From contig NZ_JAGGKB010000001.1 in assembly GCF_017873335.1 (NCBI RefSeq), positions 558,001-622,000 on the forward strand: DNA of 64,000 nucleotides, in the 5' to 3' direction. This DNA comes from Thermococcus stetteri. GTDB taxonomy: Archaea; Methanobacteriota_B; Thermococci; Thermococcales; Thermococcaceae. This document shows, one piece after another, positions 1 through 64,000 of this stretch. The notes under the pieces were generated by a model, which saw only the letters and a list, made by a program, of their open reading frames with translations, was not told the DNA's origin and made no database searches. Position numbers and translations under genes: made by a program. Position 1 is the stretch's first letter. Every line of letters starts with the position of its first letter.

Positions 1-1
1 T

Positions 2-1483
2 GCCCTAATGACGCTCAACCCGCTGGAGGCCGGCGAGGGAAGCGTCCTCGTAATCAGGGCGCTCGTCGTGGATCCGAACCACCTAAAGGGAGAGTCCCTA
101 ACTGTACAGACTGCCGTTCCGCCAGTCCAGATGAAGCCCGAGGAACTCACAGCCGACATGGTCGGAAAGGTAGTAGCGGTCGTAGGTAAGGTCACCGACG
201 TTGCAAACCTCAGCGGCAACCTCAAGATAACCCTCGGGAACCTCCCGGTGTTCGTGCCCAGAACCACCGCCAGCGAGCTTACCTACGTCCCACAGGAGGG
301 CGACCTCGTTGAGATCGGCGGCTACGTCGAGCTCTACCGCAACGAGCCAGAAGTCGTGGTCTTCCACCCAGAGGCCATCAAGAAGATGGAGGAGGGCGGA
401 CCCGTCGAAGGAACGGTCGCGGACCTCAAGAGCGCAGTTGAGCCGCTCCTCCTAACGGTTACCTGGGACTCGATTTCCTACGAGAGCGGGAAGTACTACC
501 TTGAGGTTCACGACGGCACCGGAAGCACGACCGTGACTGCGAAGAGGGAGCTCCTGCCGAACCCGCTAGAAGCGGCCACTGGAAGCGTCCTCAAGATCGT
601 CGTTGATCCGCTCTCGGGCACTGTGACTTCCCTGAAGGTGGCAGAGGCTGTTCCGCCGAAGCTCTACAGGGCTGGGAATGTTACGCTCGACTTGAAGGGC
701 AGGGTCATAGCCCTCAACGCAACCGCCGTCAAGGTGGCAACCTTTGGGGGCAACCTCAAGCTAATCCTAGACGACGGGAGCGGCTCGATAGACGTGTTCA
801 TACCGAACGGCGCAGGGCTGAACGTCACCGAAGGCTCGAAGGTCTACACCGCCGGTTACGTGGAGGAGTACAACGGTGCTCCAGAACTGATCGTGTACAC
901 TACAGAGGCAGTTAAGGTGGAGGGTGCTGCATCCCAGGGAGGAACCGCCGAAACCACCGAGGAAGTCACAGTTTCAGAGCTCTCATCGGCCACCGGCCAG
1001 GTGAACCTGACCGTCATCTGGGAGAGCCTGAGCTACGACAACGGCTACTACATTACCGTCAGCGACGATACAGGAAGCGCCACGCTCTCAATCAGCCGCG
1101 AACTCCTCCCGAACTCGTTTAAAGCCGGAACAGGGAGCAGGATAGAGATAACCTACGACGCCGACAAGGAGAAGGTAGTATCCCTAACGGTCATTGAGGC
1201 AGTGCCGGCGAAAACCTACAGGACAGGGGACATCACACTCGACCTGAAGGGGAAGACCGTTATCGTTGAGGGCACGATCACGGACGTCTACGAGGGAAGG
1301 ACATTCATAAAGCTCACGATAGACGACGGAAGCGGGGAGCTTGTGATCTTTATCCCGAAGAGCGTCGGAGGAGACCTCAGCTTCAGCAAGGGACAGAGCG
1401 TGAGGATCGGTGGGTACGTCTCCGGGTACAAGGGGACTGTCGAAGTGATCCCCTACACCCCCGACGCCATTGAGGTGAGGTGA
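2..1483 (+). CDS. OB-fold-like repeat protein, 5' truncated by window edge
   Basis: The frame is open from base 2 with no upstream stop. The first ATG (base 8) falls where an internal repeat unit would sit (NPLEAGEGSVL matches the later NPLEAATGSVL), so the true start lies outside the window. The visible 491 residues alternate two module types. One carries a GNLK(I/L)xL...VFxP...GYVE pattern (about residues 50-125, 232-305 and 415-490). The other carries LTVxWxS(I/L)SY...LEVxDxTGS...RELLPN (about 145-215 and 333-400). Short beta-rich stretches with DDGSG turns suggest OB-like folds. The gene is followed directly by a membrane protein and a membrane hydrolase that has its own OB-like insert. 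Function is unknown. A surface or periplasmic binding role is an inference, because the N-terminus, where a signal peptide would be, is missing. Confidence 0.75.
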   Translation, partial: ALMTLNPLEAGEGSVLVIRALVVDPNHLKGESLTVQTAVPPVQMKPEELTADMVGKVVAVVGKVTDVANLSGNLKITLGNLPVFVPRTTASELTYVPQEGDLVEIGGYVELYRNEPEVVVFHPEAIKKMEEGGPVEGTVADLKSAVEPLLLTVTWDSISYESGKYYLEVHDGTGSTTVTAKRELLPNPLEAATGSVLKIVVDPLSGTVTSLKVAEAVPPKLYRAGNVTLDLKGRVIALNATAVKVATFGGNLKLILDDGSGSIDVFIPNGAGLNVTEGSKVYTAGYVEEYNGAPELIVYTTEAVKVEGAASQGGTAETTEEVTVSELSSATGQVNLTVIWESLSYDNGYYITVSDDTGSATLSISRELLPNSFKAGTGSRIEITYDADKEKVVSLTVIEAVPAKTYRTGDITLDLKGKTVIVEGTITDVYEGRTFIKLTIDDGSGELVIFIPKSVGGDLSFSKGQSVRIGGYVSGYKGTVEVIPYTPDAIEVR

Positions 1484-2811
1484 TGGGCATGCTCCCCCTT
1501 TCCGATCTTTTAATATGGTCATTCGCAGGGGTGCTCTTCGGCTCGCTGATATCGTGGATTCCAGGGTTCCACATCTACAACATCATCGCCCTACTGGTGG
1601 CCGTCTTCGGAGTTGGCGAGCTCATGCCAGTTCAGGCGTTCCCGTTCTTTGCAGTGGGTGCCATAGTAGCATATGCCTACGTGAGCGCAATTTCCAGCGT
1701 CTACTTCAGCGTTGCCGACGAAAGTGCAGTGTTCCTCCTCTTCCCAACACAGAGGTACCTCCTCCTCGGCAGGGGACATGAGGCAGTGCTGCTCTACCTA
1801 ATCGGAGCCGTTGCAGGTACCATAATCCTCGTTCTCGGCCTACTCTTTGTCTTTCCGAAGGTACTGCCGCCAATATACCAGGCCACGAGTCCTTACATCA
1901 CGTACTTCCTCGTGGCCATAGTGCTCTTCATGTTCATGAGCGAGTGGCCGAAGGAAGGGGACAGAGGAAAAACCGTGAAAGAGAGACTCTGGCTCGCCTG
2001 GAGGCAGATACTCGGCGGAATCTTCGTCTTCTTCCTCTCCGGAATACTGGGGTTCATAATCATGAACACCAACATACTCCCGACAACGAGCGCCTACACG
2101 AGGCTCACGCCAATGTTCATAGGCTTCTTCGGAATGTCATGGGTCGTGCTCAACATCCTCTCCAACCCGCCGATGCTCCCGCAAAAGCCCGAGGATAAGA
2201 TTGAGAGCAGTATTTACAACACCCTTAAGGCCAGCTTTGGAGGGGCCTTCGGTGGAACGATAGCGGCAGTCTACCCGATAATCACAGGAGGTATGGGTGC
2301 GCTGGTAGCAGGGCACATGACGAGCCAGCGTGGAGATGACGCCTTCATCATCAGCCAGGGCGTCAACAGGGTAATCTACTACGTCGGGGCCTTTTCGCTC
2401 CTCTTCCTGCCCAACCTGAGGCTCACGAGGGGAGCCGGAGCGTGGCTCGTCAGCTCGCTCTATACTCCCAAGAGCCACTCGGAGTACATAGCAGCCGTCG
2501 GCGTCATCCTGCTCGCCTCTGGAATAAGCTTCCTCTTTACGTACGGGCTTTCAAAGATCATAGCGAGGAGCTTCAACGTCATGCACATCAAGAAGATCTC
2601 CTACTTCGTCGCGGCAGTGCTCGTCGTCATCTCCTACCTGCTCACGGACTGGATGGGAGTGGTAGTGCTCTTCGTCTCGACCGCGATAGGTCTGATGGCA
2701 GCGGCGTTCAACACCAGAAGGAGCTACTGCCTCGGTGGCCTGATACTGCCCGTGCTCGTCAGCATGACAGGACACACTGGAGCCTTCATACACCTCCTCG
2801 GACTGGGGTGA
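1483..2811 (+). CDS. TctA-like polytopic membrane protein (DUF112/COG1784 type)
   Basis: This 442-residue protein has about ten hydrophobic segments. It resembles the archaeal proteins related to the large membrane subunit of tripartite tricarboxylate transporters (TctA/DUF112). No TctB or TctC partner is visible, so citrate transport should not be assumed. ATG 1483 overlaps the stop of the OB-repeat gene (TGATG). The SD site GAGGTGA lies at 1472-1478. ATG 1489, with 10 nt spacing, is an alternative start. The tight coupling to an OB-fold protein upstream and a YdjM-like hydrolase downstream suggests one membrane-associated system. The substrate is unknown. Confidence 0.75.
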   Translation: MGMLPLSDLLIWSFAGVLFGSLISWIPGFHIYNIIALLVAVFGVGELMPVQAFPFFAVGAIVAYAYVSAISSVYFSVADESAVFLLFPTQRYLLLGRGHEAVLLYLIGAVAGTIILVLGLLFVFPKVLPPIYQATSPYITYFLVAIVLFMFMSEWPKEGDRGKTVKERLWLAWRQILGGIFVFFLSGILGFIIMNTNILPTTSAYTRLTPMFIGFFGMSWVVLNILSNPPMLPQKPEDKIESSIYNTLKASFGGAFGGTIAAVYPIITGGMGALVAGHMTSQRGDDAFIISQGVNRVIYYVGAFSLLFLPNLRLTRGAGAWLVSSLYTPKSHSEYIAAVGVILLASGISFLFTYGLSKIIARSFNVMHIKKISYFVAAVLVVISYLLTDWMGVVVLFVSTAIGLMAAAFNTRRSYCLGGLILPVLVSMTGHTGAFIHLLGLG

Positions 2812-2817
2812 TGGGAA

Positions 2818-4218
2818 ATGAGGGGTTTCACTCACTACATATCCGGCCTCGCCGCGGCTACCTTTTTCCCAGCCTTAGTGGCGGATATAAGGATGGGAAT
2901 CCTAGTCCCTGTCATAGCGGCGGCTTCAGCCTATTTCCCCGACTTCGTGGACTTCAAGTTTGGCAAGTTCTTCGCCAGGAGGGACTATGAAATAGACCCG
3001 GCTCCATGGGACGAGAAGAAGCACTACGCACCGAAGCTCGTTAAAATAAAGGACCTCAGCGAGAAGAACCATTACCAGTTCTTCGCCATCGAGGGAAGGG
3101 TTGAGGAGATACTCACCAGAGGATCGGGGACAATATCCTACGAGGTCTTTGACAAAGAAGGCAACGTAAAGACCATAACGGAAGAATACAACACGATAGT
3201 CTTCACACTCAGCGACGGGACTGGAAGGATAACTGTGGAAGCCTTTGGAGACGACTACAAAATGTTCGAGGAGGAGTTCGGCCAAATCGAAGAAGGCAGG
3301 GAACTGCTCGTGTTCGGATACGTGGACGTTGACCCAGACGGCTCGCTGAGGTTCATAGTCAGCGATGCCCCGCACCCGCAGGGAATCGCAGAAACCATAG
3401 CGGAGGCGATTGAAAAGGCCTATGAGGAGGGCGAGAAGATAGTCAAGATACACAACATCCGCCTTCCTGGAGACGTTTACAGGCAGTTCTGGATACACCT
3501 CGACCCGCCGAAGAGGGAAGTCCGCGTCGAGATGGGGCCGATAGTCACTCCCGGTGGAGTCGCCATAGGCGGCGACGTTCCTGAGTACAGGAAGTACGGC
3601 ATAGCGAAGGTGAACGTGCCCTTCATCAAAACTTATCCCAAACCGACTAGGATAGACTCGTTCTCGGGGCCTGAGATAGCCTTCAGGCTTACGAAACACC
3701 AGGGAAAACCAGTGGTCAAGGACAGGTTCCTCCCATGGCACCACGGCTTCAGCCACTCGATGACGATGGGAGTGATAATTGGAGCGGTGGTCTTCCTTCT
3801 GGCCAAGCTCTTCGGCTACAGCCACGCAACTGACCTTGCCCTAGCCTCGATGATAGGCCAGTGGCTCCACGTCTTCGAAGACCAGCTCGGCTTCATGGGC
3901 AGCAACCTCTTCCCGCCGATAACTAAGGACGTAATCCCGGGATTCAAGCTCGGAGAGAGCGGAAGCGGGCTTACGAACTTCTCAACGGCCTGGCTCATGA
4001 TAGCACTGATGATATGGAACTTCAACCGCTTCACGGACCCGAGGCCGATCCCGATAGGCGACGCAAAACTGCTCCTCTACCTCATCTGGCCTTCCATAAT
4101 AGGCTTTGGAATAGCGATAGTCAAGAGCTTCAGGCTGAGGAAGGAGATAGCCCAGCTCATGGACTACTACACCAACCTGGAAGCCTTCGAAGAGATGGAA
4201 GAGGTCGGCGGGATCTAA
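2818..4218 (+). CDS. YdjM/DUF457-type membrane-bound metal-dependent hydrolase with OB-like insert
   Basis: The 466-residue protein has family-like motifs split around an insert. FTHYISG (H6) and a DFVD motif near residue 42 are at the N-terminus. HHGFSHS (about 308-314) and HVFEDQLGFMG (about 351-361) match the HRGxTHS and HxxxDxxxxxG signatures of DUF457. Residues about 85-190 form a soluble beta-rich domain (FAIEGRVEEI...LSDGTGRITVEAFG...FGYVDV) resembling an OB fold and the modules of the first gene in the operon. Membrane segments lie at the N-terminus and after residue 315. It starts 6 nt after the TctA-like gene. Hydrolase activity is inferred from motifs only. It ends 4 nt inside a convergent gene. 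Confidence 0.72.
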   Translation: MRGFTHYISGLAAATFFPALVADIRMGILVPVIAAASAYFPDFVDFKFGKFFARRDYEIDPAPWDEKKHYAPKLVKIKDLSEKNHYQFFAIEGRVEEILTRGSGTISYEVFDKEGNVKTITEEYNTIVFTLSDGTGRITVEAFGDDYKMFEEEFGQIEEGRELLVFGYVDVDPDGSLRFIVSDAPHPQGIAETIAEAIEKAYEEGEKIVKIHNIRLPGDVYRQFWIHLDPPKREVRVEMGPIVTPGGVAIGGDVPEYRKYGIAKVNVPFIKTYPKPTRIDSFSGPEIAFRLTKHQGKPVVKDRFLPWHHGFSHSMTMGVIIGAVVFLLAKLFGYSHATDLALASMIGQWLHVFEDQLGFMGSNLFPPITKDVIPGFKLGESGSGLTNFSTAWLMIALMIWNFNRFTDPRPIPIGDAKLLLYLIWPSIIGFGIAIVKSFRLRKEIAQLMDYYTNLEAFEEMEEVGGI

Positions 4219-5087
4219 TCCCGCTGGCCCGCTTTTCCCGCCTTTTCTGGCTTTCTCGCAACTACTCCAAGAGCTTCCTCGACCCTTCTAACGCCGACAA
4301 AGCCCGCTCTCCTCAGTCTCTCCATAACACCCTTCTGGAGATCCTTCCTCCTGTACTTTTTTCCGGGGTTGCCGACGTAGTGGAAGAGCCTCCCTCCAGG
4401 CCTCAGGATCCTGAAGAGCTCCCTGTAGAACTCCTCCGAGTAGAGTTCTCCGGCCAGGGAGAAGCGTGGAGGATCATGGATGACCACGTCAAAGCTCCCG
4501 TCGTTGAACTTTTTAATGACCTCAAAGGCATCCCCCTGAATTACCTGGACTTTCCCACCGGTGAACATCTCCCTGCTCCATGGGTTTATCCGTGCTATCT
4601 CAATGACGTTAGGGTCTTTTTCGATGGTGATTACGTAGGCTCCCCGCTTAGAGGCCTCTATGGCTGTGTATCCTAACCCCATGCAGGTGTCGAGAACCGT
4701 TTCACCTTCCTTCGGCATCACGGTGTTTACTTTGTTTCTCGTATCCTGGAGGGGGTTAACTTCCTTCGTCCTGTGCATCCTGATTCCGTTTATCTCTATC
4801 GTTGGGGGGATCGTTGGGACGAGCTTGTAGAAGCCAGATTTACCGGCTATGGCCGCTTTGTATACTCCCCCATTAGAAACGAAGTATACGGTTCCGTCAT
4901 CCTTAGCGATCTTTTCAAGGACATCCCTCTCAACGAGGGTGCCGTCAGGAAAAACCGCTCCCTCTTCCCGTATCTCGACTTCCCATGTCCTGTTCGTCTT
5001 CCGGAGGTCGAGGTTAAGTTTAACCTTCCCCCTTGAAGCGAGGAGCATTCTAGCTTCCCTGAACGTGATGTAGTAAATCTCCTCCAT
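4215..5087 (-). CDS. Class I SAM-dependent methyltransferase, archaeal (COG2521-like)
   Basis: The 290-residue protein has an N-terminal domain of about 110 residues followed by a Rossmann methyltransferase fold. Motif I is VLDTCMGLGYTA (131-142), the ribose-binding acidic residue is in TIEKDP (E156), motif III includes GDAF (185-188), and motif IV is HDPPR (204-208). A DPPR/DPPY motif is typical of enzymes that methylate exocyclic amino groups, so a nucleobase in RNA or DNA is a reasonable target. That is an inference. A TATA-like TTTTTAAC lies just upstream on the minus strand. The published rRNA N4-cytidine methyltransferase of Thermococcus kodakarensis would be a useful comparison, but I cannot confirm orthology here. 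Confidence 0.75.
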   Translation of the reverse strand: MEEIYYITFREARMLLASRGKVKLNLDLRKTNRTWEVEIREEGAVFPDGTLVERDVLEKIAKDDGTVYFVSNGGVYKAAIAGKSGFYKLVPTIPPTIEINGIRMHRTKEVNPLQDTRNKVNTVMPKEGETVLDTCMGLGYTAIEASKRGAYVITIEKDPNVIEIARINPWSREMFTGGKVQVIQGDAFEVIKKFNDGSFDVVIHDPPRFSLAGELYSEEFYRELFRILRPGGRLFHYVGNPGKKYRRKDLQKGVMERLRRAGFVGVRRVEEALGVVARKPEKAGKAGQRD

Positions 5088-5122
5088 GTTTCGGGATTTG
5101 AAAGGGTGTTAAAAAGGCTTCG

Positions 5123-5737
5123 CTATTCAAGCTGGAGTCTCGTTCCTTCCTCTTCGAGGTTCAGCGACTTCAGTATTTCAACTGAACCATCCTCTACCCT
5201 TAAGACGCGCGTAAAGATCTCCTCAAGCAGAGCAAGGTAGCCCCTGTGGGCTAGCTCATAGTTCACGAAGTAGAACGTCTTTCTGTCAGTGTTGCCCAAG
5301 AATTCAGCGGCCACATTCGTAAGGTAGAGGACGAAAGAGGGCCTGTTGTCCTGAAGGGGGATGATCCTTTCGGGGTTCACTATTATCGTCGTCACGTTTT
5401 TGTGTCTGCGGTAGTAGTTCAAAACGTTTGAAACGAACCTGCTCATGAAAATCCCGGGGTCTTTGTGGGGGTTAACCTCAATCACCAGCTTCCCCCAGAG
5501 GGAGGTACCGCCGGCTTTTATCCGTGCTATCTCATTCTCCGGAACCTCTCTCCCAGAAAGTCTCAGCCGCCTTAATATTGGAAGTGTTGAGTCTAGGATG
5601 TCTATAACAAGGAGGTTGTCCCATCCAACGCTACTCCCGATTTCGTAGAAGAGCAGAGGGTGGGGTGAGATTGAGGTATGCTCAATGAGAACGGTTTCCC
5701 CTGGTTTTATTCTCTCCAGATAACTACTGAAGTTCAA
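5123..5737 (-). CDS. DUF257 family protein
   Basis: The 204-residue protein belongs to the Thermococcales DUF257 group, which looks like a degenerate RecA/KaiC-type fold. An N-terminal GETVLIEHTS stretch sits where a P-loop would be, but it lacks GxxxxGK[ST], so no ATP binding is expected. Alternating beta strands and helices follow (LLVIDILDS, TTIIVNPERI, TFYFVNYELA). It is the downstream member of a two-gene operon: its start overlaps the 3' end of a paralogous DUF257 gene by 14 nt. The pair is divergent from a canonical KaiC-like ATPase with an intact P-loop. Function is unknown. A role as regulator or partner of the KaiC-like ATPase is speculation from the neighbourhood. Confidence 0.7.
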   Translation of the reverse strand: MNFSSYLERIKPGETVLIEHTSISPHPLLFYEIGSSVGWDNLLVIDILDSTLPILRRLRLSGREVPENEIARIKAGGTSLWGKLVIEVNPHKDPGIFMSRFVSNVLNYYRRHKNVTTIIVNPERIIPLQDNRPSFVLYLTNVAAEFLGNTDRKTFYFVNYELAHRGYLALLEEIFTRVLRVEDGSVEILKSLNLEEEGTRLQLE

Positions 5738-6332
5738 CTACTTCACCCCCAGGAGTTTTTACAACAGTGAGGGCTGTCCCCTTCAGCCGGAGAACGTAGT
5801 CGTAGTCCTGTTCAAGACTCTTCGTTAGGTATTCACTCGCCACGGAGGTGTTCAGGAATATAACGTCCTTCACATCGGTGTACTTCAAGTATCTCCTGTT
5901 TATTTTCTCAAAATACCTCTCAAGCTTTGGCGGGTTGTCCATGAACGTAAAAGAAAACCTCTCCATCCCAAGGACTATCGTGTGCTTCCTGCTCTCCTCA
6001 GGTACTTTCTTGGCTATCTGGGCGTATTTTGCCATGTGGTAATCGAAGTCCTCAACCTCATGAACTTCCCCTATGATGTTGCCCACGCGTGCGTTTCCCA
6101 GTTCCTTAATGACGGGCAGGTCGTTAACTTTTACACTTACCCCAATCATTTTCAACTTGGCCGTGAAGACGTGGAGCGTGTTGCCAATATCCACGACGAG
6201 GGGTTTTATCCCTTTTTCCCTCCAGGTGTTGAGGATGTCAGCGAACACCAGTTCTGGATGGTCGAGGGAAGAGTATTCAACTAAAACAAGCCCACCACCC
6301 ACTTCAAGGGCCTTCAGTATTTCCTGGAGCAT
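5724..6332 (-). CDS. DUF257 family protein (paralogue of the downstream gene)
   Basis: I chose ATG 6332 because a strong SD, GGAGGGTG (6345-6338), lies 5 nt upstream. It gives 202 residues, matching the 204-residue paralogue. A longer open frame exists to 6440 but would run through the promoter region. The protein begins MLQEILKALEVGGGLVLVEYSS, aligning with the GETVLIEHTS region of the neighbour, and again lacks Walker residues. Later strands such as HTIVLGMERFSF and DVIFLNTS match the same fold. A TATA-like TTATAAAA lies near 6363-6370 on the minus strand. The 122-bp spacer to the divergent KaiC-like gene must hold both promoters. Confidence 0.7.
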   Translation of the reverse strand: MLQEILKALEVGGGLVLVEYSSLDHPELVFADILNTWREKGIKPLVVDIGNTLHVFTAKLKMIGVSVKVNDLPVIKELGNARVGNIIGEVHEVEDFDYHMAKYAQIAKKVPEESRKHTIVLGMERFSFTFMDNPPKLERYFEKINRRYLKYTDVKDVIFLNTSVASEYLTKSLEQDYDYVLRLKGTALTVVKTPGGEVVELQ

Positions 6333-6454
6333 CAATGCACCCTCCAACATATATCGATTTTCACTTTTATAATGCTTTCTCCATAAGTTGAACATTGTGC
6401 ATAAAGGTTTATTAGGTTCCTCCGCATAATATAGACTCACTTAAGGGTGTGCAG

Positions 6455-7156
6455 ATGATCACCGGAAGGGTTGAAAGAATCTCAACTGGCATCGAGGGGT
6501 TCGACCCCCTAATAGAGGGTGGCTTGGTTAAGTCAAAATCATACCTCATCACCGGCCCGCCCGGAAGCGGAAAAACAACGTTCGGGATCCAGTTCCTTGT
6601 GGAAGGCGCCAAAAGAGGCGAGAAAGTAGTGTACATCTCCCTTATTCAAGACCCGGAAGAGGTGATAAAAGACTACGAACGCTTTGACCCTTCAGTCTGG
6701 AACTACGTCCAAAAGGGCAACCTGATACTGTACGACCTGGGGAAGGAGGTTTGGGGCCCGACTGCAAAGCCGCCCCAGTGGAGCAGTATCATGGTGAGAA
6801 TAAAGGATCTCGTCAGGGAGAGCAACATAAACCGCCTCGTGATAGACCCCCTTACGGCCATAGACTTCCCGACTTCTGACCCAGCCGAGAAGAGGGCAGA
6901 GCTTGCCACCTTCCTGAGGACAATGAGCGCCCTTGGGATAACAAGCCTTCTCATAGCCGAGCTGACCGACTTGGACAGGTACAGCGAGGAGCACTATCTC
7001 GTCGATGGCGTCATAATGCTCCACTATTACTTGGAGGGCAACGACATGGCGAGGGCTATCCAGGTTCTCAAGATGCGCAGGACAAGGCACGAGACCAAGA
7101 TGTACCGTCTCGAGTTCGGACCAAAGGGCCTCGTTGTCAGGGGGCCGGTCCTATGA
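6455..7156 (+). CDS. KaiC/RAD55-type RecA-superfamily ATPase
   Basis: The 233-residue single-domain KaiC-like ATPase has Walker A GPPGSGKT (34-41), preceded by the typical ISTGIEGFDPLIEGG segment. A Walker B strand, RLVIDPLTAID, lies near residue 130, and a C-terminal MRRTRHETK follows, as in many RAD55/KaiC archaeal paralogues. ATG 6455 follows SD AAGGGTG with 5 nt spacing. An in-frame GTG at 6449 lies within that SD. The gene is divergent from two DUF257 genes and coupled by ATGA to a small downstream gene. Proteins of this group are linked to signalling or recombination mediation. No specific role can be assigned. Confidence 0.82.
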   Translation: MITGRVERISTGIEGFDPLIEGGLVKSKSYLITGPPGSGKTTFGIQFLVEGAKRGEKVVYISLIQDPEEVIKDYERFDPSVWNYVQKGNLILYDLGKEVWGPTAKPPQWSSIMVRIKDLVRESNINRLVIDPLTAIDFPTSDPAEKRAELATFLRTMSALGITSLLIAELTDLDRYSEEHYLVDGVIMLHYYLEGNDMARAIQVLKMRRTRHETKMYRLEFGPKGLVVRGPVL

Positions 7157-7605
7157 AAGAACCGCCAAAAGAACACCTTGACATCAAAAGGGTCATCACC
7201 GAGAAGGACCCCATAAAGAGGGCCTACCTCCTGGGCTACTTGATAGCGTACTACGGCCATACAGACTGGGTCGGCGTGTGGCGTGAGCTTAGAGAGGCAC
7301 TGTTTAAGAGCGCCGAAGAAGTTGGCTCCCTCGGGAGTGTTATTGAAGCCTACCGAAGGGGCAAGAAGGATGGCGCACGCGATAGGAGGCTGGCAATAGC
7401 CAGGGGACTGTACAGGCCACTCCCCGAAGAAGAAATCACCCGTAAGGTAAAGGAAATAGAGAGAGCCAGTGTTCTACCCCCTAGAGGCAGAGTTCCGAAG
7501 ATACTCGACCCCAGAGTGACGGGAGAGCCGAGGATGCTCCTGCGCTCTGAGATCACCGGCCCCGCCAGAATCCTCCGACTGCCGAGATTCCTGGGGAGGC
7601 GTTAG
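7153..7605 (+). CDS. Conserved hypothetical protein, 150 aa
   Basis: Not recognised as a named family. ATG 7153 overlaps the stop of the KaiC-like gene (ATGA), so the two are translationally coupled. The N-terminal half is helical (DPIKRAYLLGYLIAYYGHTDWVGVWRELREAL). The C-terminal half is basic and proline-rich (LPPRGRVPKILDPR, ending RILRLPRFLGRR), which could contact nucleic acid or a membrane surface. No signal peptide or membrane span is seen. Its only contextual clue is the KaiC-like partner. It converges with the M19 dipeptidase gene with a 4-nt overlap. Confidence 0.62.
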   Translation: MKEPPKEHLDIKRVITEKDPIKRAYLLGYLIAYYGHTDWVGVWRELREALFKSAEEVGSLGSVIEAYRRGKKDGARDRRLAIARGLYRPLPEEEITRKVKEIERASVLPPRGRVPKILDPRVTGEPRMLLRSEITGPARILRLPRFLGRR

Positions 7606-8534
7606 GTAACCCTCTCGAATACCCTCTCAAAGTTCTTGAAGGCTATCGCCTCAACCTCCCTCTCGCTGAACCTCTCGCGGAGTAAACTTAGCAGTTCCGG
7701 AATCTTCGACTCGTTCTCAAAGCCCTCAACTCTCTTCCCGCTCCATTCCTTAAGGTAGTACACGAAGTCGAAGCCGAGGCCCACGTGCTCATGGCCTATG
7801 AGGTCGACCATATAAGCTATGTGCTCAACGTACTTTTCAATCGTTGGCATTTCCCAGTCCACGAAGGAGGGAATCGCAACGGCTCCAACAACTCCATCCC
7901 TCTCTGCTATTGCCTTCAGCTGCTCGTCGGTCAGGTTTCTTGGATTGTCGCAGAGCGCCCTCGCGTTCGAGTGGGACGCAATCACTGGGAAAGAGGTAAC
8001 ATCGAGGGTGTCCCAGAATCCAGCTTCGTTTATGTGGCTGAGGTCAATGACTATCCCGAGCTCCTCAGCCTTTCCGACCACTTCAACGCCGAACCTTGTC
8101 AGGCCGCCATTAGTCCTCTCAAAGACGCCGTCGCCGATGGCGTTCCTGAGGCTCCAGGTCAGGGTCAGGACTCGAAGACCGAGGCGGTGGAAGACCTCGA
8201 GGAGCTCCAGGCTCTCGCCGATTGGTTCACCTCCCTCGAGACCGAGCCACAGGGCAACCCTGCCTTCCTCGATCGTCTTTCTCATTTCATCAACGTTCCT
8301 CACAAGCTCAAAGCTGTCGCTTTCGTCAATGTCCTTGAGTAGGGCGTTCAACACCTCGAGCCCGTAGGTGGTCGCGTCTTTTCTCCTTTCGGGCCGCGTC
8401 CAGATGGCCATAACCCTTGAAGCTATCAAATCACCAAAGAAGCGATCGTAGTTCTGCTCAAGAACCCTTGTTAGGCCCTTCCTCCTCTCATCGTAAACGA
8501 ACGTCGGCAGATCAGAATGGGCGTCAAATATCAT
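7602..8534 (-). CDS. Membrane dipeptidase family (peptidase M19)
   Basis: The 310-residue metallopeptidase of the renal-dipeptidase family M19 has the family zinc ligands in order: HxD (H6, D8 in FDAHSDLP), the bridging Glu in LGLEGGEP (E100), DLSHIN (H167) and ASHSNARAL (H188), followed by NPRNLTDEQL and GLGFDF. It would cleave dipeptides in a TIM barrel with a binuclear metal site. There is no signal peptide or lipobox, so a cytoplasmic role in peptide catabolism is likely and fits a proteolytic Thermococcales lifestyle. The SD GGTGA sits 4 nt before the ATG. Confidence 0.88.
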   Translation of the reverse strand: MIFDAHSDLPTFVYDERRKGLTRVLEQNYDRFFGDLIASRVMAIWTRPERRKDATTYGLEVLNALLKDIDESDSFELVRNVDEMRKTIEEGRVALWLGLEGGEPIGESLELLEVFHRLGLRVLTLTWSLRNAIGDGVFERTNGGLTRFGVEVVGKAEELGIVIDLSHINEAGFWDTLDVTSFPVIASHSNARALCDNPRNLTDEQLKAIAERDGVVGAVAIPSFVDWEMPTIEKYVEHIAYMVDLIGHEHVGLGFDFVYYLKEWSGKRVEGFENESKIPELLSLLRERFSEREVEAIAFKNFERVFERVT

Positions 8535-8538
8535 CGGC

Positions 8539-9612
8539 TCACCCTAACTCCATAGCCTCGATCTCCCTTAAAGTTTGCTCCCGGACTGCTGGGTTGAATA
8601 TCCTCCCGGCTATCTCCCTGGCCCTCTCATAGTCCCCATACTCCGCAAGCGCCAGGGCCACGCCCCTGAGGATTGTGTCTTTCTTCCTGACGTCCTCTAT
8701 GTTCTCAGCAAACCTAAGGGCACTCTCCAGGTACCTCAGCTCCGTCAGCAGGAGAGCGATCCTGTAGGCGTCGGTAGGCGAAATTTCTATCTTGAGGAGC
8801 TCTCTAATTGCATTGTCGGTGATCTCAACGTACTCGGGGTTCTCAACGACTTTCATCCACAGGGCTACTTCAAGCTCCCCAATGAGGCGCTGGACACCAG
8901 AAAAAAGGTTCCTGATAAGGGCCAGTGCATAACGGTAACGCCCCTCGAGAAGGGCTTTCCGAACTTCTGGAAGCCCCACAGTTTGGGTTATTGTCGCAAG
9001 CCTGATCTTTTTCTCAACTGTCGCCGCTTTTTGATTAACGTAAAGCTTGTCAAAGATATCGAACGCCAGGTGATATAGCTGAAGGGCAAGCTGCGAGGGG
9101 AGGTTATCCCCCGCCGCTTCTATCAATTCTCCAATCCTTATCAGCTCGTCAACCTTCGTCCGATAGTCTCTCTCCGACTGCGAAACCAGATCAAAGGCGG
9201 TATCAAAAAGCCAGATAGCCGTTTCGCTGTCCCCTGTCAGTGCGTAGTAGTAGGCAATCATGGCCACGGCGTTTCCCCTGAGGAGGGGATCTGGGATCTT
9301 TCCCACAACGTCTAGGGCAACGTCAAGAAATTCCATGGCCTCATTGGGATACCCCAGCTTAAAGAGCACCGATCCAATCCTGGCGTAACCAACCGCCTTA
9401 ACGTACGGATCCTTCGAATGTTGGGCTATGTACTCAGCGTCGGCTATGACCTCAATAGCCCAGTCAGAGAGTCCTTTTTCGTTCATGATTAGAGTGATTT
9501 TTGTAAGGGCCTCTATTCTCTCTCCTTCATCATCTATCTGGGATGCCCTTTCAATGGCCTCATCAAACTGACCCCTCTCTGCAAGAGTGATAACGTCCTC
9601 AAGAGTTATCAT
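8539..9612 (-). CDS. TPR-like helical repeat protein
   Basis: The 357-residue, all-helical protein is made of degenerate 34-40-residue repeats, for example ERGQFDEAIERASQI, LFKLGYPNEAMEFLDVALDV, YYALTGDSETAIWLFDTA and AEYGDYERAREIAGRIF. The small and aromatic residues are spaced as in TPR motifs. No membrane segment or catalytic motif is seen. It is probably a scaffold, and partners are unknown. No SD is present before ATG 9612. A TATA-like TTATAAA on the minus strand lies about 21 nt upstream, so the mRNA is probably leaderless. It shares this TATA element with the divergent DUF531 gene. Confidence 0.72.
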   Translation of the reverse strand: MITLEDVITLAERGQFDEAIERASQIDDEGERIEALTKITLIMNEKGLSDWAIEVIADAEYIAQHSKDPYVKAVGYARIGSVLFKLGYPNEAMEFLDVALDVVGKIPDPLLRGNAVAMIAYYYALTGDSETAIWLFDTAFDLVSQSERDYRTKVDELIRIGELIEAAGDNLPSQLALQLYHLAFDIFDKLYVNQKAATVEKKIRLATITQTVGLPEVRKALLEGRYRYALALIRNLFSGVQRLIGELEVALWMKVVENPEYVEITDNAIRELLKIEISPTDAYRIALLLTELRYLESALRFAENIEDVRKKDTILRGVALALAEYGDYERAREIAGRIFNPAVREQTLREIEAMELG

Positions 9613-9632
9613 ATTAGGTTCTTAAGACTCAA

Positions 9633-9641
9633 TGTTTATAA
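9633..9641. promoter_or_regulatory. Palindromic TATA element between divergent genes
   Basis: GTTTATAAG reads as a TATA box on both strands (CTTATAAAC on the minus strand). It is about 24 nt upstream of ATG 9665 (plus) and about 21 nt upstream of ATG 9612 (minus). Both coding regions lack an SD, so both could be leaderless transcripts fired from one TBP site. The distances fit the archaeal TATA-to-start spacing of about 25 nt. Bidirectional use is an inference. Confidence 0.5.
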
Positions 9642-9664
9642 GGATTCTCCAAATATTCCGACCT

Positions 9665-10234
9665 ATGGTAATGATAACCATAGCGTTGTACAACACTTAC
9701 GACCCAAAACGCCTGCATGAGGCCCACGTGAGGGCAATAGCCAGAGCCGCGCCCATAGCCTACGCCTACGGTTTTCATCTTGCCCTGGTCGGTTTCCCTC
9801 TTGAAGGAAAGCCCCTGGAGATAGCAGAGGACATCAGCGAACATACAACGATCGGAGAAGGGGGGAGGTACCTTTTGGAACTCGCCAAATCAAATAAGTT
9901 TCATATATTGGAGTTTCCCAAAAGGGGGTTTCCTCCCCAGTTTGGAGTCCCCGTCGCGACGACGAGGAAGCCCCTGCCGGAGAAGGAGATAACCCCCCTT
10001 GATGTTGCGAGGGAGGCCCTTTCAGGCAAGAGCTTTCTTCTCCTCATAGGGCTCGGGAGGCATGGCCTTCCAGGAGAAATCTTTAAGATTGCAAGGTACC
10101 ACATGGACGTAACGGGAGGGAGAGTGAGCCTCGAAACATGCACCGCGATAGGTGCTATTGGCGCTAGGATAGCAACCTACATGGAGGCGCTAAAATGGAA
10201 GAGTGGAAAAAAGACCTCGCGTGGGTCATTTTAA
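9665..10234 (+). CDS. DUF531 family protein
   Basis: The protein has 189 residues from ATG 9665. It belongs to the archaeal DUF531 family, with an N-terminal alpha/beta segment (MVMITIALYNTYDPKRL) and a GLGRHGLPGEIFKIARYHMD stretch near the C-terminus, preceded by SFLLLIGLGR. That pattern looks SPOUT-like, but the methyltransferase knot cannot be confirmed by eye. No SD is present. The TATA box 24 nt upstream suggests a leaderless mRNA starting at ATG 9665 or 9671, and the frame upstream to 9632 lies in promoter sequence. Its 3' end overlaps the signal peptidase gene by 40 nt. Confidence 0.72.
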   Translation: MVMITIALYNTYDPKRLHEAHVRAIARAAPIAYAYGFHLALVGFPLEGKPLEIAEDISEHTTIGEGGRYLLELAKSNKFHILEFPKRGFPPQFGVPVATTRKPLPEKEITPLDVAREALSGKSFLLLIGLGRHGLPGEIFKIARYHMDVTGGRVSLETCTAIGAIGARIATYMEALKWKSGKKTSRGSF

Positions 10235-10689
10235 CTATCATCATAGTAGCGGGCATACACTCAGGCCTTAGGATTGCCCTCCACACTGGTTCGCCCCTAG
10301 TCATAGTCGTCAGCGGCTCCATGGAGCCGGTCTTCTACCGCGGAGACGTTGTTCTTCTGAAGGGGGTCACAGACCCGTCGCAGGTTGCCCTAAACGACGT
10401 TATAGTCTACGACCGTCCAGGTTATCCGTATCCCATAATTCACCGCGTCAGGTACATCTCCACCGTTAAACTCAACGGAAGAGAGGAGACGTGCTTTGTT
10501 ACTTGGGGAGACAACAACCCCATCCCGGATCCACCCTACCCCACGCCTCAGGGACCCCTTGAGGTCAGAATGCCCAACGGTATGATAGCCGGCTGCGTTC
10601 CAAGCTACGCCGTCGAGGCCAAGGCCGAGCTTGTGTTCCCAAAGATAGGCCTAATCCCCCTGTGGATAAGGGAGAAGATAGGGCTCTAG
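10195..10689 (+). CDS. Type I signal peptidase, archaeal (S26B)
   Basis: The 164-residue membrane protease removes signal peptides outside the cell membrane. An N-terminal membrane anchor (about residues 8-30) is followed by the catalytic Ser in VSGSMEP (S42), the conserved box with His in PIIHRVRY (H83), and the acidic WGDNNPIPD box, the Ser-His-Asp arrangement of archaeal and ER signal peptidases. A GGAGG site about 8 nt upstream supports ATG 10195 despite the 40-nt overlap with DUF531. It is directly followed by a C/D-box RNA. Confidence 0.88.
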   Translation: MEEWKKDLAWVILTIIIVAGIHSGLRIALHTGSPLVIVVSGSMEPVFYRGDVVLLKGVTDPSQVALNDVIVYDRPGYPYPIIHRVRYISTVKLNGREETCFVTWGDNNPIPDPPYPTPQGPLEVRMPNGMIAGCVPSYAVEAKAELVFPKIGLIPLWIREKIGL

Positions 10690-10694
10690 AACCT

Positions 10695-10757
10695 TGTAGG
10701 GATGATGTGAGGGTAGGTGGCTGAGGGTGTGATGACCTAATCGGCCCCTGACCTACA
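10695..10757 (+). ncRNA. C/D-box guide sRNA candidate
   Basis: All four boxes are present in order with archaeal spacing: C ATGATGT (10702-10708), 12-nt guide, D' CTGA (10721-10724), 4-nt spacer, C' GTGATGA (10729-10735), 12-nt guide, D CTGA (10748-10751). The ends form a terminal stem, GTAGG (10696-10700) with CCTAC (10752-10756). The D' guide would pair with an RNA containing CCACCTACCCTC. The D guide would pair with GGGCCGATTAGG. The fifth base from each D box would be 2'-O-methylated. Targets were not searched. No strong TATA lies upstream, so it may be processed from the signal peptidase transcript. Its 3' end overlaps the last codons of the convergent EamA gene. Confidence 0.82.
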
Positions 10758-11586
10758 TCCCCTTCTTCCCTACTATTATTCCAGTGACTATCAGAATGAG
10801 TCCCAAGATGGTCGATGAGGCTATCCTTTCTCCCACAACGAGTGAGATGAAAAAGAGACTCAGGAAGGGAACGAGGTAAGCTATGCTGGATGCAAAGGCT
10901 ATATCGCTCTCCACAGCCCTATACCAGAGAAGGAAAGTAATCCCCATTTCAAAGAGCCCAACGTATGCGGCACCGCTCAACCCCCACAGAGATGGAATCT
11001 GAAATCCCTCACTAACTAAAAGCGCGGTCGAAATATACATGAACCCAAAGAGGAAGTTCCAGAACATCTTCTCAACGAGGGGCCTTTCGTCCCTGAGGTT
11101 TAAAAGCCAGTAGGAGGCCCATATTACCGCACTCCCGAGTCCGAGGGCGACGCCTAATGGGTCGGTGAAGCTGAGCGATGCCAAGTTTCCCTTAGTTGCA
11201 ACTATCAGAGCGCCCAAAAAACCGAGAAAGAGACCAAGAATGGTTCTAATCCCCGGCCTTCTGCCAAGGAGCGGAATAGAAAGCAACACGAGCATCAATG
11301 GCCACGTGTAGTTCAGTGCCTGCGCCTCCTGGGCCAGAAGTCTGTCGTAGGCCGAGAAGAGGACGAGATAGTACAGGAAGGGATTTATCAGACCGAGATA
11401 AGCAGAGCGGAGGTTCTCCCTCCGGGGGGAGAATTTGCGGGCGTAAAGAATCCCAAAGAGGAGCAACGAAGTCAGGGAAGCGTAGAAGAGGAGCCCGAGG
11501 GGGGTAAGATACCTGAGCGAGAGCTTGAAGGCGCTGGCAACGGTTGACCAGAGGACAACGGCGAGGACGGCGTGCTTTCGGGACAT
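10753..11586 (-). CDS. EamA/DMT-family transporter
   Basis: The 277-residue membrane protein has about ten hydrophobic helices in two EamA repeats. The second repeat carries a typical LGSAVIWASYWLL segment and ends with GLILIVTGIIVG. Such drug/metabolite transporters export small metabolites. The substrate is unknown. I chose ATG 11586 (MSRKHAVLAVVLWS) because the longer frame to 11667 overlaps the 3' end of gcvT. A TATA-like TTTTAAAC lies about 24 nt upstream, so the mRNA may be leaderless. Confidence 0.8.
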   Translation of the reverse strand: MSRKHAVLAVVLWSTVASAFKLSLRYLTPLGLLFYASLTSLLLFGILYARKFSPRRENLRSAYLGLINPFLYYLVLFSAYDRLLAQEAQALNYTWPLMLVLLSIPLLGRRPGIRTILGLFLGFLGALIVATKGNLASLSFTDPLGVALGLGSAVIWASYWLLNLRDERPLVEKMFWNFLFGFMYISTALLVSEGFQIPSLWGLSGAAYVGLFEMGITFLLWYRAVESDIAFASSIAYLVPFLSLFFISLVVGERIASSTILGLILIVTGIIVGKKGM

Positions 11587-11614
11587 GACAAAAGAGGGGA
11601 GGGAGGGTTTAAAA

Positions 11615-12811
11615 TCATTCCTCCCTGAAGGCGCCGTACTTCTTGGGGTCATAGAAGGGCGGGGCAACGGTTACTGCCTTCTTGGGCTTGCCCCTTATCT
11701 CGACCTCTATCTCGACGCCGGGAACCGCGTACTCCGGCTTGAGGAAGGCTATTCCAATGCCTATTCCAAGGAGAGGCGATAGTGTTCCGCTCGTTACCTC
11801 GCCGATGAGCTCGCCGTCCTTGTAGACCTTGTAGCCCTCTCTCGGAATGCCCTTGTCCACCATCTTGAAGTGCACCATCTTGCTCGGAAGTCCGCGCTCC
11901 TTCTGCTTGAGGAGTGCCTCCTTGCCTATGAACTCCTTGTCCCAGAAGATCGCGAACTCAAGGTTGGCCTGGAGTGGGGTAACCTCGTCAATATCCGTGC
12001 TGAGGAGCTGCTTCTCCTTTGTCTCGTTGCCGTAGAGGGTGTACCCGGCCTCAAGCCTGAGGGTATCACGAGCGCCGAGTCCAGCAGGTTTTATGCCGTA
12101 CTTCTCGCCGGCTTCAAGTATGGTCTTCCAGACGTAGAGGGCCTTCTCGGGCTCTCCTCTCTTGCTCGGATCGGGGTGGTACGGGTTTGCGTCCTCGAAG
12201 TAGACCTCAAAGCCGTTCTCTCCCGTGTAGCCGCTCCTGGAAAGAAGAATCTTTATGCCGTCGAGCTCAACCTCTTTAGCTTGGAACCACCAGAGGTCGT
12301 TGATGTCTATGCCGAAGAGGTCTTTGGCTAGATCTCTTGCCTTCGGCCCCTGGATTGAGAACATAGCCATGTCGTAGGTCTTGTTCTCTATCTCGAGGTC
12401 TATGTCGCCGAACTTCTCTATTCCTTTTTTGATGGCGTTGAACCAGGCGTCGAGCTTCTCGAAGGCGTCTGAATCGCACACCATCATGTACTCGTTGTTA
12501 CCCATGTTGAAGACGAGGGTCTCGTCCTTTACGGCGCCCCTCTCATTGAGGACTAGGGTGTAGGTTCCGCTTATGGCCGGGGGTTTAGCTATGTCGTTGG
12601 TGGTGACGTACTGGAGGAACTCGAGGGCGTCTTTACCGCGGAAGAATATCTCTCCCATGTGGGAAACATCAAAGATGCCAACGCCGTTCCTAACGGCGAG
12701 GTGCTCCTCCTTTATGCTGGAGTACCAGATGGGCATCTCCCAGCCGGCGAACTCCTCAACCTTCTTGGCATGCTCATTATGCCAGTCGAAGATGTGAACT
12801 CTCTTAACCAT
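11615..12811 (-). CDS. gcvT: Glycine cleavage system T protein (aminomethyltransferase)
   Basis: The 398-residue GcvT transfers the methylene group from aminomethyl-lipoyl-H to tetrahydrofolate or the archaeal equivalent and releases ammonia. Diagnostic segments are [20 protein letters not shown] at the start, FDVSHMGEI, the [11 protein letters not shown] motif in the middle, [11 protein letters not shown], and the C-terminal [19 protein letters not shown] 12811 follows GGTGGT with 5 nt spacing. An upstream in-frame start at 12823 overlaps the SD. Other glycine cleavage genes are not in this window. A 7-bp inverted repeat sits just upstream of its TATA-like ATTATAAC (12843-12850). Confidence 0.92.
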
Positions 12812-12854
12812 TGCAACCACCAATAAAACTCCAACCTGAGCGTTATAATCCTTT

Positions 12855-12885
12855 CCAATGCATAGGAAAATCTAATAAGCATTGG
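12855..12885. promoter_or_regulatory. Inverted repeat in the gcvT/usp intergenic region
   Basis: CCAATGC (12855-12861) and GCATTGG (12879-12885) form a perfect 7-bp dyad with 17 bp between the arms. It lies directly upstream of the purine-rich element and TATA box of gcvT, and before the universal stress protein gene on the other strand. The position fits an operator or activator site. The binding protein is unknown. Confidence 0.35.
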
Positions 12886-12913
12886 GGTGCAAAAATATAC
12901 TGAGGTGATCAGG

Positions 12914-13750
12914 ATGTTTGAGAAGATTTTGTATCCTACTGACTTCTCAGATATATCGCTTCACACTCTCCGTAACTGTGTTCCAGGCCTCTTCGAGATT
13001 GGTGCACAGGAAGTCCACCTCCTCCACGTCATAGACATAACGGTCGCTGAACTTCAGGCCTTTGAGCTTGAGGAGGTCTACAAAAACAAACTCGAAGAAC
13101 TTGCAAAAACGCTCAGGGAAAAGGGAATCAACGTCAAGACTTCCATAAGGATAGGCATCCCTGCAATTGAAATAGCGGAGGAAGCGGAAAGCATAGGTGC
13201 GGACTTAATCATCAGCCCAAGCGTCGGTGAAAACGTCTGGAGGCAGATGTTCCTGGGAAGCACCGCCTCAAACCTCGTCAGGGCCACAAAGAGGCCCGTG
13301 CTCCTCCTCAAGTATTCGAAGAAGGACGACTCCTTTGAGCTCCCGGTGGAATGTTCAGAGCTGTTCAAGAGACCTCTTGTTGCTCTGGACTTCTCAGAGT
13401 GCTCCGAGAAAATCACGGAGGCAGTTACAAAGTTCAAGGAGCTCATTGAGAAGGGTGTTCTGCTCCACTCGGTGGACTACGGCAAGATAGAGGAGCTGGA
13501 GGGCAACATAGAGGCCGCGAAAAAGCGCCTGGACGAGATCGCGGGTAAAATTGGAGTGGAGTTCAAGAAAGAGGTAATGGTGGGAACGGCAAGCCAGACA
13601 ATAATAGGAACGGCACTCGCCAAAAAGGCGACACTCATAGTCATCGGCAAGAAGGGCAGGAGCATAATCAAAGAGCTTATACTCGGTTCAACAGCGGAGA
13701 GAGTCATAAGGGACTCAAAACTCCCGGTGCTCCTCGTTCCGTGTGAATGA
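12914..13750 (+). CDS. Universal stress protein, tandem UspA domains
   Basis: The 278-residue protein has two UspA domains (about 1-140 and 150-278). The second domain has a full nucleotide-binding signature, GKKGRSIIKELILGST, i.e. G-2x-G-9x-GS. The first has a partial version ending FLGST. Family members bind ATP or AMP and act in stress signalling or as chaperone-like factors. ATG 12914 follows GAGGTGA with 5 nt spacing. The longer frame from 12887 runs through a TATA-like sequence and is unlikely. A C/D-box RNA lies antisense immediately downstream. Confidence 0.87.
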   Translation: MFEKILYPTDFSDISLHTLRNCVPGLFEIGAQEVHLLHVIDITVAELQAFELEEVYKNKLEELAKTLREKGINVKTSIRIGIPAIEIAEEAESIGADLIISPSVGENVWRQMFLGSTASNLVRATKRPVLLLKYSKKDDSFELPVECSELFKRPLVALDFSECSEKITEAVTKFKELIEKGVLLHSVDYGKIEELEGNIEAAKKRLDEIAGKIGVEFKKEVMVGTASQTIIGTALAKKATLIVIGKKGRSIIKELILGSTAERVIRDSKLPVLLVPCE

Positions 13751-13813
13751 GACCTCAGACTGGAACGGCTTCCACATCAACTTCGGTAGCTACCCTGTTG
13801 CCATCATCGGTCG
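13750..13813 (-). ncRNA. C/D-box guide sRNA candidate
   Basis: On the minus strand the order is: stem GACC (13812-13809), C box ATGATGG (13807-13801), 14-nt guide, D' box CCGA (13786-13783, one change from CTGA), C' box TTGATGT (13780-13774), 15-nt guide, D box CTGA (13758-13755), stem GGTC (13754-13751). A TATA box reading TTTATAAG on the minus strand (13841-13834) is about 25 nt from the expected 5' end, so it has its own promoter. The D' and C' boxes are imperfect and the guides are longer than the usual 12 nt. The D guide is the better candidate. Confidence 0.62.
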
Positions 13814-13842
13814 GGCTTAACTTTTTTCAGTCCCTTATAAAC

Positions 13843-14430
13843 CTACTCCCGTCTGCTCTCACCGGTCATCACGGCGCTGGCTATCATGTGGGCCAGCCTT
13901 AGGGGTTCGGGTATGAAGCCCGTCCTCGTCGTGACCCGGATAACCTCGGCAGCAGTTTTTTCATCGAGGCCAACTGCCTGAAAGTACAGTTTTTCAGGAA
14001 TAAGCTCCACAAGGGAGGGGGCCTTTCTGAGCAGGGTTATTCTCTCCTCTGCATCCTGGAAGTGCTTTCTCAGGGCATCTTCCATTGACAAAACGTCGGG
14101 CCTCTTTCTGATGACCACCACCACTGGGAGGTTAGTCTCTCTATGGAGCCTCTCAAGGTCAACGATGTTGAACCCTGCGTAGGTTATGCCCTTGAGCAGG
14201 ATCACCCTTAAGTCCTTGAACCGGGATGAATTTACAGCGTCTATCATGGCCTCGGTGGCGTCTCTTCCGTCAACGGTTATCCAGCGGGCGAGAACGCCAA
14301 CGACCTCCAGAGAACCCTTCATCACGACTCCGATCAGTATCGTCTTTTCATGTTTCAGCTTTGAAGAAAAGGAGAAGGCGCCGTCGTCGAAGCCGACCAC
14401 CCTGATCTGGGGCTTAACCTTCCGTATCAT
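13843..14430 (-). CDS. DUF99 / UPF0215 family, endonuclease V homologue
   Basis: The 195-residue protein belongs to the archaeal DUF99 group related to endonuclease V. It has the acidic FDDGAF motif near the N-terminus, the core strand [18 protein letters not shown], and the typical C-terminal [14 protein letters not shown]. Endonuclease V cuts at deoxyinosine, but activity of DUF99 proteins is not established to my knowledge. ATG 14430 overlaps the stop of cutA (ATGA). The longer frame to 14553 would overlap cutA in another frame and is rejected. Confidence 0.82.
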
Positions 14431-14741
14431 TCGAATAGCACCTTCGCCATCCACTCGGAGTACTCGCGGTTGAGCTTGTCGAGGTCGATTCTGGCTATCA
14501 TCGGGACGTCGTAGGGATGGAGCTCCCTTATCGTCTCCCTCAGCTCCTTCCACTTGCCCACTTCGGTCTTATAGAAGGCTCCGATCTCCTTTCCTTCCTC
14601 AATCTTGCCCTCCCACCAGTACATAGCCTCGTGCTCCCTGAGGTTCGCGCAGACTATAAGCTTCCTTTCTAGGAGTTCCCTGGTAATCTTTCTGGCGCTC
14701 TCCCAGTCTGGAAAAGTCGTGTAAACGATGATCGCCTCCAT
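14427..14741 (-). CDS. cutA: Divalent cation tolerance protein CutA1
   Basis: The 104-residue protein is the usual length for CutA1, a very stable trimeric ferredoxin-like fold found across life and linked to copper tolerance in bacteria. Typical segments are [47 protein letters not shown] and a C-terminal aromatic-containing helix, [14 protein letters not shown] 14741 starts the family-length protein. A TATA-like TATTTATCC lies just upstream. It is translationally coupled to the DUF99 gene. Confidence 0.92.
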
Positions 14742-14811
14742 ACGACCACCCAAGGATAAATACCGGGCAAAACTTAAATCCCTTGCGGGCGATTCTAGAA
14801 CGGGATGTGGG

Positions 14812-15087
14812 ATGAAGCGCGTAAGGGCGCACCTCAAGATATACGGAAGGGTTCAGGGCGTGGGTTTTCGCTGGAGCATGAGCAGGGAAGCCAGGAAACT
14901 TGGAGTCCACGGATGGGTCAGAAACCTTCCGGACGGGACAGTGGAGGCCGTTATAGAAGGCGACCCTGAGAGGGTTGAAGCGTTAATAGGCTGGGCGCAT
15001 CAGGGGCCGCCGCTGGCCAGGGTGACAAGGGTTGAGGTAAAATGGGAAGAGCCAGAGGGATTAGAGGGCTTCAGGGTCGTTGGCTGA
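14812..15087 (+). CDS. acyP: Acylphosphatase
   Basis: The 91-residue enzyme hydrolyses acyl phosphates such as acetyl phosphate and carbamoyl phosphate. The catalytic signature [12 protein letters not shown] (about 12-23) holds the phosphate-binding loop and Arg. The [17 protein letters not shown] motif holds the catalytic Asn. ATG 14812 gives the normal length of a stand-alone acylphosphatase, and the extended frame upstream is a shadow of cutA. It overlaps the convergent ACT-regulator gene by 17 nt. Confidence 0.93.
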
Positions 15088-15664
15088 TGGCCTCAAGAAG
15101 CACCCTCTTCGGGCAGTACTTGACCTCACAGTAGTTGCAGACGAACTTTTCTTTATCCTTTTCCGGCGTGTGGAGTATGAGCCTCTTGAAGCCTCTGATC
15201 GTTTTTATTTTGCCAAATGTCTCCGTTGAGAGCGTCCCATCAATGACTATGTAGATCTTGCTGGTCTCTTCCCTTAGGTTCCTTCCGAAGACCTCCATGA
15301 TGGGGGTGTTGTCTTCGGCGAGCAACCTGAGTACATCTGAAAACGCCATCTGGTACTGGTCCTTCTCAACGTCTATCTCCAGGACTTCCCAGCCCATGAG
15401 GGGGGCGACGTCTACCAGGCTCGGGAGCGGGTTCAGCCTCTCAAACACAAGCCTTAGCGGATAGGTCTTCTCTATGTACTCTATCGTATGGTAGATTATC
15501 TTTCTGTTTACGCCGATTGCCCTTGCCAGCTCGCTTATCGGCACCTCGACGTTCTTTATGTAGATTTTACCGTTCTTAACGCTCAGTCCGTTCTCAAACA
15601 GGAACTCCGCGACCTTTCTCCTCGCGGGGTAGTTCTTAAAGTAGGCCTCGAGTATGAGCATCAT
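15071..15664 (-). CDS. Predicted HTH/ACT-domain regulator of amino acid metabolism
   Basis: The 197-residue protein has a helix-turn-helix at about residues 42-70 ([31 protein letters not shown]), followed by an ACT-like domain, and ends with a cysteine pair cluster, [12 protein letters not shown] (about 177-188). That could bind metal or an Fe-S cluster. This matches archaeal proteins annotated as regulators of amino-acid metabolism with an ACT domain. SD GAGGTGA lies 6 nt upstream of ATG 15664. The Cys motif is the most unusual part and suggests metal or redox sensing, by inference. Confidence 0.75.
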
Positions 15665-15764
15665 CTTTGTTCACCTCTTACTCATATGTGGGTAGGAGTG
15701 GATATTTAAATCTTTCCCCAAGCGTTATAACCTCCCAGTGCAATCCCTCATTTTGGTGGTGTAA

Positions 15765-16649
15765 GTGAAGCTGGACGTTATTGGCATCGGCAACCTGAAC
15801 TACGACATAATATTCACGCTGGAGCGCTTTCCAGAGTTCCACGAGAAGATCAGCGCCAGGGGTGCCCACTTTGGGCTTGGCGGTGCGGCCGCCAACACGA
15901 TAAGCTGGCTCGCCCACTTCGGCCTTAAAACGGGCTACATAGGGGCTGTGGGAAACGACGACGTTGGGGAAATGCACATCAAGTACTTCAAAAGCATCGG
16001 GGTTGATACCGGTGGGATAGACGTTGTTGAAGAGCCATCGGGCGTTGCCGTGGCGATGGTGGCGGGGGACGACAAGAGGATAGTCAAGTACTTGGGGGCA
16101 AACGCAAGAAGAAAGTTCAAGCCCGAATACGCATCGAGGGCCAAGTTCCTCCACCTCTCATCCAATCCACCAGAGCTTATAGAGGAGGCAGTTAATTTCG
16201 CGAGCCAGAGGGGGATAAAGGTCTCCCTGGACATAGGTGAGGCACCGCTCCCGCGGGAGCTTGAGGAGAAGGTGGACTACCTGATGATGAACGAGGACGA
16301 GTACAGGCGCAAGTACGGGAGCCTCGATCTAAGCCTGTGTCGGACCAAGAACCTCGTGGTCACGCTGAACGGCGGCGGTGCTCTCGTCAGGGAAGGGGAT
16401 AAAGTCTTTGAGGTCAGGGGTCTGAGTGCGAAGGTAGTCGATTCGACGGGCGCTGGAGATTCCTTCGATGCAGGCGTTATCTACGGAGTCCTCAACGGCT
16501 GGTCCCTTCTCGACTCCGCAAAGCTCGGAATGCTACTCGCGTACCTGACCGTCCAGAAGGTTGGAGCGAGGAGCGCCATAGTCCCGCTCGATGAGGTAAA
16601 AAGGATAGCAAAGGAGCTCGACCTGGACCTGCCCTTCAATAGGACTTGA
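15765..16649 (+). CDS. PfkB-family carbohydrate or nucleoside kinase
   Basis: The 294-residue ribokinase-fold kinase has an N-terminal [11 protein letters not shown], the glycine-rich substrate lid [21 protein letters not shown], and the PfkB signature [12 protein letters not shown] (about 226-237) with the catalytic Asp. Thermococcales have several paralogues acting on ribose-1-phosphate, nucleosides, myo-inositol or sugars. The substrate cannot be chosen from sequence alone. The start is GTG 15765 after GGTGGTG. It overlaps the convergent ABC permease by 14 nt. Confidence 0.82.
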
Positions 16650-17454
16650 GGCCGACGATCCTCGCCTGCCTTTCACTCCATTTATAGACGGCGTATCCCA
16701 AGAGGGAATACGTCAGGGAAATCAGAGCGAGGTACTCGAGCTCGCCTGTGCTCGAAGCGTATCCGTACGCCACGACTTTTCTCAGGGCCTCTGTTGTTGG
16801 CGCATAGGGGAGGGCCTTCGCCAGAACCTGGAGCGCCGTGGGAAGAATCGAAAGTGGATACATAGCACCGCTGAGGGCAAAGACGAGCATCTCCAGGATG
16901 TTTATGAAAGGCCCTGGGTCTCTGAGGTAGAGGACGATACCGGCGGCAGCCATTCCAAGACCCACCATCCCTAAGCTTCCTAGGAGCAGAACCGGAAGGG
17001 CCTTAACGACTGCCAGTAGGTCAATTCCCAGTCCGAAAAGCAGCTTGAAGAAGGGGAGGTAGATCGCCATGTAAAGGAGCGAGAGGAAGAGCCTAACCAG
17101 GACGTTGCCGAGGAAGAACGTTATCCTCCTCATCGGGGCGGCGAAGGAGTACTCCAGCGTTCCGGCATACAGCTCGTCAACGACGCTCCACACAAAGCCG
17201 CTGAGAAAGGTCAGGCCAAAGCTGAGAACCAGCAGACCGAGGACGGCGAATGCCACGTAGTCAGAATACCCGGTGAGCCTCTGAAGTGCCTCGGAGTTCC
17301 TCTTTCCGGTAAGTCCAAGCCCTATGAGGAGGGCCTGTCCAACGAAGAGGAAGCCCATTCCGATGTCGCTGACGAACCAGACCTTGTAGCTGAGGAAGAC
17401 CCTCCAGCTCTTCACCGCGACACCCCAGAGCGCCCTGAGTTCAGTAGCCTCCAT
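16636..17454 (-). CDS. ABC-2 type transporter permease
   Basis: The 272-residue membrane protein has about six spans and an ABC-2 permease pattern, including [20 protein letters not shown] and [14 protein letters not shown]. It is the third gene of an ATPase-permease-permease operon (18238-19206, 17441-18241, 16636-17454), overlapping the preceding permease by 14 nt. SD GGTGAT lies upstream of ATG 17454. The two permeases probably form a heterodimeric exporter. The cargo (drug, lipid or peptide) is unknown. Confidence 0.83.
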
Positions 17455-18241
17455 AGCCTATCACCCTGGTTATCTTTTCTGCCCACCGGAACAGGAGGTA
17501 GCCAACCAGCCAGTAGAGTGGGGCGAGAAGGACCAGCCATCCAATGGAGGTAGAGGCCTGTGAATAGCCGCCGCCGGAGAACACTGTTCTGACGGTCGAG
17601 ACTGCATGCGTAAGGGGTATAAACTCTGCAAAACTCCTCACCCAGTCCGGCATGAGGGTGAGGGGGAAGAAGACTCCCGAGAAGAAGAGCATCCCAAACT
17701 CGAAGAGCTGGGCGAAAGGCCCTATGTTCTTGAGGAGCATTACAAGGCCCGCAAAGAGGAACCCAAAGCCCAAAAATGCCAGGAGGGACAGGAGGATTAC
17801 TGGAATTGACTTAAGGATAATCCCGACGCTGAGGGGGATTTTGAATAGAATGACGCCAAAGAGGAAAACGATGGTCATGAGTATGGAATCCATGAGCATC
17901 CAGCTGAGGGCCAGGCCGAGGAGAACAACCGTCAAGCTCGAAGGAGAGAGGACGTTCGTCTCGAAGGTACCCCTTTGGAGCTCCCTCCGAACTCCCCACA
18001 CGTAGGCCTCTATGGGTGATGATGAGACCCACCAGAGGGTATAGCCGATGAGGGCGTACGTCGGATAATCTCCAAGGCCCGTCGAGGCCTCCAGAAGAGC
18101 CGAGTACCTCCCGCCGAGAACCGCTTGTCCAAAGTAGACGAACTGGAGGAGAAAGACTATCCCGACAAGGACGGAACTTATCACCCTCAACGGATAGCGG
18201 AAGAACATCCTGAACTCCTTCTCGAGAACTGCAGCTATCAA
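17441..18241 (-). CDS. ABC-2 type transporter permease
   Basis: The 266-residue membrane protein is homologous in layout to the following permease: a cytosolic EKEFRMFFRYPLR amphipathic start, an EAYVWGVRRELQRGTFETNVLSP loop with the EXE-type element, and FFSGVFFPLTLMPDW before the last spans. The start codon is TTG 18241, overlapping the ATPase stop (TTGA), which gives translational coupling. It forms an exporter with its neighbours. Confidence 0.83.
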   Translation of the reverse strand: MIAAVLEKEFRMFFRYPLRVISSVLVGIVFLLQFVYFGQAVLGGRYSALLEASTGLGDYPTYALIGYTLWWVSSSPIEAYVWGVRRELQRGTFETNVLSPSSLTVVLLGLALSWMLMDSILMTIVFLFGVILFKIPLSVGIILKSIPVILLSLLAFLGFGFLFAGLVMLLKNIGPFAQLFEFGMLFFSGVFFPLTLMPDWVRSFAEFIPLTHAVSTVRTVFSGGGYSQASTSIGWLVLLAPLYWLVGYLLFRWAEKITRVIGYGGY

Positions 18242-19206
18242 TCCCTCAGCCCCCTCCCGGTCAGCTTTATGAAAACGTCCTCAAGTGTCGGCTCCTTCCT
18301 CTCGACGGAGACTACCTTCGCCCCCTTCTTGACGAGCCACTCTACCAGCTTGGGGAGGTCTTCCTCGTCAATGTTCCCCCTCAGTACTGTTCTCTCCCCA
18401 GTTCTCTGAACGACCGCAAGCTTCCAGGGGGACTTTTCGAGAAGGGCTGGATTGAAGTCCCTCACCGAGATCTCGACAGTCTCCTCACCTTTCACGAGTC
18501 TTTTAAGGCCCTCCGGCGTGTCGAGTGCAATGATCTTCCCGTGGTCTATGATGGCTATCCTGTCGCACAGCTCCTCGGCCTCGAGCATATAGTGAGTGGT
18601 CAGGAGTACGGTCTTCCCCTCTTCTTTTACGAGCCTCTTCACGAAGTCCCTGACAAAGAGAGCACTCTGGACATCCAGTCCGAGCGTTGGTTCGTCGAGG
18701 AAGAGCACCTCAGGGTCGTTTATCAGGGCCTTCGCTATCGCAAGCCTCTGCTTCATACCGCGCGAATAACTCATCACAAGGTCGTTCCTTCTCTCCCAGA
18801 GCCCGACCAGCTTCAAAAGCTCTTCAATCCTCCCCTCCATCTCGGATTTCGGAACGTAGTAGATTCTCGCAAAGTACTTGAGGTTTTCATAGGCAGAAAG
18901 CCTCCAGTAGAGCGTTCTTTCTCCCTCAGCCACGAGGTTTATTCCCTTTCTTATTTCCCTCGCATCTCTGATGATATCGAGTCCAAGTATTTTGGCGCTC
19001 CCCCCGCTAGGTTCGAGGAGCGTCGTGAGCATCTTTATCGTCGTTGTTTTCCCCGCACCGTTTGGCCCGAGCAGGCCGAAAAGTTCCCCCCGTTTAACTT
19101 CGAAGCTTATCCCCCTAACCGCTTCGACCCACTCGACCTTTCGGAACGGAAGGGGGATTTTCTTGGGGTAACTCTTTCGGAGGTTGTGAACTTCAACGGC
19201 CTTCAT
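18238..19206 (-). CDS. ABC-2 type exporter ATP-binding protein
   Basis: The 322-residue ABC ATPase has Walker A GPNGAGKTT (47-55), signature SYSRGMKQR in place of LSGGQ, Walker B VLFLDEPTLGLD and an H-loop TTHYMLE, followed by an extra C-terminal regulatory domain as in DrrA-type drug and lipid exporters. The SRGMK variant is normal for this subfamily. There is no clear SD. A TATA-like TATTTAAAC near 19255-19265 and a second T-rich element near 19240 precede it. It is first in the exporter operon. Confidence 0.9.
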   Translation of the reverse strand: MKAVEVHNLRKSYPKKIPLPFRKVEWVEAVRGISFEVKRGELFGLLGPNGAGKTTTIKMLTTLLEPSGGSAKILGLDIIRDAREIRKGINLVAEGERTLYWRLSAYENLKYFARIYYVPKSEMEGRIEELLKLVGLWERRNDLVMSYSRGMKQRLAIAKALINDPEVLFLDEPTLGLDVQSALFVRDFVKRLVKEEGKTVLLTTHYMLEAEELCDRIAIIDHGKIIALDTPEGLKRLVKGEETVEISVRDFNPALLEKSPWKLAVVQRTGERTVLRGNIDEEDLPKLVEWLVKKGAKVVSVERKEPTLEDVFIKLTGRGLRD

Positions 19207-19367
19207 GAACCAACACTGATAAAGTCGTTTCCCTGTCTAAAAAAGTTGTCTTCATAACGTTTAAATAGGCAGATACAAGACTCATTAAGAGTAAAATAGA
19301 AAACCCTTAAAAAAGCATAGTCCTAAGAACATGGTAGCAGGAGGGGCTTAGGCTGGAGGTGAGTCCT

Positions 19368-19652
19368 TTGGAGGTTGTAATTGACAACTTCAAGCCAAAG
19401 ATTACCCGTCCTTTCAAAAGGAAGAATGAGTACTGGGTCAAGCTCATCACTGAGGATGGAGAGTACATAATGAAGTTTAAAAGTCCTCTCGAGGCCGAAG
19501 ACGCTATCTACGGGATGCTCGATGACCTGCAGGTTTACGGAGGCAAGGTCAAGCTGAAGCTCCGCGAGGGCAATGTGATAGAGAAGATAGAGGTTCTCGA
19601 GCTTTACAAGCCCTCTGCCAAGGAGCTTCTTGACGAGTACTTTAATGATTAA
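19368..19652 (+). CDS. Conserved hypothetical protein, 94 aa
   Basis: Not recognised. The best start is TTG 19368, 5 nt after the strong SD GGAGGTGA (19355-19362). The in-frame GTG 19359 lies inside that SD. The protein is beta-rich then helical: [28 protein letters not shown], a helix over [36 protein letters not shown], then a C-terminal helix. The even charge pattern suggests a small soluble domain, perhaps ligand or RNA binding. It lies 152 bp upstream of the TFE gene and may be in its own transcription unit. Confidence 0.6.
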
Positions 19653-19804
19653 TGCTCTTTTTTGTTCATTGTAGTGTCTATAAAGACGGGAAAGGTATAT
19701 ATATCATTGAGCCTTATTTTTCTATTGGAGTTTACCCGTTAAGGCGAACATATCTAGGGTTAAGCCCATTGGGGATAAAGTCAAATAGTGGGAGGCTGCT
19801 CTCA

Positions 19805-20362
19805 GTGGCTAAGCGCAAAAACAAGGAACTCCTCGAGATCGCACAGGAGATAGGTGGAGACGAAGCCGTTGAGGTAGTTAAGGCCCTCGAAAAGATAAAG
19901 GAAGCCACCGACGAGGAACTGGCCGAAGCAACCGGCATAAGGGTGAACACGGTAAGGAGAATACTCTACCTGCTCAACGACGAGGGATTAGCAGACTTCA
20001 AGAGAATTAGGGATCCAGAAACGGGCTGGTATTACTACTACTGGCACCTTGAGACCAAGAAGCTACCTGAAATACTCAGGTCAAGGAAAATGGCGGAGCT
20101 CAAGAAGCTCAAGGAGATGCTAGAGGAGGAAACCAGCGAGATATACTACTGGTGCGGTACCGAGGGACATCCAAAGCTCACCTTTGATGAGGCAATGGAG
20201 TACGAGTTCCAGTGCCCGATCTGCGGCAAGATGCTCATGCAGTACGACAACACCCACATCGTGGAGGAGCTCAAAAGGCGAATTGAGGAGCTTGAGATCG
20301 AGCTGGGCCTCAAGAAGAAGCCCAAGAAACCATCAAGAAGGAAGAAGTCAAAGTCGGAGTGA
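19805..20362 (+). CDS. tfe: Transcription factor E (TFE/TFIIE-alpha homologue)
   Basis: The 185-residue general transcription factor assists promoter opening with TBP, TFB and RNA polymerase. It has an N-terminal extended winged helix (about 1-90, including [20 protein letters not shown]), a helical linker, and a zinc-ribbon region YYWCGTEGH...CPICGKM. The first knuckle shows only one Cys, the second a CPIC pair. The tail is Lys-rich. GTG 19805 gives the family start [21 protein letters not shown] lies 9 nt upstream. A clear promoter, GGTATATATATC at about 19694-19705, implies a leader of about 75 nt. Confidence 0.93.
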
Positions 20363-20386
20363 ATGGCCTCTTAATGAACTTCGGGG

Positions 20387-21136
20387 ATGGTGAAGATGCA
20401 GGAAGTTGTTATTCTGGAGAAGGTTTACGGAGATAGGAGTGGCTTTGAGAAGATGAACAAGAAGCTTCGCTCACTTCTTGGCGATCTTGAAGTTGAGTGG
20501 AAGCTTTCGGCGGTTAGGAAGAACTGGGTGATGGTTGCCCTTTCGGGCGAAGACGAGGAGATAAGTGCCAACCTCATCAGGGAGGAGTTCGGCGAAGTTC
20601 CCTACAGCCTCAAGAACGTCGAGGAAGGCCAGACTTACCGCGGGCGCTTCATAGACCTCGGAAAGGTCGGCTACGGGGCCTACGTCGATATAGGAGTGTT
20701 CAGACCGGCTCCAAAGGACGCCCTACTGCCACTGTACTACCTCAAAAAGACCTTTGAGGACATCCCTGTCAGGTGGATGATCCGCAGGTTTGGGTGGGTT
20801 GACAACCTTCCAGTGGAAGTGGAGGTCACCAGGGTCGAGTTCGGGGCCAGGGAAATCGAGCTGGCCTTCACAGAGAAAGAGTTGAAGCGCATCAGGACAT
20901 GGACAAGCGATGGCTTCGACAAGCTCTTTGTGGTCGGAACAATCAGCGAAAAAGTCGAGGAGGCCCTCATAAAGACGGGTCACGGTAGGGACGTCAAGAG
21001 GATGGAGGAGCTCGGCCTCATGGAGACCCTCTTAGTCCTGAAGAAGGGCACCCAAGCGCCGGGAATCATAAAGGCCATCGGCCCACACCTGCCCGGGGCA
21101 GTCTTCGGTGCTATCAAATTTGAGGAGAGGTCCTGA
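20387..21136 (+). CDS. DUF2110 family protein
   Basis: The 249-residue archaeal protein of unknown function belongs to the DUF2110 group. The middle holds a possible S1/OB-like segment (GQTYRGRFIDLGKVGYGAYVDIGVF), suggesting RNA binding, followed by a helical region and a C-terminal GTQAPGIIKAIGPHLPGA. It follows tfe by 24 nt, probably in one transcript, hinting at a role in gene expression. ATG 20387 or ATG 20396 could be the start, and neither has a perfect SD. It overlaps the convergent membrane-protein gene by 23 nt. Confidence 0.72.
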   Translation: MVKMQEVVILEKVYGDRSGFEKMNKKLRSLLGDLEVEWKLSAVRKNWVMVALSGEDEEISANLIREEFGEVPYSLKNVEEGQTYRGRFIDLGKVGYGAYVDIGVFRPAPKDALLPLYYLKKTFEDIPVRWMIRRFGWVDNLPVEVEVTRVEFGAREIELAFTEKELKRIRTWTSDGFDKLFVVGTISEKVEEALIKTGHGRDVKRMEELGLMETLLVLKKGTQAPGIIKAIGPHLPGAVFGAIKFEERS

Positions 21137-22472
21137 TTAATCTGGCCGCAAGTATGGATAATGAGAACAGCGAATATGGGAGAAGACCAGATTCAATGGG
21201 CGTTAAAAGCAACAGGATCACAGTGACGGTTCCAACGAACACCGTTGGACCCTTTCTCCTAATTTTGATATCATTCCTCCTGGCAATCATCCTAGCACCA
21301 ACGTACACCAAAACCACAAGCTGAAGCAGTCCTTCCCGGACGATGTCAATCAGAACCTTGGAATTGAGTTCATCCGGGTGCCATGGGGACACCCAAGAAT
21401 TTCCTAAGCTCAAGTATATCAAGAGGATCCCAATTGCAGACAGCAGTAGGTAAGAGGCGTTTCTGGTTGTCCTTCCAGGGAACACAACAAGGAAGACAAG
21501 GGGTAAAAAGACCAAATACGGATTGAAGACCATTCCAAGTACTGTGAACAGACTCATCATAAGCACTGAGGCGACTCCAGAAGAAGACGGGGCAAAGTTT
21601 GAACTACACACAATGGCAACAACGACCGCAAAGGACAATAAGCCCAATATCTCGTTTGAAGTCAAGAGCCACTTCCTGAAGAGGGGAGCTGAGAGCACTA
21701 AAAAGAAAGCAACAATCCCCAGACTGCGCTCCCTCCTGTGGGCAGTGTATGTGGTTGCGCCCAGAAGAAAGAAGACCAAAAGCCACCTTACGGCCCAAAA
21801 CAGCACCTCATCGGGAGGAAGAATCTCTAGAATGTGGGAGACTACCACTATCGACACATCATTGGTTGGAGCGCCGTTCAAACGTGCAAGAGAGAGGTAA
21901 AGTGTTTTGGATAGAAATGGTGCAGACAGTGGCTCAAGTAAGGCCCATTCCCCAAGGAGAAGGGAGCCCATCAGGAACATACTCCCCGCATAACTCCCAT
22001 CCCTCTTTAGAATGATCATCATGAGAATAACATAAACAACACCCATGATAGTGATCGCAATTTTCACACTATTCATTTTTATTCCTACAAAAGGCTCGTA
22101 TGTCAAGTAGAGGTTCTCCGAGCTTCCAGTGATCAAAACAGTATCGTTCAGCACTATGATGGAGGGTGTAAGGGAAGCGGATGGATCGAGGCCAGTCTGG
22201 TTCCAGACCTCAGCGATCAAATCGTTTGTGTAGACGTTTCCTACGAGAACGATGGTATCGTTCCCGTGCCCCTTTATCCTCGAGAGCTTTTCATCGACGT
22301 AGATGGCCCATCCCTTTGACCACGGGTCGTTGCCTGGAACGATTTGATACGTCAAATTTGAATCGAGAAACTTCATAAACGCCTCTTTATCAGGATAATA
22401 ACTAACCCCTGCAGCCGAAACGGAACCTGCCAGCATTATGAGGAGAAACAGAGCAGGAAGAGCCCTCTTCAT
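21114..22472 (-). CDS. Polytopic membrane protein with N-terminal signal peptide and exported domain
   Basis: Not recognised. The 452-residue protein begins with a signal peptide (MKRALPALFLLIMLAGSVSA), followed by an extracytoplasmic domain of about 115 residues (WAIYVDEKLSRIKGHGNDTIVLVGNVYTNDLI and NDTVLITGSSENLYLTYEP). Roughly nine to ten membrane helices follow. Several NxT/NxS sequons in the exported part could be N-glycosylated. The exported domain looks like a nucleotide- or sugar-independent alpha/beta unit, and the membrane part has no transporter motif I can name. It stands alone between DUF2110 and the RNA candidate. Confidence 0.65.
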   Translation of the reverse strand: MKRALPALFLLIMLAGSVSAAGVSYYPDKEAFMKFLDSNLTYQIVPGNDPWSKGWAIYVDEKLSRIKGHGNDTIVLVGNVYTNDLIAEVWNQTGLDPSASLTPSIIVLNDTVLITGSSENLYLTYEPFVGIKMNSVKIAITIMGVVYVILMMIILKRDGSYAGSMFLMGSLLLGEWALLEPLSAPFLSKTLYLSLARLNGAPTNDVSIVVVSHILEILPPDEVLFWAVRWLLVFFLLGATTYTAHRRERSLGIVAFFLVLSAPLFRKWLLTSNEILGLLSFAVVVAIVCSSNFAPSSSGVASVLMMSLFTVLGMVFNPYLVFLPLVFLVVFPGRTTRNASYLLLSAIGILLIYLSLGNSWVSPWHPDELNSKVLIDIVREGLLQLVVLVYVGARMIARRNDIKIRRKGPTVFVGTVTVILLLLTPIESGLLPYSLFSLSILAARLIRTSPQI

Positions 22473-22504
22473 CTGCCTCCCGCACTTGATACGAAGAAGA
22501 CGTT

Positions 22505-22572
22505 AAAAAGTTAATGTAGCCTGGTCCAGCGCGGCCCCATCGCTTCGGCTCCCGCCGGCCTGAGCCGCGCCG
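22505..22572 (-). ncRNA. GC-rich structured RNA candidate
   Basis: A short GC-rich block sits in an AT-richer intergenic gap. On the minus strand GCGCGGC (22570-22564) pairs with GCCGCGC (22535-22529). An inner CGGC/GCCG helix is closed by a GGGA tetraloop, a GNRA-type loop, which favours the minus strand. A TATA-like CTTTAAGTT (22599-22591) is about 25 nt upstream of the helix. ACA (22517-22515) and a T5 run (22509-22505) follow it. An alternative CGGCTC/GAGCCG pairing exists. It does not fit a tRNA or C/D RNA, and the 11 nt between helix and ACA do not fit a standard H/ACA hairpin. Confidence 0.4.
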
Positions 22573-22602
22573 AAGAAGATTTAGAAAGGAAACTTAAAGG
22601 GT

Positions 22603-23502
22603 TTACCCTTCAGCTTCCTCGTTGCCCGATTCTCCCTTCATTTCCTCGAGCTTCTTTACGAGCTTCTCTGCCAGCTCCATGAAGGCCTTTGCCGCTATGG
22701 TGTCCTCATAGAGGACTATTGGGATCCCAGCGTCGCTGGCTTCCCTTGCCTTGAGGTCTATCGGTATCTCGCCGAGGAACTCAACGCCCTCCTTTTCGGC
22801 TAGCTTTTTGCCGCCGCCCTTTCCAAAGATATCTATCTCGTTGCCGCAGTGCGGGCAGATAAGGTAGCTCATGTTCTCTACGACCGCTATGTAGGGCACT
22901 TCCATCTTCTTCATCATGTTAACCGCCTTGCCCGTGTCGAGGAGGGCAACCTCCTGAGGAGTTGTGACAATTATAGCGGCGTCCAGCTGGAGCGTCTGGG
23001 TAACAGTCAGGATCTCGTCACCGGTTCCGGGCGGAAAGTCGATTAGCATGAAGTCCAGCTCGCCCCATTTTGTGTCCCCGAGGAGCTGCTTTATGGCCTT
23101 GGTCACGAGGGAACCACGCCATATGACCGGCTGATCCTCCGGAACGAGGAAGCCCATGCTCATGACCTTGATCGGTGTGATCTGGCCCATGAAGTCCGCC
23201 GTCGGCGGGAGCATCTCGAACCTTCCGTCCTCCATTCTCTCAGCCAGGACGTCCGCCTTGTCAACGCCGAGCATCTTGGCGACGTTCGGGCCGTGTATAT
23301 CAGCATCGAGGATTCCGACGAAGTAGCCCTTCTTTGCGAGTGCCGCCGCGAGGTTGACCGCGACCGTGCTCTTTCCAACTCCGCCCTTGCCGCTCAGGAC
23401 GGCTATCTTGTACTTCCACTTCTGCTGCTTCTCCTTAATCCTCTCTGTGAGCGGATCCACACCGAGTCCACCAACGTTAAGAGTCGGAGCTTTGATCGTC
23501 AT
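22603..23502 (-). CDS. Mrp/NBP35-family ATP-binding iron-sulfur carrier
   Basis: The 299-residue P-loop NTPase has a deviant Walker A GKGGVGKST (38-46), a DADIHGPN switch, the FPPGTGDE motif and a CPHC pair near residue 213, the paired cysteines that bind a bridging Fe-S cluster at the dimer interface. The family (Mrp, ApbC, NBP35) assembles or transfers Fe-S clusters. ATG 23502 follows GGAGGTG with 6 nt spacing, and the upstream frame to 23601 is rejected. A palindrome lies about 65 nt upstream. Confidence 0.88.
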   Translation of the reverse strand: MTIKAPTLNVGGLGVDPLTERIKEKQQKWKYKIAVLSGKGGVGKSTVAVNLAAALAKKGYFVGILDADIHGPNVAKMLGVDKADVLAERMEDGRFEMLPPTADFMGQITPIKVMSMGFLVPEDQPVIWRGSLVTKAIKQLLGDTKWGELDFMLIDFPPGTGDEILTVTQTLQLDAAIIVTTPQEVALLDTGKAVNMMKKMEVPYIAVVENMSYLICPHCGNEIDIFGKGGGKKLAEKEGVEFLGEIPIDLKAREASDAGIPIVLYEDTIAAKAFMELAEKLVKKLEEMKGESGNEEAEG

Positions 23503-23566
23503 CTGCAACACCTCCGACTTAGGTTTTCCTAAGGGCTTAAAAGCTTTGTTCAAAAATTTGGCAGTA

Positions 23567-23584
23567 TTGCCCATATTTGGGCAA
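23567..23584. promoter_or_regulatory. Palindrome upstream of the Mrp gene
   Basis: TTGCCCA-TATT-TGGGCAA is a perfect dyad with 7-bp arms. It starts one base after the stop of the ABC-importer ATPase gene and about 65-82 nt upstream of the Mrp start, just ahead of the TATA-like TTTTAAGCC. It could be an operator for the Fe-S gene or, as RNA, a hairpin ending the importer transcript, since a T5 run follows on the minus strand. Confidence 0.4.
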
Positions 23585-24331
23585 TTAGAGGGGCACCACA
23601 ACGGGAATCCCGTGCACCTCTCCGATCTCGACCTCCGTTCCGTAAACCTCCCTGAACAATGCGGGCTTCAGGATCTCACGGCCACCGTCCGCAACGACCC
23701 TTCCCTCCGAGATGAAGACGAACCTCTCCGCAAAGCGGATGGCGAGGTTGACCTCGTGCATGACCATGATAACGGTTTTTCCCTCGGAGGAAAGCTCGCG
23801 CGCAAGCTTCATGACCTCAAGCTGGCTCTTGATGTCGAGGTTGTTAGTCGGCTCGTCAAACATGAATATCTCCAGCTCCTGCGCCAGGGCGCGCGCTATG
23901 CCGACCTTCTGGAGTTCACCTCCGCTCAGCCCCCTCGTGATTCTCAAGGCAAGGTGCTCTATGCCCAGCTTTTTCAGTGCGCTTTTAACGGCATCGATGT
24001 CCCTCTCAGAGGGCCTCAACCCCATGTAAGGCCGTCTTCCAAGAAGGACAGTATCGAATACAGTCATAAAACCCGGTTCCGTCCTCTGTGGGACGTAGGC
24101 TATCAGCTTCGCGAGTTCATTCCTGGAGTACTTCTCGATTGGCCGTCCTGAGATATACACACCCTTACACCGGAGGATTCCGGAGAGGCATTTCAGCAGG
24201 GTGCTCTTTCCGGCACCGTTCGGGCCGAGTATTGCAACGAACTCCCCGTCCTCAACCTCCATGTTGATGCCCTTCAGGACTTCAAGGCCGTTGTAGGAGT
24301 AGTGAAGATCCCTGGCCTCAATCACGGTCAT
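23585..24331 (-). CDS. ABC importer ATP-binding protein (FecE/BtuD type)
   Basis: The 248-residue ABC ATPase has Walker A GPNGAGKST (about 35-43), signature LSGGELQKV, Walker B IFMFDEPTNNLD and H-loop MVMHEV. Its subfamily imports iron-siderophores, heme, cobalamin or metals with a FecCD-type permease. ATG 24331 overlaps the permease stop (ATGA). It is the last gene of a four-gene operon: FmdE-like, binding lipoprotein, permease, ATPase. Confidence 0.88.
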   Translation of the reverse strand: MTVIEARDLHYSYNGLEVLKGINMEVEDGEFVAILGPNGAGKSTLLKCLSGILRCKGVYISGRPIEKYSRNELAKLIAYVPQRTEPGFMTVFDTVLLGRRPYMGLRPSERDIDAVKSALKKLGIEHLALRITRGLSGGELQKVGIARALAQELEIFMFDEPTNNLDIKSQLEVMKLARELSSEGKTVIMVMHEVNLAIRFAERFVFISEGRVVADGGREILKPALFREVYGTEVEIGEVHGIPVVVPL

Positions 24332-25362
24332 TTTCTTCCCTCCATTCTCACCAGGAGGTATATGAAGACTGGGGCGCCGAGGAATGACGTGACTATCCCA
24401 ACGGGGAGCACAGTGGGAGCGAGGATCAGCCTCGCAACGGCGTCGGCCGTGACGAGGAGCAACGCACCGGCAAGGGCGGAGAGGGGGATCAAAAATCTGT
24501 AGTCTCCACCCGCTATGAGCCTGATAAGATGCGGTGCTATCAGGCCGACGAACCCTATAACCCCAACGAAGGCCACACCCACGGCCGTTATCAGGGCGGC
24601 AAGGAAAGTGGATACGAGGCGAACCCTCTCCACCTCCACGCCAACGCTCTTGGCAACTTCCTCACCGACAGCGGAGGCGTTCAGATCCCACCGCTTCACA
24701 ACGAAGTAAGCAAATACGGGCACAAAGACCAAGAGCATTATGAAGTCCTCCCGCCAGGTCGCCCTTCCCAGGTCGCCGAAGCTCCAGTAGACCATGGCCG
24801 CGAGCTGGAGTTCGTCCGCGAAGTACTGGATGAAGGTCGTTAGGGCCACGAAGAGGGAGCTCATGGCCACTCCAGCGAGGATTATTGCCTCCGGAGAAAG
24901 CCCTTTGAGCTTCGCCAGTAGAAGGATCACGCTCACCGCTACCATAGCACCCGCGAACGCAAACAGAACAACCGCATACGGGTTGTCAAGCGAGATTCTG
25001 CCGGTGCTCTCCGCGTAGCCGGCGCCGAGGATTATGGCAAAGGAGGCACCGAACATGGCACCGTGTGAGACCCCCATCGTGAATGGGCTCGCCAGGGGGT
25101 TCCTCAGGAAGCCCTGCATCACCGCACCCGATACGGCGAGGGAAGCCCCAACGAGAAGGGCGGCAACTATCCTTGGAAGGCGGACGTTCCAGACAACGAG
25201 ATGAGCGCTCCCGCCCTCTCTCCCAAGGAGCGTGTTTACAACATCCCAAGTGGAGAGGGAGTAAGAGCCATGAGACAGAGAGTACAGGCTAACCAGGAGT
25301 GTTAAAAGAAATAAAAGGAGGCCAATGGAAAGCTTCTTTTTTACATACCCTTCATAGTCCAT
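24328..25362 (-). CDS. FecCD-family ABC importer permease
   Basis: The 344-residue permease has about ten spans and the FecCD/BtuC signatures: RLPRIVAALLVGASLAVSGA, MQGFLRNPLASPFTMGVSHGA and the coupling-helix region GFVGLIAPHLIRLI. It is the membrane channel for the iron/cobalamin-type substrate delivered by the adjacent lipoprotein. It follows the lipoprotein gene by 6 nt and overlaps the ATPase gene. Confidence 0.9.
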   Translation of the reverse strand: MDYEGYVKKKLSIGLLLFLLTLLVSLYSLSHGSYSLSTWDVVNTLLGREGGSAHLVVWNVRLPRIVAALLVGASLAVSGAVMQGFLRNPLASPFTMGVSHGAMFGASFAIILGAGYAESTGRISLDNPYAVVLFAFAGAMVAVSVILLLAKLKGLSPEAIILAGVAMSSLFVALTTFIQYFADELQLAAMVYWSFGDLGRATWREDFIMLLVFVPVFAYFVVKRWDLNASAVGEEVAKSVGVEVERVRLVSTFLAALITAVGVAFVGVIGFVGLIAPHLIRLIAGGDYRFLIPLSALAGALLLVTADAVARLILAPTVLPVGIVTSFLGAPVFIYLLVRMEGRK

Positions 25363-25368
25363 GGGGCA

Positions 25369-26496
25369 TCACGGTGAGGTCGGCAAGGAGTACTTGACGG
25401 TTCCGTTCTCGAAGTCTATCTTTCCGAAGCCGCCAAACTGCTCCTTGAGGGTTTCGTAGACCGGCTTTCCGACGAGGAAGGTATAGACCTCGTCCGCTTT
25501 CTTAATAGGATCAACATCGGCGAAGCGGTCTGGGTAGAGAACCTTTCCAATGTAGTACGCGTCCGCTATGGCCGTTCCCAGGTTGGTGTTGTAGAAGTTG
25601 AATGGGAGCAGTCCGTACACCCTGCCCTCTTTCACAGCCCTCAGTGCCCTGTAGAAGTCTGGGTTCTTCTTGTAGTCGTCGAGGATTATCTTCAGGCCGC
25701 CCTCGTCGATGAAGAGGTAGTCCGGATCTTCCTTGAGAAGCCACTCCTTGTCGACGGTCTTCCATCCTGGGCCGAGGGAAGCGACTATGTTGGTCAGGTT
25801 CAGCACCTCGAAGGGGGCGTAGTCGCCGTAGGTGCTTTCTATTCCGTGGGCGCCCTTGTAGCCTATTCCACCGACGTAGACCCTGGGGCTCTTTTCACCC
25901 TTCACCCTCTTCTGCAGGTCTTCCTGGACGGAGTTGAAGAAGTTAATAAGCTCCTTCGCCCTCTCCTCCCTGTGGAGGATTTTTCCGGCGAGCTGGATGG
26001 ACTTCATGAGTTCTGGATCATTAAAGCCCTTCATACCACCCCTCGCGCCGTAGCTGAGGACTACAACGGGAATCCCGGTCTTCTCCTGAATTTCATCGGC
26101 CTGCTCCTTGCTTATAAAGACGGCTATTATGACATCGGGCGAGACGTTGGCCAGGGCCTCGAAGTTGGGGAGCTTTCCTGGGCCGCCGGGCCCTATGCTG
26201 GGGAGCTTCTTCAGCTCTGGGTGGGCTATTATGTACGGCCTTCCGTAGGAGTACTTCTTCTCGAAGTCCTCAACGCCAACTACCATGTTGCTTGCATTAA
26301 GGTAGACTATTAACCTGAGCGCACCGGGACCAACTGCTATAACTCTCTCAACGTTCTTCGGCACATCCACGCTCCTTCCGAGGGCGTCGGTGACCGTTAG
26401 GGTGGCGCTTCCGTTTTCGGAATTGGCACCGCTTCCGGTGCAGCCGCTGGCGAGAACCACCACAAAAATGAGGATCAGTGCGATGAACTTCCTCAT
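25369..26496 (-). CDS. Iron/cobalamin-type ABC substrate-binding lipoprotein
   Basis: The 375-residue exported lipoprotein has signal MRKFIALILIFVVVLASGC with lipobox ASGC, then a short Ser/Asn-rich linker. The PeripBP_2 fold follows, with VTDALGRSVDVPKNVERVIAVGPGALRLIVYL, IGPGGPGKLPNFEALANVSPDVIIAV and a Tyr-rich C-terminal lobe. It is longer than average because of extra C-terminal segments. SD GGAGGGT lies upstream, and the start is one base after the FmdE gene stop. The ligand (iron chelate, heme, corrinoid or other tetrapyrrole, or oxyanion) is not determined. Confidence 0.87.
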   Translation of the reverse strand: MRKFIALILIFVVVLASGCTGSGANSENGSATLTVTDALGRSVDVPKNVERVIAVGPGALRLIVYLNASNMVVGVEDFEKKYSYGRPYIIAHPELKKLPSIGPGGPGKLPNFEALANVSPDVIIAVFISKEQADEIQEKTGIPVVVLSYGARGGMKGFNDPELMKSIQLAGKILHREERAKELINFFNSVQEDLQKRVKGEKSPRVYVGGIGYKGAHGIESTYGDYAPFEVLNLTNIVASLGPGWKTVDKEWLLKEDPDYLFIDEGGLKIILDDYKKNPDFYRALRAVKEGRVYGLLPFNFYNTNLGTAIADAYYIGKVLYPDRFADVDPIKKADEVYTFLVGKPVYETLKEQFGGFGKIDFENGTVKYSLPTSP

Positions 26497-26497
26497 C

Positions 26498-27193
26498 TCA
26501 GCATACCCTCCGCTCGATCTCCACTATTCCCCGCCCGACCACGGCCAGATAGGTCTCTCCGGCACAGCGGAGGCACAGCGGTTCGCCGTTCACGTGAACC
26601 GTCCTCGTTTCCATGACCAGCTCCCCGCACTTCGCGCAGCGGACGCTCTCCACTATCGGCGCCTGCTCTATCGGCGGAACCCTCACGCGCTCGATCTTGA
26701 ACTCCTCTCCCGGCAGGTGGAGCATTCTCATAGCGGCCTCTTCCCAAAGCTCCCCGAGGCGCTTCCTCTCCTCGGGAGTTCCTTCACGCTCCTTTACGAC
26801 CTTGTTGAAGAGCTCCGTAGCACCGGGTGGGTAGTACTTCGCCAGTTTCTCAGCATCGGCGTATACCCTAACCCCCTCCCAGGTCGAGCGCCTCACGAGC
26901 GTTAAGGCGGTCTTTCCGAGGTCGAGGTAAATCAGCGAGTTGTTTCCCAGGGTGCAGCCCGTTGCGACCTGAACGCCGTCGGTGAAGCAGCTGTTGATTT
27001 CGACTACTGCCAGCACGGACTCGTCCACGCTTGAGGAATGATCCAGCCTGCCCACCCCCAGCTCCTCCATTGCTATCAGTGACGCCCTTATTCCGAGGGC
27101 CAGGTACGGGCAGACGTGGCCGTGGAACTCCCGGGCGTATTCGAGTATCCCCTCCGCGTTTCCCTCAGCCACCAGCCTGTTGAGTGCGAGCAT
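26498..27193 (-). CDS. FmdE-family protein with C-terminal zinc ribbon
   Basis: The 231-residue protein has an FmdE domain, FHGHVCPYLALGIRASL (about 23-39) and EINSCFTDGVQVATGCTLGN, and a zinc ribbon near the C-terminus (CAKCGELV...CLRCAGE). The name comes from a subunit-like protein of formylmethanofuran dehydrogenase in methanogens. This window shows no methanogenesis genes, and the family is widespread with likely metal-binding His/Cys residues. It is first in the operon with the iron/cobalamin-type ABC importer, so handling of the imported metal or cofactor is a fair inference. SD GGTGA is upstream of ATG 27193. Confidence 0.8.
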   Translation of the reverse strand: MLALNRLVAEGNAEGILEYAREFHGHVCPYLALGIRASLIAMEELGVGRLDHSSSVDESVLAVVEINSCFTDGVQVATGCTLGNNSLIYLDLGKTALTLVRRSTWEGVRVYADAEKLAKYYPPGATELFNKVVKEREGTPEERKRLGELWEEAAMRMLHLPGEEFKIERVRVPPIEQAPIVESVRCAKCGELVMETRTVHVNGEPLCLRCAGETYLAVVGRGIVEIERRVC

Positions 27194-27410
27194 CGTATCA
27201 CCATCTTCGATTGAAGTAGCACGATTTTTAACAATTTTTGAAACTTGGTATTATCAACAAAAGGTTGAGAACCTCAACGTTGCTCGAATTAGAGCGGGAA
27301 TGCCGGTCCATCTGGCCGTATCCAGTAGGGTGAAGTTCGAACCGCCAACGAGGCTTACGGGGTATTCAATTTGGGCCTTTCTAAGAAAAGAATCGAAACG
27401 GAAGGAGGGT
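27194..27410. other. Intergenic region upstream of the FmdE/ABC operon
   Basis: No gene is seen. It contains a minus-strand TATA-like TTAAAAAT near 27223-27230 for the FmdE operon. A 6-bp dyad, GTTGAG (27264-27269) with CTCAAC (27273-27278), lies upstream of it and is a possible operator. The part next to porB (about 27290-27400) is GC-richer, with a weak GCCGG/CTGGC hairpin near 27302-27316 and no recognisable RNA. Confidence 0.4.
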
Positions 27411-28406
27411 TCACTCCTCCGGCTTCGGGAGGGTCACGTCAACGCCGAGGACCTTCCACATGGCCTTGATCTGCTCGCGCATCTCGTCGATTGCCTCTGG
27501 CCTCTTGAAGAGGTGCTTGAACCTGCCCTGGAGCTTGAGGTACTCCTCGATGGGCTTCTTGAACTCGATGGCGACGATCTTTCCGCCCTCGCGCTTGACC
27601 TTGGCGCCTCCTCCCGGTGCCTGTATCTTGATGTTGAAGAAGTCGCCGTTCTCGATCTCAAAGAGCGGCCAGACACCGGTCTCGATGGCGAGGCGGGCTA
27701 TCTCGACGCCCTTCTCGAGCGGGCTCTTCCATCCGGTCGGGCAGGTGCAGTGAACCTGAACGAAAGCCGGGCCATCGACCTTAGCGGCCTTCTTCATCTT
27801 CCTGACGAAGTCGAAGGGGTTGCCGATGCTCGCGGTGGCAACGTAGGGAATCTGGTGGGCGGCGGCTATCAGAGCAACCCACTTCTTGGGCTTGTCCTCA
27901 CCGATGGAGTACTTTCCTGGCGGGCTCGTTGTAGTCCATGCACCGTAGGGGGTTGAACTTGACCTCTGGATTCCGGTGTTCATGTAGGCCTCGTTGTCGT
28001 ACATGAGGTAGACGACGTTGTGCCTCCTCTCGAGCATTCCAGAGAGGGCCTGAAGGCCTATGTCAGCGGTACCACCGTCTCCACCGATGGCGAGTATCTT
28101 ACCCTTCCTGCCGAGCTTCTTCCAAGCGGCCTCAACACCGCTTGCAGCCGCTGCCGCGTTCTCGAAAGCAACGTGCACCCAGGGAACCTTCCAGGCGGTG
28201 TACGGGAAGACGGCCGAAACGACCTCCATACATCCTGTGGCCTGGGCTATGGCAAAGGCGTTTGGATCTCCGTACTTCTCCTCCATTGCCTCGCTGAAGG
28301 CCTTGGTGGCGAGCTTAAGAGCAGTGGCACAGCCACAACCGGCACAGGCTGCGTGACCGGGTGCCCAGTACTCGCGAGTGGTAATCGGGGGCTTTCTAAC
28401 GGCCAT
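27411..28406 (-). CDS. porB: Pyruvate:ferredoxin oxidoreductase subunit beta
   Basis: The 331-residue TPP-binding subunit has the Fe-S ligand motif [10 protein letters not shown] near residue 22, the TPP/Mg motif [15 protein letters not shown] and [18 protein letters not shown]. With PorA, PorD and the shared gamma subunit it oxidises pyruvate and CoA to acetyl-CoA, CO2 and reduced ferredoxin in the cytoplasm. ATG 28406 is 5 nt after GAGGTGA, and the GTG at 28415 is part of that SD. It is the last gene of the porDAB group. Confidence 0.93.
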
Positions 28407-28416
28407 TTTCCTCACC

Positions 28417-29601
28417 TCACAGTATCTCCTTCCTCAGGCCAATCCAGTTGACCTCATCAAACTCCTCCCCGTTGAGGGCCTTCTGGGCAATCTCCAGAGC
28501 CTCGTCGAGGTCCTTGAAGGTGACGTCCCTTCCACCGAGGCCGAGTATGAAGTCGACGACCTTCGGCCTCTCGTCAAGGTTCACGAGGGCCCTGCTGAAG
28601 TCCTGGAAGAGGGCTCCGCCGACGCTGAAGGTGACGTTCTTCTCGAGGAGTGCTATGACCTTAGCCTTCTTTGCCAGCTCCCTAACTTCCTCGGTCGGGA
28701 ACGGGCGGTAAACGGTGAGCTTGGCAGCGCCGGCCCTGACGCCCTGCTCGCGGAGGTGGTCGACGTACTCCTTGACGGTTCCGGCGAGCGAACCCATTGT
28801 GACGAAGATTATCTCTGCATCGTCTGTCCTGTACTCCTCAACCTTCTGGTACTTTCTGCCAAAGCGCTTCTCGAACTCGGCGAAAACCTCGTCAATGACC
28901 TTCTTGGCGTTCTCGTTGGCCTCCCAGACGGTGTAGCGAGCCTCCATGTAGTGGGCCGGGAACGCGAGGGTACCCTGGGTTATCGGCTTAGCCGGGTCGA
29001 GGTAAGCATATTTGGGCTCGTACTCACCGAGGAACTCGTCAACTGCCTCTTGGTCGGGTATCTCGACCGGCTCAACCGTGTGGGTGAGGATGAACGCGTC
29101 GAAGCCGACCATGGCCGGGAGAAGAACGCGCTCGTCCTCCGCAACCTTGAAGGCTATCAGGATGAGGTCGAGCGCTTCCTGGTTGTTTTCGGCATAGAAC
29201 TGGAGCCATCCGGTGTCGCGCTCGCTTATGCTGTCCTGCCAGTCGTTCCAGATGTTGATCGGAGCACTTAGAGCGCGGTTTCCAACGGCAACGACTATCG
29301 GGAGGCGCATTCCTGCCGCTATGAAGATGACCTCGTGCATGAGGGCGAGACCCTGGGAGGCTGTGGCGGTGAAGGTTCTAACTCCAGCGGCTGAAGCACC
29401 GACACAGGCGGAAATAGCGGAGTGCTCGCTCTCGACCTTGATAAACTCGGCGTCGAGCTCCCCGTTGGCCACGAACTCGCTGATCTTCTCGGGGACAAGT
29501 GTTGACGGTGTAATGGGGAAAGCGGCTATAACCTTCGGCTTGGCCAGCTTTGCCGCCCAGGCAGCCGCCTCGTTGGCCTTCATAACGGTTCTTATCGGCA
29601 T
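28417..29601 (-). CDS. porA: Pyruvate:ferredoxin oxidoreductase subunit alpha
   Basis: The 394-residue subunit has the conserved N-terminal [12 protein letters not shown]-type segment, [17 protein letters not shown], the [17 protein letters not shown] motif at the active-site interface, and the C-terminal [11 protein letters not shown]. It pairs with PorB to bind TPP and substrate. Length and order match the heterotetrameric POR of Thermococcales. It is 10 nt upstream of porB and 11 nt downstream of porD. Confidence 0.93.
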
Positions 29602-29612
29602 CTTTCACCACC

Positions 29613-29930
29613 TCACTTGGTTTCTCTAACCATTACTATAGCGTCAACCGGGCACTCGTTGGCGCAGATTCCGCAGCCCTTACAGTAGTCGTAATCGAAG
29701 ACTGGATAACCTTCCTCGTCAAGGTAGATTGCCGGCTCCGGGCAGTAGATGTAGCAGAGGAAGCACCTCGTGCACTTGTCTCTGTTGAACTCGGGCATGA
29801 AAACTCTCCAGGAGCCTGTCTTGTTCACCACGCTGCTGCCCGGGATGTATGCTATCGCTCCGGGTGTCATCTTTTCGCTGTACTCCTTCTGGACCCTCTC
29901 AATATCGGCCTTAAACGGGCTCTCAGCCAT
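29613..29930 (-). CDS. porD: Pyruvate:ferredoxin oxidoreductase subunit delta
   Basis: The 105-residue 2[4Fe-4S] ferredoxin-type subunit has two cluster motifs, CTRCFLCYIYCPEP and CKGCGICANECPVDAI, with all eight cysteines present. It passes electrons from the TPP site to external ferredoxin. ATG 29930 follows GAGGTGA with 5 nt spacing. A TATA-like TTTAAAG near 29960-29975 on the minus strand suggests a second promoter for porDAB between the VOR and POR halves. Confidence 0.93.
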   Translation of the reverse strand: MAESPFKADIERVQKEYSEKMTPGAIAYIPGSSVVNKTGSWRVFMPEFNRDKCTRCFLCYIYCPEPAIYLDEEGYPVFDYDYCKGCGICANECPVDAIVMVRETK

Positions 29931-29992
29931 ATGTATCACCTCGGGTGAGTTATCAGTTTGACTTTAAACTTTTTCCAAAGGAAAATGAAAGC

Positions 29993-30928
29993 TCAGCCGA
30001 AGACCTCGGCGAGCTTCTTCAGCCTCTCCCACTCGCGGTTGACCCACTCCTGGAGGATCTGGATGTCCTCCTTGGTCATGTACTTGAACCTGCCCTGGTA
30101 CTTGAGGAACTCCTCTATCGGCTTCGGCTCCTTCTTTGGATTGGGCATGTTTATCCTGTACTTCCCGTCCTTGTACTCGAAGAGCGGGAAGTAAGCTGTC
30201 TGAACCGCGAGCCTTGCTATCTCGATGCTCTTGTCGGTTGGACTTCTCCACCCCGTCGGGCACGGGGCGAAGAGCTGGATAAAGCTCGGGCCTGGAGTCT
30301 TCTGGGCGGTCTTGAGTTTCCTTATGAAGTCTTCGGGATAGGCCACGCTCGCAGTTGCCGCGTAGGGTATCTGGTGGGCTATGACTATGTCGATGACCTT
30401 CTTCTTGTGCCTCTTCTCCAGGAAGTGCCTCTTTCCGCCCGGGGTGTTGGTGGTCCAGGCCCCGTAGGGCGTTGAGCCTGATCTCTGGATTCCCGTGTTC
30501 ATATAGGCTTCGTTGTCGTACATGATGTAGACCGCGTCGTGGCCCCTCTCAAGGAAGCCCGAGAGAGCCTGAAGGCCTATGTCGGCGGTTCCACCGTCGC
30601 CGGCCCAGCCAACGACCATGACGCCGTCTTCACCTTTGACTTTTATCCCTCTAGCTTTCAAGGCGGCCTCTATACCGCCCAGGACGGCACCGGTCGTCTC
30701 AAATGCAGTGTGGAAAAGGTTGGCGCCTAGGGTGTTGTAGGGCCAGGCACCGGCTATAATTGTTGAACAGCAGGCGGGGATTGCGAATATCGTTTTCCTG
30801 CCGTAGGCCTTGAGGACGTACCTCAGGCCGAGGGACGCGCCACAGCCCTGGCAGGCGGTGTGGCCTGCGTAGAAGTGCTCCTCCGCCGGGAGCGTGAGCT
30901 TTTTCTTAATCTGCTCAGGAATCTCCAT
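29993..30928 (-). CDS. vorB: 2-ketoisovalerate:ferredoxin oxidoreductase subunit beta
   Basis: The 311-residue paralogue of PorB has [24 protein letters not shown] and [21 protein letters not shown] oxidises branched-chain 2-oxoacids from valine, leucine and isoleucine to the acyl-CoA. It was distinguished from porB by position between vorA and porD, the shorter length and the N-terminal EIPEQIKKKLTLPAEEHF. ATG 30928 follows GAGGTGA by 5 nt. Confidence 0.92.
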   Translation of the reverse strand: MEIPEQIKKKLTLPAEEHFYAGHTACQGCGASLGLRYVLKAYGRKTIFAIPACCSTIIAGAWPYNTLGANLFHTAFETTGAVLGGIEAALKARGIKVKGEDGVMVVGWAGDGGTADIGLQALSGFLERGHDAVYIMYDNEAYMNTGIQRSGSTPYGAWTTNTPGGKRHFLEKRHKKKVIDIVIAHQIPYAATASVAYPEDFIRKLKTAQKTPGPSFIQLFAPCPTGWRSPTDKSIEIARLAVQTAYFPLFEYKDGKYRINMPNPKKEPKPIEEFLKYQGRFKYMTKEDIQILQEWVNREWERLKKLAEVFG

Positions 30929-30933
30929 CTTTC

Positions 30934-32124
30934 TCACCTCTTAAGGTGGTACCATTCCACCTCTACGTCAAGCTCGCCCTTCTCTATGATGGCCTTCATG
31001 TTCTCGGCTATCTTCCTGACGTCGTTCACCGTGAAGTCCCTGCCGCCGAGGCCGACGATGTAGTTCTTCATGAGTGGCTTGGCGTCGGTGTTGTAGAGGG
31101 CACCCTTGGCCTCCGTGAAGAGTATTCCCTCCATACCAAAGGAGTAGTTCCTGTCAAGGACCGCTATCCCATCCACGTTCCTGGCCAGCTCGTACAGCTC
31201 CTCCTTCGGGAAGGGCCTGAACCAGCGCACCTTTGCCGCGCCGACCTTGTAGCCCTCCTCGCGGAGGAGGTCAACGGCCTGCTTGACGGTTCCCATGAGT
31301 GAACCCATCCCCATGAAGACGAAGTCTGCATCCTCTGTCCTGTAGGTCTCTATCATCTGGCTGTAGTCCCTTCCAAAGCGCTCGCCGAACTCCTGGCCAA
31401 CTTTCCTTATGACCTCCTTGGCCTCCTCGTGGGCTTTTGCGAGCTTATACCTGAATTCGTAGTAGTCAGCTGGCGTGGCGAGGGCGCCAACTGAGAATGG
31501 CTCCCTTTCGAAGTCAGCTAAGTCGTACAGCGGCTTCCTCAGTGGAAGGAACTCGTCGACGAGCTCCTGAGGAATCATCTCGACTACATCGTAGGTGTGG
31601 CTCAGAATGAAGGCGCTCTCCACAACCATGGCCGGAACGTTGACGGTCTCGGCTATCTTGAAGGCCATGAGAACGCCGTCGTAAACCTCCTGGTTGTTCT
31701 CAGCGTAGAACTGCATCCACCCGGTGTCCCTCTGGGCGAGGGAATCGGTCTGGTCGTCCCAAACGCTCCACGGCGGAGCCATGGCTCTGTTAACGTCCAC
31801 CATGACTATCGGCAGCCTCGCACCGCTCGCCCAGTGGAGCATCTCGTGCATCAAAGCGAGCCCCTGGGCTGAGGTAGCGGTGAAGGCCCTCGCGCCGGTG
31901 GCCGAGGCACCGATTGTGGCGGCCATGGCCGAGTGCTCGCTCTCAACCGGGACATACTGGAGGTTCTCGACCTCTCCGTTGGCTATGAACTCGGCTATCT
32001 TTTCTATGATGCTAGTCTGGGGGGTTATCGGGTAAGCTGCAACGACCTGAACTCTCGCGTGTTTGACGGCGTAAGCGGCTGCGTAGTTTCCGCTCACGAC
32101 TTTTCTGATCGGCTTGTACTCCAT
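30934..32124 (-). CDS. vorA: 2-ketoisovalerate:ferredoxin oxidoreductase subunit alpha
   Basis: The 396-residue paralogue of PorA has AAYPITPQTSIIEKIAEF, ESEHSAMAATIGASATGARA and the terminal YIVGLGGRDFTVNDV. It forms the catalytic core with VorB. ATG 32124 is preceded by GAGGTGGTGA, and upstream GTG codons lie in that SD. It ends 5 nt before vorB. Confidence 0.92.
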   Translation of the reverse strand: MEYKPIRKVVSGNYAAAYAVKHARVQVVAAYPITPQTSIIEKIAEFIANGEVENLQYVPVESEHSAMAATIGASATGARAFTATSAQGLALMHEMLHWASGARLPIVMVDVNRAMAPPWSVWDDQTDSLAQRDTGWMQFYAENNQEVYDGVLMAFKIAETVNVPAMVVESAFILSHTYDVVEMIPQELVDEFLPLRKPLYDLADFEREPFSVGALATPADYYEFRYKLAKAHEEAKEVIRKVGQEFGERFGRDYSQMIETYRTEDADFVFMGMGSLMGTVKQAVDLLREEGYKVGAAKVRWFRPFPKEELYELARNVDGIAVLDRNYSFGMEGILFTEAKGALYNTDAKPLMKNYIVGLGGRDFTVNDVRKIAENMKAIIEKGELDVEVEWYHLKR

Positions 32125-32134
32125 CTTCACCACC

Positions 32135-32452
32135 TCACTTCTCCTCCTTTTCCATGGTTATGGCGTTGGTCGGGCACTCGTTGGCGCAGATTCCGCAGCC
32201 CTTACAGTAGTCGTAGTCGACCGCCACGTAACCGTCTGGCTTGATGTAGATGGCCGGCTCCGGGCAGAACTTCCAGCAGATGTAGCACTTGACGCACTTC
32301 TCCTCGTTGACGACAGGGATGAATGTCCTCCAGTCACCTGTGAAGTTGCTTAGGGTAGTCCCAAGGCTTATCGGTGCCTCGGGGTACTGCTCGACGGAGG
32401 TGAAGACTATCTTCTTTGCCTCCGCCTTTTTCTCTCCAAACAGCGTGTTCAA
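32135..32452 (-). CDS. vorD: 2-ketoisovalerate:ferredoxin oxidoreductase subunit delta
   Basis: The 105-residue 2[4Fe-4S] subunit has CVKCYICWKFCPEP and CKGCGICANECPTNAI. It is similar to PorD over the cluster domain but differs in the N-terminal 40 residues. The start appears to be TTG 32452 (NTLFGE follows), preceded by a long purine run (GGAGGAGGGGAGGAG). It sits 40 nt downstream of the shared gamma-subunit gene. Confidence 0.92.
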   Translation of the reverse strand: MNTLFGEKKAEAKKIVFTSVEQYPEAPISLGTTLSNFTGDWRTFIPVVNEEKCVKCYICWKFCPEPAIYIKPDGYVAVDYDYCKGCGICANECPTNAITMEKEEK

Positions 32453-32492
32453 ACTCCTCCCCTCCTCCTAAAGTTAAGGAAAGCAAGGAAAA

Positions 32493-33050
32493 TCAGAGCT
32501 CGTAGAGAACGGTCTTATTGAAGGAGTCCTCGGCGGCCTTGGCGTTCTTCTCGCCGAGGGCACCTGAGAAGGTCTCCTTGATGGCTTCCTGGACGCTCTC
32601 AAGCTTGACCAGACCGGTGGCCTTTGCAACCGCACCGAGGATGGCGGTGTTGGTTATCGGAAGCCCGAGAATTTCGAGGGCTATGCCCGTAGCATCCACA
32701 AGGGCCAGCTTGGCCGGCTTCTTCTTGAGCTTCTCAAGGACTTCCTCCTTGCTCTTCTCGGTGTTGATTATGACGATTCCACCTTCCTTGAGGCCCGCTG
32801 TAACGTCAACGGTGTCGAGAAGGCTCGGGTCGAGGACGACGACGATATCCGGCTCGTAGATCTGGGTCTTTATCCTTATCGGCTTGTCGTCAATCCTGGT
32901 GAAGGCTGTAACCGGCGCTCCACGCCTCTCAACACCGAAGAACGGGAAGGCCTGGACGTATTTGCCCTCCTTGAAGGCTGCCGAGGCTAAAATGTTTGCG
33001 GCCGTAACTGCACCCTGTCCACCTCTACCGTGAAAACGAATCTCGATCAT
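32493..33050 (-). CDS. porG: Shared gamma subunit of POR and VOR
   Basis: The 185-residue subunit has the family start [32 protein letters not shown] and a C-terminal helix. In Pyrococcus one gamma subunit serves both POR and VOR. The single gamma gene here, at the head of seven genes (porG-vorD-vorA-vorB-porD-porA-porB), fits that. GGAGG lies 8 nt before ATG 33050. The promoter upstream contains an inverted repeat across its TATA-like core. Confidence 0.92.
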
Positions 33051-33088
33051 CCTTCATGCCTCCTTGGGGTTTTTCACTCTGGGTTAGT

Positions 33089-33112
33089 CCGAAACATTTA
33101 TTTAGGTTTCGG
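33089..33112 (-). promoter_or_regulatory. POR/VOR promoter with inverted repeat across the TATA core
   Basis: CCGAAAC (33089-33095) and GTTTCGG (33106-33112) are perfect 7-bp arms around an AT-rich 10-bp core that reads CTAAATAAAT on the minus strand, a TATA-like box about 45-55 nt before porG. One arm also resembles a BRE. The symmetry could mark a regulator that competes with TBP/TFB. Only the position and symmetry are observed. Confidence 0.45.
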
Positions 33113-33254
33113 TATCCTCCTAAGACCTTCTCGACAGGCGTCTTTGGGTAGGTGTGAACCTTTAAGCTCGCCGATGGTTCTTTACGGTCATTGTTTCTCG
33201 AAAACTTTTTAACGGGAGCTATATAGTCTATATATCAAATCCGGAGGGAGGAGC

Positions 33255-34217
33255 ATGGACGCGCTGGCGATAGCCATCGTGGCAGTGGCGTTCTATATCG
33301 CGTGGAACATAGGCTCGAATGATTCAGCCAACGCAATGGGAACGGCCGTCGGAGCCGGAATATTGAGCTTCAGGCAGGTAACCCTAACAATAGCAATATT
33401 CACGCTCCTCGGTGCTTATCTTAAGGGTTACAAAGTCATGAAAACCGTCGGCAAGGGAATAGTGCCTGAAGGATACCTAACTATGGAGATGGCCCTCATA
33501 GCACTTCTCTCCGCGGGTGTCTGGGTGACGATAGCGACGATAAAGGGGCTTCCCGTTTCGACGACCCAGGCAATAGTTGGCGGTGTCATCGGAGTTGGAT
33601 TAGCCACGAGCGCTCCCGTGAACTGGTGGACGCTGACCAAGATCGCCGCAGCTTGGGTAGCATCTCCCATCCTCTCGGGAATCCTTGCGATAATCCTCTA
33701 CAAGTTCTACTCCTATGTGATCTCAAAAATTAAGAGCGTCTCGACAATTGAAGCCCTCTACAAGGCGCTCGCCATCCTCGGCGGCTCCTACATGGCCTTT
33801 AACTTTGGGACGAACGAAGTAGCCAACGCCTCCGGACCGATCGTCGGTGCCGGCTTTTTACCACCAAAAACCGCTGGAGTACTCGTGGCCTTAAGCCTCG
33901 CAGTTGGAGCACTGACCTTCAGCTACGCAGTCATGCACACCGTTGGAAAGAAGATAACTGCCCTCGGCCCGATTTCAGCATTCGCCGCTCAGTTCGGCTC
34001 CGCAATGGCGGTCAGCATAGCTAACGTCTTCGGCCTCCCGGTGAGTTCCAGTCAGTCGATAGTAGGCGGTGTCGTCGGCGTAGGCCTCTTGGCGGGCAGA
34101 GGAGTTGACAAGAGGGTAATCGTGGATATCGTCTTCGGCTGGGTAGCGACGCCGCTAACTGCCATCGGAATCTCCTTCGTCCTGCTCAAGCTCTTCGCCC
34201 TCGTCGGGATGGTTTAG
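33255..34217 (+). CDS. Inorganic phosphate transporter, PiT family
   Basis: The 320-residue membrane protein has the two inverted PiT repeats with GSNDSANAMGT near residue 20 and GTNEVANASGP near 190, each holding the conserved Asp/Glu-Ala-Asn signature, plus PVSTTQAIVGGVIGVG and PVSSSQSIVGGVVGVG. It imports phosphate, probably with sodium or protons. GGAGGGAGG precedes ATG 33255, and a TATA-like TATATATC lies at about 33229-33236. A DUF47/PhoU-like partner is encoded 10 kb away (44190). It overlaps hflX convergently by 63 nt. Confidence 0.92.
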   Translation: MDALAIAIVAVAFYIAWNIGSNDSANAMGTAVGAGILSFRQVTLTIAIFTLLGAYLKGYKVMKTVGKGIVPEGYLTMEMALIALLSAGVWVTIATIKGLPVSTTQAIVGGVIGVGLATSAPVNWWTLTKIAAAWVASPILSGILAIILYKFYSYVISKIKSVSTIEALYKALAILGGSYMAFNFGTNEVANASGPIVGAGFLPPKTAGVLVALSLAVGALTFSYAVMHTVGKKITALGPISAFAAQFGSAMAVSIANVFGLPVSSSQSIVGGVVGVGLLAGRGVDKRVIVDIVFGWVATPLTAIGISFVLLKLFALVGMV

Positions 34218-35483
34218 CCTCTCTATCTCGGCCCCCATTTTCTTAATCTCACCCAACATCCCCGTTTGGACGTAGGCGTCTATCATAGTCTTCTCACCGT
34301 ACTCAACCGAGAGAACTTCTCCAACGGAATTTATGAGCGCCATCACGGCAGGGACTTTCTCAGGTTCCTCCACGATTATCCTGAAAGCACCGTACTTGGG
34401 AAGTTTAAGGACTACCCTGTTTAGGGCCTCCATAAGCTCCCCGAGGCGGCCCTCCTTCGCCGAAATCTTCACCACGTCCTCGAGGCTTATCCCCCTCTCG
34501 CGGGCAAGCTCCCATATCAGCCTGGCCTTCTCCTCAGCGTCCGCCTCTTCTATCAGGTCTATCTTGTTGAGGGCAACTATAATCGGCTTGTCGAGGGCCT
34601 TCAGCTCTCTCAGAACCCGAAGGGAAGCGAGGGCTTTTCTCCTGATTTCACCCCACGGCTCGCTTGAGTCCAGAACGAGGAGGACTATGTCTGCCTTTAC
34701 TATCTCCTCCAGCGTGGAGTGGAAGGCTTCAACTATAAAGGGCGGCAAACCGTCGATGAACCCAACTGTATCGGTTGCAAGAATCCTCCTCGTGCCGAGC
34801 CTGAAGCGCCTCGTCGTTGTGTCAAGGGTCGTGAACATCTGGCCCCTTGCCTCGACTTCCTCCCGGGCGAGGGCGTTTAAAAGGGTCGATTTCCCGGCGT
34901 TGGTGTATCCAGCGAGTGCAACCAGGATGAAGCCCATCTCCTCCCTTCTCTTCCTCTTGACCTCTCTGTCAGCCTTCACCCTCTCAAGCTCTTTCCGTAT
35001 CTTTCCCATCCGGTAGCGGATGTGCTTGAGGTACTGCCTCGTCTGGTACTCACCCATGCCCTTAAAACCGGCCCTGTCGCCAAGCTTTATCCTCCTTATG
35101 GCCTCTTTTACGAGAGGCACCTCGTACTGGAGAGAGGCGAGCTCCACCTGGAGTTTGGCCTCCCTTGAGTGGGCCCTCTTCTCGAATATCTCAAGGACGA
35201 GCTGCCAGCGGTCCATTATCTCAACCCTGAGCTCCTTCCAGAGGTTGTAGGCCTGGCTCGGCGTCAGCCTGTTCGCGAAGATCACCTTGTCGGGCTTGAG
35301 CTCCTTGACAAGCTCCTTGAGCTCCTCGAGCTTTCCCGGCCCTATATTGTAGCGCGGATGCTCCTCCCTGTTCTGCTCTACTATGGTCAGAACCTCGTAG
35401 CCAGCGCTCCTCAGCAGTTCCTCGAACTCCTCCCTGCTCACCCATTCTCTACGGGAGCTCCTGATAACACCTATCGCTCTCAT
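34155..35483 (-). CDS. hflX: HflX-type GTPase
   Basis: The 442-residue ribosome-associated GTPase has the glycine-rich HflX domain (NIGPGKLEELKELV and ANRLTPSQAYNLWKEL), a long coiled region, then the G domain: G1 GYTNAGKSTLLN near residue 197, G2 TTRRF, G3 DTVGFIDGLP and G4 NKID. HflX splits or rescues stalled ribosomes. A C-terminal acidic tail is present. There is no SD at ATG 35483. A TATA-like TTATTAACC about 24 nt upstream suggests a leaderless mRNA. Its 3' end lies within the convergent phosphate transporter gene by 63 nt. Confidence 0.9.
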   Translation of the reverse strand: MRAIGVIRSSRREWVSREEFEELLRSAGYEVLTIVEQNREEHPRYNIGPGKLEELKELVKELKPDKVIFANRLTPSQAYNLWKELRVEIMDRWQLVLEIFEKRAHSREAKLQVELASLQYEVPLVKEAIRRIKLGDRAGFKGMGEYQTRQYLKHIRYRMGKIRKELERVKADREVKRKRREEMGFILVALAGYTNAGKSTLLNALAREEVEARGQMFTTLDTTTRRFRLGTRRILATDTVGFIDGLPPFIVEAFHSTLEEIVKADIVLLVLDSSEPWGEIRRKALASLRVLRELKALDKPIIVALNKIDLIEEADAEEKARLIWELARERGISLEDVVKISAKEGRLGELMEALNRVVLKLPKYGAFRIIVEEPEKVPAVMALINSVGEVLSVEYGEKTMIDAYVQTGMLGEIKKMGAEIERLNHPDEGEELEQDEGDSDGS

Positions 35484-35564
35484 CACACGGAAGTTGCAGA
35501 GTGGGTTAATAACCTTTGGGCTAACCTTAAAATAGTCCAGAACGTAATAATAAAGGGGAAGACT

Positions 35565-37103
35565 ATGCTGGGCCTCGCGCTTTTGGCTGTTATAAAAGGT
35601 AGTGATCTGATAGTCGATAAAGAGGGACTAAAGGAAGACATTCTTGCCTGGAGGTTGAAGGAAGTTAAAGCTCTAGCTGAAAAACATGACAAAGTGTTCG
35701 CTGTTCTTGTCGAGTTCCTGTACGATGAAAATCCCCACGTAAGGGCAAACGTGCTCCAGATAATCAAAGACATGATATCGGAGGGGAAAATGCCGAGGTC
35801 GCGCCTCCAGAGAGTTCTCCCAAGAATCCTTGAACTGGCGAGAGATAAGGACGAAAGAGTCGCGTTGAAGGCCATCGAGGTAATAAACGTTCTCCTTGAG
35901 TCCGGCAACCTAAGCGATGATGAGTACGAGAGGATAATGGAAACCCTCCAGAGCGTCCTCAAGTCGGGAGTGCCGATACTGGGAGAATACGCTGCGGAGG
36001 GCCTTGGAAAGTTAGGAGCAAACGTTGTCTCAATAGCTTACAAATTAATAAACTGGCTCTTCTCCCTCATCGGATCGAGCAAAAAGCGCGATGTCCAGAG
36101 CGCAGCCATAACTGCCCTAACTGAAATAGCCAGCAAGACCACAGACCCAAACATATTGAACAGAGTATTTGACGGTGTTACTGACCTCCTGTCCCATCCA
36201 GACCCCTACGTTGTGGAGAGGGCTCTCTACTCGATTGACAGACTCCTCGTCAGAGAAAAGGAGCTTTCCATGAGGAACAAGCTGAAGGCAGTTAGCAAAA
36301 TCAAAGAACTCCGCGGGGACGTTAAGCTCAGTTTCCTCGCCTCCCAGGTCATGGAAAAGCTTGAAAAGGCCACCAACATTGATGAAGAGATCGTTGAGAG
36401 AGAGGACGTTACAAAAGCCCTTGAGGTGTCAAAGTACTCAATTGACGACGTGGAAAAGCTTCTTGACGCTGGGAAAGCGGAGATCGTGGCTGAAATGGCA
36501 AAACTTGACCCAACGGTTATGGAGAAGATCCTCTCAATGCTGGAGAGCGAAGACTACACGAGGAGGATGGACGCCCTCTGGATCGTCTCAAGGGTCACAC
36601 CCCACCTCACCCCAACGGACGCCTACAGGATTCTCCCAATTCTAGGAGAGTTCCTCAAGTCAAAGAACACCTGGGCACGAGAAACCGCCGCAAAAACCCT
36701 GGCAGATCTCTACGCTCTATACCCCGGAACAGCCAAGTTCTTCGCTTCCCTGCTGGAGGCCCTATTGAAATCCATCAACCCGTTTGATATTGAAGGGGCA
36801 CTTGAGTTTATGGTAAGGCTTTCGGAAAAGATACCCACCGAGGAGATGCGCGAGAAGATAACAAAGCTGATACTCCACCTTTTGGAGAATGCGAGGGCAA
36901 GGGGGATCACCCTCAAGTTCCTTGCAAAGGAAGCCCAGAGACTCCTCGAGCTTGATACTGAAGCACTATTCACACTTAAAGACAAGCTCAAGGAGCTGTA
37001 TGGTTCAGAGGGTGGCAGGTACGACGAGATAATAGCGGGTCTGATAGACGTGATAGATGATATCCTCAAGATGAGGAGACAGGGGATCGTGGCAAACATT
37101 TAG
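35565..37103 (+). CDS. HEAT-repeat protein
   Basis: The 512-residue all-helical protein is built from HEAT/ARM-like repeats, for example DENPHVRANVLQIIKDMI, DKDERVALKAIEVINVLLES, KKRDVQSAAITALTEIASK, HPDPYVVERALYSIDRLLV and SEDYTRRMDALWIVSRV. No membrane or catalytic motif is seen. It is a likely protein-protein or protein-nucleic-acid scaffold. ATG 35565 follows AAAGGGGA. The open frame extends much further upstream but there it is antisense to hflX. A TATA-like CTTAAAATA lies at 35525-35533. Confidence 0.75.
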   Translation: MLGLALLAVIKGSDLIVDKEGLKEDILAWRLKEVKALAEKHDKVFAVLVEFLYDENPHVRANVLQIIKDMISEGKMPRSRLQRVLPRILELARDKDERVALKAIEVINVLLESGNLSDDEYERIMETLQSVLKSGVPILGEYAAEGLGKLGANVVSIAYKLINWLFSLIGSSKKRDVQSAAITALTEIASKTTDPNILNRVFDGVTDLLSHPDPYVVERALYSIDRLLVREKELSMRNKLKAVSKIKELRGDVKLSFLASQVMEKLEKATNIDEEIVEREDVTKALEVSKYSIDDVEKLLDAGKAEIVAEMAKLDPTVMEKILSMLESEDYTRRMDALWIVSRVTPHLTPTDAYRILPILGEFLKSKNTWARETAAKTLADLYALYPGTAKFFASLLEALLKSINPFDIEGALEFMVRLSEKIPTEEMREKITKLILHLLENARARGITLKFLAKEAQRLLELDTEALFTLKDKLKELYGSEGGRYDEIIAGLIDVIDDILKMRRQGIVANI

Positions 37104-37167
37104 TTTTCAACCTTTTGTTGCGGAAACCCCTTTAAATCTCTGTTTCTAACCTTAAGCGGTGGTTTCC

Positions 37168-37527
37168 ATGGAGAACGGCGACGTTATGGTTAAGTTAAAA
37201 GAGATTGAGGAGCTCCTCGACAAGCTCGGAAAGGAGCACCCGAAGGAGATATCTGCCTTTTCAAGGTTCCTGCGCGAGACCCTCGACAACAAGGCCCTCA
37301 CAACGAGGGAGAAGGAGCTCATAGCCCTCGCCCTCGGAATAGCTGCCGGCTGCGAGCGGTGCATCTACCTCCACACCCAGAAGGCCCTTGAAGCCGGTGC
37401 GAAGCCGGAGGAACTCATAGAGGCCGGACTCGTGGCGGTTCTGATGGCCGGCGGTCCGGCATTGATGCATCTCATCCCGCTTGTGAAGGCCATAGAGAGC
37501 TTCCAAAAAGAGCATGGGAAGGAGTGA
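37168..37527 (+). CDS. Carboxymuconolactone decarboxylase/AhpD-like protein
   Basis: The 119-residue protein has an AhpD-like core: TTREKELIALALGIAAGCERCIYLHTQKALEAG, with the redox CxxCxxxH motif (CERCIYLH). This suggests thiol-disulfide or peroxidase-reductant activity, not lactone decarboxylation. ATG 37168 follows GGTGGT, and GTG 37159 is in that SD region. A TATA-like TTTAAATC precedes it. It converges on the NAC gene with a 3-nt gap. Confidence 0.83.
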   Translation: MENGDVMVKLKEIEELLDKLGKEHPKEISAFSRFLRETLDNKALTTREKELIALALGIAAGCERCIYLHTQKALEAGAKPEELIEAGLVAVLMAGGPALMHLIPLVKAIESFQKEHGKE

Positions 37528-37530
37528 GCC

Positions 37531-37860
37531 TCACTCGGTAAGCTTCAGGATCGCCTCCGCGAGGTCTCCTTTCGCTTCTTCCAGTGCTTTCTTTGCCGTG
37601 TCGTAGTCCACTCCAGCCTGCTCCATGACGAGCTTTACGTCCTCCTCTGAGACCTCCAGAACTTCCCTCACTTCCTCGCTTCCCGGGATTATCTGGTAGG
37701 TCTTCTCCCCTTGGGCCGTTATCACCGTGACTGCCGGATCCTTGAGGACGAGTTCCCTACCCCTCAACCTGATAACTACCTCCTCAACGTCCTCAAGCTC
37801 CTCCATCTTTATGCCGAGCTGCTTCATCATCTTCTTGAGCTGTTTTGGGTTCATTCCCAT
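37531..37860 (-). CDS. nac: Nascent polypeptide-associated complex protein (archaeal NAC)
   Basis: The protein is about 109 residues. It has an N-terminal basic ribosome-binding helix ([20 protein letters not shown]), a NAC beta-barrel ([21 protein letters not shown]...GEKTYQI) and a C-terminal UBA domain ([30 protein letters not shown]). It forms a homodimer that binds nascent chains at the ribosome. SD GGTGGAGG overlaps several possible starts. ATG 37860 has 5 nt spacing, ATG 37863 and 37854 are alternatives. Confidence 0.93.
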
Positions 37861-37914
37861 CATAGCCTCCACCGGGTAGAGTTGGCCGGAGATTTTAAAA
37901 AGGTTGAGAAAACA

Positions 37915-39054
37915 TCAGGAACCTTCAAAGAGCTCGATGAACTCCTCTTCCTCCTTCCCGCCACCAAAAGCCATCTTGAGTAGGGGCGGCGTGACGAGGG
38001 TCGTCAGGAATATCATCAGGACTATCACGACGTACGCTTCCCTGCCGACTATGCCCGCGTTCAGGGCTATCGCCAGCATCGCCAGTTCCACACCCATCCT
38101 CGGGATCATACCTATTCCGACCCTGAGGGCCTCTTTTGGTGTCAGTCCACCGACGATGCCGCCCAGACCGCAACCGAGTATCTTGCTGAGGATCGCTCCG
38201 AGGGAAAACACTACTGCGAACACCCCAACGGAGGAGACATCCTTTACAGGTATGTTCATGCCGACGTCGACGAAGAACAGCGGGATGAAGATTGCATGAG
38301 CTATGACCCTAGTGTGCTCGAATATTGGCTTCCTGAACTCGGTCTCACTCAGAGCCAATCCAAAGAGGTAGGCACCGAGGATTGAGGCAAGGTTCATGTG
38401 TTCGGCGAGGTAAGCGAAGGCGAAGAGGATGGCCATCGAGAGTGTTATCGTGGAATCTGCGAAGCCAAGCCGGATTACCTTCTTGAGCAACCAGTCAACA
38501 GCTGGGGGCACAAGATAAATCGCAACTGCGAGGAAGACGGCGACCTTAAGCAGGATGAGGCCTATAACTGAGTAGTGAACGCTTCCCTGGACGAGGATCG
38601 AGATTACAACTGTCAGAATTATTATGCCGAGGATATCATCGACTATGGCCGCGGTAAGTATCGTCGTTCCCTCCCTCGTCTTAAGGGCGTCGAGCTCCAT
38701 GAGAACCCTAACTGTCAAACTGACGCTCGTTGGCGTTGTTAAAGCACCGTAGAGGAGCGCCTGCTCAAAGCCCTTGAAGGGATAGACCACTGCAAATCCT
38801 ATGAAGAAAGCCACGAGAACGCCTATGCCTGCAACGGAAATCCCAGCCTTCCCAGCCTCTTTAAGCTCGTCCACACTGCTCTCAAGCCCGGCTAGGAAAA
38901 GAAGGAGGAGAACGCCTATCATGGATATGTCCTTGACTTCCTCTGTCGGCGGAAAGAGAACTCCCAGCAGGATTCCACCGACTATCTGGCCCAAAACCAC
39001 AGGCTGTTCTATCCGTGCGAATATCCAGCCGAAGGCCTCAGCAACCGCCAGCAT
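37915..39054 (-). CDS. Cation/proton antiporter, CPA2 type
   Basis: The 379-residue membrane protein has about 11-12 helices. It shows CPA2 features: EQPVVLGQIVGGILLGVL, LLLLFLAGLESSVDELK, the paired acidic residues in TILTAAIVDDILGIIIL, and RMGVELAMLAIALNAG. It should exchange Na+ or K+ for H+. The N-terminus from ATG 39054 is short for the family and has no SD. An upstream out-of-frame ATG at 39067 with GGTGATC before it would join in frame if one C were removed from the CCC at 39059-39057. The real start is therefore uncertain. Confidence 0.85.
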   Translation of the reverse strand: MLAVAEAFGWIFARIEQPVVLGQIVGGILLGVLFPPTEEVKDISMIGVLLLLFLAGLESSVDELKEAGKAGISVAGIGVLVAFFIGFAVVYPFKGFEQALLYGALTTPTSVSLTVRVLMELDALKTREGTTILTAAIVDDILGIIILTVVISILVQGSVHYSVIGLILLKVAVFLAVAIYLVPPAVDWLLKKVIRLGFADSTITLSMAILFAFAYLAEHMNLASILGAYLFGLALSETEFRKPIFEHTRVIAHAIFIPLFFVDVGMNIPVKDVSSVGVFAVVFSLGAILSKILGCGLGGIVGGLTPKEALRVGIGMIPRMGVELAMLAIALNAGIVGREAYVVIVLMIFLTTLVTPPLLKMAFGGGKEEEEFIELFEGS

Positions 39055-39128
39055 GAGGGATTTGCATGCCGATCACCGGGCGAATATCCTCAGGAGCCTG
39101 ACTATGGACTGAGCCGAGAAAGTCCCAA

Positions 39129-39542
39129 CTACCTTTTTCCCCTGTCGACGACAGGAAACTGCTTTACTCCAGTTTCAAGCATTACCTCAAGGGCGTAGCC
39201 GAGCCTGTCATTTGGGCTGAGAGTTATTGGCCGGGGATTCATTATCTCCTTGACAGGCCTCTCCCAGTCGAGGTGGGCCTCCTTTATTGCATCCATACCC
39301 ACCAGAATGTAATCCGAGGGAGGAACTATCAGGTTCACTACCTCATCGATTGAGATGAAACCGAGCAGTTTGCCGTTTTCATCGGTTATGACAGCGCAGG
39401 TTCTGTGCTCCAGTCCCTTAATAAGGGTCTCTATTTTATCCTCCGGTGAAAGTCTGAGAAAGTCCCTCTCCATGACGAGTTTGAGGGGCATCTTTGAGAG
39501 CTTGATTATGTTGAGCTTCGGCTTTTCCTCCTCGCTACTCAT
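39129..39542 (-). CDS. CBS-domain protein with probable single-base frameshift near the 3' end
   Basis: The 137-residue frame has two CBS motifs (MERDFLRLSPEDKIETLIKG...LLGFISIDEVV and MNPRPITLSPNDRLGYALEVM...QFPVVDRGKR). The second stops inside the conserved VVDxxGKxVGxxS segment. Reading one extra A in the A5 run (minus strand, 39138-39134) continues the family sequence as KKVVGTFSAQSIVRLLRIFAR and a stop at 39073. CBS pairs bind adenine nucleotides and regulate transporters or enzymes, and it lies just upstream of the antiporter. ATG 39542 follows GGTGGTG. Confidence 0.8.
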   Translation of the reverse strand: MSSEEEKPKLNIIKLSKMPLKLVMERDFLRLSPEDKIETLIKGLEHRTCAVITDENGKLLGFISIDEVVNLIVPPSDYILVGMDAIKEAHLDWERPVKEIMNPRPITLSPNDRLGYALEVMLETGVKQFPVVDRGKR

Positions 39543-39616
39543 GTGCACCACCGCAGTCTAAATATGTAGTTCTCAAGACTTATAAGCGTCGCGGATAACT
39601 CTAAACGTCCATTTGA

Positions 39617-39817
39617 ATGGCTGAGGGCGAGAATATGCCCTCCGTTCCTCAATCCGTTCCGACCGAGGGAGGCATAATTCTCGGCACTCTGGGACTGCTC
39701 GCTATAGCGGTTTTCTACTGGGCGTTATCCCTGTGGCTGAAGAGATACGCGGAGAGGAAGGAGAGGGAGCTCCAGGAGGAAGTCAGGGAGCTTGAAAACG
39801 AGGGCAAGGTTTACTGA
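39617..39817 (+). CDS. Small single-span membrane protein
   Basis: The protein is 66 residues: a polar N-terminus, one membrane span (GIILGTLGLLAIAVFYWALSLWL) and a charged cytoplasmic helix (KRYAERKERELQEEVRELENEGKV). No family is recognised. A TATA-like ACTTATAAGC lies about 35 nt upstream of ATG 39617. ATG 39635, with a GAGGGCG upstream, is an alternative start that would remove six residues. It is divergent from the CBS gene, and function is unknown. Confidence 0.6.
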   Translation: MAEGENMPSVPQSVPTEGGIILGTLGLLAIAVFYWALSLWLKRYAERKERELQEEVRELENEGKVY

Positions 39818-39873
39818 TTTCCATGCCACCTCAGTTTTCAAAAAGTACTTAATGGAAAACCTTAGTTTTTACC

Positions 39874-40116
39874 ATGAGCACTGAAGTGGTTAGACTGGAT
39901 GAAAACGGCAGGCTGTACCTCCCCGCGTCCCTCCGAAAGAGACTAAAGGCAAGGGAGTTCTACGTAGAGGAGAGAAACGGAGAGATAGTCCTTATTCCAG
40001 TCAGGAAAAAGATCGAGAAGTACTGGGGCATCGTGAAGGGAGAAAAGCTGAGCGCGGAAGAAATTGACAGGGTGGTTGAGAAAGAAACCAAGAAACTCCT
40101 GAGGGATGAGCTTTGA
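39874..40116 (+). CDS. AbrB/SpoVT-type antitoxin (VapB-like)
   Basis: The 80-residue protein has a swapped-hairpin AbrB DNA-binding domain (VVRLDENGRLYLPASLRKRLKAREFYVEERNGEIVLIPV) and a C-terminal helix that would wrap the toxin. Its stop overlaps the TTG start of the PIN gene (TTGA), the usual VapBC arrangement. A TATA-like element about 23 nt upstream and the absence of an SD suggest a leaderless transcript. The antitoxin frame is intact while the toxin frame is broken. Confidence 0.78.
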   Translation: MSTEVVRLDENGRLYLPASLRKRLKAREFYVEERNGEIVLIPVRKKIEKYWGIVKGEKLSAEEIDRVVEKETKKLLRDEL

Positions 40117-40474
40117 GGGCCTATGTTGACGTCAACGTGATCTACTTACTGACCGCGAACGAAGAGTTCGGTCGAGGGCGAAGGAATTGATCGAGGAATA
40201 CTACGGCAGGATGATAACCTCTGTACTGACCGTCTGGCAACTCTACATTCTTCTCCGGCGCTCGGGAGCCAAGCTCAGGATAAGCAGGGTTCTGGAAGAT
40301 TTGGGAATAAAGGTCGTCGCCCTGACTCCCGAGATCATCAAAAGGGCAGAGGAATGCGAGAAGCTCGACTTTGACGATGCCATACACTACGCCACGATGA
40401 AAGCGCACGGGATCAAGGTTATCCTTTCAAACGACAGAGATTTTGACAGAGTTGAAGTGAAAAGGCTGTTTTAG
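40113..40474 (+). pseudogene. PIN-domain toxin (VapC-like), frameshifted
   Basis: TTG 40113, coupled to the antitoxin stop, begins a PIN-like start (RAYVDVNVIYLLTANEEFG), which then runs into a stop at 40188. The rest of the protein continues in another frame from about 40172 (SRAKELIEEYYGRM) to 40474. It keeps the PIN acidic motifs KLDFDDAIHYATMKAHG and SNDRDF. One added base in the GG at 40170-40171 joins the two parts. An intact version would be an RNase toxin of about 120 residues. Either the toxin has been inactivated or the base call is wrong. Confidence 0.75.
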
Positions 40475-40501
40475 AAAAGGGCAGAGGAGAAAGCAGAGCA
40501 A

Positions 40502-41530
40502 TCACTCCTTCTCCCCTTCAGGGAACTTCGAGGTCTCTTCGTTCGCCTTCATGATCTTCTGCCTGTACTCCTCGTACTTCTTTTTAGCTTCTTCCGCCTT
40601 CTCCTTCTCTCCGAGGTACTCGTAGGCCTCAGCAACGTGCTTCCACCACATCGGGTCTTCTTCAGCTTCCTTCAGGCAGTACTCGAGGAACTTCTGATAG
40701 GCCTCTCTGGCGAGGTCCTCCATACCGAGCCTCCTCGCGATGTTGCCCACGTCCTCCCAGAAAACTCCTTCCTCCTGGGCCTCCCCCTTGTAGTACTCAA
40801 GGGCCTTCTCCCAGGCTTCCCTGGCCTTCTCCTCGTTCCCAAGCTCCTCGTAGAGCTTGGCGACGTCCTCCCAGAACCAGGGCTCCTCCTCGGCGTAGCG
40901 CTCAAGGGCCTTCGCTGCTCTCTCCATGTCTCCGGCCTTCTTCCAGTACTCGTGGGCCTCCTTGAGGTAGTAGGTGTCCTTCTCCTTCTCATACAACTGC
41001 TCGTATATCTCGGCCGCCTTGGCGTACTCTCCCGCCTTCTCGTAGGCCCAGGCGGCGCTCTCAAGCCAGCCGAGCTTTAAGTACATCTCAGCGGCCTTCA
41101 GGTAGTTCCCGGCCTTCTCGTACTTCCTTGCCGCCTGCTTGTACTTCCCGGCCTTTTCGAGGCTCTCGGCGCTCTTGAAGCGGTCGACCAGCCCAAGGTC
41201 GGGCTCGCTGATGTACCAGATTCCAAAGGCAACAACCGCTACGAAGAAGACCATTATCCCGCCGACAACGCCGAGGTTCTTCCAGACCCAGCTGAGGTAG
41301 AGGCCGTAGGCGCTGATGGCGGTGAAAACAGCCAGTATAGCGCCATACTTCCAGCTCTCGGCGTAGAGGGTTAGCGCGGTAAAGAACCCGAGGACGAGCG
41401 TAAGGCCGAGAAAACCGAGGACGAGTATCACCTGGAGCAGAAGCTTCCAGCCGCCGTACCAGACTATCCCGGCCGCTATGGCTATTATCACAACCAGGAA
41501 CCCTATGAGATAAGCTTTCAGCTTGTCCAT
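40502..41530 (-). CDS. Membrane-anchored TPR protein
   Basis: The 342-residue protein has about four N-terminal membrane helices (residues about 5-110). A cytosolic array of TPR repeats follows, for example AGKYKQAARKYEKAGNYLKAAEMY, WAYEKAGEYAKAAEIYEQLYEKEKD and LAREAYQKFLEYCLKEAEEDP. The repeat spacing is about 34-40 residues with W-rich variants (PWFWEDVAKLYEELGNEEKA). It is probably a membrane-bound assembly platform with unknown partners. It overlaps the alkyltransferase gene's end by 13 nt in the same direction. Confidence 0.72.
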   Translation of the reverse strand: MDKLKAYLIGFLVVIIAIAAGIVWYGGWKLLLQVILVLGFLGLTLVLGFFTALTLYAESWKYGAILAVFTAISAYGLYLSWVWKNLGVVGGIMVFFVAVVAFGIWYISEPDLGLVDRFKSAESLEKAGKYKQAARKYEKAGNYLKAAEMYLKLGWLESAAWAYEKAGEYAKAAEIYEQLYEKEKDTYYLKEAHEYWKKAGDMERAAKALERYAEEEPWFWEDVAKLYEELGNEEKAREAWEKALEYYKGEAQEEGVFWEDVGNIARRLGMEDLAREAYQKFLEYCLKEAEEDPMWWKHVAEAYEYLGEKEKAEEAKKKYEEYRQKIMKANEETSKFPEGEKE

Positions 41531-42042
41531 TCTTTCACCCCCTCAATTTCCAGCAGGAACTTCTTCTCATCAATTCCGGAGCTGTAGTAACCAATACCAT
41601 CGTGTGCAACGACCCTATGACAGGAAACGACGATTGGGTACGGGTTTCGCTTCATCGCACCGCCGATTGCTCTCGGAGACGTGTTGAGTGCCTTTGCAAG
41701 GGCACCGTAGGTTATAACGCTCCCTCTTTTAACGTTTTTTGTGAGCCACTCGTAAACTTTCTTTTCAAAGGGTGTAACTCCCTCAAAGGAAAGCTCCGGG
41801 AGAAAATCGGCGTTGTCGAGCTCTCCAATCATGACTTTGAATACCTTCTCAGGGTAGTCGCTCGGCTGAACGTCGAGGGAGACGCTGACCCCCCTCTTCC
41901 TCAGGTGCTCGGCGAGGGAGCGGATTCTCTCCATGAGAGTTCTCCTGTCAAAGGCGAACGCTATCCCCTGCACCCTTCCGGAGAAGACCACGCCGATCCA
42001 GACTTCCCTCTCGCCGACCCTAAACTTCTCCACGCTCAGCAT
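41518..42042 (-). CDS. ogt: Methylated-DNA--protein-cysteine methyltransferase
   Basis: The 174-residue suicide DNA repair protein removes alkyl groups from O6-guanine. The C-terminal catalytic domain has the DNA-binding helix region GALAKALNTSPRAIGGAMKRNPYP and the active Cys in VVSCHRVVAHDG. The residue before the Cys is Ser where PCHRV is usual. ATG 42042 has SD GGAGG 7 nt upstream. ATG 42048 is too close to it. It overlaps the TrmJ-like gene by 7 nt. Confidence 0.92.
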   Translation of the reverse strand: MLSVEKFRVGEREVWIGVVFSGRVQGIAFAFDRRTLMERIRSLAEHLRKRGVSVSLDVQPSDYPEKVFKVMIGELDNADFLPELSFEGVTPFEKKVYEWLTKNVKRGSVITYGALAKALNTSPRAIGGAMKRNPYPIVVSCHRVVAHDGIGYYSSGIDEKKFLLEIEGVKEWTS

Positions 42043-42743
42043 CGACATTCCTCCAGCCGTTTAATGGTCTTCCGGAGCGGCCCGATGAGCGTGTGGACTT
42101 CCCTACCGTAGAGGAAGGCCCTCCCAACGGCCCTCTGAAAGACCTTAACAAAGACCTCTCTCCTCTCGGCGTCCTTTGGATAATCGAGGACGTTGAGGAG
42201 CTTTTCCCACGTCCTTACGAGGACTTCTTTCTCCTCTCTTGTAGCCGGCTTCAGTGCCTCAACGTAGGGCTCAGGCCTCCTCTTCGACAGCTCGTAGAGA
42301 ACAACCGCGACTGCCTGGGCGAGGTTCATGACGGGATAGGCATCGCTCGTTGGTATCGTTAGGGTAACGTCCATCGCCTCAAGCTCCTCGTTCTTCAGTC
42401 CGATGCTCTCTCGCCCGAAGAATATTCCCACTTCTCCCCGATAGTCCTTGATAGCCTCAGCCAGCTCCCAGGGCATCAAGGGTGAGCGGTGGGGTACGAA
42501 GCGCTTTCCTGGCTTTCCAGTCGTTCCAACTGTGAGGTCGAACAGTCTAAAGGCTTCTTCAAAGGAGTCTAGAATTAGGGCGTTTTTGAGGACATCCCTC
42601 GCGTGGACGGCGTAGGCGTAGCTCTCGTCGGTCAGGTTGGGATTGATGAGGACTAACCTTGAGAAGCCGAAGTTTTTCATGGTCCTGGCTATCATTCCTA
42701 TGTTTGCCGGGCCCTCTGGTTCGACCAAAACGACGGATATCAT
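42036..42743 (-). CDS. SpoU/TrmJ-family RNA 2'-O-methyltransferase
   Basis: The 235-residue SPOUT enzyme has motif 1 GPANIGMIARTMKNFGF (about 11-27), motif 2 IFFGRESIGLKNEEL (about 108-122) and motif 3 IPTSDAYPVMNLAQAVAVVLYEL (about 130-152) forming the knot. A helical C-terminal extension follows, as in TrmJ (tRNA position-32 ribose methylation). The TrmJ assignment is likely, and other rRNA targets are possible. It is cotranscribed with the alkyltransferase gene. Confidence 0.87.
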   Translation of the reverse strand: MISVVLVEPEGPANIGMIARTMKNFGFSRLVLINPNLTDESYAYAVHARDVLKNALILDSFEEAFRLFDLTVGTTGKPGKRFVPHRSPLMPWELAEAIKDYRGEVGIFFGRESIGLKNEELEAMDVTLTIPTSDAYPVMNLAQAVAVVLYELSKRRPEPYVEALKPATREEKEVLVRTWEKLLNVLDYPKDAERREVFVKVFQRAVGRAFLYGREVHTLIGPLRKTIKRLEECRC

Positions 42744-42788
42744 CGGTAGGTCTTTAAGGGAGATGCTTTAAACGGTTGTGGTGGTTGG

Positions 42789-43256
42789 ATGAGGCCTGAA
42801 TTTGGGCTTGTTTATCTCCCGCTCTCGCTTGCGGTCATAAAGAAGCGGGCCCGTCCCTTCGCGGGGGGAAGCGTAGTTGCCTTTGCGTGGGCCTATCCGC
42901 TCCAGGACAACCTGAGATACGCTCTCTTGCTACTCGGGTTGGTTCTGTTCCTTCTTGGCTGGCCCTTTGAGAAACAACCCGTGAAGTTCTGGGAGAGGTT
43001 TGTGAACGCGGTCATCGGCGGTACCGCCCTGGCAATAGCGGTGGGCGCTTACCAGGCGGGAGAAAGCCTCGCCCTGCTCGGAATACCCGTTGTTCTGCTC
43101 ATCCTGAAGAACAGGGTCCTCGCATCTGCGGGGCTTCTACCGTCTTCAGCCCTCTACCTCGTGGGAAGCTATGCCGCTCCCGAAAAAGCAAAGTTGGCGC
43201 TCTGGGGGATCACACTGGTCTATTCACTCCACCACCTTAGGAAGCTCGTGAGGTGA
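42789..43256 (+). CDS. Conserved hypothetical membrane protein
   Basis: The 155-residue protein has four to five hydrophobic segments ([49 protein letters not shown] and [15 protein letters not shown]) and a positively charged N-terminal loop ([11 protein letters not shown]). No family is recognised. A GGTGG site precedes ATG 42789. It is 4 nt upstream of the ketopantoate reductase gene, so probably cotranscribed with it. No function can be given. Confidence 0.62.
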
Positions 43257-43260
43257 TAGA

Positions 43261-44175
43261 ATGAGGATATACGTTCTCGGTGCGGGCAGTATCGGCTCCC
43301 TCTTCGGCGCTCTTCTGGCGAGGGCCGGGAACGACGTTACCCTGATCGGACGAAAGGAACAGGTTGATGCCATCAACAAGGCCGGACTTCACGTCTTTGG
43401 TGCCGAGGAGTTCACCGTGAAGCCAAAGGCCACCGTTTACGCTCCAGAGGAGCCGCCTGACCTGCTCATCCTGGCTGTCAAGTCCTACTCGACGAAGACC
43501 GCCCTCGAGTGCGCCAGACAGTGCATAGGAGAGAACACCTGGATTCTGAGCGTCCAGAACGGCCTCGGGAACGAGGAGCTCGCGCTTAAGTACACGCCCA
43601 ACGTGATTGGGGGGATAACCACCAACGGGGCGATGCTGGTTGAGTGGGGGAGAGTTCTTTGGGCCGGAAAGGGGATAACTGTGATCGGAAGGTATCCCAC
43701 TGGAAAAGACGACTTTGTTGATGAGATTGCCTCAGTTTTCAACGACGCTGGGATAGAGACGAGCGTAACTGAAAACGCGATCGGCTGGAAGTGGGCGAAG
43801 GCGATAGTGAACTCGGTGATAAACGGCCTCGGAACGGTTCTTGAGGTAAAGAACGGCCAACTCAAGGATGATCCATACCTCGAAGGGATTTCCGTTGACA
43901 TAGCCAGGGAAGGCTGTATGGTCGCCCAGCAGTTGGGGGTTGAGTTCGAGGTTCACCCGCTTGAGCTCCTCTGGGACACCATAGAGAGAACGCGAGAAAA
44001 CTACAACTCGACGCTCCAGGACATCCTGCGCGGGCGGGAGACAGAGGTGGACTACATACACGGTAAAATAGTCGAGTACGCCCGCTCCGTTGGAATGGAA
44101 GCGCCGAGGAACGAGCTTCTGTGGGTTCTCATCAAGGCGAAGGAAAGGATAAATAGGGGTTCCACGAAGGGATGA
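43261..44175 (+). CDS. panE: 2-dehydropantoate 2-reductase (ketopantoate reductase)
   Basis: The 304-residue enzyme reduces ketopantoate to pantoate for coenzyme A synthesis. It has an N-terminal Rossmann motif [17 protein letters not shown] (7-23), [14 protein letters not shown], and the catalytic-lysine region [23 protein letters not shown] near residues 178-200. In Thermococcales this step is known to be feedback-inhibited by CoA. SD GAGGTGA lies 4 nt before ATG 43261. The next gene (DUF47) follows after 14 nt. Confidence 0.9.
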
Positions 44176-44189
44176 ATGGAGGGGTTAAG

Positions 44190-44837
44190 ATGCCGCTCTT
44201 TGGAGGAAAGGAAACAAACGTCTTCGAGGCCATAGACAAGCACCTGGAGGTCGTCGAGGGCACTCTGATACTGTTCAGGGACATGGTCGAGGCCTACCTC
44301 AACAGAGACCTTGAGAGGGCCAAGGAGCTCGAAGAGGAAGTTTCAAAGCTCGAGACCGAGGCGGACAACCTCAGGAGAAGCATTGAGCTGATGCTCTACG
44401 AGGGGGCGTTTCTCCCGGTCAGCAGGGGGGACTACGTGAGGCTGAGCGAGCTGATCGATCAGGTGGCGGATGCCGCGGAGAGCGCCGCCCATACCCTCAT
44501 CCTAGCCAAACCGAAAGTTCCAGCGGACCTGAAGGGGGAGATACTCGACCTCGTGGACTCGTCCATAGAGACCTTCAAGGCACTCAAAGAGGCCGTCAAG
44601 GCCCTCAACGAGGACGTTGATAAAGCCCTTGAGCTGGCCAAAAAGACGGAAGATGCAGAGGAGAGCGCCGATAAGATTGAGTACGACGTGAAGGCCAAGG
44701 TCTTCGAGAGCGAGACTATAACTACCTACGCAAAGCTGATATGGAATCAGGTTCTAACCAAGATCGGCGACATAGCCGACCGCGCCGAAGATGCTTCGGA
44801 TCAGGTCATGCTGATGGCCATAAAGAGGAGGGGGTGA
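44190..44837 (+). CDS. DUF47/PhoU-like phosphate transport regulator
   Basis: The 215-residue, all-helical protein of the DUF47 (TIGR00153) group resembles PhoU: LFRDMVEAYLNRDLERAKELEEEVSKLETEADNLRR and VRLSELIDQVADAAESAAHTL hold the E/DxxxD metal-binding repeats. Such proteins usually accompany PiT transporters. Here the PiT gene is about 10 kb away at 33255. ATG 44190 follows GGAGGGG, and ATG 44172 upstream is part of the panE overlap and less likely. Confidence 0.85.
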   Translation: MPLFGGKETNVFEAIDKHLEVVEGTLILFRDMVEAYLNRDLERAKELEEEVSKLETEADNLRRSIELMLYEGAFLPVSRGDYVRLSELIDQVADAAESAAHTLILAKPKVPADLKGEILDLVDSSIETFKALKEAVKALNEDVDKALELAKKTEDAEESADKIEYDVKAKVFESETITTYAKLIWNQVLTKIGDIADRAEDASDQVMLMAIKRRG

Positions 44838-44841
44838 AAGG

Positions 44842-45756
44842 ATGAAGGTTTTGGTAGCTGCTCCCATCCATGAGAAGGCGATTGAGGTTCTGAAGAACGC
44901 AGGTTTTGAGGTCGTTTACGAGGAGTATCCAGACAAGGACAGGCTGGTGGAACTCGTTAAGGACGTTGACGCGATAATAGTGAGGAGCAAGCCGAAGATA
45001 ACCAGGAAGGTCATCGAGGCCGCTCCCAAGCTCAAGGTCATAGGAAGGGCCGGTGTCGGATTGGACAACATAGACCTCAAGGCCGCCGAGGAGCGCGGGA
45101 TTAAGGTCGTCAACAGTCCGGGCGCGAGCTCTAGGAGCGTCGCCGAGCTTGCTATCGGCCTTATCTTCAATGTCGCTAGGAAGATAGCCTTCGCCGACAG
45201 GAAGATGAGGGAAGGGATCTGGGCCAAGAAGCAGGCAATGGGGGTTGAACTTGAGGGCAAAACGATCGGTGTCGTTGGCTTCGGGAGGATCGGCTACCAG
45301 GTGGCCAAGATCGCAAACGCCCTCGGGATGAAGGTTCTCCTCTACGACCCATATCCCACCGAGGAGAGGGCTAGAGAAGTAGGTGGGAAGTTTGTGGACC
45401 TTGAAACCCTCCTGAAGGAGAGCGACGTGGTAACGTTACACGTCCCACTGGTGGATGCCACCTACCACCTCATAAACGAGGAGAGGCTCAGGCTGATGAA
45501 GCCGACCGCGATACTCATCAACGCGGCAAGGGGAGCCGTGGTCGATACCAGCGCCCTCGTCAAGGCCCTACAGGAGGGCTGGATCGCTGGAGCGGGGCTG
45601 GACGTCTACGAGGAGGAGCCTCTGCCGAAGGACCACCCGCTAACGAAGCTCGACAACGTGGTTTTGACGCCGCACATCGGAGCCTCGACCGTTGAGGCCC
45701 AGATGAGGGCAGGCGTCGAGGTCGCCGAAAAGATAGTGGAAGCCCTCAAGGGCTGA
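44842..45756 (+). CDS. serA: D-3-phosphoglycerate dehydrogenase (short form)
   Basis: The 304-residue NAD-dependent 2-hydroxyacid dehydrogenase has GRAGVGLDNID (substrate Arg), Rossmann motif VVGFGRIGYQVA, ILINAARGAVVD (Arg), DVYEEEPLP (Glu) and the catalytic His in LTPHIGAST. The short archaeal PGDH lacks the ACT regulatory domain. It catalyses the first step of serine synthesis. Glyoxylate reductase activity is an alternative within the same family. It starts 4 nt after the DUF47 stop with a GGGGGTGAAAGG leader. Confidence 0.86.
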   Translation: MKVLVAAPIHEKAIEVLKNAGFEVVYEEYPDKDRLVELVKDVDAIIVRSKPKITRKVIEAAPKLKVIGRAGVGLDNIDLKAAEERGIKVVNSPGASSRSVAELAIGLIFNVARKIAFADRKMREGIWAKKQAMGVELEGKTIGVVGFGRIGYQVAKIANALGMKVLLYDPYPTEERAREVGGKFVDLETLLKESDVVTLHVPLVDATYHLINEERLRLMKPTAILINAARGAVVDTSALVKALQEGWIAGAGLDVYEEEPLPKDHPLTKLDNVVLTPHIGASTVEAQMRAGVEVAEKIVEALKG

Positions 45757-45812
45757 CACCCTTCTGTCAAACTTTTTAAACTCTCCTCATATTTTTGACC
45801 GGTGAGTGTCTA

Positions 45813-46673
45813 TTGGAAGGCCTCGTTGATACCATCGTTGACGCCATTAGGCTCGCGGTCACGACAATCCCAGAGGACACCGTGAAAGCCCTCAGAAGGG
45901 CCTACGAAAGAGAGGAGAGCGAAGTGGCGCGCTTCAACCTCTGCAACGTTTTGAGGGCAATCGAGATCGGAAGGAACCGCTCGATACCCGTCTGCCAGGA
46001 CACCGGAACGCTGACCTTCTTCGTGAAGGCGGGCGCTGAAAGCCCTTATCTAGGCGAGATTGAAGCTTCAATCATAGAGGCAACGAGGAGGGCGACCCTT
46101 GAGATACCTCTGAGGCCCAACGCCGTTGACGTTCTTACCAATAAAAACTCTGGCGACAACACTGGAAAAGACGTGCCGGTGATCCACTGGGAGCTGGTTG
46201 GTGGAAGCGAGATCCAGATAGCCGTTCTCCCGAAGGGCGGCGGGAGCGAGAACTGCTCCGCCTTGGCGATGCTGACTCCCGCTGAAGGCTGGGAGGGCGT
46301 TAAGCGCTTCGTCCTTGAGCGGGTAAAGGAGTGCGGCGGAAAGCCCTGTCCGCCGGTGATCCTGGGGATCGGAGTCGGAGGAGGGGCAGATTACTCCCTA
46401 ACGCTGGCTAAGAAGGCACTGCTGAGGAAGGTAGGCGAGAGGAACCCGAACGAGAGGATAGCGGAGCTCGAGGAAGAGCTGCTTGAGGAGGTCAATTCCC
46501 TCGGACTTGGCCCAATGGGAATGGGAGGAAATACTACCGCCATCGACGTCAAAATCGAGGTCGCATACAGGCACCCGGCGAGCTTTCCGGTTGGTTTGGT
46601 CGTCCAGTGCTGGGCGAACAGGAGGGCCTTCCTCAGGATAAAAGCCGACGGGAGGGTCGAGGTGTGGCAGTGA
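45813..46673 (+). CDS. Fumarate hydratase class I, alpha subunit
   Basis: The 286-residue subunit of the Fe-S-dependent two-subunit fumarase has three candidate cluster cysteines in [18 protein letters not shown] and CGGKPCPP, and the [12 protein letters not shown] segment. It hydrates fumarate to malate. The start is likely TTG 45813, 7 nt after GGTGA. TTG 45795 is upstream of that SD. Its stop overlaps the beta-subunit start (GTGA). A tartrate dehydratase role is less likely but in the same family. Confidence 0.9.
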
Positions 46674-47182
46674 GGCTGAAAGCAGCCCTCGGTGAGGAAG
46701 TCCTTGATCTGAAGGCAGGCGACGTCGTCTACCTCTCCGGGAGGATCTACACGGCAAGAGACGCGGCCCACAGGAAGATTCTGGAGCTCTCGAAGAAGGG
46801 AAAGCTTCCCTTCGAGCTTGATGGGGCTGTCATTTACCACTGCGGCCCGGTGGTCAGGAGAAAAGGTGATGGGTGGGAAGTCGTCTCCGCAGGGCCAACC
46901 ACGAGCGCGAGGATGAACAGATACCTCGATGAAATCCTGTCCCTCGGCGTTAGGGGGATAATAGGAAAGGGCGGCATGGAGGTCGGGCCTTTCGTTGGGA
47001 GGGCCGTCTACTTCGCCTTCACCGGAGGGGCTGGCTCTCTGGCGGCGAAGAGCGTGAAAAGGGTAGTTGACGTTCACTGGCTTGATGAACTCGGAATACC
47101 AGAGGCCGTATGGGTGCTTGAAGTGGAGAACTTTCCGCTACTCGTCGCGATAGACTCTAAGGGGAACTCCCTCTACCGGTGA
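46670..47182 (+). CDS. Fumarate hydratase class I, beta subunit
   Basis: The 170-residue C-terminal-type fumarase subunit has [16 protein letters not shown], the GPTTSARMN motif, GKGGM and a C-terminal DSKGNSLY (commonly DxxGNSL). GTG 46670 overlaps the alpha stop and follows GAGGTG by 5 nt. With the alpha subunit it forms the active fumarase. It overlaps the convergent malic enzyme by 26 nt, and the two enzymes act on consecutive steps. Confidence 0.9.
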
Positions 47183-48434
47183 AGGCCTTTCTTTTCTCGT
47201 TTAGTGGTTCAATGAAAGCCGAGTAGAACTCCCTGAGCTTCTTCGTGTGCTCCTCGACCCATTCACCGCTCACTCTCCTCCTCGCAACGCCCTCTCTTAT
47301 GGCCGCCTCCGCTACTGCCCTCGCTTCCTTCGGAAACACATCGGGGTGGAGAGGGGAGGGGATTATGTAGTCTTCGCCCAGCTTGTCGTCGCTCACGACC
47401 GAGGCTATGGCTTTTGCAGCGGCAAGCTTCATGCCGGGCGTTATGTCCCTGGCCTTGACGTCGAGGGCGCCCCTAAAGATTCCGGGAAAGCCAAGCACGT
47501 TGTTTATCTGGTTTGGGAAGTCGCTCCTTCCCGTGGCAACGACCCTCGCGCCGGCCTTCTTGGCCTCTTCAGGCATTATCTCGGGGATCGGATTGGCCAT
47601 CGCAAAGACTATGGCGTCATCAGCCATTACCCCGATCATATCCCGGGTTACTATCCCTCCAGCACTCACCCCAATGAAGACGTCGGCCCCTTCCATCGCC
47701 TCTTTCAGGCCGCCCTCTATCCCGTGGACGTTGTATTCCGCGACCTCGCGCTTGTACGGGTTGAGGTCCTCCCTACCCTCGTGTATTATCCCCTTCCTGT
47801 CAACGGTGACTATCTCCTTGACACCAACGCTGTGAAGCGTCTTCCCTATAGCTATTCCAGCCGCTCCAGCACCGCTGATGGCGACCTTTATCTCCCCGAA
47901 TTTCTTGCCGACGAGCTTCAGGGCGTTTATCAGCCCGGCGAGGGTTACAACGGCCGTCCCGTGCTGGTCGTCGTGGAACACGGGTATATCGAGGCTTTCT
48001 CTCAGCCTCTCCTCTATCTCGAAGCACCTTGGAGCGGAGATGTCCTCCAGGTTTATCCCGCCGAAGCCGGGGCTTATCAGCTCAACCGTTCTGACGATCT
48101 CGTCAACGTCCTTCGTGTTGATTAGGATTGGGAAGGCGTCCACGCCCGCGAGCGCCTTGAAGAGAACCGCCTTTCCTTCCATAACGGGCATTCCAGCGAC
48201 CGGCCCTATGTCTCCGAGGCCCAGAATTGCCGAACCGTCGGTAACAACTGCCACGGTGTTCGGTATGACCGTGTACTCGTCTGGATCGGCTCCGCTGGCT
48301 ATCGCCTTCGAGGGCTCGGCAACGCCGGGGGTGTAGGCGAGGCTCAGGGTCTCTCTGTTAACGGGAACCTTCGGTATGACTTCAATCTTTCCATTCCCTG
48401 GGAAGTTGTCCCTGTGGAACTCGAGGGGATCCAT
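47157..48434 (-). CDS. NAD(P)-dependent malic enzyme
   Basis: The 425-residue enzyme decarboxylates malate oxidatively to pyruvate. It has the N-terminal malic domain ([10 protein letters not shown] with the catalytic Tyr, [15 protein letters not shown] with Lys, [15 protein letters not shown] and FHDDQHGTA for metal), then an NAD-binding domain ([15 protein letters not shown] and [10 protein letters not shown]). Length matches the short bacterial and archaeal type. SD GGTGA lies upstream of ATG 48434. Products would enter the POR pathway encoded in the same window. Confidence 0.92.
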
Positions 48435-48598
48435 TCTATCACCGGGGTTAGTGGTCTTACAGATGTTAAAAACCCTATCCTTCCACTGGAAAATAAACTC
48501 ATCTTTGTATAATGACGCACCGCTCTGTCCCTACTGGACGTCCTAGGTTTATGACCAAAACTTTTTAAAGCAGGGGAGGGTTCACTAATACCGGGTGT

Positions 48599-48676
48599 GG
48601 GCCGGTAGCTCAGCCTGGTATGAGCGCCGCCCTCGCAAGGCGGAGGCCGCGGGTTCAAATCCCGCCCGGTCCACCA
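48599..48676 (+). tRNA. tRNA-Ala (CGC)
   Basis: This is a complete cloverleaf. Acceptor GGGCCGG pairs with CCGGTCC, including G3:U70 (48601 with 48670), the alanine identity pair. D arm GCTC/GAGC, anticodon stem CCGCC/GGCGG with loop CTCGCAA (anticodon CGC at 48634-48636), T arm with GTTCAAAT and discriminator A are all present. CCA is encoded (48674-48676). A TATA-like TTTTTAAAG at about 48561-48569 lies about 30 nt upstream. Confidence 0.97.
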
Positions 48677-48678
48677 TA

Positions 48679-48708
48679 GAAACTTTGCTCTGCAAAGTTT
48701 CATCAAAG
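48679..48708 (+). repeat. Hairpin repeat, left copy
   Basis: GAAACTTTGC-TCT-GCAAAGTTTC (48679-48701) is a perfect 10-bp hairpin followed by ATCAAAG. The 30-bp unit recurs inverted at 48919-48948 with mismatches only around the loop. The two copies bound a 270-bp segment between tRNA-Ala and tRNA-Asp. It may be a dispersed element or transcript-end structure. Confidence 0.7.
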
Positions 48709-48918
48709 AGTGAATGTCTTTTTGAGCGCCCTGCTTTTCAGTGATTCTCACCATCAATTGGCAATTTTCAAGGGGTTTGCTCAGAGTATAACGCCCGTTG
48801 GGCTTCGATTAAAAGCAAACTTACAGATGAAAAGCGTTTAAGAAGCTGAATCACGACGAGAAGACAAGTTCTTAAAGAAAAATCCTCCTAAAAACGCCAC
48901 ATTAACAAGAACCACAAA
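48709..48918. other. Spacer between inverted hairpin repeats, no gene seen
   Basis: This 210-bp AT-rich spacer between the two repeat copies has no open frame with an SD and no convincing RNA. Some ATGA and CTGA words occur (for example near 48825-48850) but without C/D-box spacing or a terminal stem. Confidence 0.5.
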
Positions 48919-48948
48919 CTTTGATGAAACTTTGTCCAGCAAAGTTTC
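48919..48948 (-). repeat. Hairpin repeat, right copy (inverted)
   Basis: This is the reverse complement of the left unit with four mismatches clustered in the loop. It forms its own 9-bp hairpin GAAACTTTG/CAAAGTTTC. Another hairpin, AAGCTTTT-TGA-AAAAGCTT (48956-48974), lies next to it on the tRNA-Asp side and may be part of the same element or the end of the 5S/tRNA transcript. Confidence 0.7.
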
Positions 48949-48995
48949 TTTGGTCAAGCTTTTTGAAAAAGCTTGCTTGAGAACATTAGAAGGTT

Positions 48996-49073
48996 TGGCG
49001 CCCGGGCCGGGATTTGAACCCGGGTCACGGGAGTGACAGTCCCGTATGATAGGCCGGGCTACACCACCCGGGC
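48996..49073 (-). tRNA. tRNA-Asp (GTC)
   Basis: This is a complete cloverleaf on the minus strand: acceptor GCCCGGG/CCCGGGC, anticodon stem CGGGA/TCCCG with loop CTGTCAC (anticodon GTC, plus-strand 49035-49037), T-loop GTTCAAAT, discriminator G and an encoded CCA (48998-48996). It lies just downstream of 5S rRNA on the same strand, the linkage known in Thermococcales. Confidence 0.97.
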
Positions 49074-49080
49074 GCGTGAT

Positions 49081-49206
49081 AGTGGCCGGCGGCGTTCCCG
49101 GTTTCCCGCCCCCTCTCGGAGGGCAGTACACCCGGGAACGCTGGCGGGCTTAACTTCCGGGGTCGAAACGAGACCGGGTGTGACCCCGCCGCTATGGCCG
49201 CCGTGC
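49081..49206 (-). rRNA. 5S ribosomal RNA
   Basis: The minus strand carries the conserved archaeal 5S elements: GGCGGCCATAGCGGCGGGG near the 5' end, CACACCCGGTCTCGTTTCGA, CCCGGAAGTTAAGCC, and GTACTGCCCTCCGAGAGGGG, ending GCCGCCGGCCACT. The outer helix pairs GGCGG with CCGCC. Ends are placed from helix I and from a TATA box at 49236-49229, about 23 nt upstream. It is separate from any 16S/23S operon in the window. Confidence 0.95.
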
Positions 49207-49228
49207 CGATAACCACTCCAAGGATGGG

Positions 49229-49236
49229 TTTATAAA
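49229..49236. promoter_or_regulatory. Perfect palindromic TATA box between 5S rRNA and scpB
   Basis: TTTATAAA is its own reverse complement. It lies about 23 nt upstream of the 5S 5' end on the minus strand and about 32 nt upstream of the scpB ATG on the plus strand. No second TATA is evident for either, so one site may serve both. The flank on the 5S-upstream side is A-rich like a BRE. Confidence 0.6.
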
Positions 49237-49267
49237 TCTTACGGTGAAGTTCTCCTCAGGTGGTAGC

Positions 49268-49852
49268 ATGGGACTGCTTGAGGACAAAGCCCTCGTGGAG
49301 GCTGCACTTTTTGTGGCCGGAAGACCGCTGAGCCTGAAGGAACTTTCAAAGGCACTTGGAATAAAATCACTGGAATACCTGGAAAAGCTGATAGAACTCA
49401 TAGCGGCCGAGTATGCCGAGAGAAAGAGCGCGATAGAGGTAGTTAGAGTTCTTGAGGACAAGTACGTGATGCAGGTCAAGCAGGAGTACAGCCAGAGGGT
49501 TATCCACCTCATGCCAAAGCCAGACCTCAGGACCGGAGAGCTGAAGACCCTTGCCCTTATCGCCTACCTCCAGCCGGTCGAGCAGAGCAAGATAATCAAG
49601 CTCCGCGGCAGTCAGGCCTACGAACACATAAAACGGCTCGTTGAAATGGGTCTGATTTACGCCGAACCATACGAGAGGACAAAGCTCCTCGGGACGACCA
49701 AGAAGTTTGCTGAACTCTATGGATTCCCTGAGAACGATCCGGTTCTAATAAAGGAGGCCTTCAAAAAGGTCGTCAATGCAGAATACAGCGATCTGATGGC
49801 CAAACTTGAGGGCAAAGGTGAAGAAAAAGAAGAGGAAGCTCCGTCCGATTGA
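49268..49852 (+). CDS. scpB: Segregation and condensation protein B (ScpB)
   Basis: The 194-residue protein with two winged-helix domains (VEAALFVAGRPLSLKELSKAL and TGELKTLALIAYLQPVEQSKIIKLRG...HIKRLVEMGLI) is the normal ScpB layout. With ScpA and SMC it forms condensin. ScpA is not in the window. The tail is acidic (EEKEEEAPSD). ATG 49268 follows GGTGGT, and the frame upstream to 49244 contains the promoter. Confidence 0.9.
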   Translation: MGLLEDKALVEAALFVAGRPLSLKELSKALGIKSLEYLEKLIELIAAEYAERKSAIEVVRVLEDKYVMQVKQEYSQRVIHLMPKPDLRTGELKTLALIAYLQPVEQSKIIKLRGSQAYEHIKRLVEMGLIYAEPYERTKLLGTTKKFAELYGFPENDPVLIKEAFKKVVNAEYSDLMAKLEGKGEEKEEEAPSD

Positions 49853-49979
49853 TGTTTTTCTAGGCCCTGTAGTTTTCCCATTTCTGCTTTTGGGCAAAGT
49901 TTTTCTCCTTTAGCCCCAACGAAGTCCTTGGAGAAAGCTTTAAATACTCATAGCGCCAATTACTATCAGGGTGAGTGCT

Positions 49980-51050
49980 ATGGAAGTTCTGACAAAGGAC
50001 GAGATAATCAACCGGATTATCCGGGAGAGAGGACTTTCAAAGTCTGAAATTGAGGAGAGAATACGTGAACTGGCCAAAATGCACGGTGTTTCTGAAAACG
50101 CTGCCGCTGTAATGCTCGCAGAGGAGCTCGGAGTGAGCCTCGGAAAGGAAGAGGAAATGCTGTACATCAAGGACCTCGTGCCTGGAATGACGGGCGTGAA
50201 CATAGTCGCGAGGATCAAGAGAAAGTTCCCGCCGAGGGAGTATCAGAAAAGGGACGGCTCAACGGGCAGGGTGGCCGACCTGATCATCTACGACGGCACG
50301 GGTCAGGCTAGGCTCGTTCTCTGGGATGCTATGGTGGCAAAGTACTACGACGACCTGAACGTTGGCGATGTAATCAAGGTCATAGACCCAACAGTCAAGG
50401 AAGGGATGAGAGGAGTGGAGCTCCACGCAAACTTCAGGACGAGGATAATCAAGAACCCGGAGGACCCGCGCGTCGAGGAGATTCCCCCGCTTGAAGAGGT
50501 CAGGAGCTACAACTACCGCAGGGTTCAGATAAAGGAGCTCCAGGGTGGAGAGCGCTTCGTCGAAGTCCGCGGAACGATAGCCAAACTGTACAGGGTGCTA
50601 GTTTACGACGCCTGCCCCGAGTGCAGGAGGAAGGTAGACTACGACCCATCGACCGATACCTGGGTCTGCCCCGAGCACGGGCCGGTGAACCCCATAAAGA
50701 TAACCGTCCTCGACTTCGGTCTGGACGATTCAACGGGCTACATTAGAACGACACTCTTCGGCGACTCCGCGGCGGAGCTGATCGGAGAAGGACCGGAGGT
50801 CATCGAGGAGAAGCTCAAGAAGCTCATAGACGAAGGGCTGACTCCAAAGGAAGCCGGAAAGAGGCTCGCCGAGGACGAGTACTACCTGCTCGTCGGAAGG
50901 GAGATCGTAGTTAGAGGGAGCGTCGTGGAAGACAAGTTCCTGGGAACCCTCTTCAAGGCAAGGAGCTGGGACGAGGTCAACGAAAAGGCCGAGATAGAGC
51001 GCGTGAGGAAGGAGCTCTACCGCGAGCTGAAGGAGTACGGCCTTGAGTGA
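49980..51050 (+). CDS. rpa41: Replication protein A, 41-kDa subunit
   Basis: The 356-residue single-stranded DNA-binding subunit has an N-terminal helical segment, an OB fold (VNIVARIKRKFPPREYQKRDGSTGRVADLIIYDGTGQARLVLWD) and a zinc-finger region (CPECRRKVDYDPSTDTWVCP) within a second OB-like domain. It is the large subunit of the RPA41-14-32 heterotrimer known in Pyrococcus. ATG 49980 follows GGTGA by 5 nt. A TATA-like TTTAAATA precedes it. It is first of three RPA genes. Confidence 0.92.
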   Translation: MEVLTKDEIINRIIRERGLSKSEIEERIRELAKMHGVSENAAAVMLAEELGVSLGKEEEMLYIKDLVPGMTGVNIVARIKRKFPPREYQKRDGSTGRVADLIIYDGTGQARLVLWDAMVAKYYDDLNVGDVIKVIDPTVKEGMRGVELHANFRTRIIKNPEDPRVEEIPPLEEVRSYNYRRVQIKELQGGERFVEVRGTIAKLYRVLVYDACPECRRKVDYDPSTDTWVCPEHGPVNPIKITVLDFGLDDSTGYIRTTLFGDSAAELIGEGPEVIEEKLKKLIDEGLTPKEAGKRLAEDEYYLLVGREIVVRGSVVEDKFLGTLFKARSWDEVNEKAEIERVRKELYRELKEYGLE

Positions 51051-51060
51051 GGTGGTTGGA

Positions 51061-51438
51061 ATGGAGGAAACGAGATTTAGAAGGAGAAAGCCCGCAGTTG
51101 AGAGGAAGATAGCCGAGATAAAAGAAGACGACACCCGGGTCTCGCTCATCGGGAAGGCCTTCAAGGTCGACAAGATGGACTACACCTTCTGGCTGGACGA
51201 CGGCACGGGAGTAATCCTCGTCGAGAGCGAGGAGAACGTCCTCCCAGAGAACGGCCAGATAGTCAGGGTAATCGGAAGGGTCATTAGAGAAGAGGAAGGC
51301 GTCCACATCTTCGGCGAGGTCGTTCAGGACTTCAGCGACGCAGACCTCGAGGCCCTTGAGGAAGTGAGGGAGCTTGAGAAGAAGATCCTTCCGAAGGTTG
51401 AGGGAGTAATCGAGTTCTTCGGAGGTGGTGAGGAATGA
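51061..51438 (+). CDS. rpa14: Replication protein A, 14-kDa subunit
   Basis: The 125-residue single-OB subunit includes RVSLIGKAFKVDKMDYTFWLDDGTGVILVES and GQIVRVIGRVIREEEGVHIFGEVV. It is the middle gene of the RPA operon. Its last codons overlap the RPA32 start by 4 nt (ATGA). ATG 51061 follows GAGGTGG. Confidence 0.9.
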   Translation: MEETRFRRRKPAVERKIAEIKEDDTRVSLIGKAFKVDKMDYTFWLDDGTGVILVESEENVLPENGQIVRVIGRVIREEEGVHIFGEVVQDFSDADLEALEEVRELEKKILPKVEGVIEFFGGGEE

Positions 51439-52241
51439 AGAAGCGCCTACCAGCAAGCAGGGTCTACATCAGGGACATCCTCGAGGGCTACTACGTCAGG
51501 AGCGACGGCGACTTTGAGCCGAACTACCTCATAACCAAGGACGCGAGAAAGGTCTACCGTGTCAAGGTCGTCGCCACCGTCGTAAGGGAACCCGTCATAA
51601 GCGACGACGAGACCTACGGAAAGTTCCAGATAGACGACGGGACGGGAACGATATGGGTTCTCGGCTTCCGCGATGATACGCGCTTCATAAGGCTCGTGAA
51701 GAAGGGTGATCTAGTCCAGATCATCGGAAAAGTGGCCGAATGGCGCGACGACAAGCAGATACTCGTTGAAGGAGTTGCCAGAGTCAGTCCCAACTTCTGG
51801 ATACTCCACCGCTTCGAGACCCTCAAGGAGAAGGTCGAGCACGCTGAAAAGGCCAAGATAGCCTTCGAGATATACGACCGTTACGGAATAACTGCCAAGG
51901 CCAAGGTCATAGCGAAGAACAAGGGAGTTGACGAGGAGCTCCTCCAGACGATAGACGAGCTGTACACACTGATGCTTGAGCAGAGGACCCTCGAGGAAGA
52001 GCTGTTCGAGAAGGAGGCTGAAGAAGAGGAGGAAAAGGTCGAAGGAAATCCAGAAGTCGAAAAGGCCAAAGAAGCTATTATGAAGCTCCTGAGGGAGAAG
52101 GGCAAGGCCCTGTCCCACAAGTTCATCGTGAAGAAGCTTTCCTCGGAGTTCGACGAGGAAATAATAGAGGAAGCAATAACACAGCTCCTCGCCGACGGCG
52201 AGATCTACGAGCCGGAGATAGGCTTCTACGAGCCGCTCTGA
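51435..52241 (+). CDS. rpa32: Replication protein A, 32-kDa subunit
   Basis: The 268-residue subunit has an OB fold (YRVKVVATVVREPVISDDETYGKFQIDDGTGTIWVLGF), an acidic coiled linker (EEELFEKEAEEEEEKVEG) and a C-terminal winged helix (KALSHKFIVKKLSSEFDEEIIEEAITQLLADGEIYEP), the partner-binding module seen in RPA32 proteins. It completes the trimer. Confidence 0.92.
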   Translation: MKKRLPASRVYIRDILEGYYVRSDGDFEPNYLITKDARKVYRVKVVATVVREPVISDDETYGKFQIDDGTGTIWVLGFRDDTRFIRLVKKGDLVQIIGKVAEWRDDKQILVEGVARVSPNFWILHRFETLKEKVEHAEKAKIAFEIYDRYGITAKAKVIAKNKGVDEELLQTIDELYTLMLEQRTLEEELFEKEAEEEEEKVEGNPEVEKAKEAIMKLLREKGKALSHKFIVKKLSSEFDEEIIEEAITQLLADGEIYEPEIGFYEPL

Positions 52242-52253
52242 TTTTTCTTCTTT

Positions 52254-52634
52254 TCAGTACTGTTCTCTCATTGTCCTGATGACTGGGTCGTGGATGAGCG
52301 TAGAGGTGATGCTGTCCACCATCCTGAAGAACTCGTCCTTCCCGCGCTCAAGGTCGAGGCTTTCAAGCTTTATGAGCTCGCACTTCTCGCCGAGTATCCA
52401 CTTTCCGAGGAGTATTTTCTCCCTGCCGTCCTTCCGGAGGTCTATTCTGACGAGGCCGTAGGGTATGTCAGCCGTCCACCAGTTCGCCTTGAAGGTAACC
52501 TTCCAGCCGGCATTTTCAACTGCTTTTGCAAGCTTTTCCATCGTCGTACCCGGACCGTAGGGCGTCTTGAACGTTATGACAGTCCAGAGTTCGTCCTTTT
52601 CAAGCTCTCTAACCAGTTCTTTCTCAAAATCCAT
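52254..52634 (-). CDS. Conserved hypothetical protein, 126 aa
   Basis: Not recognised. The protein is an alpha/beta domain: ELVRELEKDELWTVITFKTPYGPGTTMEKLAKAVENAGWKVTFKANWWTADIPYGLVRIDLRKDG. It resembles a small ferredoxin-like or NTF2-like fold without catalytic motifs. ATG 52634 is 5 nt after GAGGTGA. The gene is coupled to the upstream lipid synthase gene (6-nt gap), so a minor role around lipid synthesis is possible but unsupported. Confidence 0.6.
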   Translation of the reverse strand: MDFEKELVRELEKDELWTVITFKTPYGPGTTMEKLAKAVENAGWKVTFKANWWTADIPYGLVRIDLRKDGREKILLGKWILGEKCELIKLESLDLERGKDEFFRMVDSITSTLIHDPVIRTMREQY

Positions 52635-52639
52635 ATCCA

Positions 52640-53473
52640 TCACCTCACGAGCGAAGCTATGAGGAAAGCGAGCACAGCCAGGAACACGCTCACCTTAAGG
52701 AGTATCTGGGAGCGGTGGGCGCTCTCCCTGTCCTGAGACCTCAGGATGAGGAACGCCGAGTACAGGATTATCGCATCCACCGGTAGCATGGCAAGGTAGC
52801 CGAGACCAATACCAGCCTTGACCGGCAGGAAAGATGCTACGACAGTCAAGATAGCGAAGAGAGCGCCAACGTAAGCGGCTTTCTTCCTCCCAACTAGTAT
52901 GGGCAGCGTCTTTGCACCCTTCACCATGTCTCCCTCGATGTCCTCGATGTCCTTTATGACCTCTCTCGCCACGTTAACTAAGAATGCACACAGGGCGAGC
53001 GTCCCTGCGAGGCCTATTTCGCCAACCGCTATAGCACCGTAGAGGGGCGTCGCACCCGTCAGAGACGCTACAGCAATGTTTCCGACAAAGGGCATCGGCT
53101 TCAGCTTCCAAGCGTAGAGGAACATGGTAACGTAGGCAACGATCGCCAGCAGGAAGTCCCAGATGTTTATGAACCACGCGAGGACTATGCCAACTATGAA
53201 GAGGGCAATCGAGTACCAGAAGGCAGTTTTTCTGCTCATGGCCCCTCTGGGAAGGGGCCTCTCCGGCCTGTTTATCTTGTCTATCTCGTAGTCAAAGTAG
53301 TCGTTTATAGTGTTCCCACCGGCACACCCGAGGAAGACCACCAAGAACACGAGGGCGGCAATTTTTAGTCCAGGAAGCCCCCCAGCGGCCACTATCGAGC
53401 CTAAGACTCCAACTATTCCAGCCAAAGCGCAGTTGTGAGGTCTCGTGATCTCAACGAAGGCCCTGAGCTCCAT
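52640..53473 (-). CDS. UbiA prenyltransferase, likely digeranylgeranylglyceryl phosphate synthase
   Basis: The 277-residue membrane enzyme has about eight helices and the two Asp-rich motifs of UbiA enzymes: NTINDYFDYEIDKINRPERPLP (near 55-76) and DIEDIEGDMVKGAKTLP. The archaeal member that adds the second geranylgeranyl chain to geranylgeranylglyceryl phosphate (DGGGPS) fits best. The pathway would build archaeal ether lipids. A 14-bp palindrome overlaps its SD just upstream. Confidence 0.87.
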   Translation of the reverse strand: MELRAFVEITRPHNCALAGIVGVLGSIVAAGGLPGLKIAALVFLVVFLGCAGGNTINDYFDYEIDKINRPERPLPRGAMSRKTAFWYSIALFIVGIVLAWFINIWDFLLAIVAYVTMFLYAWKLKPMPFVGNIAVASLTGATPLYGAIAVGEIGLAGTLALCAFLVNVAREVIKDIEDIEGDMVKGAKTLPILVGRKKAAYVGALFAILTVVASFLPVKAGIGLGYLAMLPVDAIILYSAFLILRSQDRESAHRSQILLKVSVFLAVLAFLIASLVR

Positions 53474-53474
53474 A

Positions 53475-53488
53475 TTAGGTGCACCTAA
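53475..53488. promoter_or_regulatory. 14-bp palindrome over the SD of the lipid synthase gene
   Basis: TTAGGTGCACCTAA is a perfect palindrome ending 2 nt before the ATG at 53473. On the minus strand AGGTG inside it is the SD, 8 nt from the ATG. The TATA-like TTTAAAAAAG (about 53515-53506) puts the transcript start near or inside the palindrome. It could be an operator, or pair two mRNAs. Confidence 0.5.
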
Positions 53489-53520
53489 CCAAACTTTGTG
53501 AGAGCTTTTTTAAAGGTTTG

Positions 53521-54576
53521 CTAAAGCTCATCGCGCCTTAACAGACCCAGCTCCTCCCCCTCCTCCGTGACCCTTATGCGGCCAAAACGGATTTCCCTGA
53601 CCCGAGATAGGTCGTTCACAGGAGTCAAAACTTGTAGCGTTCCCTCGCTGAAGTTCACCCACTTGAGGATACCAACCCCCAGGCAAAGGCCCTCGTCGTC
53701 TATAAGGCCCACGAGGAGGTTGCTCAGCTTTTCGAAATCAATCGCCTTCAGTTCCCTTGAGTGAGCGCGCGGAAACCTTTCAACATCGGCCTTAACGACA
53801 GTGTAAGCCCCGTTCTTCCAGCCAGCCAGCACTACCCACCCAAAGGCCTTTTCCAGGATTTCTTTCTCCCCTGCACTGATTGGAGTACCATGGAAGAGCG
53901 ACGTACCGGTTATGGCGACCGCAGAGGTGCTGAACTCAACAAGCTGGGAGTCTTTGAAGTAGGCTCCCCACTTCTCTGCCCTCAAATCCCTTCTCTCTTC
54001 ATGGTGGTATCTCCTCGCGGTTTCGCTGACGCTCAGCTCAACCACTTCCCCGTACGGTTCTAACGCCCTGACAAGCCCTGAAAGCTCCCCCGAATGGATC
54101 ACGGCAATTAGATCAGGCATCACCAGTTCTGCCTTAAGGCGCTTCATTTCGGCCCCAACACCCGTGACAAACCCAGTCGTGTCGATGAGTATCACATCCG
54201 CAAGGTCTATGGCGACATCCACCATCCTCTTTACTCCCACCGCCATTTCACCTATGAACTGGGCGGGGGCTGTCGTTCCCACAAAGTAGTGTGCCCACCC
54301 CTCAAGATCGCTCATGCTCTCGAAGGGGCCCTCTGGAACTGCCAAGCTCACCGTCGCCGGAGGGAGAACTCCCTTCTGACCGACGTCTGAGTCCACGATG
54401 GCAATCCTGAATCCTAAGGACAAAAGTTCGTTCCCCAAAAATGTTATCAATGTGCTCTTCCCACTGTCCACGCCACCAATGACCATTAGCTTAAACGGCT
54501 TGTCATGGCCTGCTATGCTCCTGAGAAGTTCAATCCTATCCTTTGGGACGTCCTGGGTGTACCTGGCCTTGTTCAT
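53521..54576 (-). CDS. Clp1/Grc3-type RNA 5'-hydroxyl kinase
   Basis: The 351-residue P-loop kinase has Walker A GGVDSGKSTL near residue 35, DSDVGQKGVLPPATVSL (the Clp1 signature), DTTGFVTG (Walker B/lid) and a C-terminal beta-rich domain. Archaeal Clp1 homologues such as the Pyrococcus horikoshii enzyme phosphorylate RNA 5' ends. The likely role is RNA repair or tRNA processing. A GGGAGGGA site lies 9 nt before ATG 54576. Confidence 0.87.
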   Translation of the reverse strand: MNKARYTQDVPKDRIELLRSIAGHDKPFKLMVIGGVDSGKSTLITFLGNELLSLGFRIAIVDSDVGQKGVLPPATVSLAVPEGPFESMSDLEGWAHYFVGTTAPAQFIGEMAVGVKRMVDVAIDLADVILIDTTGFVTGVGAEMKRLKAELVMPDLIAVIHSGELSGLVRALEPYGEVVELSVSETARRYHHEERRDLRAEKWGAYFKDSQLVEFSTSAVAITGTSLFHGTPISAGEKEILEKAFGWVVLAGWKNGAYTVVKADVERFPRAHSRELKAIDFEKLSNLLVGLIDDEGLCLGVGILKWVNFSEGTLQVLTPVNDLSRVREIRFGRIRVTEEGEELGLLRRDEL

Positions 54577-54726
54577 GATTTTAAGTCCCTCCCAAAGGTT
54601 AAAAAGATTAGGCCGCCAACTTAGACAGGAAAACTTATAAGTTTGACTTCTGTTGCAATGACTACCGAAAGATCATGCTTTACATTTATCGATATATCAA
54701 GTTTGAGAATTCGAGAGGTGATTGAG

Positions 54727-55191
54727 ATGAACGAAGGAACCACACTGACCCCGCGTCAGTTGAGGCTTTTGAAGAAGCTCTATCAGGAAGGAAAGACAAT
54801 AGAGGTTCACACCGTTGAAAAAACTCAGGACGAGCTATCGAAAGAGCTTGGAATAACCAGGCAGGCACTGAGCAACCACCTGAAGGTGCTCAAGGAACTA
54901 GGATACATCAGAACGGGCAGGGGGTTCATAGACCTGACAGATAAGGCCCTTGAACTTCTCGGAGAGAAGAAAGGAGATGTCTTCGTCTTCGTCAAGATCG
55001 AGCCGACGAAGAGAAAGCAGGTCTATGAGGCCATAAGAAAGCTGAATCTGAAGAAGATATACCGCGTTACCGGAGACATAGACCTGATAATAGAGGCGGA
55101 CAAGGGCAGGCTTGACGAAATACTTGAAGATATAGCCTTGTTGGATGGGGTAAAAGAGACGAACACGCACCTCGTCTTAGAGGTTCTATGA
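54727..55191 (+). CDS. HTH transcriptional regulator with Lrp-like ligand domain
   Basis: The 154-residue protein has a winged helix (KTQDELSKELGITRQALSNHLKVLKELGYIRTGRGFIDLTDK), then an Lrp/AsnC-like alpha/beta domain (DVFVFVKIEPTKRKQVYEAIRKLN...YRVTGDIDLIIEADKGRLDEIL). ATG 54727 follows GAGGTGA by 5 nt. The open frame further upstream covers promoter sequence with TATA-like TTATAAG near 54635 and ATATATC near 54691. The regulon is unknown. It overlaps engB convergently by 6 nt. Confidence 0.78.
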   Translation: MNEGTTLTPRQLRLLKKLYQEGKTIEVHTVEKTQDELSKELGITRQALSNHLKVLKELGYIRTGRGFIDLTDKALELLGEKKGDVFVFVKIEPTKRKQVYEAIRKLNLKKIYRVTGDIDLIIEADKGRLDEILEDIALLDGVKETNTHLVLEVL

Positions 55192-55737
55192 TCCCCTTAT
55201 CTTCTTCTCCATTATAGACTTTAGTTCATCGAGGTTCTTCCCGAACTTCGCCGAGATGGGGACGAAGGTCTCGCCGATCTCGCTATATGGGACGCCGAAC
55301 TTCTCAGCCAAGAAGTGAATGACCCCCCTAACGTTCTTCACCTTGTCTATTTTGTTTACCGCGACAATGGTTGGTATCTCAAGCTCGCGGAGGAACTGGT
55401 AGAACTCCACGTCTATCGGTATCTCTCCCCTTTTCTCCCAGCGTTCGATTATCTCGGGCGCTACCTTTCCGTCAACTACGAGAACGGCCAGTTCTATCTT
55501 ATCGGCGTTGTCCTCGATGAAGTGGACTATCTCGTCCTTTATCCTCTCCTGGACCTTCTTCGGCAGACCGCTCATGAACCCAAAGCCAGGGAGGTCCACT
55601 ACCTTCTTCCCACGCCACTCGACCTCCACCGGCCTTCTGGTGACACCGGGGCGCTTTCCTCTCCTGACTTTTTTCCCGGTAAGCTGAAATACCAGGGTGC
55701 TCTTTCCAACGTTTGAGCGCCCCGCGAATATTATCAT
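55186..55737 (-). CDS. engB: EngB/YihA-type GTPase
   Basis: The 183-residue GTPase is near the usual EngB length. It has G1 GRSNVGKST (6-14), G2 GVTRRPVE, G3 DLPGFGFMSG and G4 NKIDK. EngB acts in large-subunit ribosome assembly. ATG 55737 follows GGTGGTGA. The longer frame to 55944 is antisense to the coiled-coil gene's start and is rejected. Confidence 0.88.
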   Translation of the reverse strand: MIIFAGRSNVGKSTLVFQLTGKKVRRGKRPGVTRRPVEVEWRGKKVVDLPGFGFMSGLPKKVQERIKDEIVHFIEDNADKIELAVLVVDGKVAPEIIERWEKRGEIPIDVEFYQFLRELEIPTIVAVNKIDKVKNVRGVIHFLAEKFGVPYSEIGETFVPISAKFGKNLDELKSIMEKKIRGS

Positions 55738-55831
55738 TGTTTCACCACCGGGTATTTTCCCCTCGGGGCCACTTATAAACCTTGGCGGAAAGGTTAAGTA
55801 GAAGTTAAGCGTAAAAACTGCGGTGGTCTCT

Positions 55832-56485
55832 ATGCAGGAGAGCGATGCCAGGGCAAACCAGCTCATCAATAAGTTTGTAATATCCCTCACAGAGGGGAAG
55901 ATCCTCGGATACGTTACCGACATCAACGTTGAAGTCGAAGGCAACCAGTTCTACTTCATTCTGAAGATGAAAGAAGTTGAAAACCTCGGGAGCGGGCAGA
56001 CCGTCTTTACCAGTGAGAGGAAGCTTAAGATAAGCCCCGATGACATAGTTAACGTCGGTCCCCACGTCATAATCCTCGGGAGCGGTAAAGTTCCACCGCT
56101 GAGGGAAATAGAGCGGCTTCATCAGATATCGGAGGAGTACAACAACCTAGTCTCAGAGCTCGAGGCCAAAGAAAAGCTAATCGAAGAGCTAAAAGAAGAA
56201 AACTACAGGCTCAAGAGAGAGCTCGACGAACTCCAGCGCGAGCTGAGGAAGTACGAGGTTATGAAGGAGGACTTCGAGAACCTCAAGGAGCAACTCATAA
56301 GGCAGGAAGGCCAGCTCGAGATGGCGAGAGACTACATAAGGCTCCTCGAGGGTATGAGGGGCGACATTGACAGGATAAAGAGCACTGTGGAGAGCCTCAT
56401 CGGAACGGAGCTTGAAAAAATCGTTAGGGGGATAATAAACGAGGAGCTCAATGCAAGAGGACTGAAAAAGACGAGCTTCCTTTAG
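55832..56485 (+). CDS. Coiled-coil protein with N-terminal beta domain
   Basis: Not recognised by name. The 217-residue protein begins with a small beta-barrel-like domain (NKFVISLTEGKILGYVTDINVEVEGNQFYFIL), which resembles PRC-barrel sequences. A long coiled coil follows (about residues 90-190; LVSELEAKEKLIEELKEENYRLKRELDELQRELRKYEVM), then a C-terminal helix. PRC-type domains bind proteins or RNA, so an adaptor role is plausible. ATG 55832 follows GGTGGT. Its 3' end overlaps the stop of the Sec61-beta gene by 4 nt. Confidence 0.68.
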   Translation: MQESDARANQLINKFVISLTEGKILGYVTDINVEVEGNQFYFILKMKEVENLGSGQTVFTSERKLKISPDDIVNVGPHVIILGSGKVPPLREIERLHQISEEYNNLVSELEAKEKLIEELKEENYRLKRELDELQRELRKYEVMKEDFENLKEQLIRQEGQLEMARDYIRLLEGMRGDIDRIKSTVESLIGTELEKIVRGIINEELNARGLKKTSFL

Positions 56486-56652
56486 CCGAATATGCTTGAG
56501 CCAAACATGTGAAGTATGAACTCAAAGGCTACCAGCAGGAGCGTTAGGGCTATAACTCCCTTCGGGCTGATCTTGACTGCCCTAGTGTCCTCGTCGAAGA
56601 ACCTCATCAAACCGGCACCTGTTGGCGGGAGAGTTGCCTTTTCCTTCGCCAT
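56482..56652 (-). CDS. secG: Protein translocase subunit Sec61-beta
   Basis: This 56-residue gene was found by translating the short minus-strand frame. The protein starts AKEKATLPPTGAGLMRFFDE and ends with one membrane span (GVIALTLLLVAFEFILHMFG), the archaeal Sec61-beta pattern. It is a non-essential tail-anchored subunit of the SecYE channel. GGTGA lies 6 nt upstream of ATG 56652. Confidence 0.92.
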   Translation of the reverse strand: MAKEKATLPPTGAGLMRFFDEDTRAVKISPKGVIALTLLLVAFEFILHMFGSSIFG

Positions 56653-56719
56653 GTTTTCTCACCTTCTTTGGGTTCTTAAGTGGGTTTATTTAAACTTCAC
56701 GGTAAGGTTTTTAAATGCT

Positions 56720-56763
56720 CCGCTTAAGAGCGGTCGGGAAAGGGCAATGCCCAATGAATCCCG
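56720..56763 (+). promoter_or_regulatory. Structured leader upstream of eS6
   Basis: Two hairpins precede the eS6 gene. One is CCGCT-TAAG-AGCGG (56720-56733). The second has an outer stem CGGG/CCCG (56735-56738 with 56760-56763) and an inner stem GGGC-AAT-GCCC (56742-56752). An asymmetric loop, AAA opposite AATGAAT, has a k-turn-like look. TATA-like TTTTTAAAT (56708-56716) places the start near 56738, so the second hairpin would be at the mRNA 5' end. Confidence 0.4.
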
Positions 56764-56785
56764 CTGATGAATGGAGGTGGGAGGA

Positions 56786-57163
56786 ATGGCGACCTTCAAG
56801 CTGGTTATATCAAACCCGAAGAACGGAGTTGCAAAGCAGGTTGAGATAAGCGGTGCAGAAGCTGACAGGCTCATTGGAAGGAGAATAGGCGAGGAGATCC
56901 CGGCAAGCGAGCTCGGCCTCAACCTCTCCGAGATATTCGGTGAGGAGATCCCGGCCGATGCCAAGCTCAGGATCACTGGCGGAACCGATAAGGACGGCTT
57001 CCCAATGAGGCCCGACGTCCACGGCCCAAGGAGGGTTAAGATTCTCCTCTCACGCGGCCCCGGCTTCAGGCCCAGGGAGAGGGGCGAGAGGAGGAAGAAG
57101 ACCGTCCACGGCAACACCATAAGCCCGAACATCGTGCAGATAAACATGAAGATCGTGTTCTGA
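56786..57163 (+). CDS. rps6e: 30S ribosomal protein eS6
   Basis: The 125-residue archaeal S6e has [28 protein letters not shown], and the family motif [47 protein letters not shown] second GEEIPA direct repeat (about 40 and 58) is a family trait. It is a small-subunit component. ATG 56786 follows GGTGGGAGG. Confidence 0.95.
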
Positions 57164-57341
57164 CCTTCTCCTTAATTTTGCTTAACTTCTTTTAATGTCA
57201 ATGTTTTCAGTTCTTTGTGTTGAATCTCTATGCAACCCTTTGTCCGGATTCCTTTTGATTGGTTCTACATGAAAGACGTAACTCTTGAGTAAAGCTATAC
57301 TCAAAAAAGCTAACAATTATTACACAACATAGTTAGAAAAG

Positions 57342-57393
57342 TTTATAAAAACAAAGTGATTAAGAGGTACTACAAACAATCTCGAAGAGGTGA
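57342..57393 (+). promoter_or_regulatory. Strong promoter and SD of the decayed peptide locus
   Basis: TTTATAAAA (57342-57350), preceded by a purine-rich AGAAAAG BRE, and SD GAGGTGA (57387-57393), 5 nt before GTG 57399, form a complete expression signal. A CTAAC/GTTAG dyad (57310-57314, 57332-57336) lies just upstream. The signals are intact although the reading frames that follow are broken. Confidence 0.6.
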
Positions 57394-57398
57394 ACGCA

Positions 57399-57638
57399 GT
57401 GAAGTGGAAGCCCTTAATGGCGGTCCTGTTAGGACTGCTGATTAAAGTTTGACGCAGGGTACGGCAGACATGGAGTAATTACTTTAGGAATGAGTAATCT
57501 CGACAACTTTATTGTTGCATTCCTCGGCAATTTAGGAGCTAAAAATGGGTCAATAAACTCGTTGAATTCATATCCAAGGGTCGACTATCTGCTTTAGGAG
57601 AGGCACTTTCAGTAGTTACAATTTTGGCCTCGGGGTAA
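57399..57638 (+). pseudogene. Small amphipathic peptide gene, frameshifted
   Basis: GTG 57399 starts KWKPLMAVLLGLL, a signal- or leader-like segment, then stops at 57450. From 57448 another frame reads FDAGYGRHGVITLGMSNLDN and FIVAFLGNLGA. From about 57543 a third reads KWVNKLVEFISKGRLSALGE and ALSVVTILASG, then a stop (57636-57638). Removing one A at 57444-57446 and adding one A to 57541-57545 joins all three into about 79 residues. The product would be hydrophobic and amphipathic with a short leader, the style of a leader-peptide-borne antimicrobial. No family match can be claimed. Confidence 0.5.
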
Positions 57639-57666
57639 ACATCGACGCTCTGTCCTTTACGGAGGT

Positions 57667-57987
57667 ATGAAAATTGTTCGTTCTATATTTTCTTTACTAG
57701 CATTTACTCCATTTACTGGAATAATAGCAATATTAACGGGACTTCCGTTTGTTAAGATTGACACTAAAACTAAACTTGCTTATTCTCTCCTTGGGTTTAT
57801 TTTGGGGACTATTTCGGGGGTACTCCTTTGGGGGGGACTCGTGGATTTTCGAAGAGCTGAGACTTGGATACCGAGAACAGGGAATATGGGGTTTTGTTGG
57901 AGGCACCCTGATTATACTGTTGTTGTCTTTTGTTGTCTTTACTAGTTGCATGGTTCTCCGAAAAAGGCAGAAGGAGGACACAACTAT
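57667..57987 (+). pseudogene. Membrane protein gene, frameshifted at a G7 run
   Basis: ATG 57667 (SD GGAGG directly before it) begins IVRSIFSLLAFTPFTGIIA with two membrane spans. After the G7 run at 57830-57836 the frame goes off. The next frame reads DSWIFEELRLGYREQGIWGF and VGGTLIILLLSFVVFTSCMV, a sensible third span. Six Gs would restore one frame. An overlapping ATGA near 57986 would couple it to the next fragment. Possibly an immunity or export protein of the preceding peptide, by position only. Confidence 0.5.
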
Positions 57988-58453
57988 GAAAGTAGAGACA
58001 CAAGGATTCAGTAGCGTTTGTTTTGTTTTAATCCAGATTTTGGGGTTTTATGTTATGCTTTAGGATAATAGATGCTTCCATATGGAAGATATGGACAGCA
58101 ATTATAGGGGTTGGATTTAGGTTTCTTTTACAAATTTTGGCCATTGAAGTTGTTATCTGGATAATAACCAGGATACAAAGCCACGTCTAAGGATATAAAA
58201 GTAACCTTTATTCCGTTTTTGATTGGTGGTGTTTTCTGTACCTTACTTAGGGGTGTGAACTAGTTTGTTTGGAGTGCTCCTTATTTCACTTCGCTAAAAC
58301 TTGTTTTGGAATCCTTGATTATGAGTATAGGATGGTTCACGTCAGTTTACATACTAGGAAGAAACGTAAGTTCAAAAACTTCAAAGATAACAGGATACAT
58401 TAGCATCAATAGGGAGTGGTGTTGGTGTATACATCCTCATGCCACCAACCTGA
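57986..58453 (+). pseudogene. Second membrane protein gene, multiply disrupted
   Basis: ATG 57986 (GGAGG 8 nt upstream) starts KVETQGFSSVCFVLIQILGF and stops at 58061. Other frames continue it: ASIWKIWTAIIGVGFRFLLQ (stop 58188), then TSKDIKVTFIPFLIGGVFCT with an in-frame TAG at 58261-58263, then WSAPYFTSLKLVLESLIMSI, and finally TLASIGSGVGVYILMPPT with a stop at 58451. Together these would make about 150 residues with five spans. At least three frameshifts and one nonsense codon argue for true decay here. Confidence 0.5.
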
Positions 58454-58565
58454 AACAATCAAAAACAACAATATGTAGTCCCAATCTGCCTGCCTAAAAT
58501 CTCAAGGGCACCATGAAGAAACCTTAATAAGCGCCCGCCTTTTCTACTCATTAGAGGTGAGAGAG

Positions 58566-59798
58566 ATGGCGAAGAAGAAGGAGTTTAGGCAGGCCGAGGT
58601 CAACATCGGTATGGTTGGTCACGTTGATCACGGTAAAACAACACTCACGAAGGCCCTAACTGGAATCTGGACTGATACACACAGCGAGGAGCTGAGGAGA
58701 GGTATTACAATCAAGATAGGCTTTGCCGATGCCGAGATAAGGAAGTGTCCGCACTGCGGAAGGTACTCCACCTCTCCGATCTGCCCGTACTGCGGCCACG
58801 AGACCGAGTTCGAGAGGAGGGTTTCGTTCATAGACGCTCCGGGCCACGAGGCGCTGATGACGACCATGTTGGCAGGGGCTTCCCTCATGGACGGCGCAGT
58901 CCTCGTCATAGCTGCCAACGAGGGAGTAATGCCCCAGACGAGGGAGCACCTGATGGCCCTCCAGATAGTAGGCAACAAGAACATAGTCATAGCCCTCAAC
59001 AAGATTGAACTTGTTGACAGGGAGAAGGTCATGGAGCGCTACCAGGAGGTCAAGGAGTTCGTGAAGGGCACCGTTGCTGAAAATGCACCCATAATCCCGA
59101 TTTCAGCTCTCCACGGTGCGAACGTTGACGTCCTTCTCGCGGCGATAGAGGAGTTCATACCGACTCCAAAGCGCGACCCGAACAAGCCGCCCAAGATGCT
59201 CGTTCTTAGGAGCTTCGACGTCAACAAGCCCGGAACACCGCCGGAGAAGCTCGTCGGCGGTGTCATAGGTGGTTCGATAGTCCAGGGCAAGCTGAGGGTC
59301 GGAGACGAGATCGAGATAAGGCCCGGCGTTCCATATGAGGAGCACGGCAGGATAAAGTACGAGCCGATAACGACGGAGATAGTGTCGCTCCAGGCCGGCG
59401 GGCGCTTTGTGGAGGAAGCCTATCCTGGAGGTCTCGTGGGTGTAGGCACTAAGCTCGACCCGTTCCTCACGAAGGGCGACCTGATGGCCGGAAACGTCGT
59501 CGGAAAGCCAAGGAAACTACCGCCAGTCTGGGACGAGCTCACACTCGAAGTCCACCTGCTTGAGCGCGTCGTTGGAACTGAGGAGGAGCTCAAGGTCGAG
59601 CCGATAAAGAGGAGGGAAGTCCTCCTGCTCAACGTGGGCACTGCCAGGACGATGGGCCTCGTAACCGGCCTCGGAAAGGACACCGTTGAGCTCAAGCTCC
59701 AGATACCGGTCTGCGCCGAGGTCGGCGACAGGGTTGCCATCAGCAGGCAGGTCGGGAGCAGGTGGAGGCTCATCGGTTACGGCTTCATAAGGGAGTGA
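58566..59798 (+). CDS. Translation initiation factor aIF2, gamma subunit
   Basis: The 410-residue GTPase delivers initiator tRNA to the ribosome. It has G1 [14 protein letters not shown] (near 18-31), a zinc knuckle [17 protein letters not shown] (near 57-73), G3 [11 protein letters not shown]4 NKIEL and C-terminal beta-barrel domains II and III. ATG 58566 follows GAGGTGA by 5 nt. It heads an operon with a PIN nuclease gene. Confidence 0.96.
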
Positions 59799-59841
59799 TC
59801 TTCTCCCATAATTCTTGAATTTTGAGGTTCTGGTGGTTCTT

Positions 59842-60264
59842 ATGGGTGAAAGCCGAAGACGGGAGTGGCTGGTTGTCCCTGACACGAACTTTCTCCTTGT
59901 CCCAGGCCAGTTCGGCGTTGACATAATCGGCGAGCTCCACAGGATTCTCGACGTCAAGTTCAGGGTTGTCGTCCCAAACGTAGTTCTCGACGAGCTGAGC
60001 CTCATAGAGAGAAAGTCCCGGGGAAGGGACCTTATGGCCGTCAGGATGGCGAAGAAGCTGGCGGAGAGGTTCGAAACCGTTGGGATCGGCCGCTTTGGCG
60101 AGAGGCCGATAGACGACCAGATATTTGACTTTGCGGTGAAGAACGAGCGCGTCATCGTCTGCACGAACGACAAGGGGCTTAAGAAGAGGCTCCGCGAGAA
60201 GGGGATTCCCGTCGTATATCTCCGCTCGAAGAAGATACTCGAGCTTGAGGGAATGCTTGAGTAA
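59842..60264 (+). CDS. PIN-domain nuclease, Fcf1/Utp24-like
   Basis: The 140-residue PIN protein has the acidic set in VVPDTNFLLVPGQF, NVVLDELSLI, RPIDDQIFDFAV and CTNDKGLKKRLREKGIPVVYLRSKK. Archaeal members next to aIF2-gamma are related to the rRNA-processing nuclease Fcf1/Utp24, not to VapC toxins, and no antitoxin gene adjoins it. ATG 59842 follows GGTGGT. The likely role is pre-rRNA cleavage, by homology. Confidence 0.8.
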   Translation: MGESRRREWLVVPDTNFLLVPGQFGVDIIGELHRILDVKFRVVVPNVVLDELSLIERKSRGRDLMAVRMAKKLAERFETVGIGRFGERPIDDQIFDFAVKNERVIVCTNDKGLKKRLREKGIPVVYLRSKKILELEGMLE

Positions 60265-60492
60265 TCAGGGGTCGTTCAGAAGTTGTATGAGCTCCTCTGT
60301 TGTGATACCAACTTCCCTCATTATCACCTTTAGGAGGCCGGTTTTTAAGCGCTTATGAAGGGGGATTACAACAATCTTCCCAGAATTATGAATAAGCACC
60401 ACGTGAGAGCCTCGCTACCTTATAGGAGTATAACCGAGCTTTTGGAGAGCTTTTATCAGCTCGACTCCTGAAACGTCCCTTGGAAGCTTCAC
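60265..60492 (-). pseudogene. HicA-type toxin, internal stop at codon 26
   Basis: The minus-strand frame from GTG 60492 (GGAGGT 6 nt upstream) encodes KLPRDVSGVELIKALQKLGY, then TPIR, a TAG at 60417-60415, then RGSHVVLIHNSGKIVVIPLH, KRLKTGLLKVIMREVGITTE and ELIQLLNDP. The GSH motif with catalytic His and the double-stranded-RNA-binding-like fold are those of HicA mRNA interferases. The stop replaces the Gln usually before RGSH (CAG to TAG is one change). The frame is otherwise intact. It overlaps the hicB-like gene by 4 nt. Confidence 0.8.
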
Positions 60493-60716
60493 ACGGAGAC
60501 CTCCGCAATCTGAACGTTATTGCGGCGCTTAAGCTTCCTCATTGCATCCTTCAGCTTCTGTTCCTCAACAACCTCAAGATACAGCTCGATCGCTTCTTTG
60601 ATGTTCCTCAAAACTTCTTCTTTCGTCTCACCCTGGCTGACACATCCCGGGAGCGCTGGAACTTAGGTAACGTAGCCGCCCTCCGGCTGAGGCTCTATGA
60701 TGACCCGAAACTTCAA
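60489..60716 (-). pseudogene. HicB-type antitoxin, internal stop at codon 18
   Basis: From TTG 60716 (GGTGAGG upstream) the frame reads KFRVIIEPQPEGGYVT, then TAA (60665-60663), then VPALPGCVSQGETKEEVLRN and IKEAIELYLEVVEEQKLKDA, ending in a basic tail. This is the HicB antitoxin core, where the stop sits in the usual GGYxxxxPxLPGC motif. The TAA is one change from TAC or TAT (Tyr). TATA-like TTTATAACC lies upstream on the minus strand. Both members of the pair are thus hit by single nonsense changes. Confidence 0.8.
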
Positions 60717-60885
60717 TGCTCCTCACCTTAAGTCCAATTCTTATTCAGGGGGTTATAAATTTAAGGGATGACGTTAATAAGGCGCCATACAAAGCCTACC
60801 CTTTGAGTACTCCATTTTTGCACTCTATAGTTCAAAAACCCTTAAAACCGAACCTTCTCCAGCTCCTGGGATGGGAGGTGAGAAA

Positions 60886-61662
60886 ATGTACACGGAAGAG
60901 GGACTTTTGAATGAAATCCGCGAGCTTATGGACGATGACGAGCTCTTCGAGATGTACGAGAGAGCCTTCAGAGAGTATCACTACTACTTCGACACAACCA
61001 ACTACATCGTCCTCAACGTCTACAACTTCAACGACCACGGGCCTATCCACGTCCTTCTGACGACGAGGAGGGCCCTTGAGCTCCTCAGAATAATCAAGAA
61101 GTTCGGCATCCAGACGACTGCTGAGAAGCTCGGAAAGCCCTTCCGCTGGAGCAAGTTCATCGTCGCCTTCGGGGCACTCTTCCACGACATCGGGAACATG
61201 ATACACAGATATCCCCACTACCAGTTCAGCGTCTTCCTGGCGGAGCCCATAATAGAGAAGCTCGTTTCGGAGTTCGAGAGGGAAGACCCGCTCCTTCTCA
61301 AGGCGCTCACGCTGAACGCAATCTACACCCACGACGAGGCCGTCCCCTGCACGACCATCGAGGGCTCTCTGGTAACCATAGCAGATGGTTGCGACATGGA
61401 GGAGGGCAGGAGCAGGCTCGTCCACAGGAAGGACATAGTTGACATCCACGCCGTCTCGGCCCTCGCAATCAAGAGGGTGGAGATCAAGGAAGGGGACGAG
61501 GAAGAGCCAATACTCATCGAAATCTGGATGAAGCACCCTGCGGGAATCTTCCAGGTGGACGAGATACTGACGAAGAAGGTCAAGAGCTCTCTCCTCAGCG
61601 GAAAGGTCAGGCTCAGGATACACACGGGTGCAGACGGGGAGATTTTCGAGAAGGTGGTCTAA
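60886..61662 (+). CDS. HD-domain phosphohydrolase
   Basis: The 258-residue protein has HD-superfamily metal ligands: NDHGPIHVLLTTRRALELL (first His), FGALFHDIGNMIHRYPHYQF (HD pair), a later His in NAIYTHDEAV, and ADGCDMEEGRSRL (last Asp). A C-terminal beta-rich part follows. It probably hydrolyses a nucleotide or cyclic-nucleotide phosphate, and the substrate is unknown. SD GGAGGTGA lies 4 nt before ATG 60886. TATA-like CTTAAAAC lies near 60841-60848. Confidence 0.85.
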   Translation: MYTEEGLLNEIRELMDDDELFEMYERAFREYHYYFDTTNYIVLNVYNFNDHGPIHVLLTTRRALELLRIIKKFGIQTTAEKLGKPFRWSKFIVAFGALFHDIGNMIHRYPHYQFSVFLAEPIIEKLVSEFEREDPLLLKALTLNAIYTHDEAVPCTTIEGSLVTIADGCDMEEGRSRLVHRKDIVDIHAVSALAIKRVEIKEGDEEEPILIEIWMKHPAGIFQVDEILTKKVKSSLLSGKVRLRIHTGADGEIFEKVV

Positions 61663-61693
61663 AGGCTTTTAATCTCCCCGCCCTACCTCCTCC

Positions 61694-62350
61694 ATGTCCC
61701 TCCTCAATGCCTACCGTGACCTCAAGTACCTTCTCAACAGGGGCTATCCTAAGAAGAGCGCCCTTAAGTTCGTGGCAGACCACTACAGGCTCCCGCTGAG
61801 GGAGAGGTACCTCCTTTCGAGGTGCGTCTTTTCCGATGAGTGGATAACCGAGGTTAGGAGGAAACTCCTCAAGCCCGAGGAGCTCGCCGGGAAAATCCTT
61901 GCCATAGACGGCTTCAACGTCCTCATAACCCTCGAATCCGTCCTCGACGGCGAGGCGATACTCTGCGAGGACGGTCTTGTGAGAGACCTGAAATACCAGG
62001 GGAAGTACAAACTGAACGAAAGAACGCCGGAAGTTGTTGAAACTGTCGTTGAATCTCTCTACGAACTAAGGGTTTCTGAGGCAGTTTTCTTCTACGGAAA
62101 AAACGTTCCGAGGAGCGGTATCGTTGGAAAAATGACCGAGGAAGCCATGAAGGAATACGGCCTGAGCGGAGAAGTTAGGCTCGTGAAGAGTCCAGACTTC
62201 GAGCTTAAGGCCTTCAGCAATGTGGCAACGGCAGATGTGGGGATAATCTCCAAGGTGGAGCACGTTTTTGACCTCCAACTTCACCTCTCCAAGACCCTCG
62301 GCATAAAAGTCAATAGTGTCCTTGATGTACTCCAAATTAAAATGCATTAA
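61694..62350 (+). CDS. DUF434 domain-containing protein
   Basis: The 218-residue protein has an N-terminal helical part (YRDLKYLLNRGYPKKSALKFVADHYRLPLRERYLLSRCVF), then a PIN-like or nucleotide-binding domain with the DUF434 motif ILAIDGFNVLITLESVLDGE and later acidic ATADVGIIS. Family members are uncharacterised. The DGFNV motif resembles NYN/PIN nuclease starts, so nuclease activity is a testable idea. It follows the HD gene by 31 nt. Confidence 0.78.
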   Translation: MSLLNAYRDLKYLLNRGYPKKSALKFVADHYRLPLRERYLLSRCVFSDEWITEVRRKLLKPEELAGKILAIDGFNVLITLESVLDGEAILCEDGLVRDLKYQGKYKLNERTPEVVETVVESLYELRVSEAVFFYGKNVPRSGIVGKMTEEAMKEYGLSGEVRLVKSPDFELKAFSNVATADVGIISKVEHVFDLQLHLSKTLGIKVNSVLDVLQIKMH

Positions 62351-62462
62351 ATTAAATCTTATCCCTCAGATCATACTCGAATAACTACAAACTAGATTGA
62401 AGTTTTGAAAAACCTTTAAATAGAATGAGCGACAAAATTAACTCAAGGTGTCATGTGTACTG

Positions 62463-62484
62463 CCCGCTTTCCTTTTTCTGCGGG
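62463..62484 (+). promoter_or_regulatory. Leader hairpin upstream of the lipoprotein gene
   Basis: CCCGC (62463-62467) can pair with GCGGG (62480-62484) around a pyrimidine-rich loop. It lies just upstream of the SD GGAGGGAAAGG of the lipoprotein gene and downstream of a promoter with TTTAAATA near 62416-62423. It could tune translation or be incidental. Confidence 0.3.
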
Positions 62485-62501
62485 TCTTGGAGGGAAAGGA
62501 T

Positions 62502-63698
62502 ATGAAGCTTGCAACCGCATCCTTGCTGGTATTATTGATGATCGGGATATTGGTGGTTAGTGGCTGTACTGGAGGTGGTTCCTCTTCTACGACCACAACA
62601 GCCCCTTCTTCCACATCCCAGCCTGAAACTTCAACCCCACACTCATCCACGATGAGTGAGACGTATACCTCCACGACTTCCCAGACTCAGACTTCAAGCA
62701 CTCCTTCACAAACTACCACAACTTCCTCGACCACTACATCATCCCCCGAAACTTCTTCAACAACGACAACTACCACCACCCAGACCACCACAACCACCAC
62801 GACGGCCCCCACAGAAGAGGCCTACTGGGAGCACCCCTGGCAGTACGCGCCCGTGAAGCTCAACGGGGAAACCTACTGGATAACCTACTACAAGTACTAC
62901 TACAAAGTCCAGCCCAACCAGAGCGCACCCGTTTACGAGTACATCGTCGAAAAGAGCGTGGGAAAAGAAACCGTAGACGTCTGTGGAATGGACATGATGG
63001 GCAATACAGTTGATCTCGGGGAGCATGAAGCCTACGCCTACAAAACTATCGTAACACCCGTCAAAGCAGAGAAGCTCCAGGGCAAGTTGACGGTAACTGT
63101 GTGGTACCTATCAAACGTTAGCGAGGCCTTCATCTACCCCTGGGACGTTACGTGGATGGGCTACATGTCCCCGACCGGGAGTCCCAGCGGAGACTTCGTG
63201 GGCATTCAGTTCGACTACATAGGGCAGACTTTCAGGATAATGAACCCAAACCCGTTCCAGAGCGGCCTATTCCCCTGCGCCAAAGGGGAGAGCGACGCCT
63301 TTAGCAACATCGGGCAGGACCTTACCAACCTCTACATCGGTTGGGTGGCGACGCTTCACCTTGGGCTCTGGTACAGCTGGGAAGAAACCAACGTCCTCGT
63401 GCCGCAGAGCGGAGTTTGGACGGATGGAGATGGCCACAGCTGGAGCTGGAGCACCACACCCGACGGAAGCGCCACCTACGACGGAAAGTCCTTTAAGCTC
63501 GTTGACTTCCAGTGGAATTATCAGGGAACCGTTGAGGGAGTGAAGCTCCAGGGAAGCGGTAAGTTCTCACCCCACCTGCCGCTCCTCGTCGAGGGGGATG
63601 GGTACTACTCCTACAAAGACGAGGAAAGCGGAAAAACAACGGTGATATACGCCTACGTAAATATTGAGGACCTAAAGCTGGAGAAGGTGAGTGGATGA
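62502..63698 (+). CDS. Exported lipoprotein with Thr/Ser-rich linker
   Basis: The 398-residue protein has signal peptide and lipobox (ASLLVLLMIGILVVSGC) followed by about 90 residues almost wholly Thr, Ser, Pro and Gln, a likely O-glycosylated stalk. A folded beta-rich, Trp/Tyr-rich domain follows (WQYAPVKLNGETYWITYYKY, SWEETNVLVPQSGVW and HSWSWSTTPDGS). No family is recognised. ATG 62502 follows GGAGGGAAAGG. It is coupled by ATGA to a second lipoprotein gene. A surface binding or sensor role is an inference. Confidence 0.72.
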   Translation: MKLATASLLVLLMIGILVVSGCTGGGSSSTTTTAPSSTSQPETSTPHSSTMSETYTSTTSQTQTSSTPSQTTTTSSTTTSSPETSSTTTTTTTQTTTTTTTAPTEEAYWEHPWQYAPVKLNGETYWITYYKYYYKVQPNQSAPVYEYIVEKSVGKETVDVCGMDMMGNTVDLGEHEAYAYKTIVTPVKAEKLQGKLTVTVWYLSNVSEAFIYPWDVTWMGYMSPTGSPSGDFVGIQFDYIGQTFRIMNPNPFQSGLFPCAKGESDAFSNIGQDLTNLYIGWVATLHLGLWYSWEETNVLVPQSGVWTDGDGHSWSWSTTPDGSATYDGKSFKLVDFQWNYQGTVEGVKLQGSGKFSPHLPLLVEGDGYYSYKDEESGKTTVIYAYVNIEDLKLEKVSG

Positions 63699-64000
63699 GG
63701 CGCTTTCTCCCATTCCTTTTGCTTTCTCTCGTCGTGGTGTCCGCTGCCTGCATAGGTTCTGGAGGGCAGGGAAGCACGACGCACGTGGAAAGTCCTACCG
63801 GTAGCCATTCATCACAGGTTTCAAGCTCCACGGCAACCCCCGAAACGTGGAACATGGCGCTTGTCTGGAACCTCTCATCAGGTACCCTTCCCTTCATGGA
63901 CCTTAGTCCGGACGGAAGCCTTGCGGCGGTTATAGACTGGAACAACGGCATCCTCTACCTCGTTAAACCAAGCGGAGAGAGCGTTTCATTCAGGGTCTGG
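63695..64000 (+). CDS. Exported lipoprotein, beta-propeller-like start, 3' truncated by window edge
   Basis: The visible 102 residues begin with a signal and lipobox (RRFLPFLLLSLVVVSAAC). A Ser/Thr-rich linker follows, then MALVWNLSSGTLPFMDLSPD and GSLAAVIDWNNGILYLVKPS, a WD/PQQ-propeller-like blade start. The gene runs off the window. ATG 63695 overlaps the stop of the preceding lipoprotein (ATGA), so the two are one operon. Confidence 0.75.
   Translation, partial: MRRFLPFLLLSLVVVSAACIGSGGQGSTTHVESPTGSHSSQVSSSTATPETWNMALVWNLSSGTLPFMDLSPDGSLAAVIDWNNGILYLVKPSGESVSFRVW

Follow-up and report, generated by a model that had tools for sequence, protein, structure and literature searches.

Within the window, the stretch of 64,000 nucleotides of the Thermococcus stetteri genome analysed here, the genes rpS6e (ending at 57163) and aIF2-gamma (starting at about 58557-58566) are separated by a gap of 1402 bases with a GC content of 0.39, compared with 0.54 for the window as a whole. 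In a profile of 500-base segments, GC ranges from 0.36 to 0.44 within the gap and from 0.49 to 0.58 in its flanks. A TATA-type promoter element (57335-57350) and a ribosome-binding site precede a GTG start at 57399. Dozens of intact genes have a promoter-leader region that matches this promoter, ribosome site and start codon, and the promoter layout is the one present 5' of most leader genes. The GC profile and this match bear out an earlier note on the sequence, which had described an AT-rich gap with a promoter and a ribosome-binding site, and six-frame translation of the gap yields the gene pieces named there (Table 1).

Table 1. Features between rpS6e and aIF2-gamma; positions are those of the window.
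Feature	Position	Strand	Evidence
AT-rich insertion, rpS6e to aIF2-gamma	57164..58565	+	composition; gap survey in relatives
Promoter: ATACTCAAAAAA element and BRE/TATA-like AGAAAAGTTTATAAA	57297..57350	+	side-by-side upstream sequences; occupied sites
Ribosome-binding site GAGGTGA	57387..57393	+	sequence; common to leader genes at other loci
Gene A remnant, part 1: Sec-type leader VKWKPLMAVLLGLLI	57399..57443	+	tblastn to intact A of genome G031, 14/15 residues
Gene A remnant, part 2: codons about 155-187 of intact A (LKFDAGYGRHG...)	57442..57540	+	tblastn, DNA alignment
Gene A remnant, part 3: C-terminal hydrophobic stretch with ...FTEV end, two further frames	57543..57667	+	tblastn
Gene B remnant (membrane protein of about 105 aa)	57667..57979	+	tblastn; profile matches
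Gene C remnant, first part (polytopic membrane protein of about 155-160 aa), damaged start region	58020..58172	+	tblastn; profile match
Gene C remnant, rest, in other frames, with in-frame TAG at 58261-58263	58171..58447	+	tblastn; profile match
aIF2-gamma promoter region, right edge of insertion	58516..58565	+	local alignment, 49/50 bases identical to the empty site of genome G016

The pieces belong to three genes, A, B and C, and lie in the order given in the earlier note, with the frame breaks and the single in-frame TAG reported there. In A, about 139 codons are deleted between the signal peptide and the C-terminal part, so that the leader joins codons 155-230, and the frame changes again at about 57541 and 57625-57635. 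The second part of A is 82-85% identical to intact A (tblastn). Because the leader codons run straight into codons 155-187, the amphipathic peptide with a leader (about 79 residues) that had been proposed is the deletion product of a far larger secreted protein; translated and DNA alignments identify it as an artefact of a protein of about 230 aa, and there is no such gene product. The B remnant has lost its N-terminal residues, contains one frame break around 57830, and is 55-58% identical to the B proteins of genomes G031 and G023. Identity to intact C is 40-48% for the first and 43-50% for the second part of the C remnant (tblastn in each case). The fragments score 63-96 bits against intact relatives, compared with 27 for the best of 300 shuffles. 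It is practically certain that 57164-58565 represents a dead A-B-C cassette of three genes.

Other Thermococcales do possess intact homologues in conserved order, for which the earlier note had proposed searches; they were found by a DNA search of the genus and by reading the matching loci in other Thermococcaceae. The A-B-C cassette is complete, in this order and on one strand, in G010, G023, G031 (two tandem sets), G061, and G011. Intact A is a secreted protein of about 230 aa (229-235 aa) with the leader MKWKPLMAVLLGLLMVGVTAGSA. By a simple hydropathy count, intact B (about 105 aa) usually has two or three and intact C (about 155-160 aa) three to five membrane spans; the three-span and five-span proteins read earlier from the fragments thus hold as small polytopic membrane proteins, with less fixed numbers of spans. 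DNA matches to the gap occur in 39 of the 61 genomes of the genus, chiefly in the leader region and in few of them in the body, and a profile of A retrieved the full-length protein from about 20 loci. Among intact copies, dN/dS is 0.04-0.26 where dS is measurable. Around the A-B-C cassette of G023 (L026 4585-8819) lie an additional, internally deleted nnr gene (NAD(P)HX epimerase/dehydratase) and the nnr upstream region, as if the cassette had been gained by recombination at nnr. In G028 (L067 1327-3974), an A-class cassette is followed by a second, different set of B- and C-like genes that has no A of its own and may be an array of orphan partners.

Family searches and structure models were run on intact relatives of the broken genes. 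A, B, C, and the other bodies found behind the same leader (see below) have no match above cut-off in Pfam, NCBIfam, PHROGs, or PADLOC; specifically, no toxin, bacteriocin, immunity, or defence family in Pfam, NCBIfam, or PADLOC matches the cassette proteins. The phage, plasmid, and IMG/VR viral-contig collections, from which close records may have been withheld, contain no cassette match, and a scan of GTDB genomes with the A alignment gave no confirmed match. The DNA pattern of the leader was found at six loci, all titled Thermococcus or Thermococcaceae. A circular or peptide bacteriocin, the type of system to which the earlier note had compared the locus, was rejected because the short peptide is a deletion product and intact A lacks a Pfam or NCBIfam match. 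Circular bacteriocins are recognised by a precursor of about 60-110 aa together with a model match; intact A has 229-235 aa, carries a Sec-type signal peptide, and is matched by no bacteriocin family.

The profile of A detected the leader in 56 of the 94 Thermococcaceae genomes and in no other genome of the class (0 of 21). Common to these loci is a module of promoter, ribosome site, and the leader MKWKPL..AVLLGLLMVG, and comparison with intact loci places window positions 57297-57443 within it. Conservation includes the promoter and the 5' untranslated region (ATACTCGAAAAAAA, TTTACTTATAGTAAAAGGAAAAACTTATAAGG, and TTGCA..ATTGCAGACAAC). This leader precedes about a dozen unrelated secreted bodies, and the downstream partners differ by body class: the bodies of 56 leader ORFs examined fall into about six groups with several members and six singletons, and the types of partner recur within the groups. 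Class A is accompanied by a multi-span protein of 75-130 aa and a five-span protein of about 160 aa, the class of 180-aa bodies by a single-span protein of 290-310 aa, a subclass of 222 aa by a nine-span protein of 369 aa, the 294-aa class by a three-span protein of about 105 aa, and the class of about 420 aa by a single-span protein of 185-210 aa. The cassette is a member of a polymorphic cassette system, so far found only in Thermococcaceae. This system apparently has been undescribed until now; no earlier description was found in the literature searched, mostly papers accessible without subscription.

Among pairs of A proteins with less than 60% identity, identity at four-fold sites is 0.59 in the leader vs. 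0.30 in the body, and it is higher in the leader in 92 of 97 pairs, which are not independent of each other. That four-fold sites are conserved in the leaders and saturated in the bodies suggests cassette swapping, and would fit a role of the leader as a recombination handle for exchange. As the main alternative, the codon conservation of the leader could reflect, at least in part, a constraint on translation initiation. An inverted element, TTGCAT..ATGCA, lies at most 260 bases 5' of the leader gene in 15 of 55 cases and at several chromosomal sites (for example L079, L066, L058); it is a possible regulator site. At L175 (2376-5838), an ORF for another secreted protein and genes for multi-span proteins and an ABC ATPase lie downstream of the leader gene, an arrangement that also occurs in some bacteriocin loci.

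The gap between rpS6e and aIF2-gamma is an insertion hot spot, one of few fixed intergenic sites of the cassettes. It is empty at 46 loci (66-189 bases, median 107) and filled with about 0.9-3.7 kb in 16 genomes including that of the window, and in nine genomes the two genes are not adjacent. Eleven of the 16 filled sites contain a leader gene (broken in the window), four contain only remnants of bodies or membrane proteins, and one contains an unrelated ORF. In the closest genome by rpS6e, G016, the site is empty (85 bases), and of the gap sequence it has just the final 50 bases in common; G012 and G057, close relatives whose rpS6e genes are 96-97% identical, carry at this position a body of 424 aa that belongs to another class. 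Cassettes also recur in the nnr/regulator/amylase region and in the KBL-RimI region. The earlier view of a decayed locus was thus correct with respect to the decay, but the locus is not peculiar to one genome, as the site receives insertions recurrently. Elsewhere in the window, between the genes of a PIN and an HD-domain protein, two very small ORFs on the minus strand (60265-60611) have the look of a HicA/HicB-type toxin-antitoxin remnant. The same PIN/HD-domain gap contains a leader cassette (L065) in G009.

A same-strand membrane-protein gene is located directly 3' of A in all 23 full-length A loci, among them that of G009 where the leader is out of frame. B and/or C also occur without A at six loci (G003, G013, L174 of G010, G051 with a split copy, G043, and G080). 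Over the short distances between orphan and cassette copies, dN/dS is 0.2-0.4, a range based on few changes. One-sided retention of a partner is the behaviour of immunity genes, and the six partner-only loci are suggestive of an immunity role of the partners. The orphans could also be chance leftovers of decay, the G051 copy itself being split. The genome of the window possesses an A-C pair on its contig 6 (L180 3104-4572), and the C gene of this pair recurs without A in another genus (L176 3917-4735) with 99.1% DNA identity over 1138 bases, which, judged by this identity, is a recent transfer between genera. The C gene at L176 adjoins transposase-like remnants. At L028 (2301-6121), an orphan B-C pair directly follows genes for a radical-SAM protein, an ABC ATPase, and a permease; these are chance neighbours or, possibly, a peptide-modification locus. 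A function of the radical-SAM and ABC genes as RiPP machinery was set aside, because they are absent at the other A-B-C loci read.

The AlphaFold2 model of A, based on 18 aligned sequences, is a confident beta-sandwich (pLDDT 81, pTM 0.77) with ten strands, three short helices (173-215), and then the last strand. Sequence searches of solved structures and Foldseek searches against the PDB and viral models returned only generic beta-sandwiches, with TM scores of at most 0.4. For a second body class, AlphaFold2 gave no confident model (pLDDT 39). Many bodies contain a hydrophobic, often Gly/Ala-rich segment at 65-92% of their length. A hydropathy mark of 1.6 is reached by 21 of 51 bodies, and the segment is weak or absent in some classes. 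One unrelated body class shows a weak Gly-zipper match below the Pfam cut-off.

Our best guess, to which we would give about even chances, is that the cassette encodes a secreted membrane-active antagonist and its membrane-bound immunity partners. The signal peptide would export A via Sec, and the beta-domain of A, together with the Gly/Ala-rich hydrophobic helical segment near its C-terminus, may act on the membranes of competing Thermococcales. B and C would stay in the membrane of the producer and protect it in the manner of the immunity proteins of pore-forming colicins. Homologous recombination that swaps bodies and partners might use the near-identical promoter and leader as its handle. 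Cassettes are inserted and decay at a small number of fixed intergenic sites, where they also seem to be exchanged. We favour an antagonist because of the partners in 23 of 23 A loci, the six partner-only loci, and the hydrophobic helical segment in A. However, the lack of matches to toxin, bacteriocin, or immunity families and of a convincing fold match argues against this reading, as do the body classes without a strongly hydrophobic segment and the single-span partners, which differ from colicin immunity proteins. What stands of the layout drawn in the earlier note is the likeness to a secreted antagonist with immunity partners, whereas the peptide or circular bacteriocin does not. More tentatively, and with more doubt than confidence, we extend the antagonist reading to the whole family: its secreted killers would be membrane-active and interchangeable, each with cognate immunity proteins in the membrane, and would be recombined via the promoter-leader module at fixed chromosomal sites.

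A rather unlikely but serious competitor of the antagonist reading takes the bodies for VARTIG-like variable proteins of the cell surface, which would serve in self/non-self recognition, in adhesion, or in escape from attaching viruses; the partners would then give no immunity but help to export, fold, or anchor the secreted body. In the same archaea, the VARTIG modules are known to combine a variable secreted protein with membrane proteins encoded downstream of it, and their function was left open (PMC8416519). The model of A, a generic Ig-like sandwich, has pilin and cohesin-like modules among its weak PDB matches. However, A has no terminal anchor segment, the C-terminal VARTIG motif is missing from all 46 bodies (the longest of 483 aa), and partners dedicated to export or anchoring should hardly persist without A, as they do at six loci. 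It is improbable that a common Sec signal peptide and a strong promoter were merely placed on unrelated ordinary secreted proteins by lineage-specific duplication, with no single system behind them. This would agree with bodies that are unrelated by sequence, at least one class of which (455-483 aa) lacks a recognised membrane partner in the sequence examined, but it does not predict that conservation at the DNA level extends jointly over promoter, 5' untranslated region, and leader, that silent sites are conserved in the leader and saturated in the bodies, or that cassettes recur at the same intergenic sites with a partner type that tracks the body class. A remnant of a small mobile element or provirus with these genes as cargo is very improbable despite the patchy distribution, the recurrent insertion sites, and the near-identical DNA in different genera, in one case beside transposase-like remnants, since the cassettes read, intact ones included, contain no integrase or replication gene and have no match in the phage, plasmid, or IMG/VR collections.

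Inter-archaeal weapons are known chiefly from halophiles and Sulfolobales, and we know of no earlier system of this kind in hyperthermophilic Thermococcales. The cassettes would offer a genetically tractable candidate weapon system for hyperthermophiles, with family-wide, swappable secreted proteins and orphan partner genes. The system would also explain many unannotated signal-peptide proteins in Thermococcus genomes, and the shared leader is a simple means to find every member. The locus in the window is merely a dead copy, whose worth is the lead to live cassettes.

Among known systems, circular bacteriocins of the AS-48/uberolysin type likewise have small membrane proteins beside the secreted product, but the intact product of the cassette has about 230 aa and a predicted cleavable Sec-type leader. 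Pore-forming colicins are secreted proteins with a hydrophobic hairpin and an adjacent immunity protein of about 110-180 aa with three to four spans, and orphan immunity genes occur. In the cassettes, a polytopic neighbour gene with a putative immunity role lies at 23 of 23 A loci, and a hydrophobic segment is found in many A-class bodies and in some other classes, but is weak or absent in others. The cassettes differ from colicin loci in that they are archaeal, share no sequence match with colicins, use a Sec signal instead of lysis release, and combine a beta-sandwich body with two or more membrane partners. Polymorphic toxin systems have the same combination of a constant N-terminal trafficking part, variable bodies, and adjacent partner genes. 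However, the constant part of the cassettes is just a signal peptide, no known toxin domain was detected (Pfam, NCBIfam, PADLOC), and there is no cassette array behind one large toxin. The nearest described module is VARTIG (arCOG07710) of the Thermococcales, whose lead proteins mostly exceed 500 aa, contain multiple Ig domains, and bear the motif D[ND]NxxxG[GD] at the C-terminus (PMC8416519). The bodies of the cassettes have 161-483 aa, A is a single sandwich, and none of 46 bodies contains this motif in its last 40 residues. Nevertheless, both are confined to Thermococcales, both place a hypervariable secreted protein first and small membrane proteins behind it, and both form recently acquired islands with pseudogenes.
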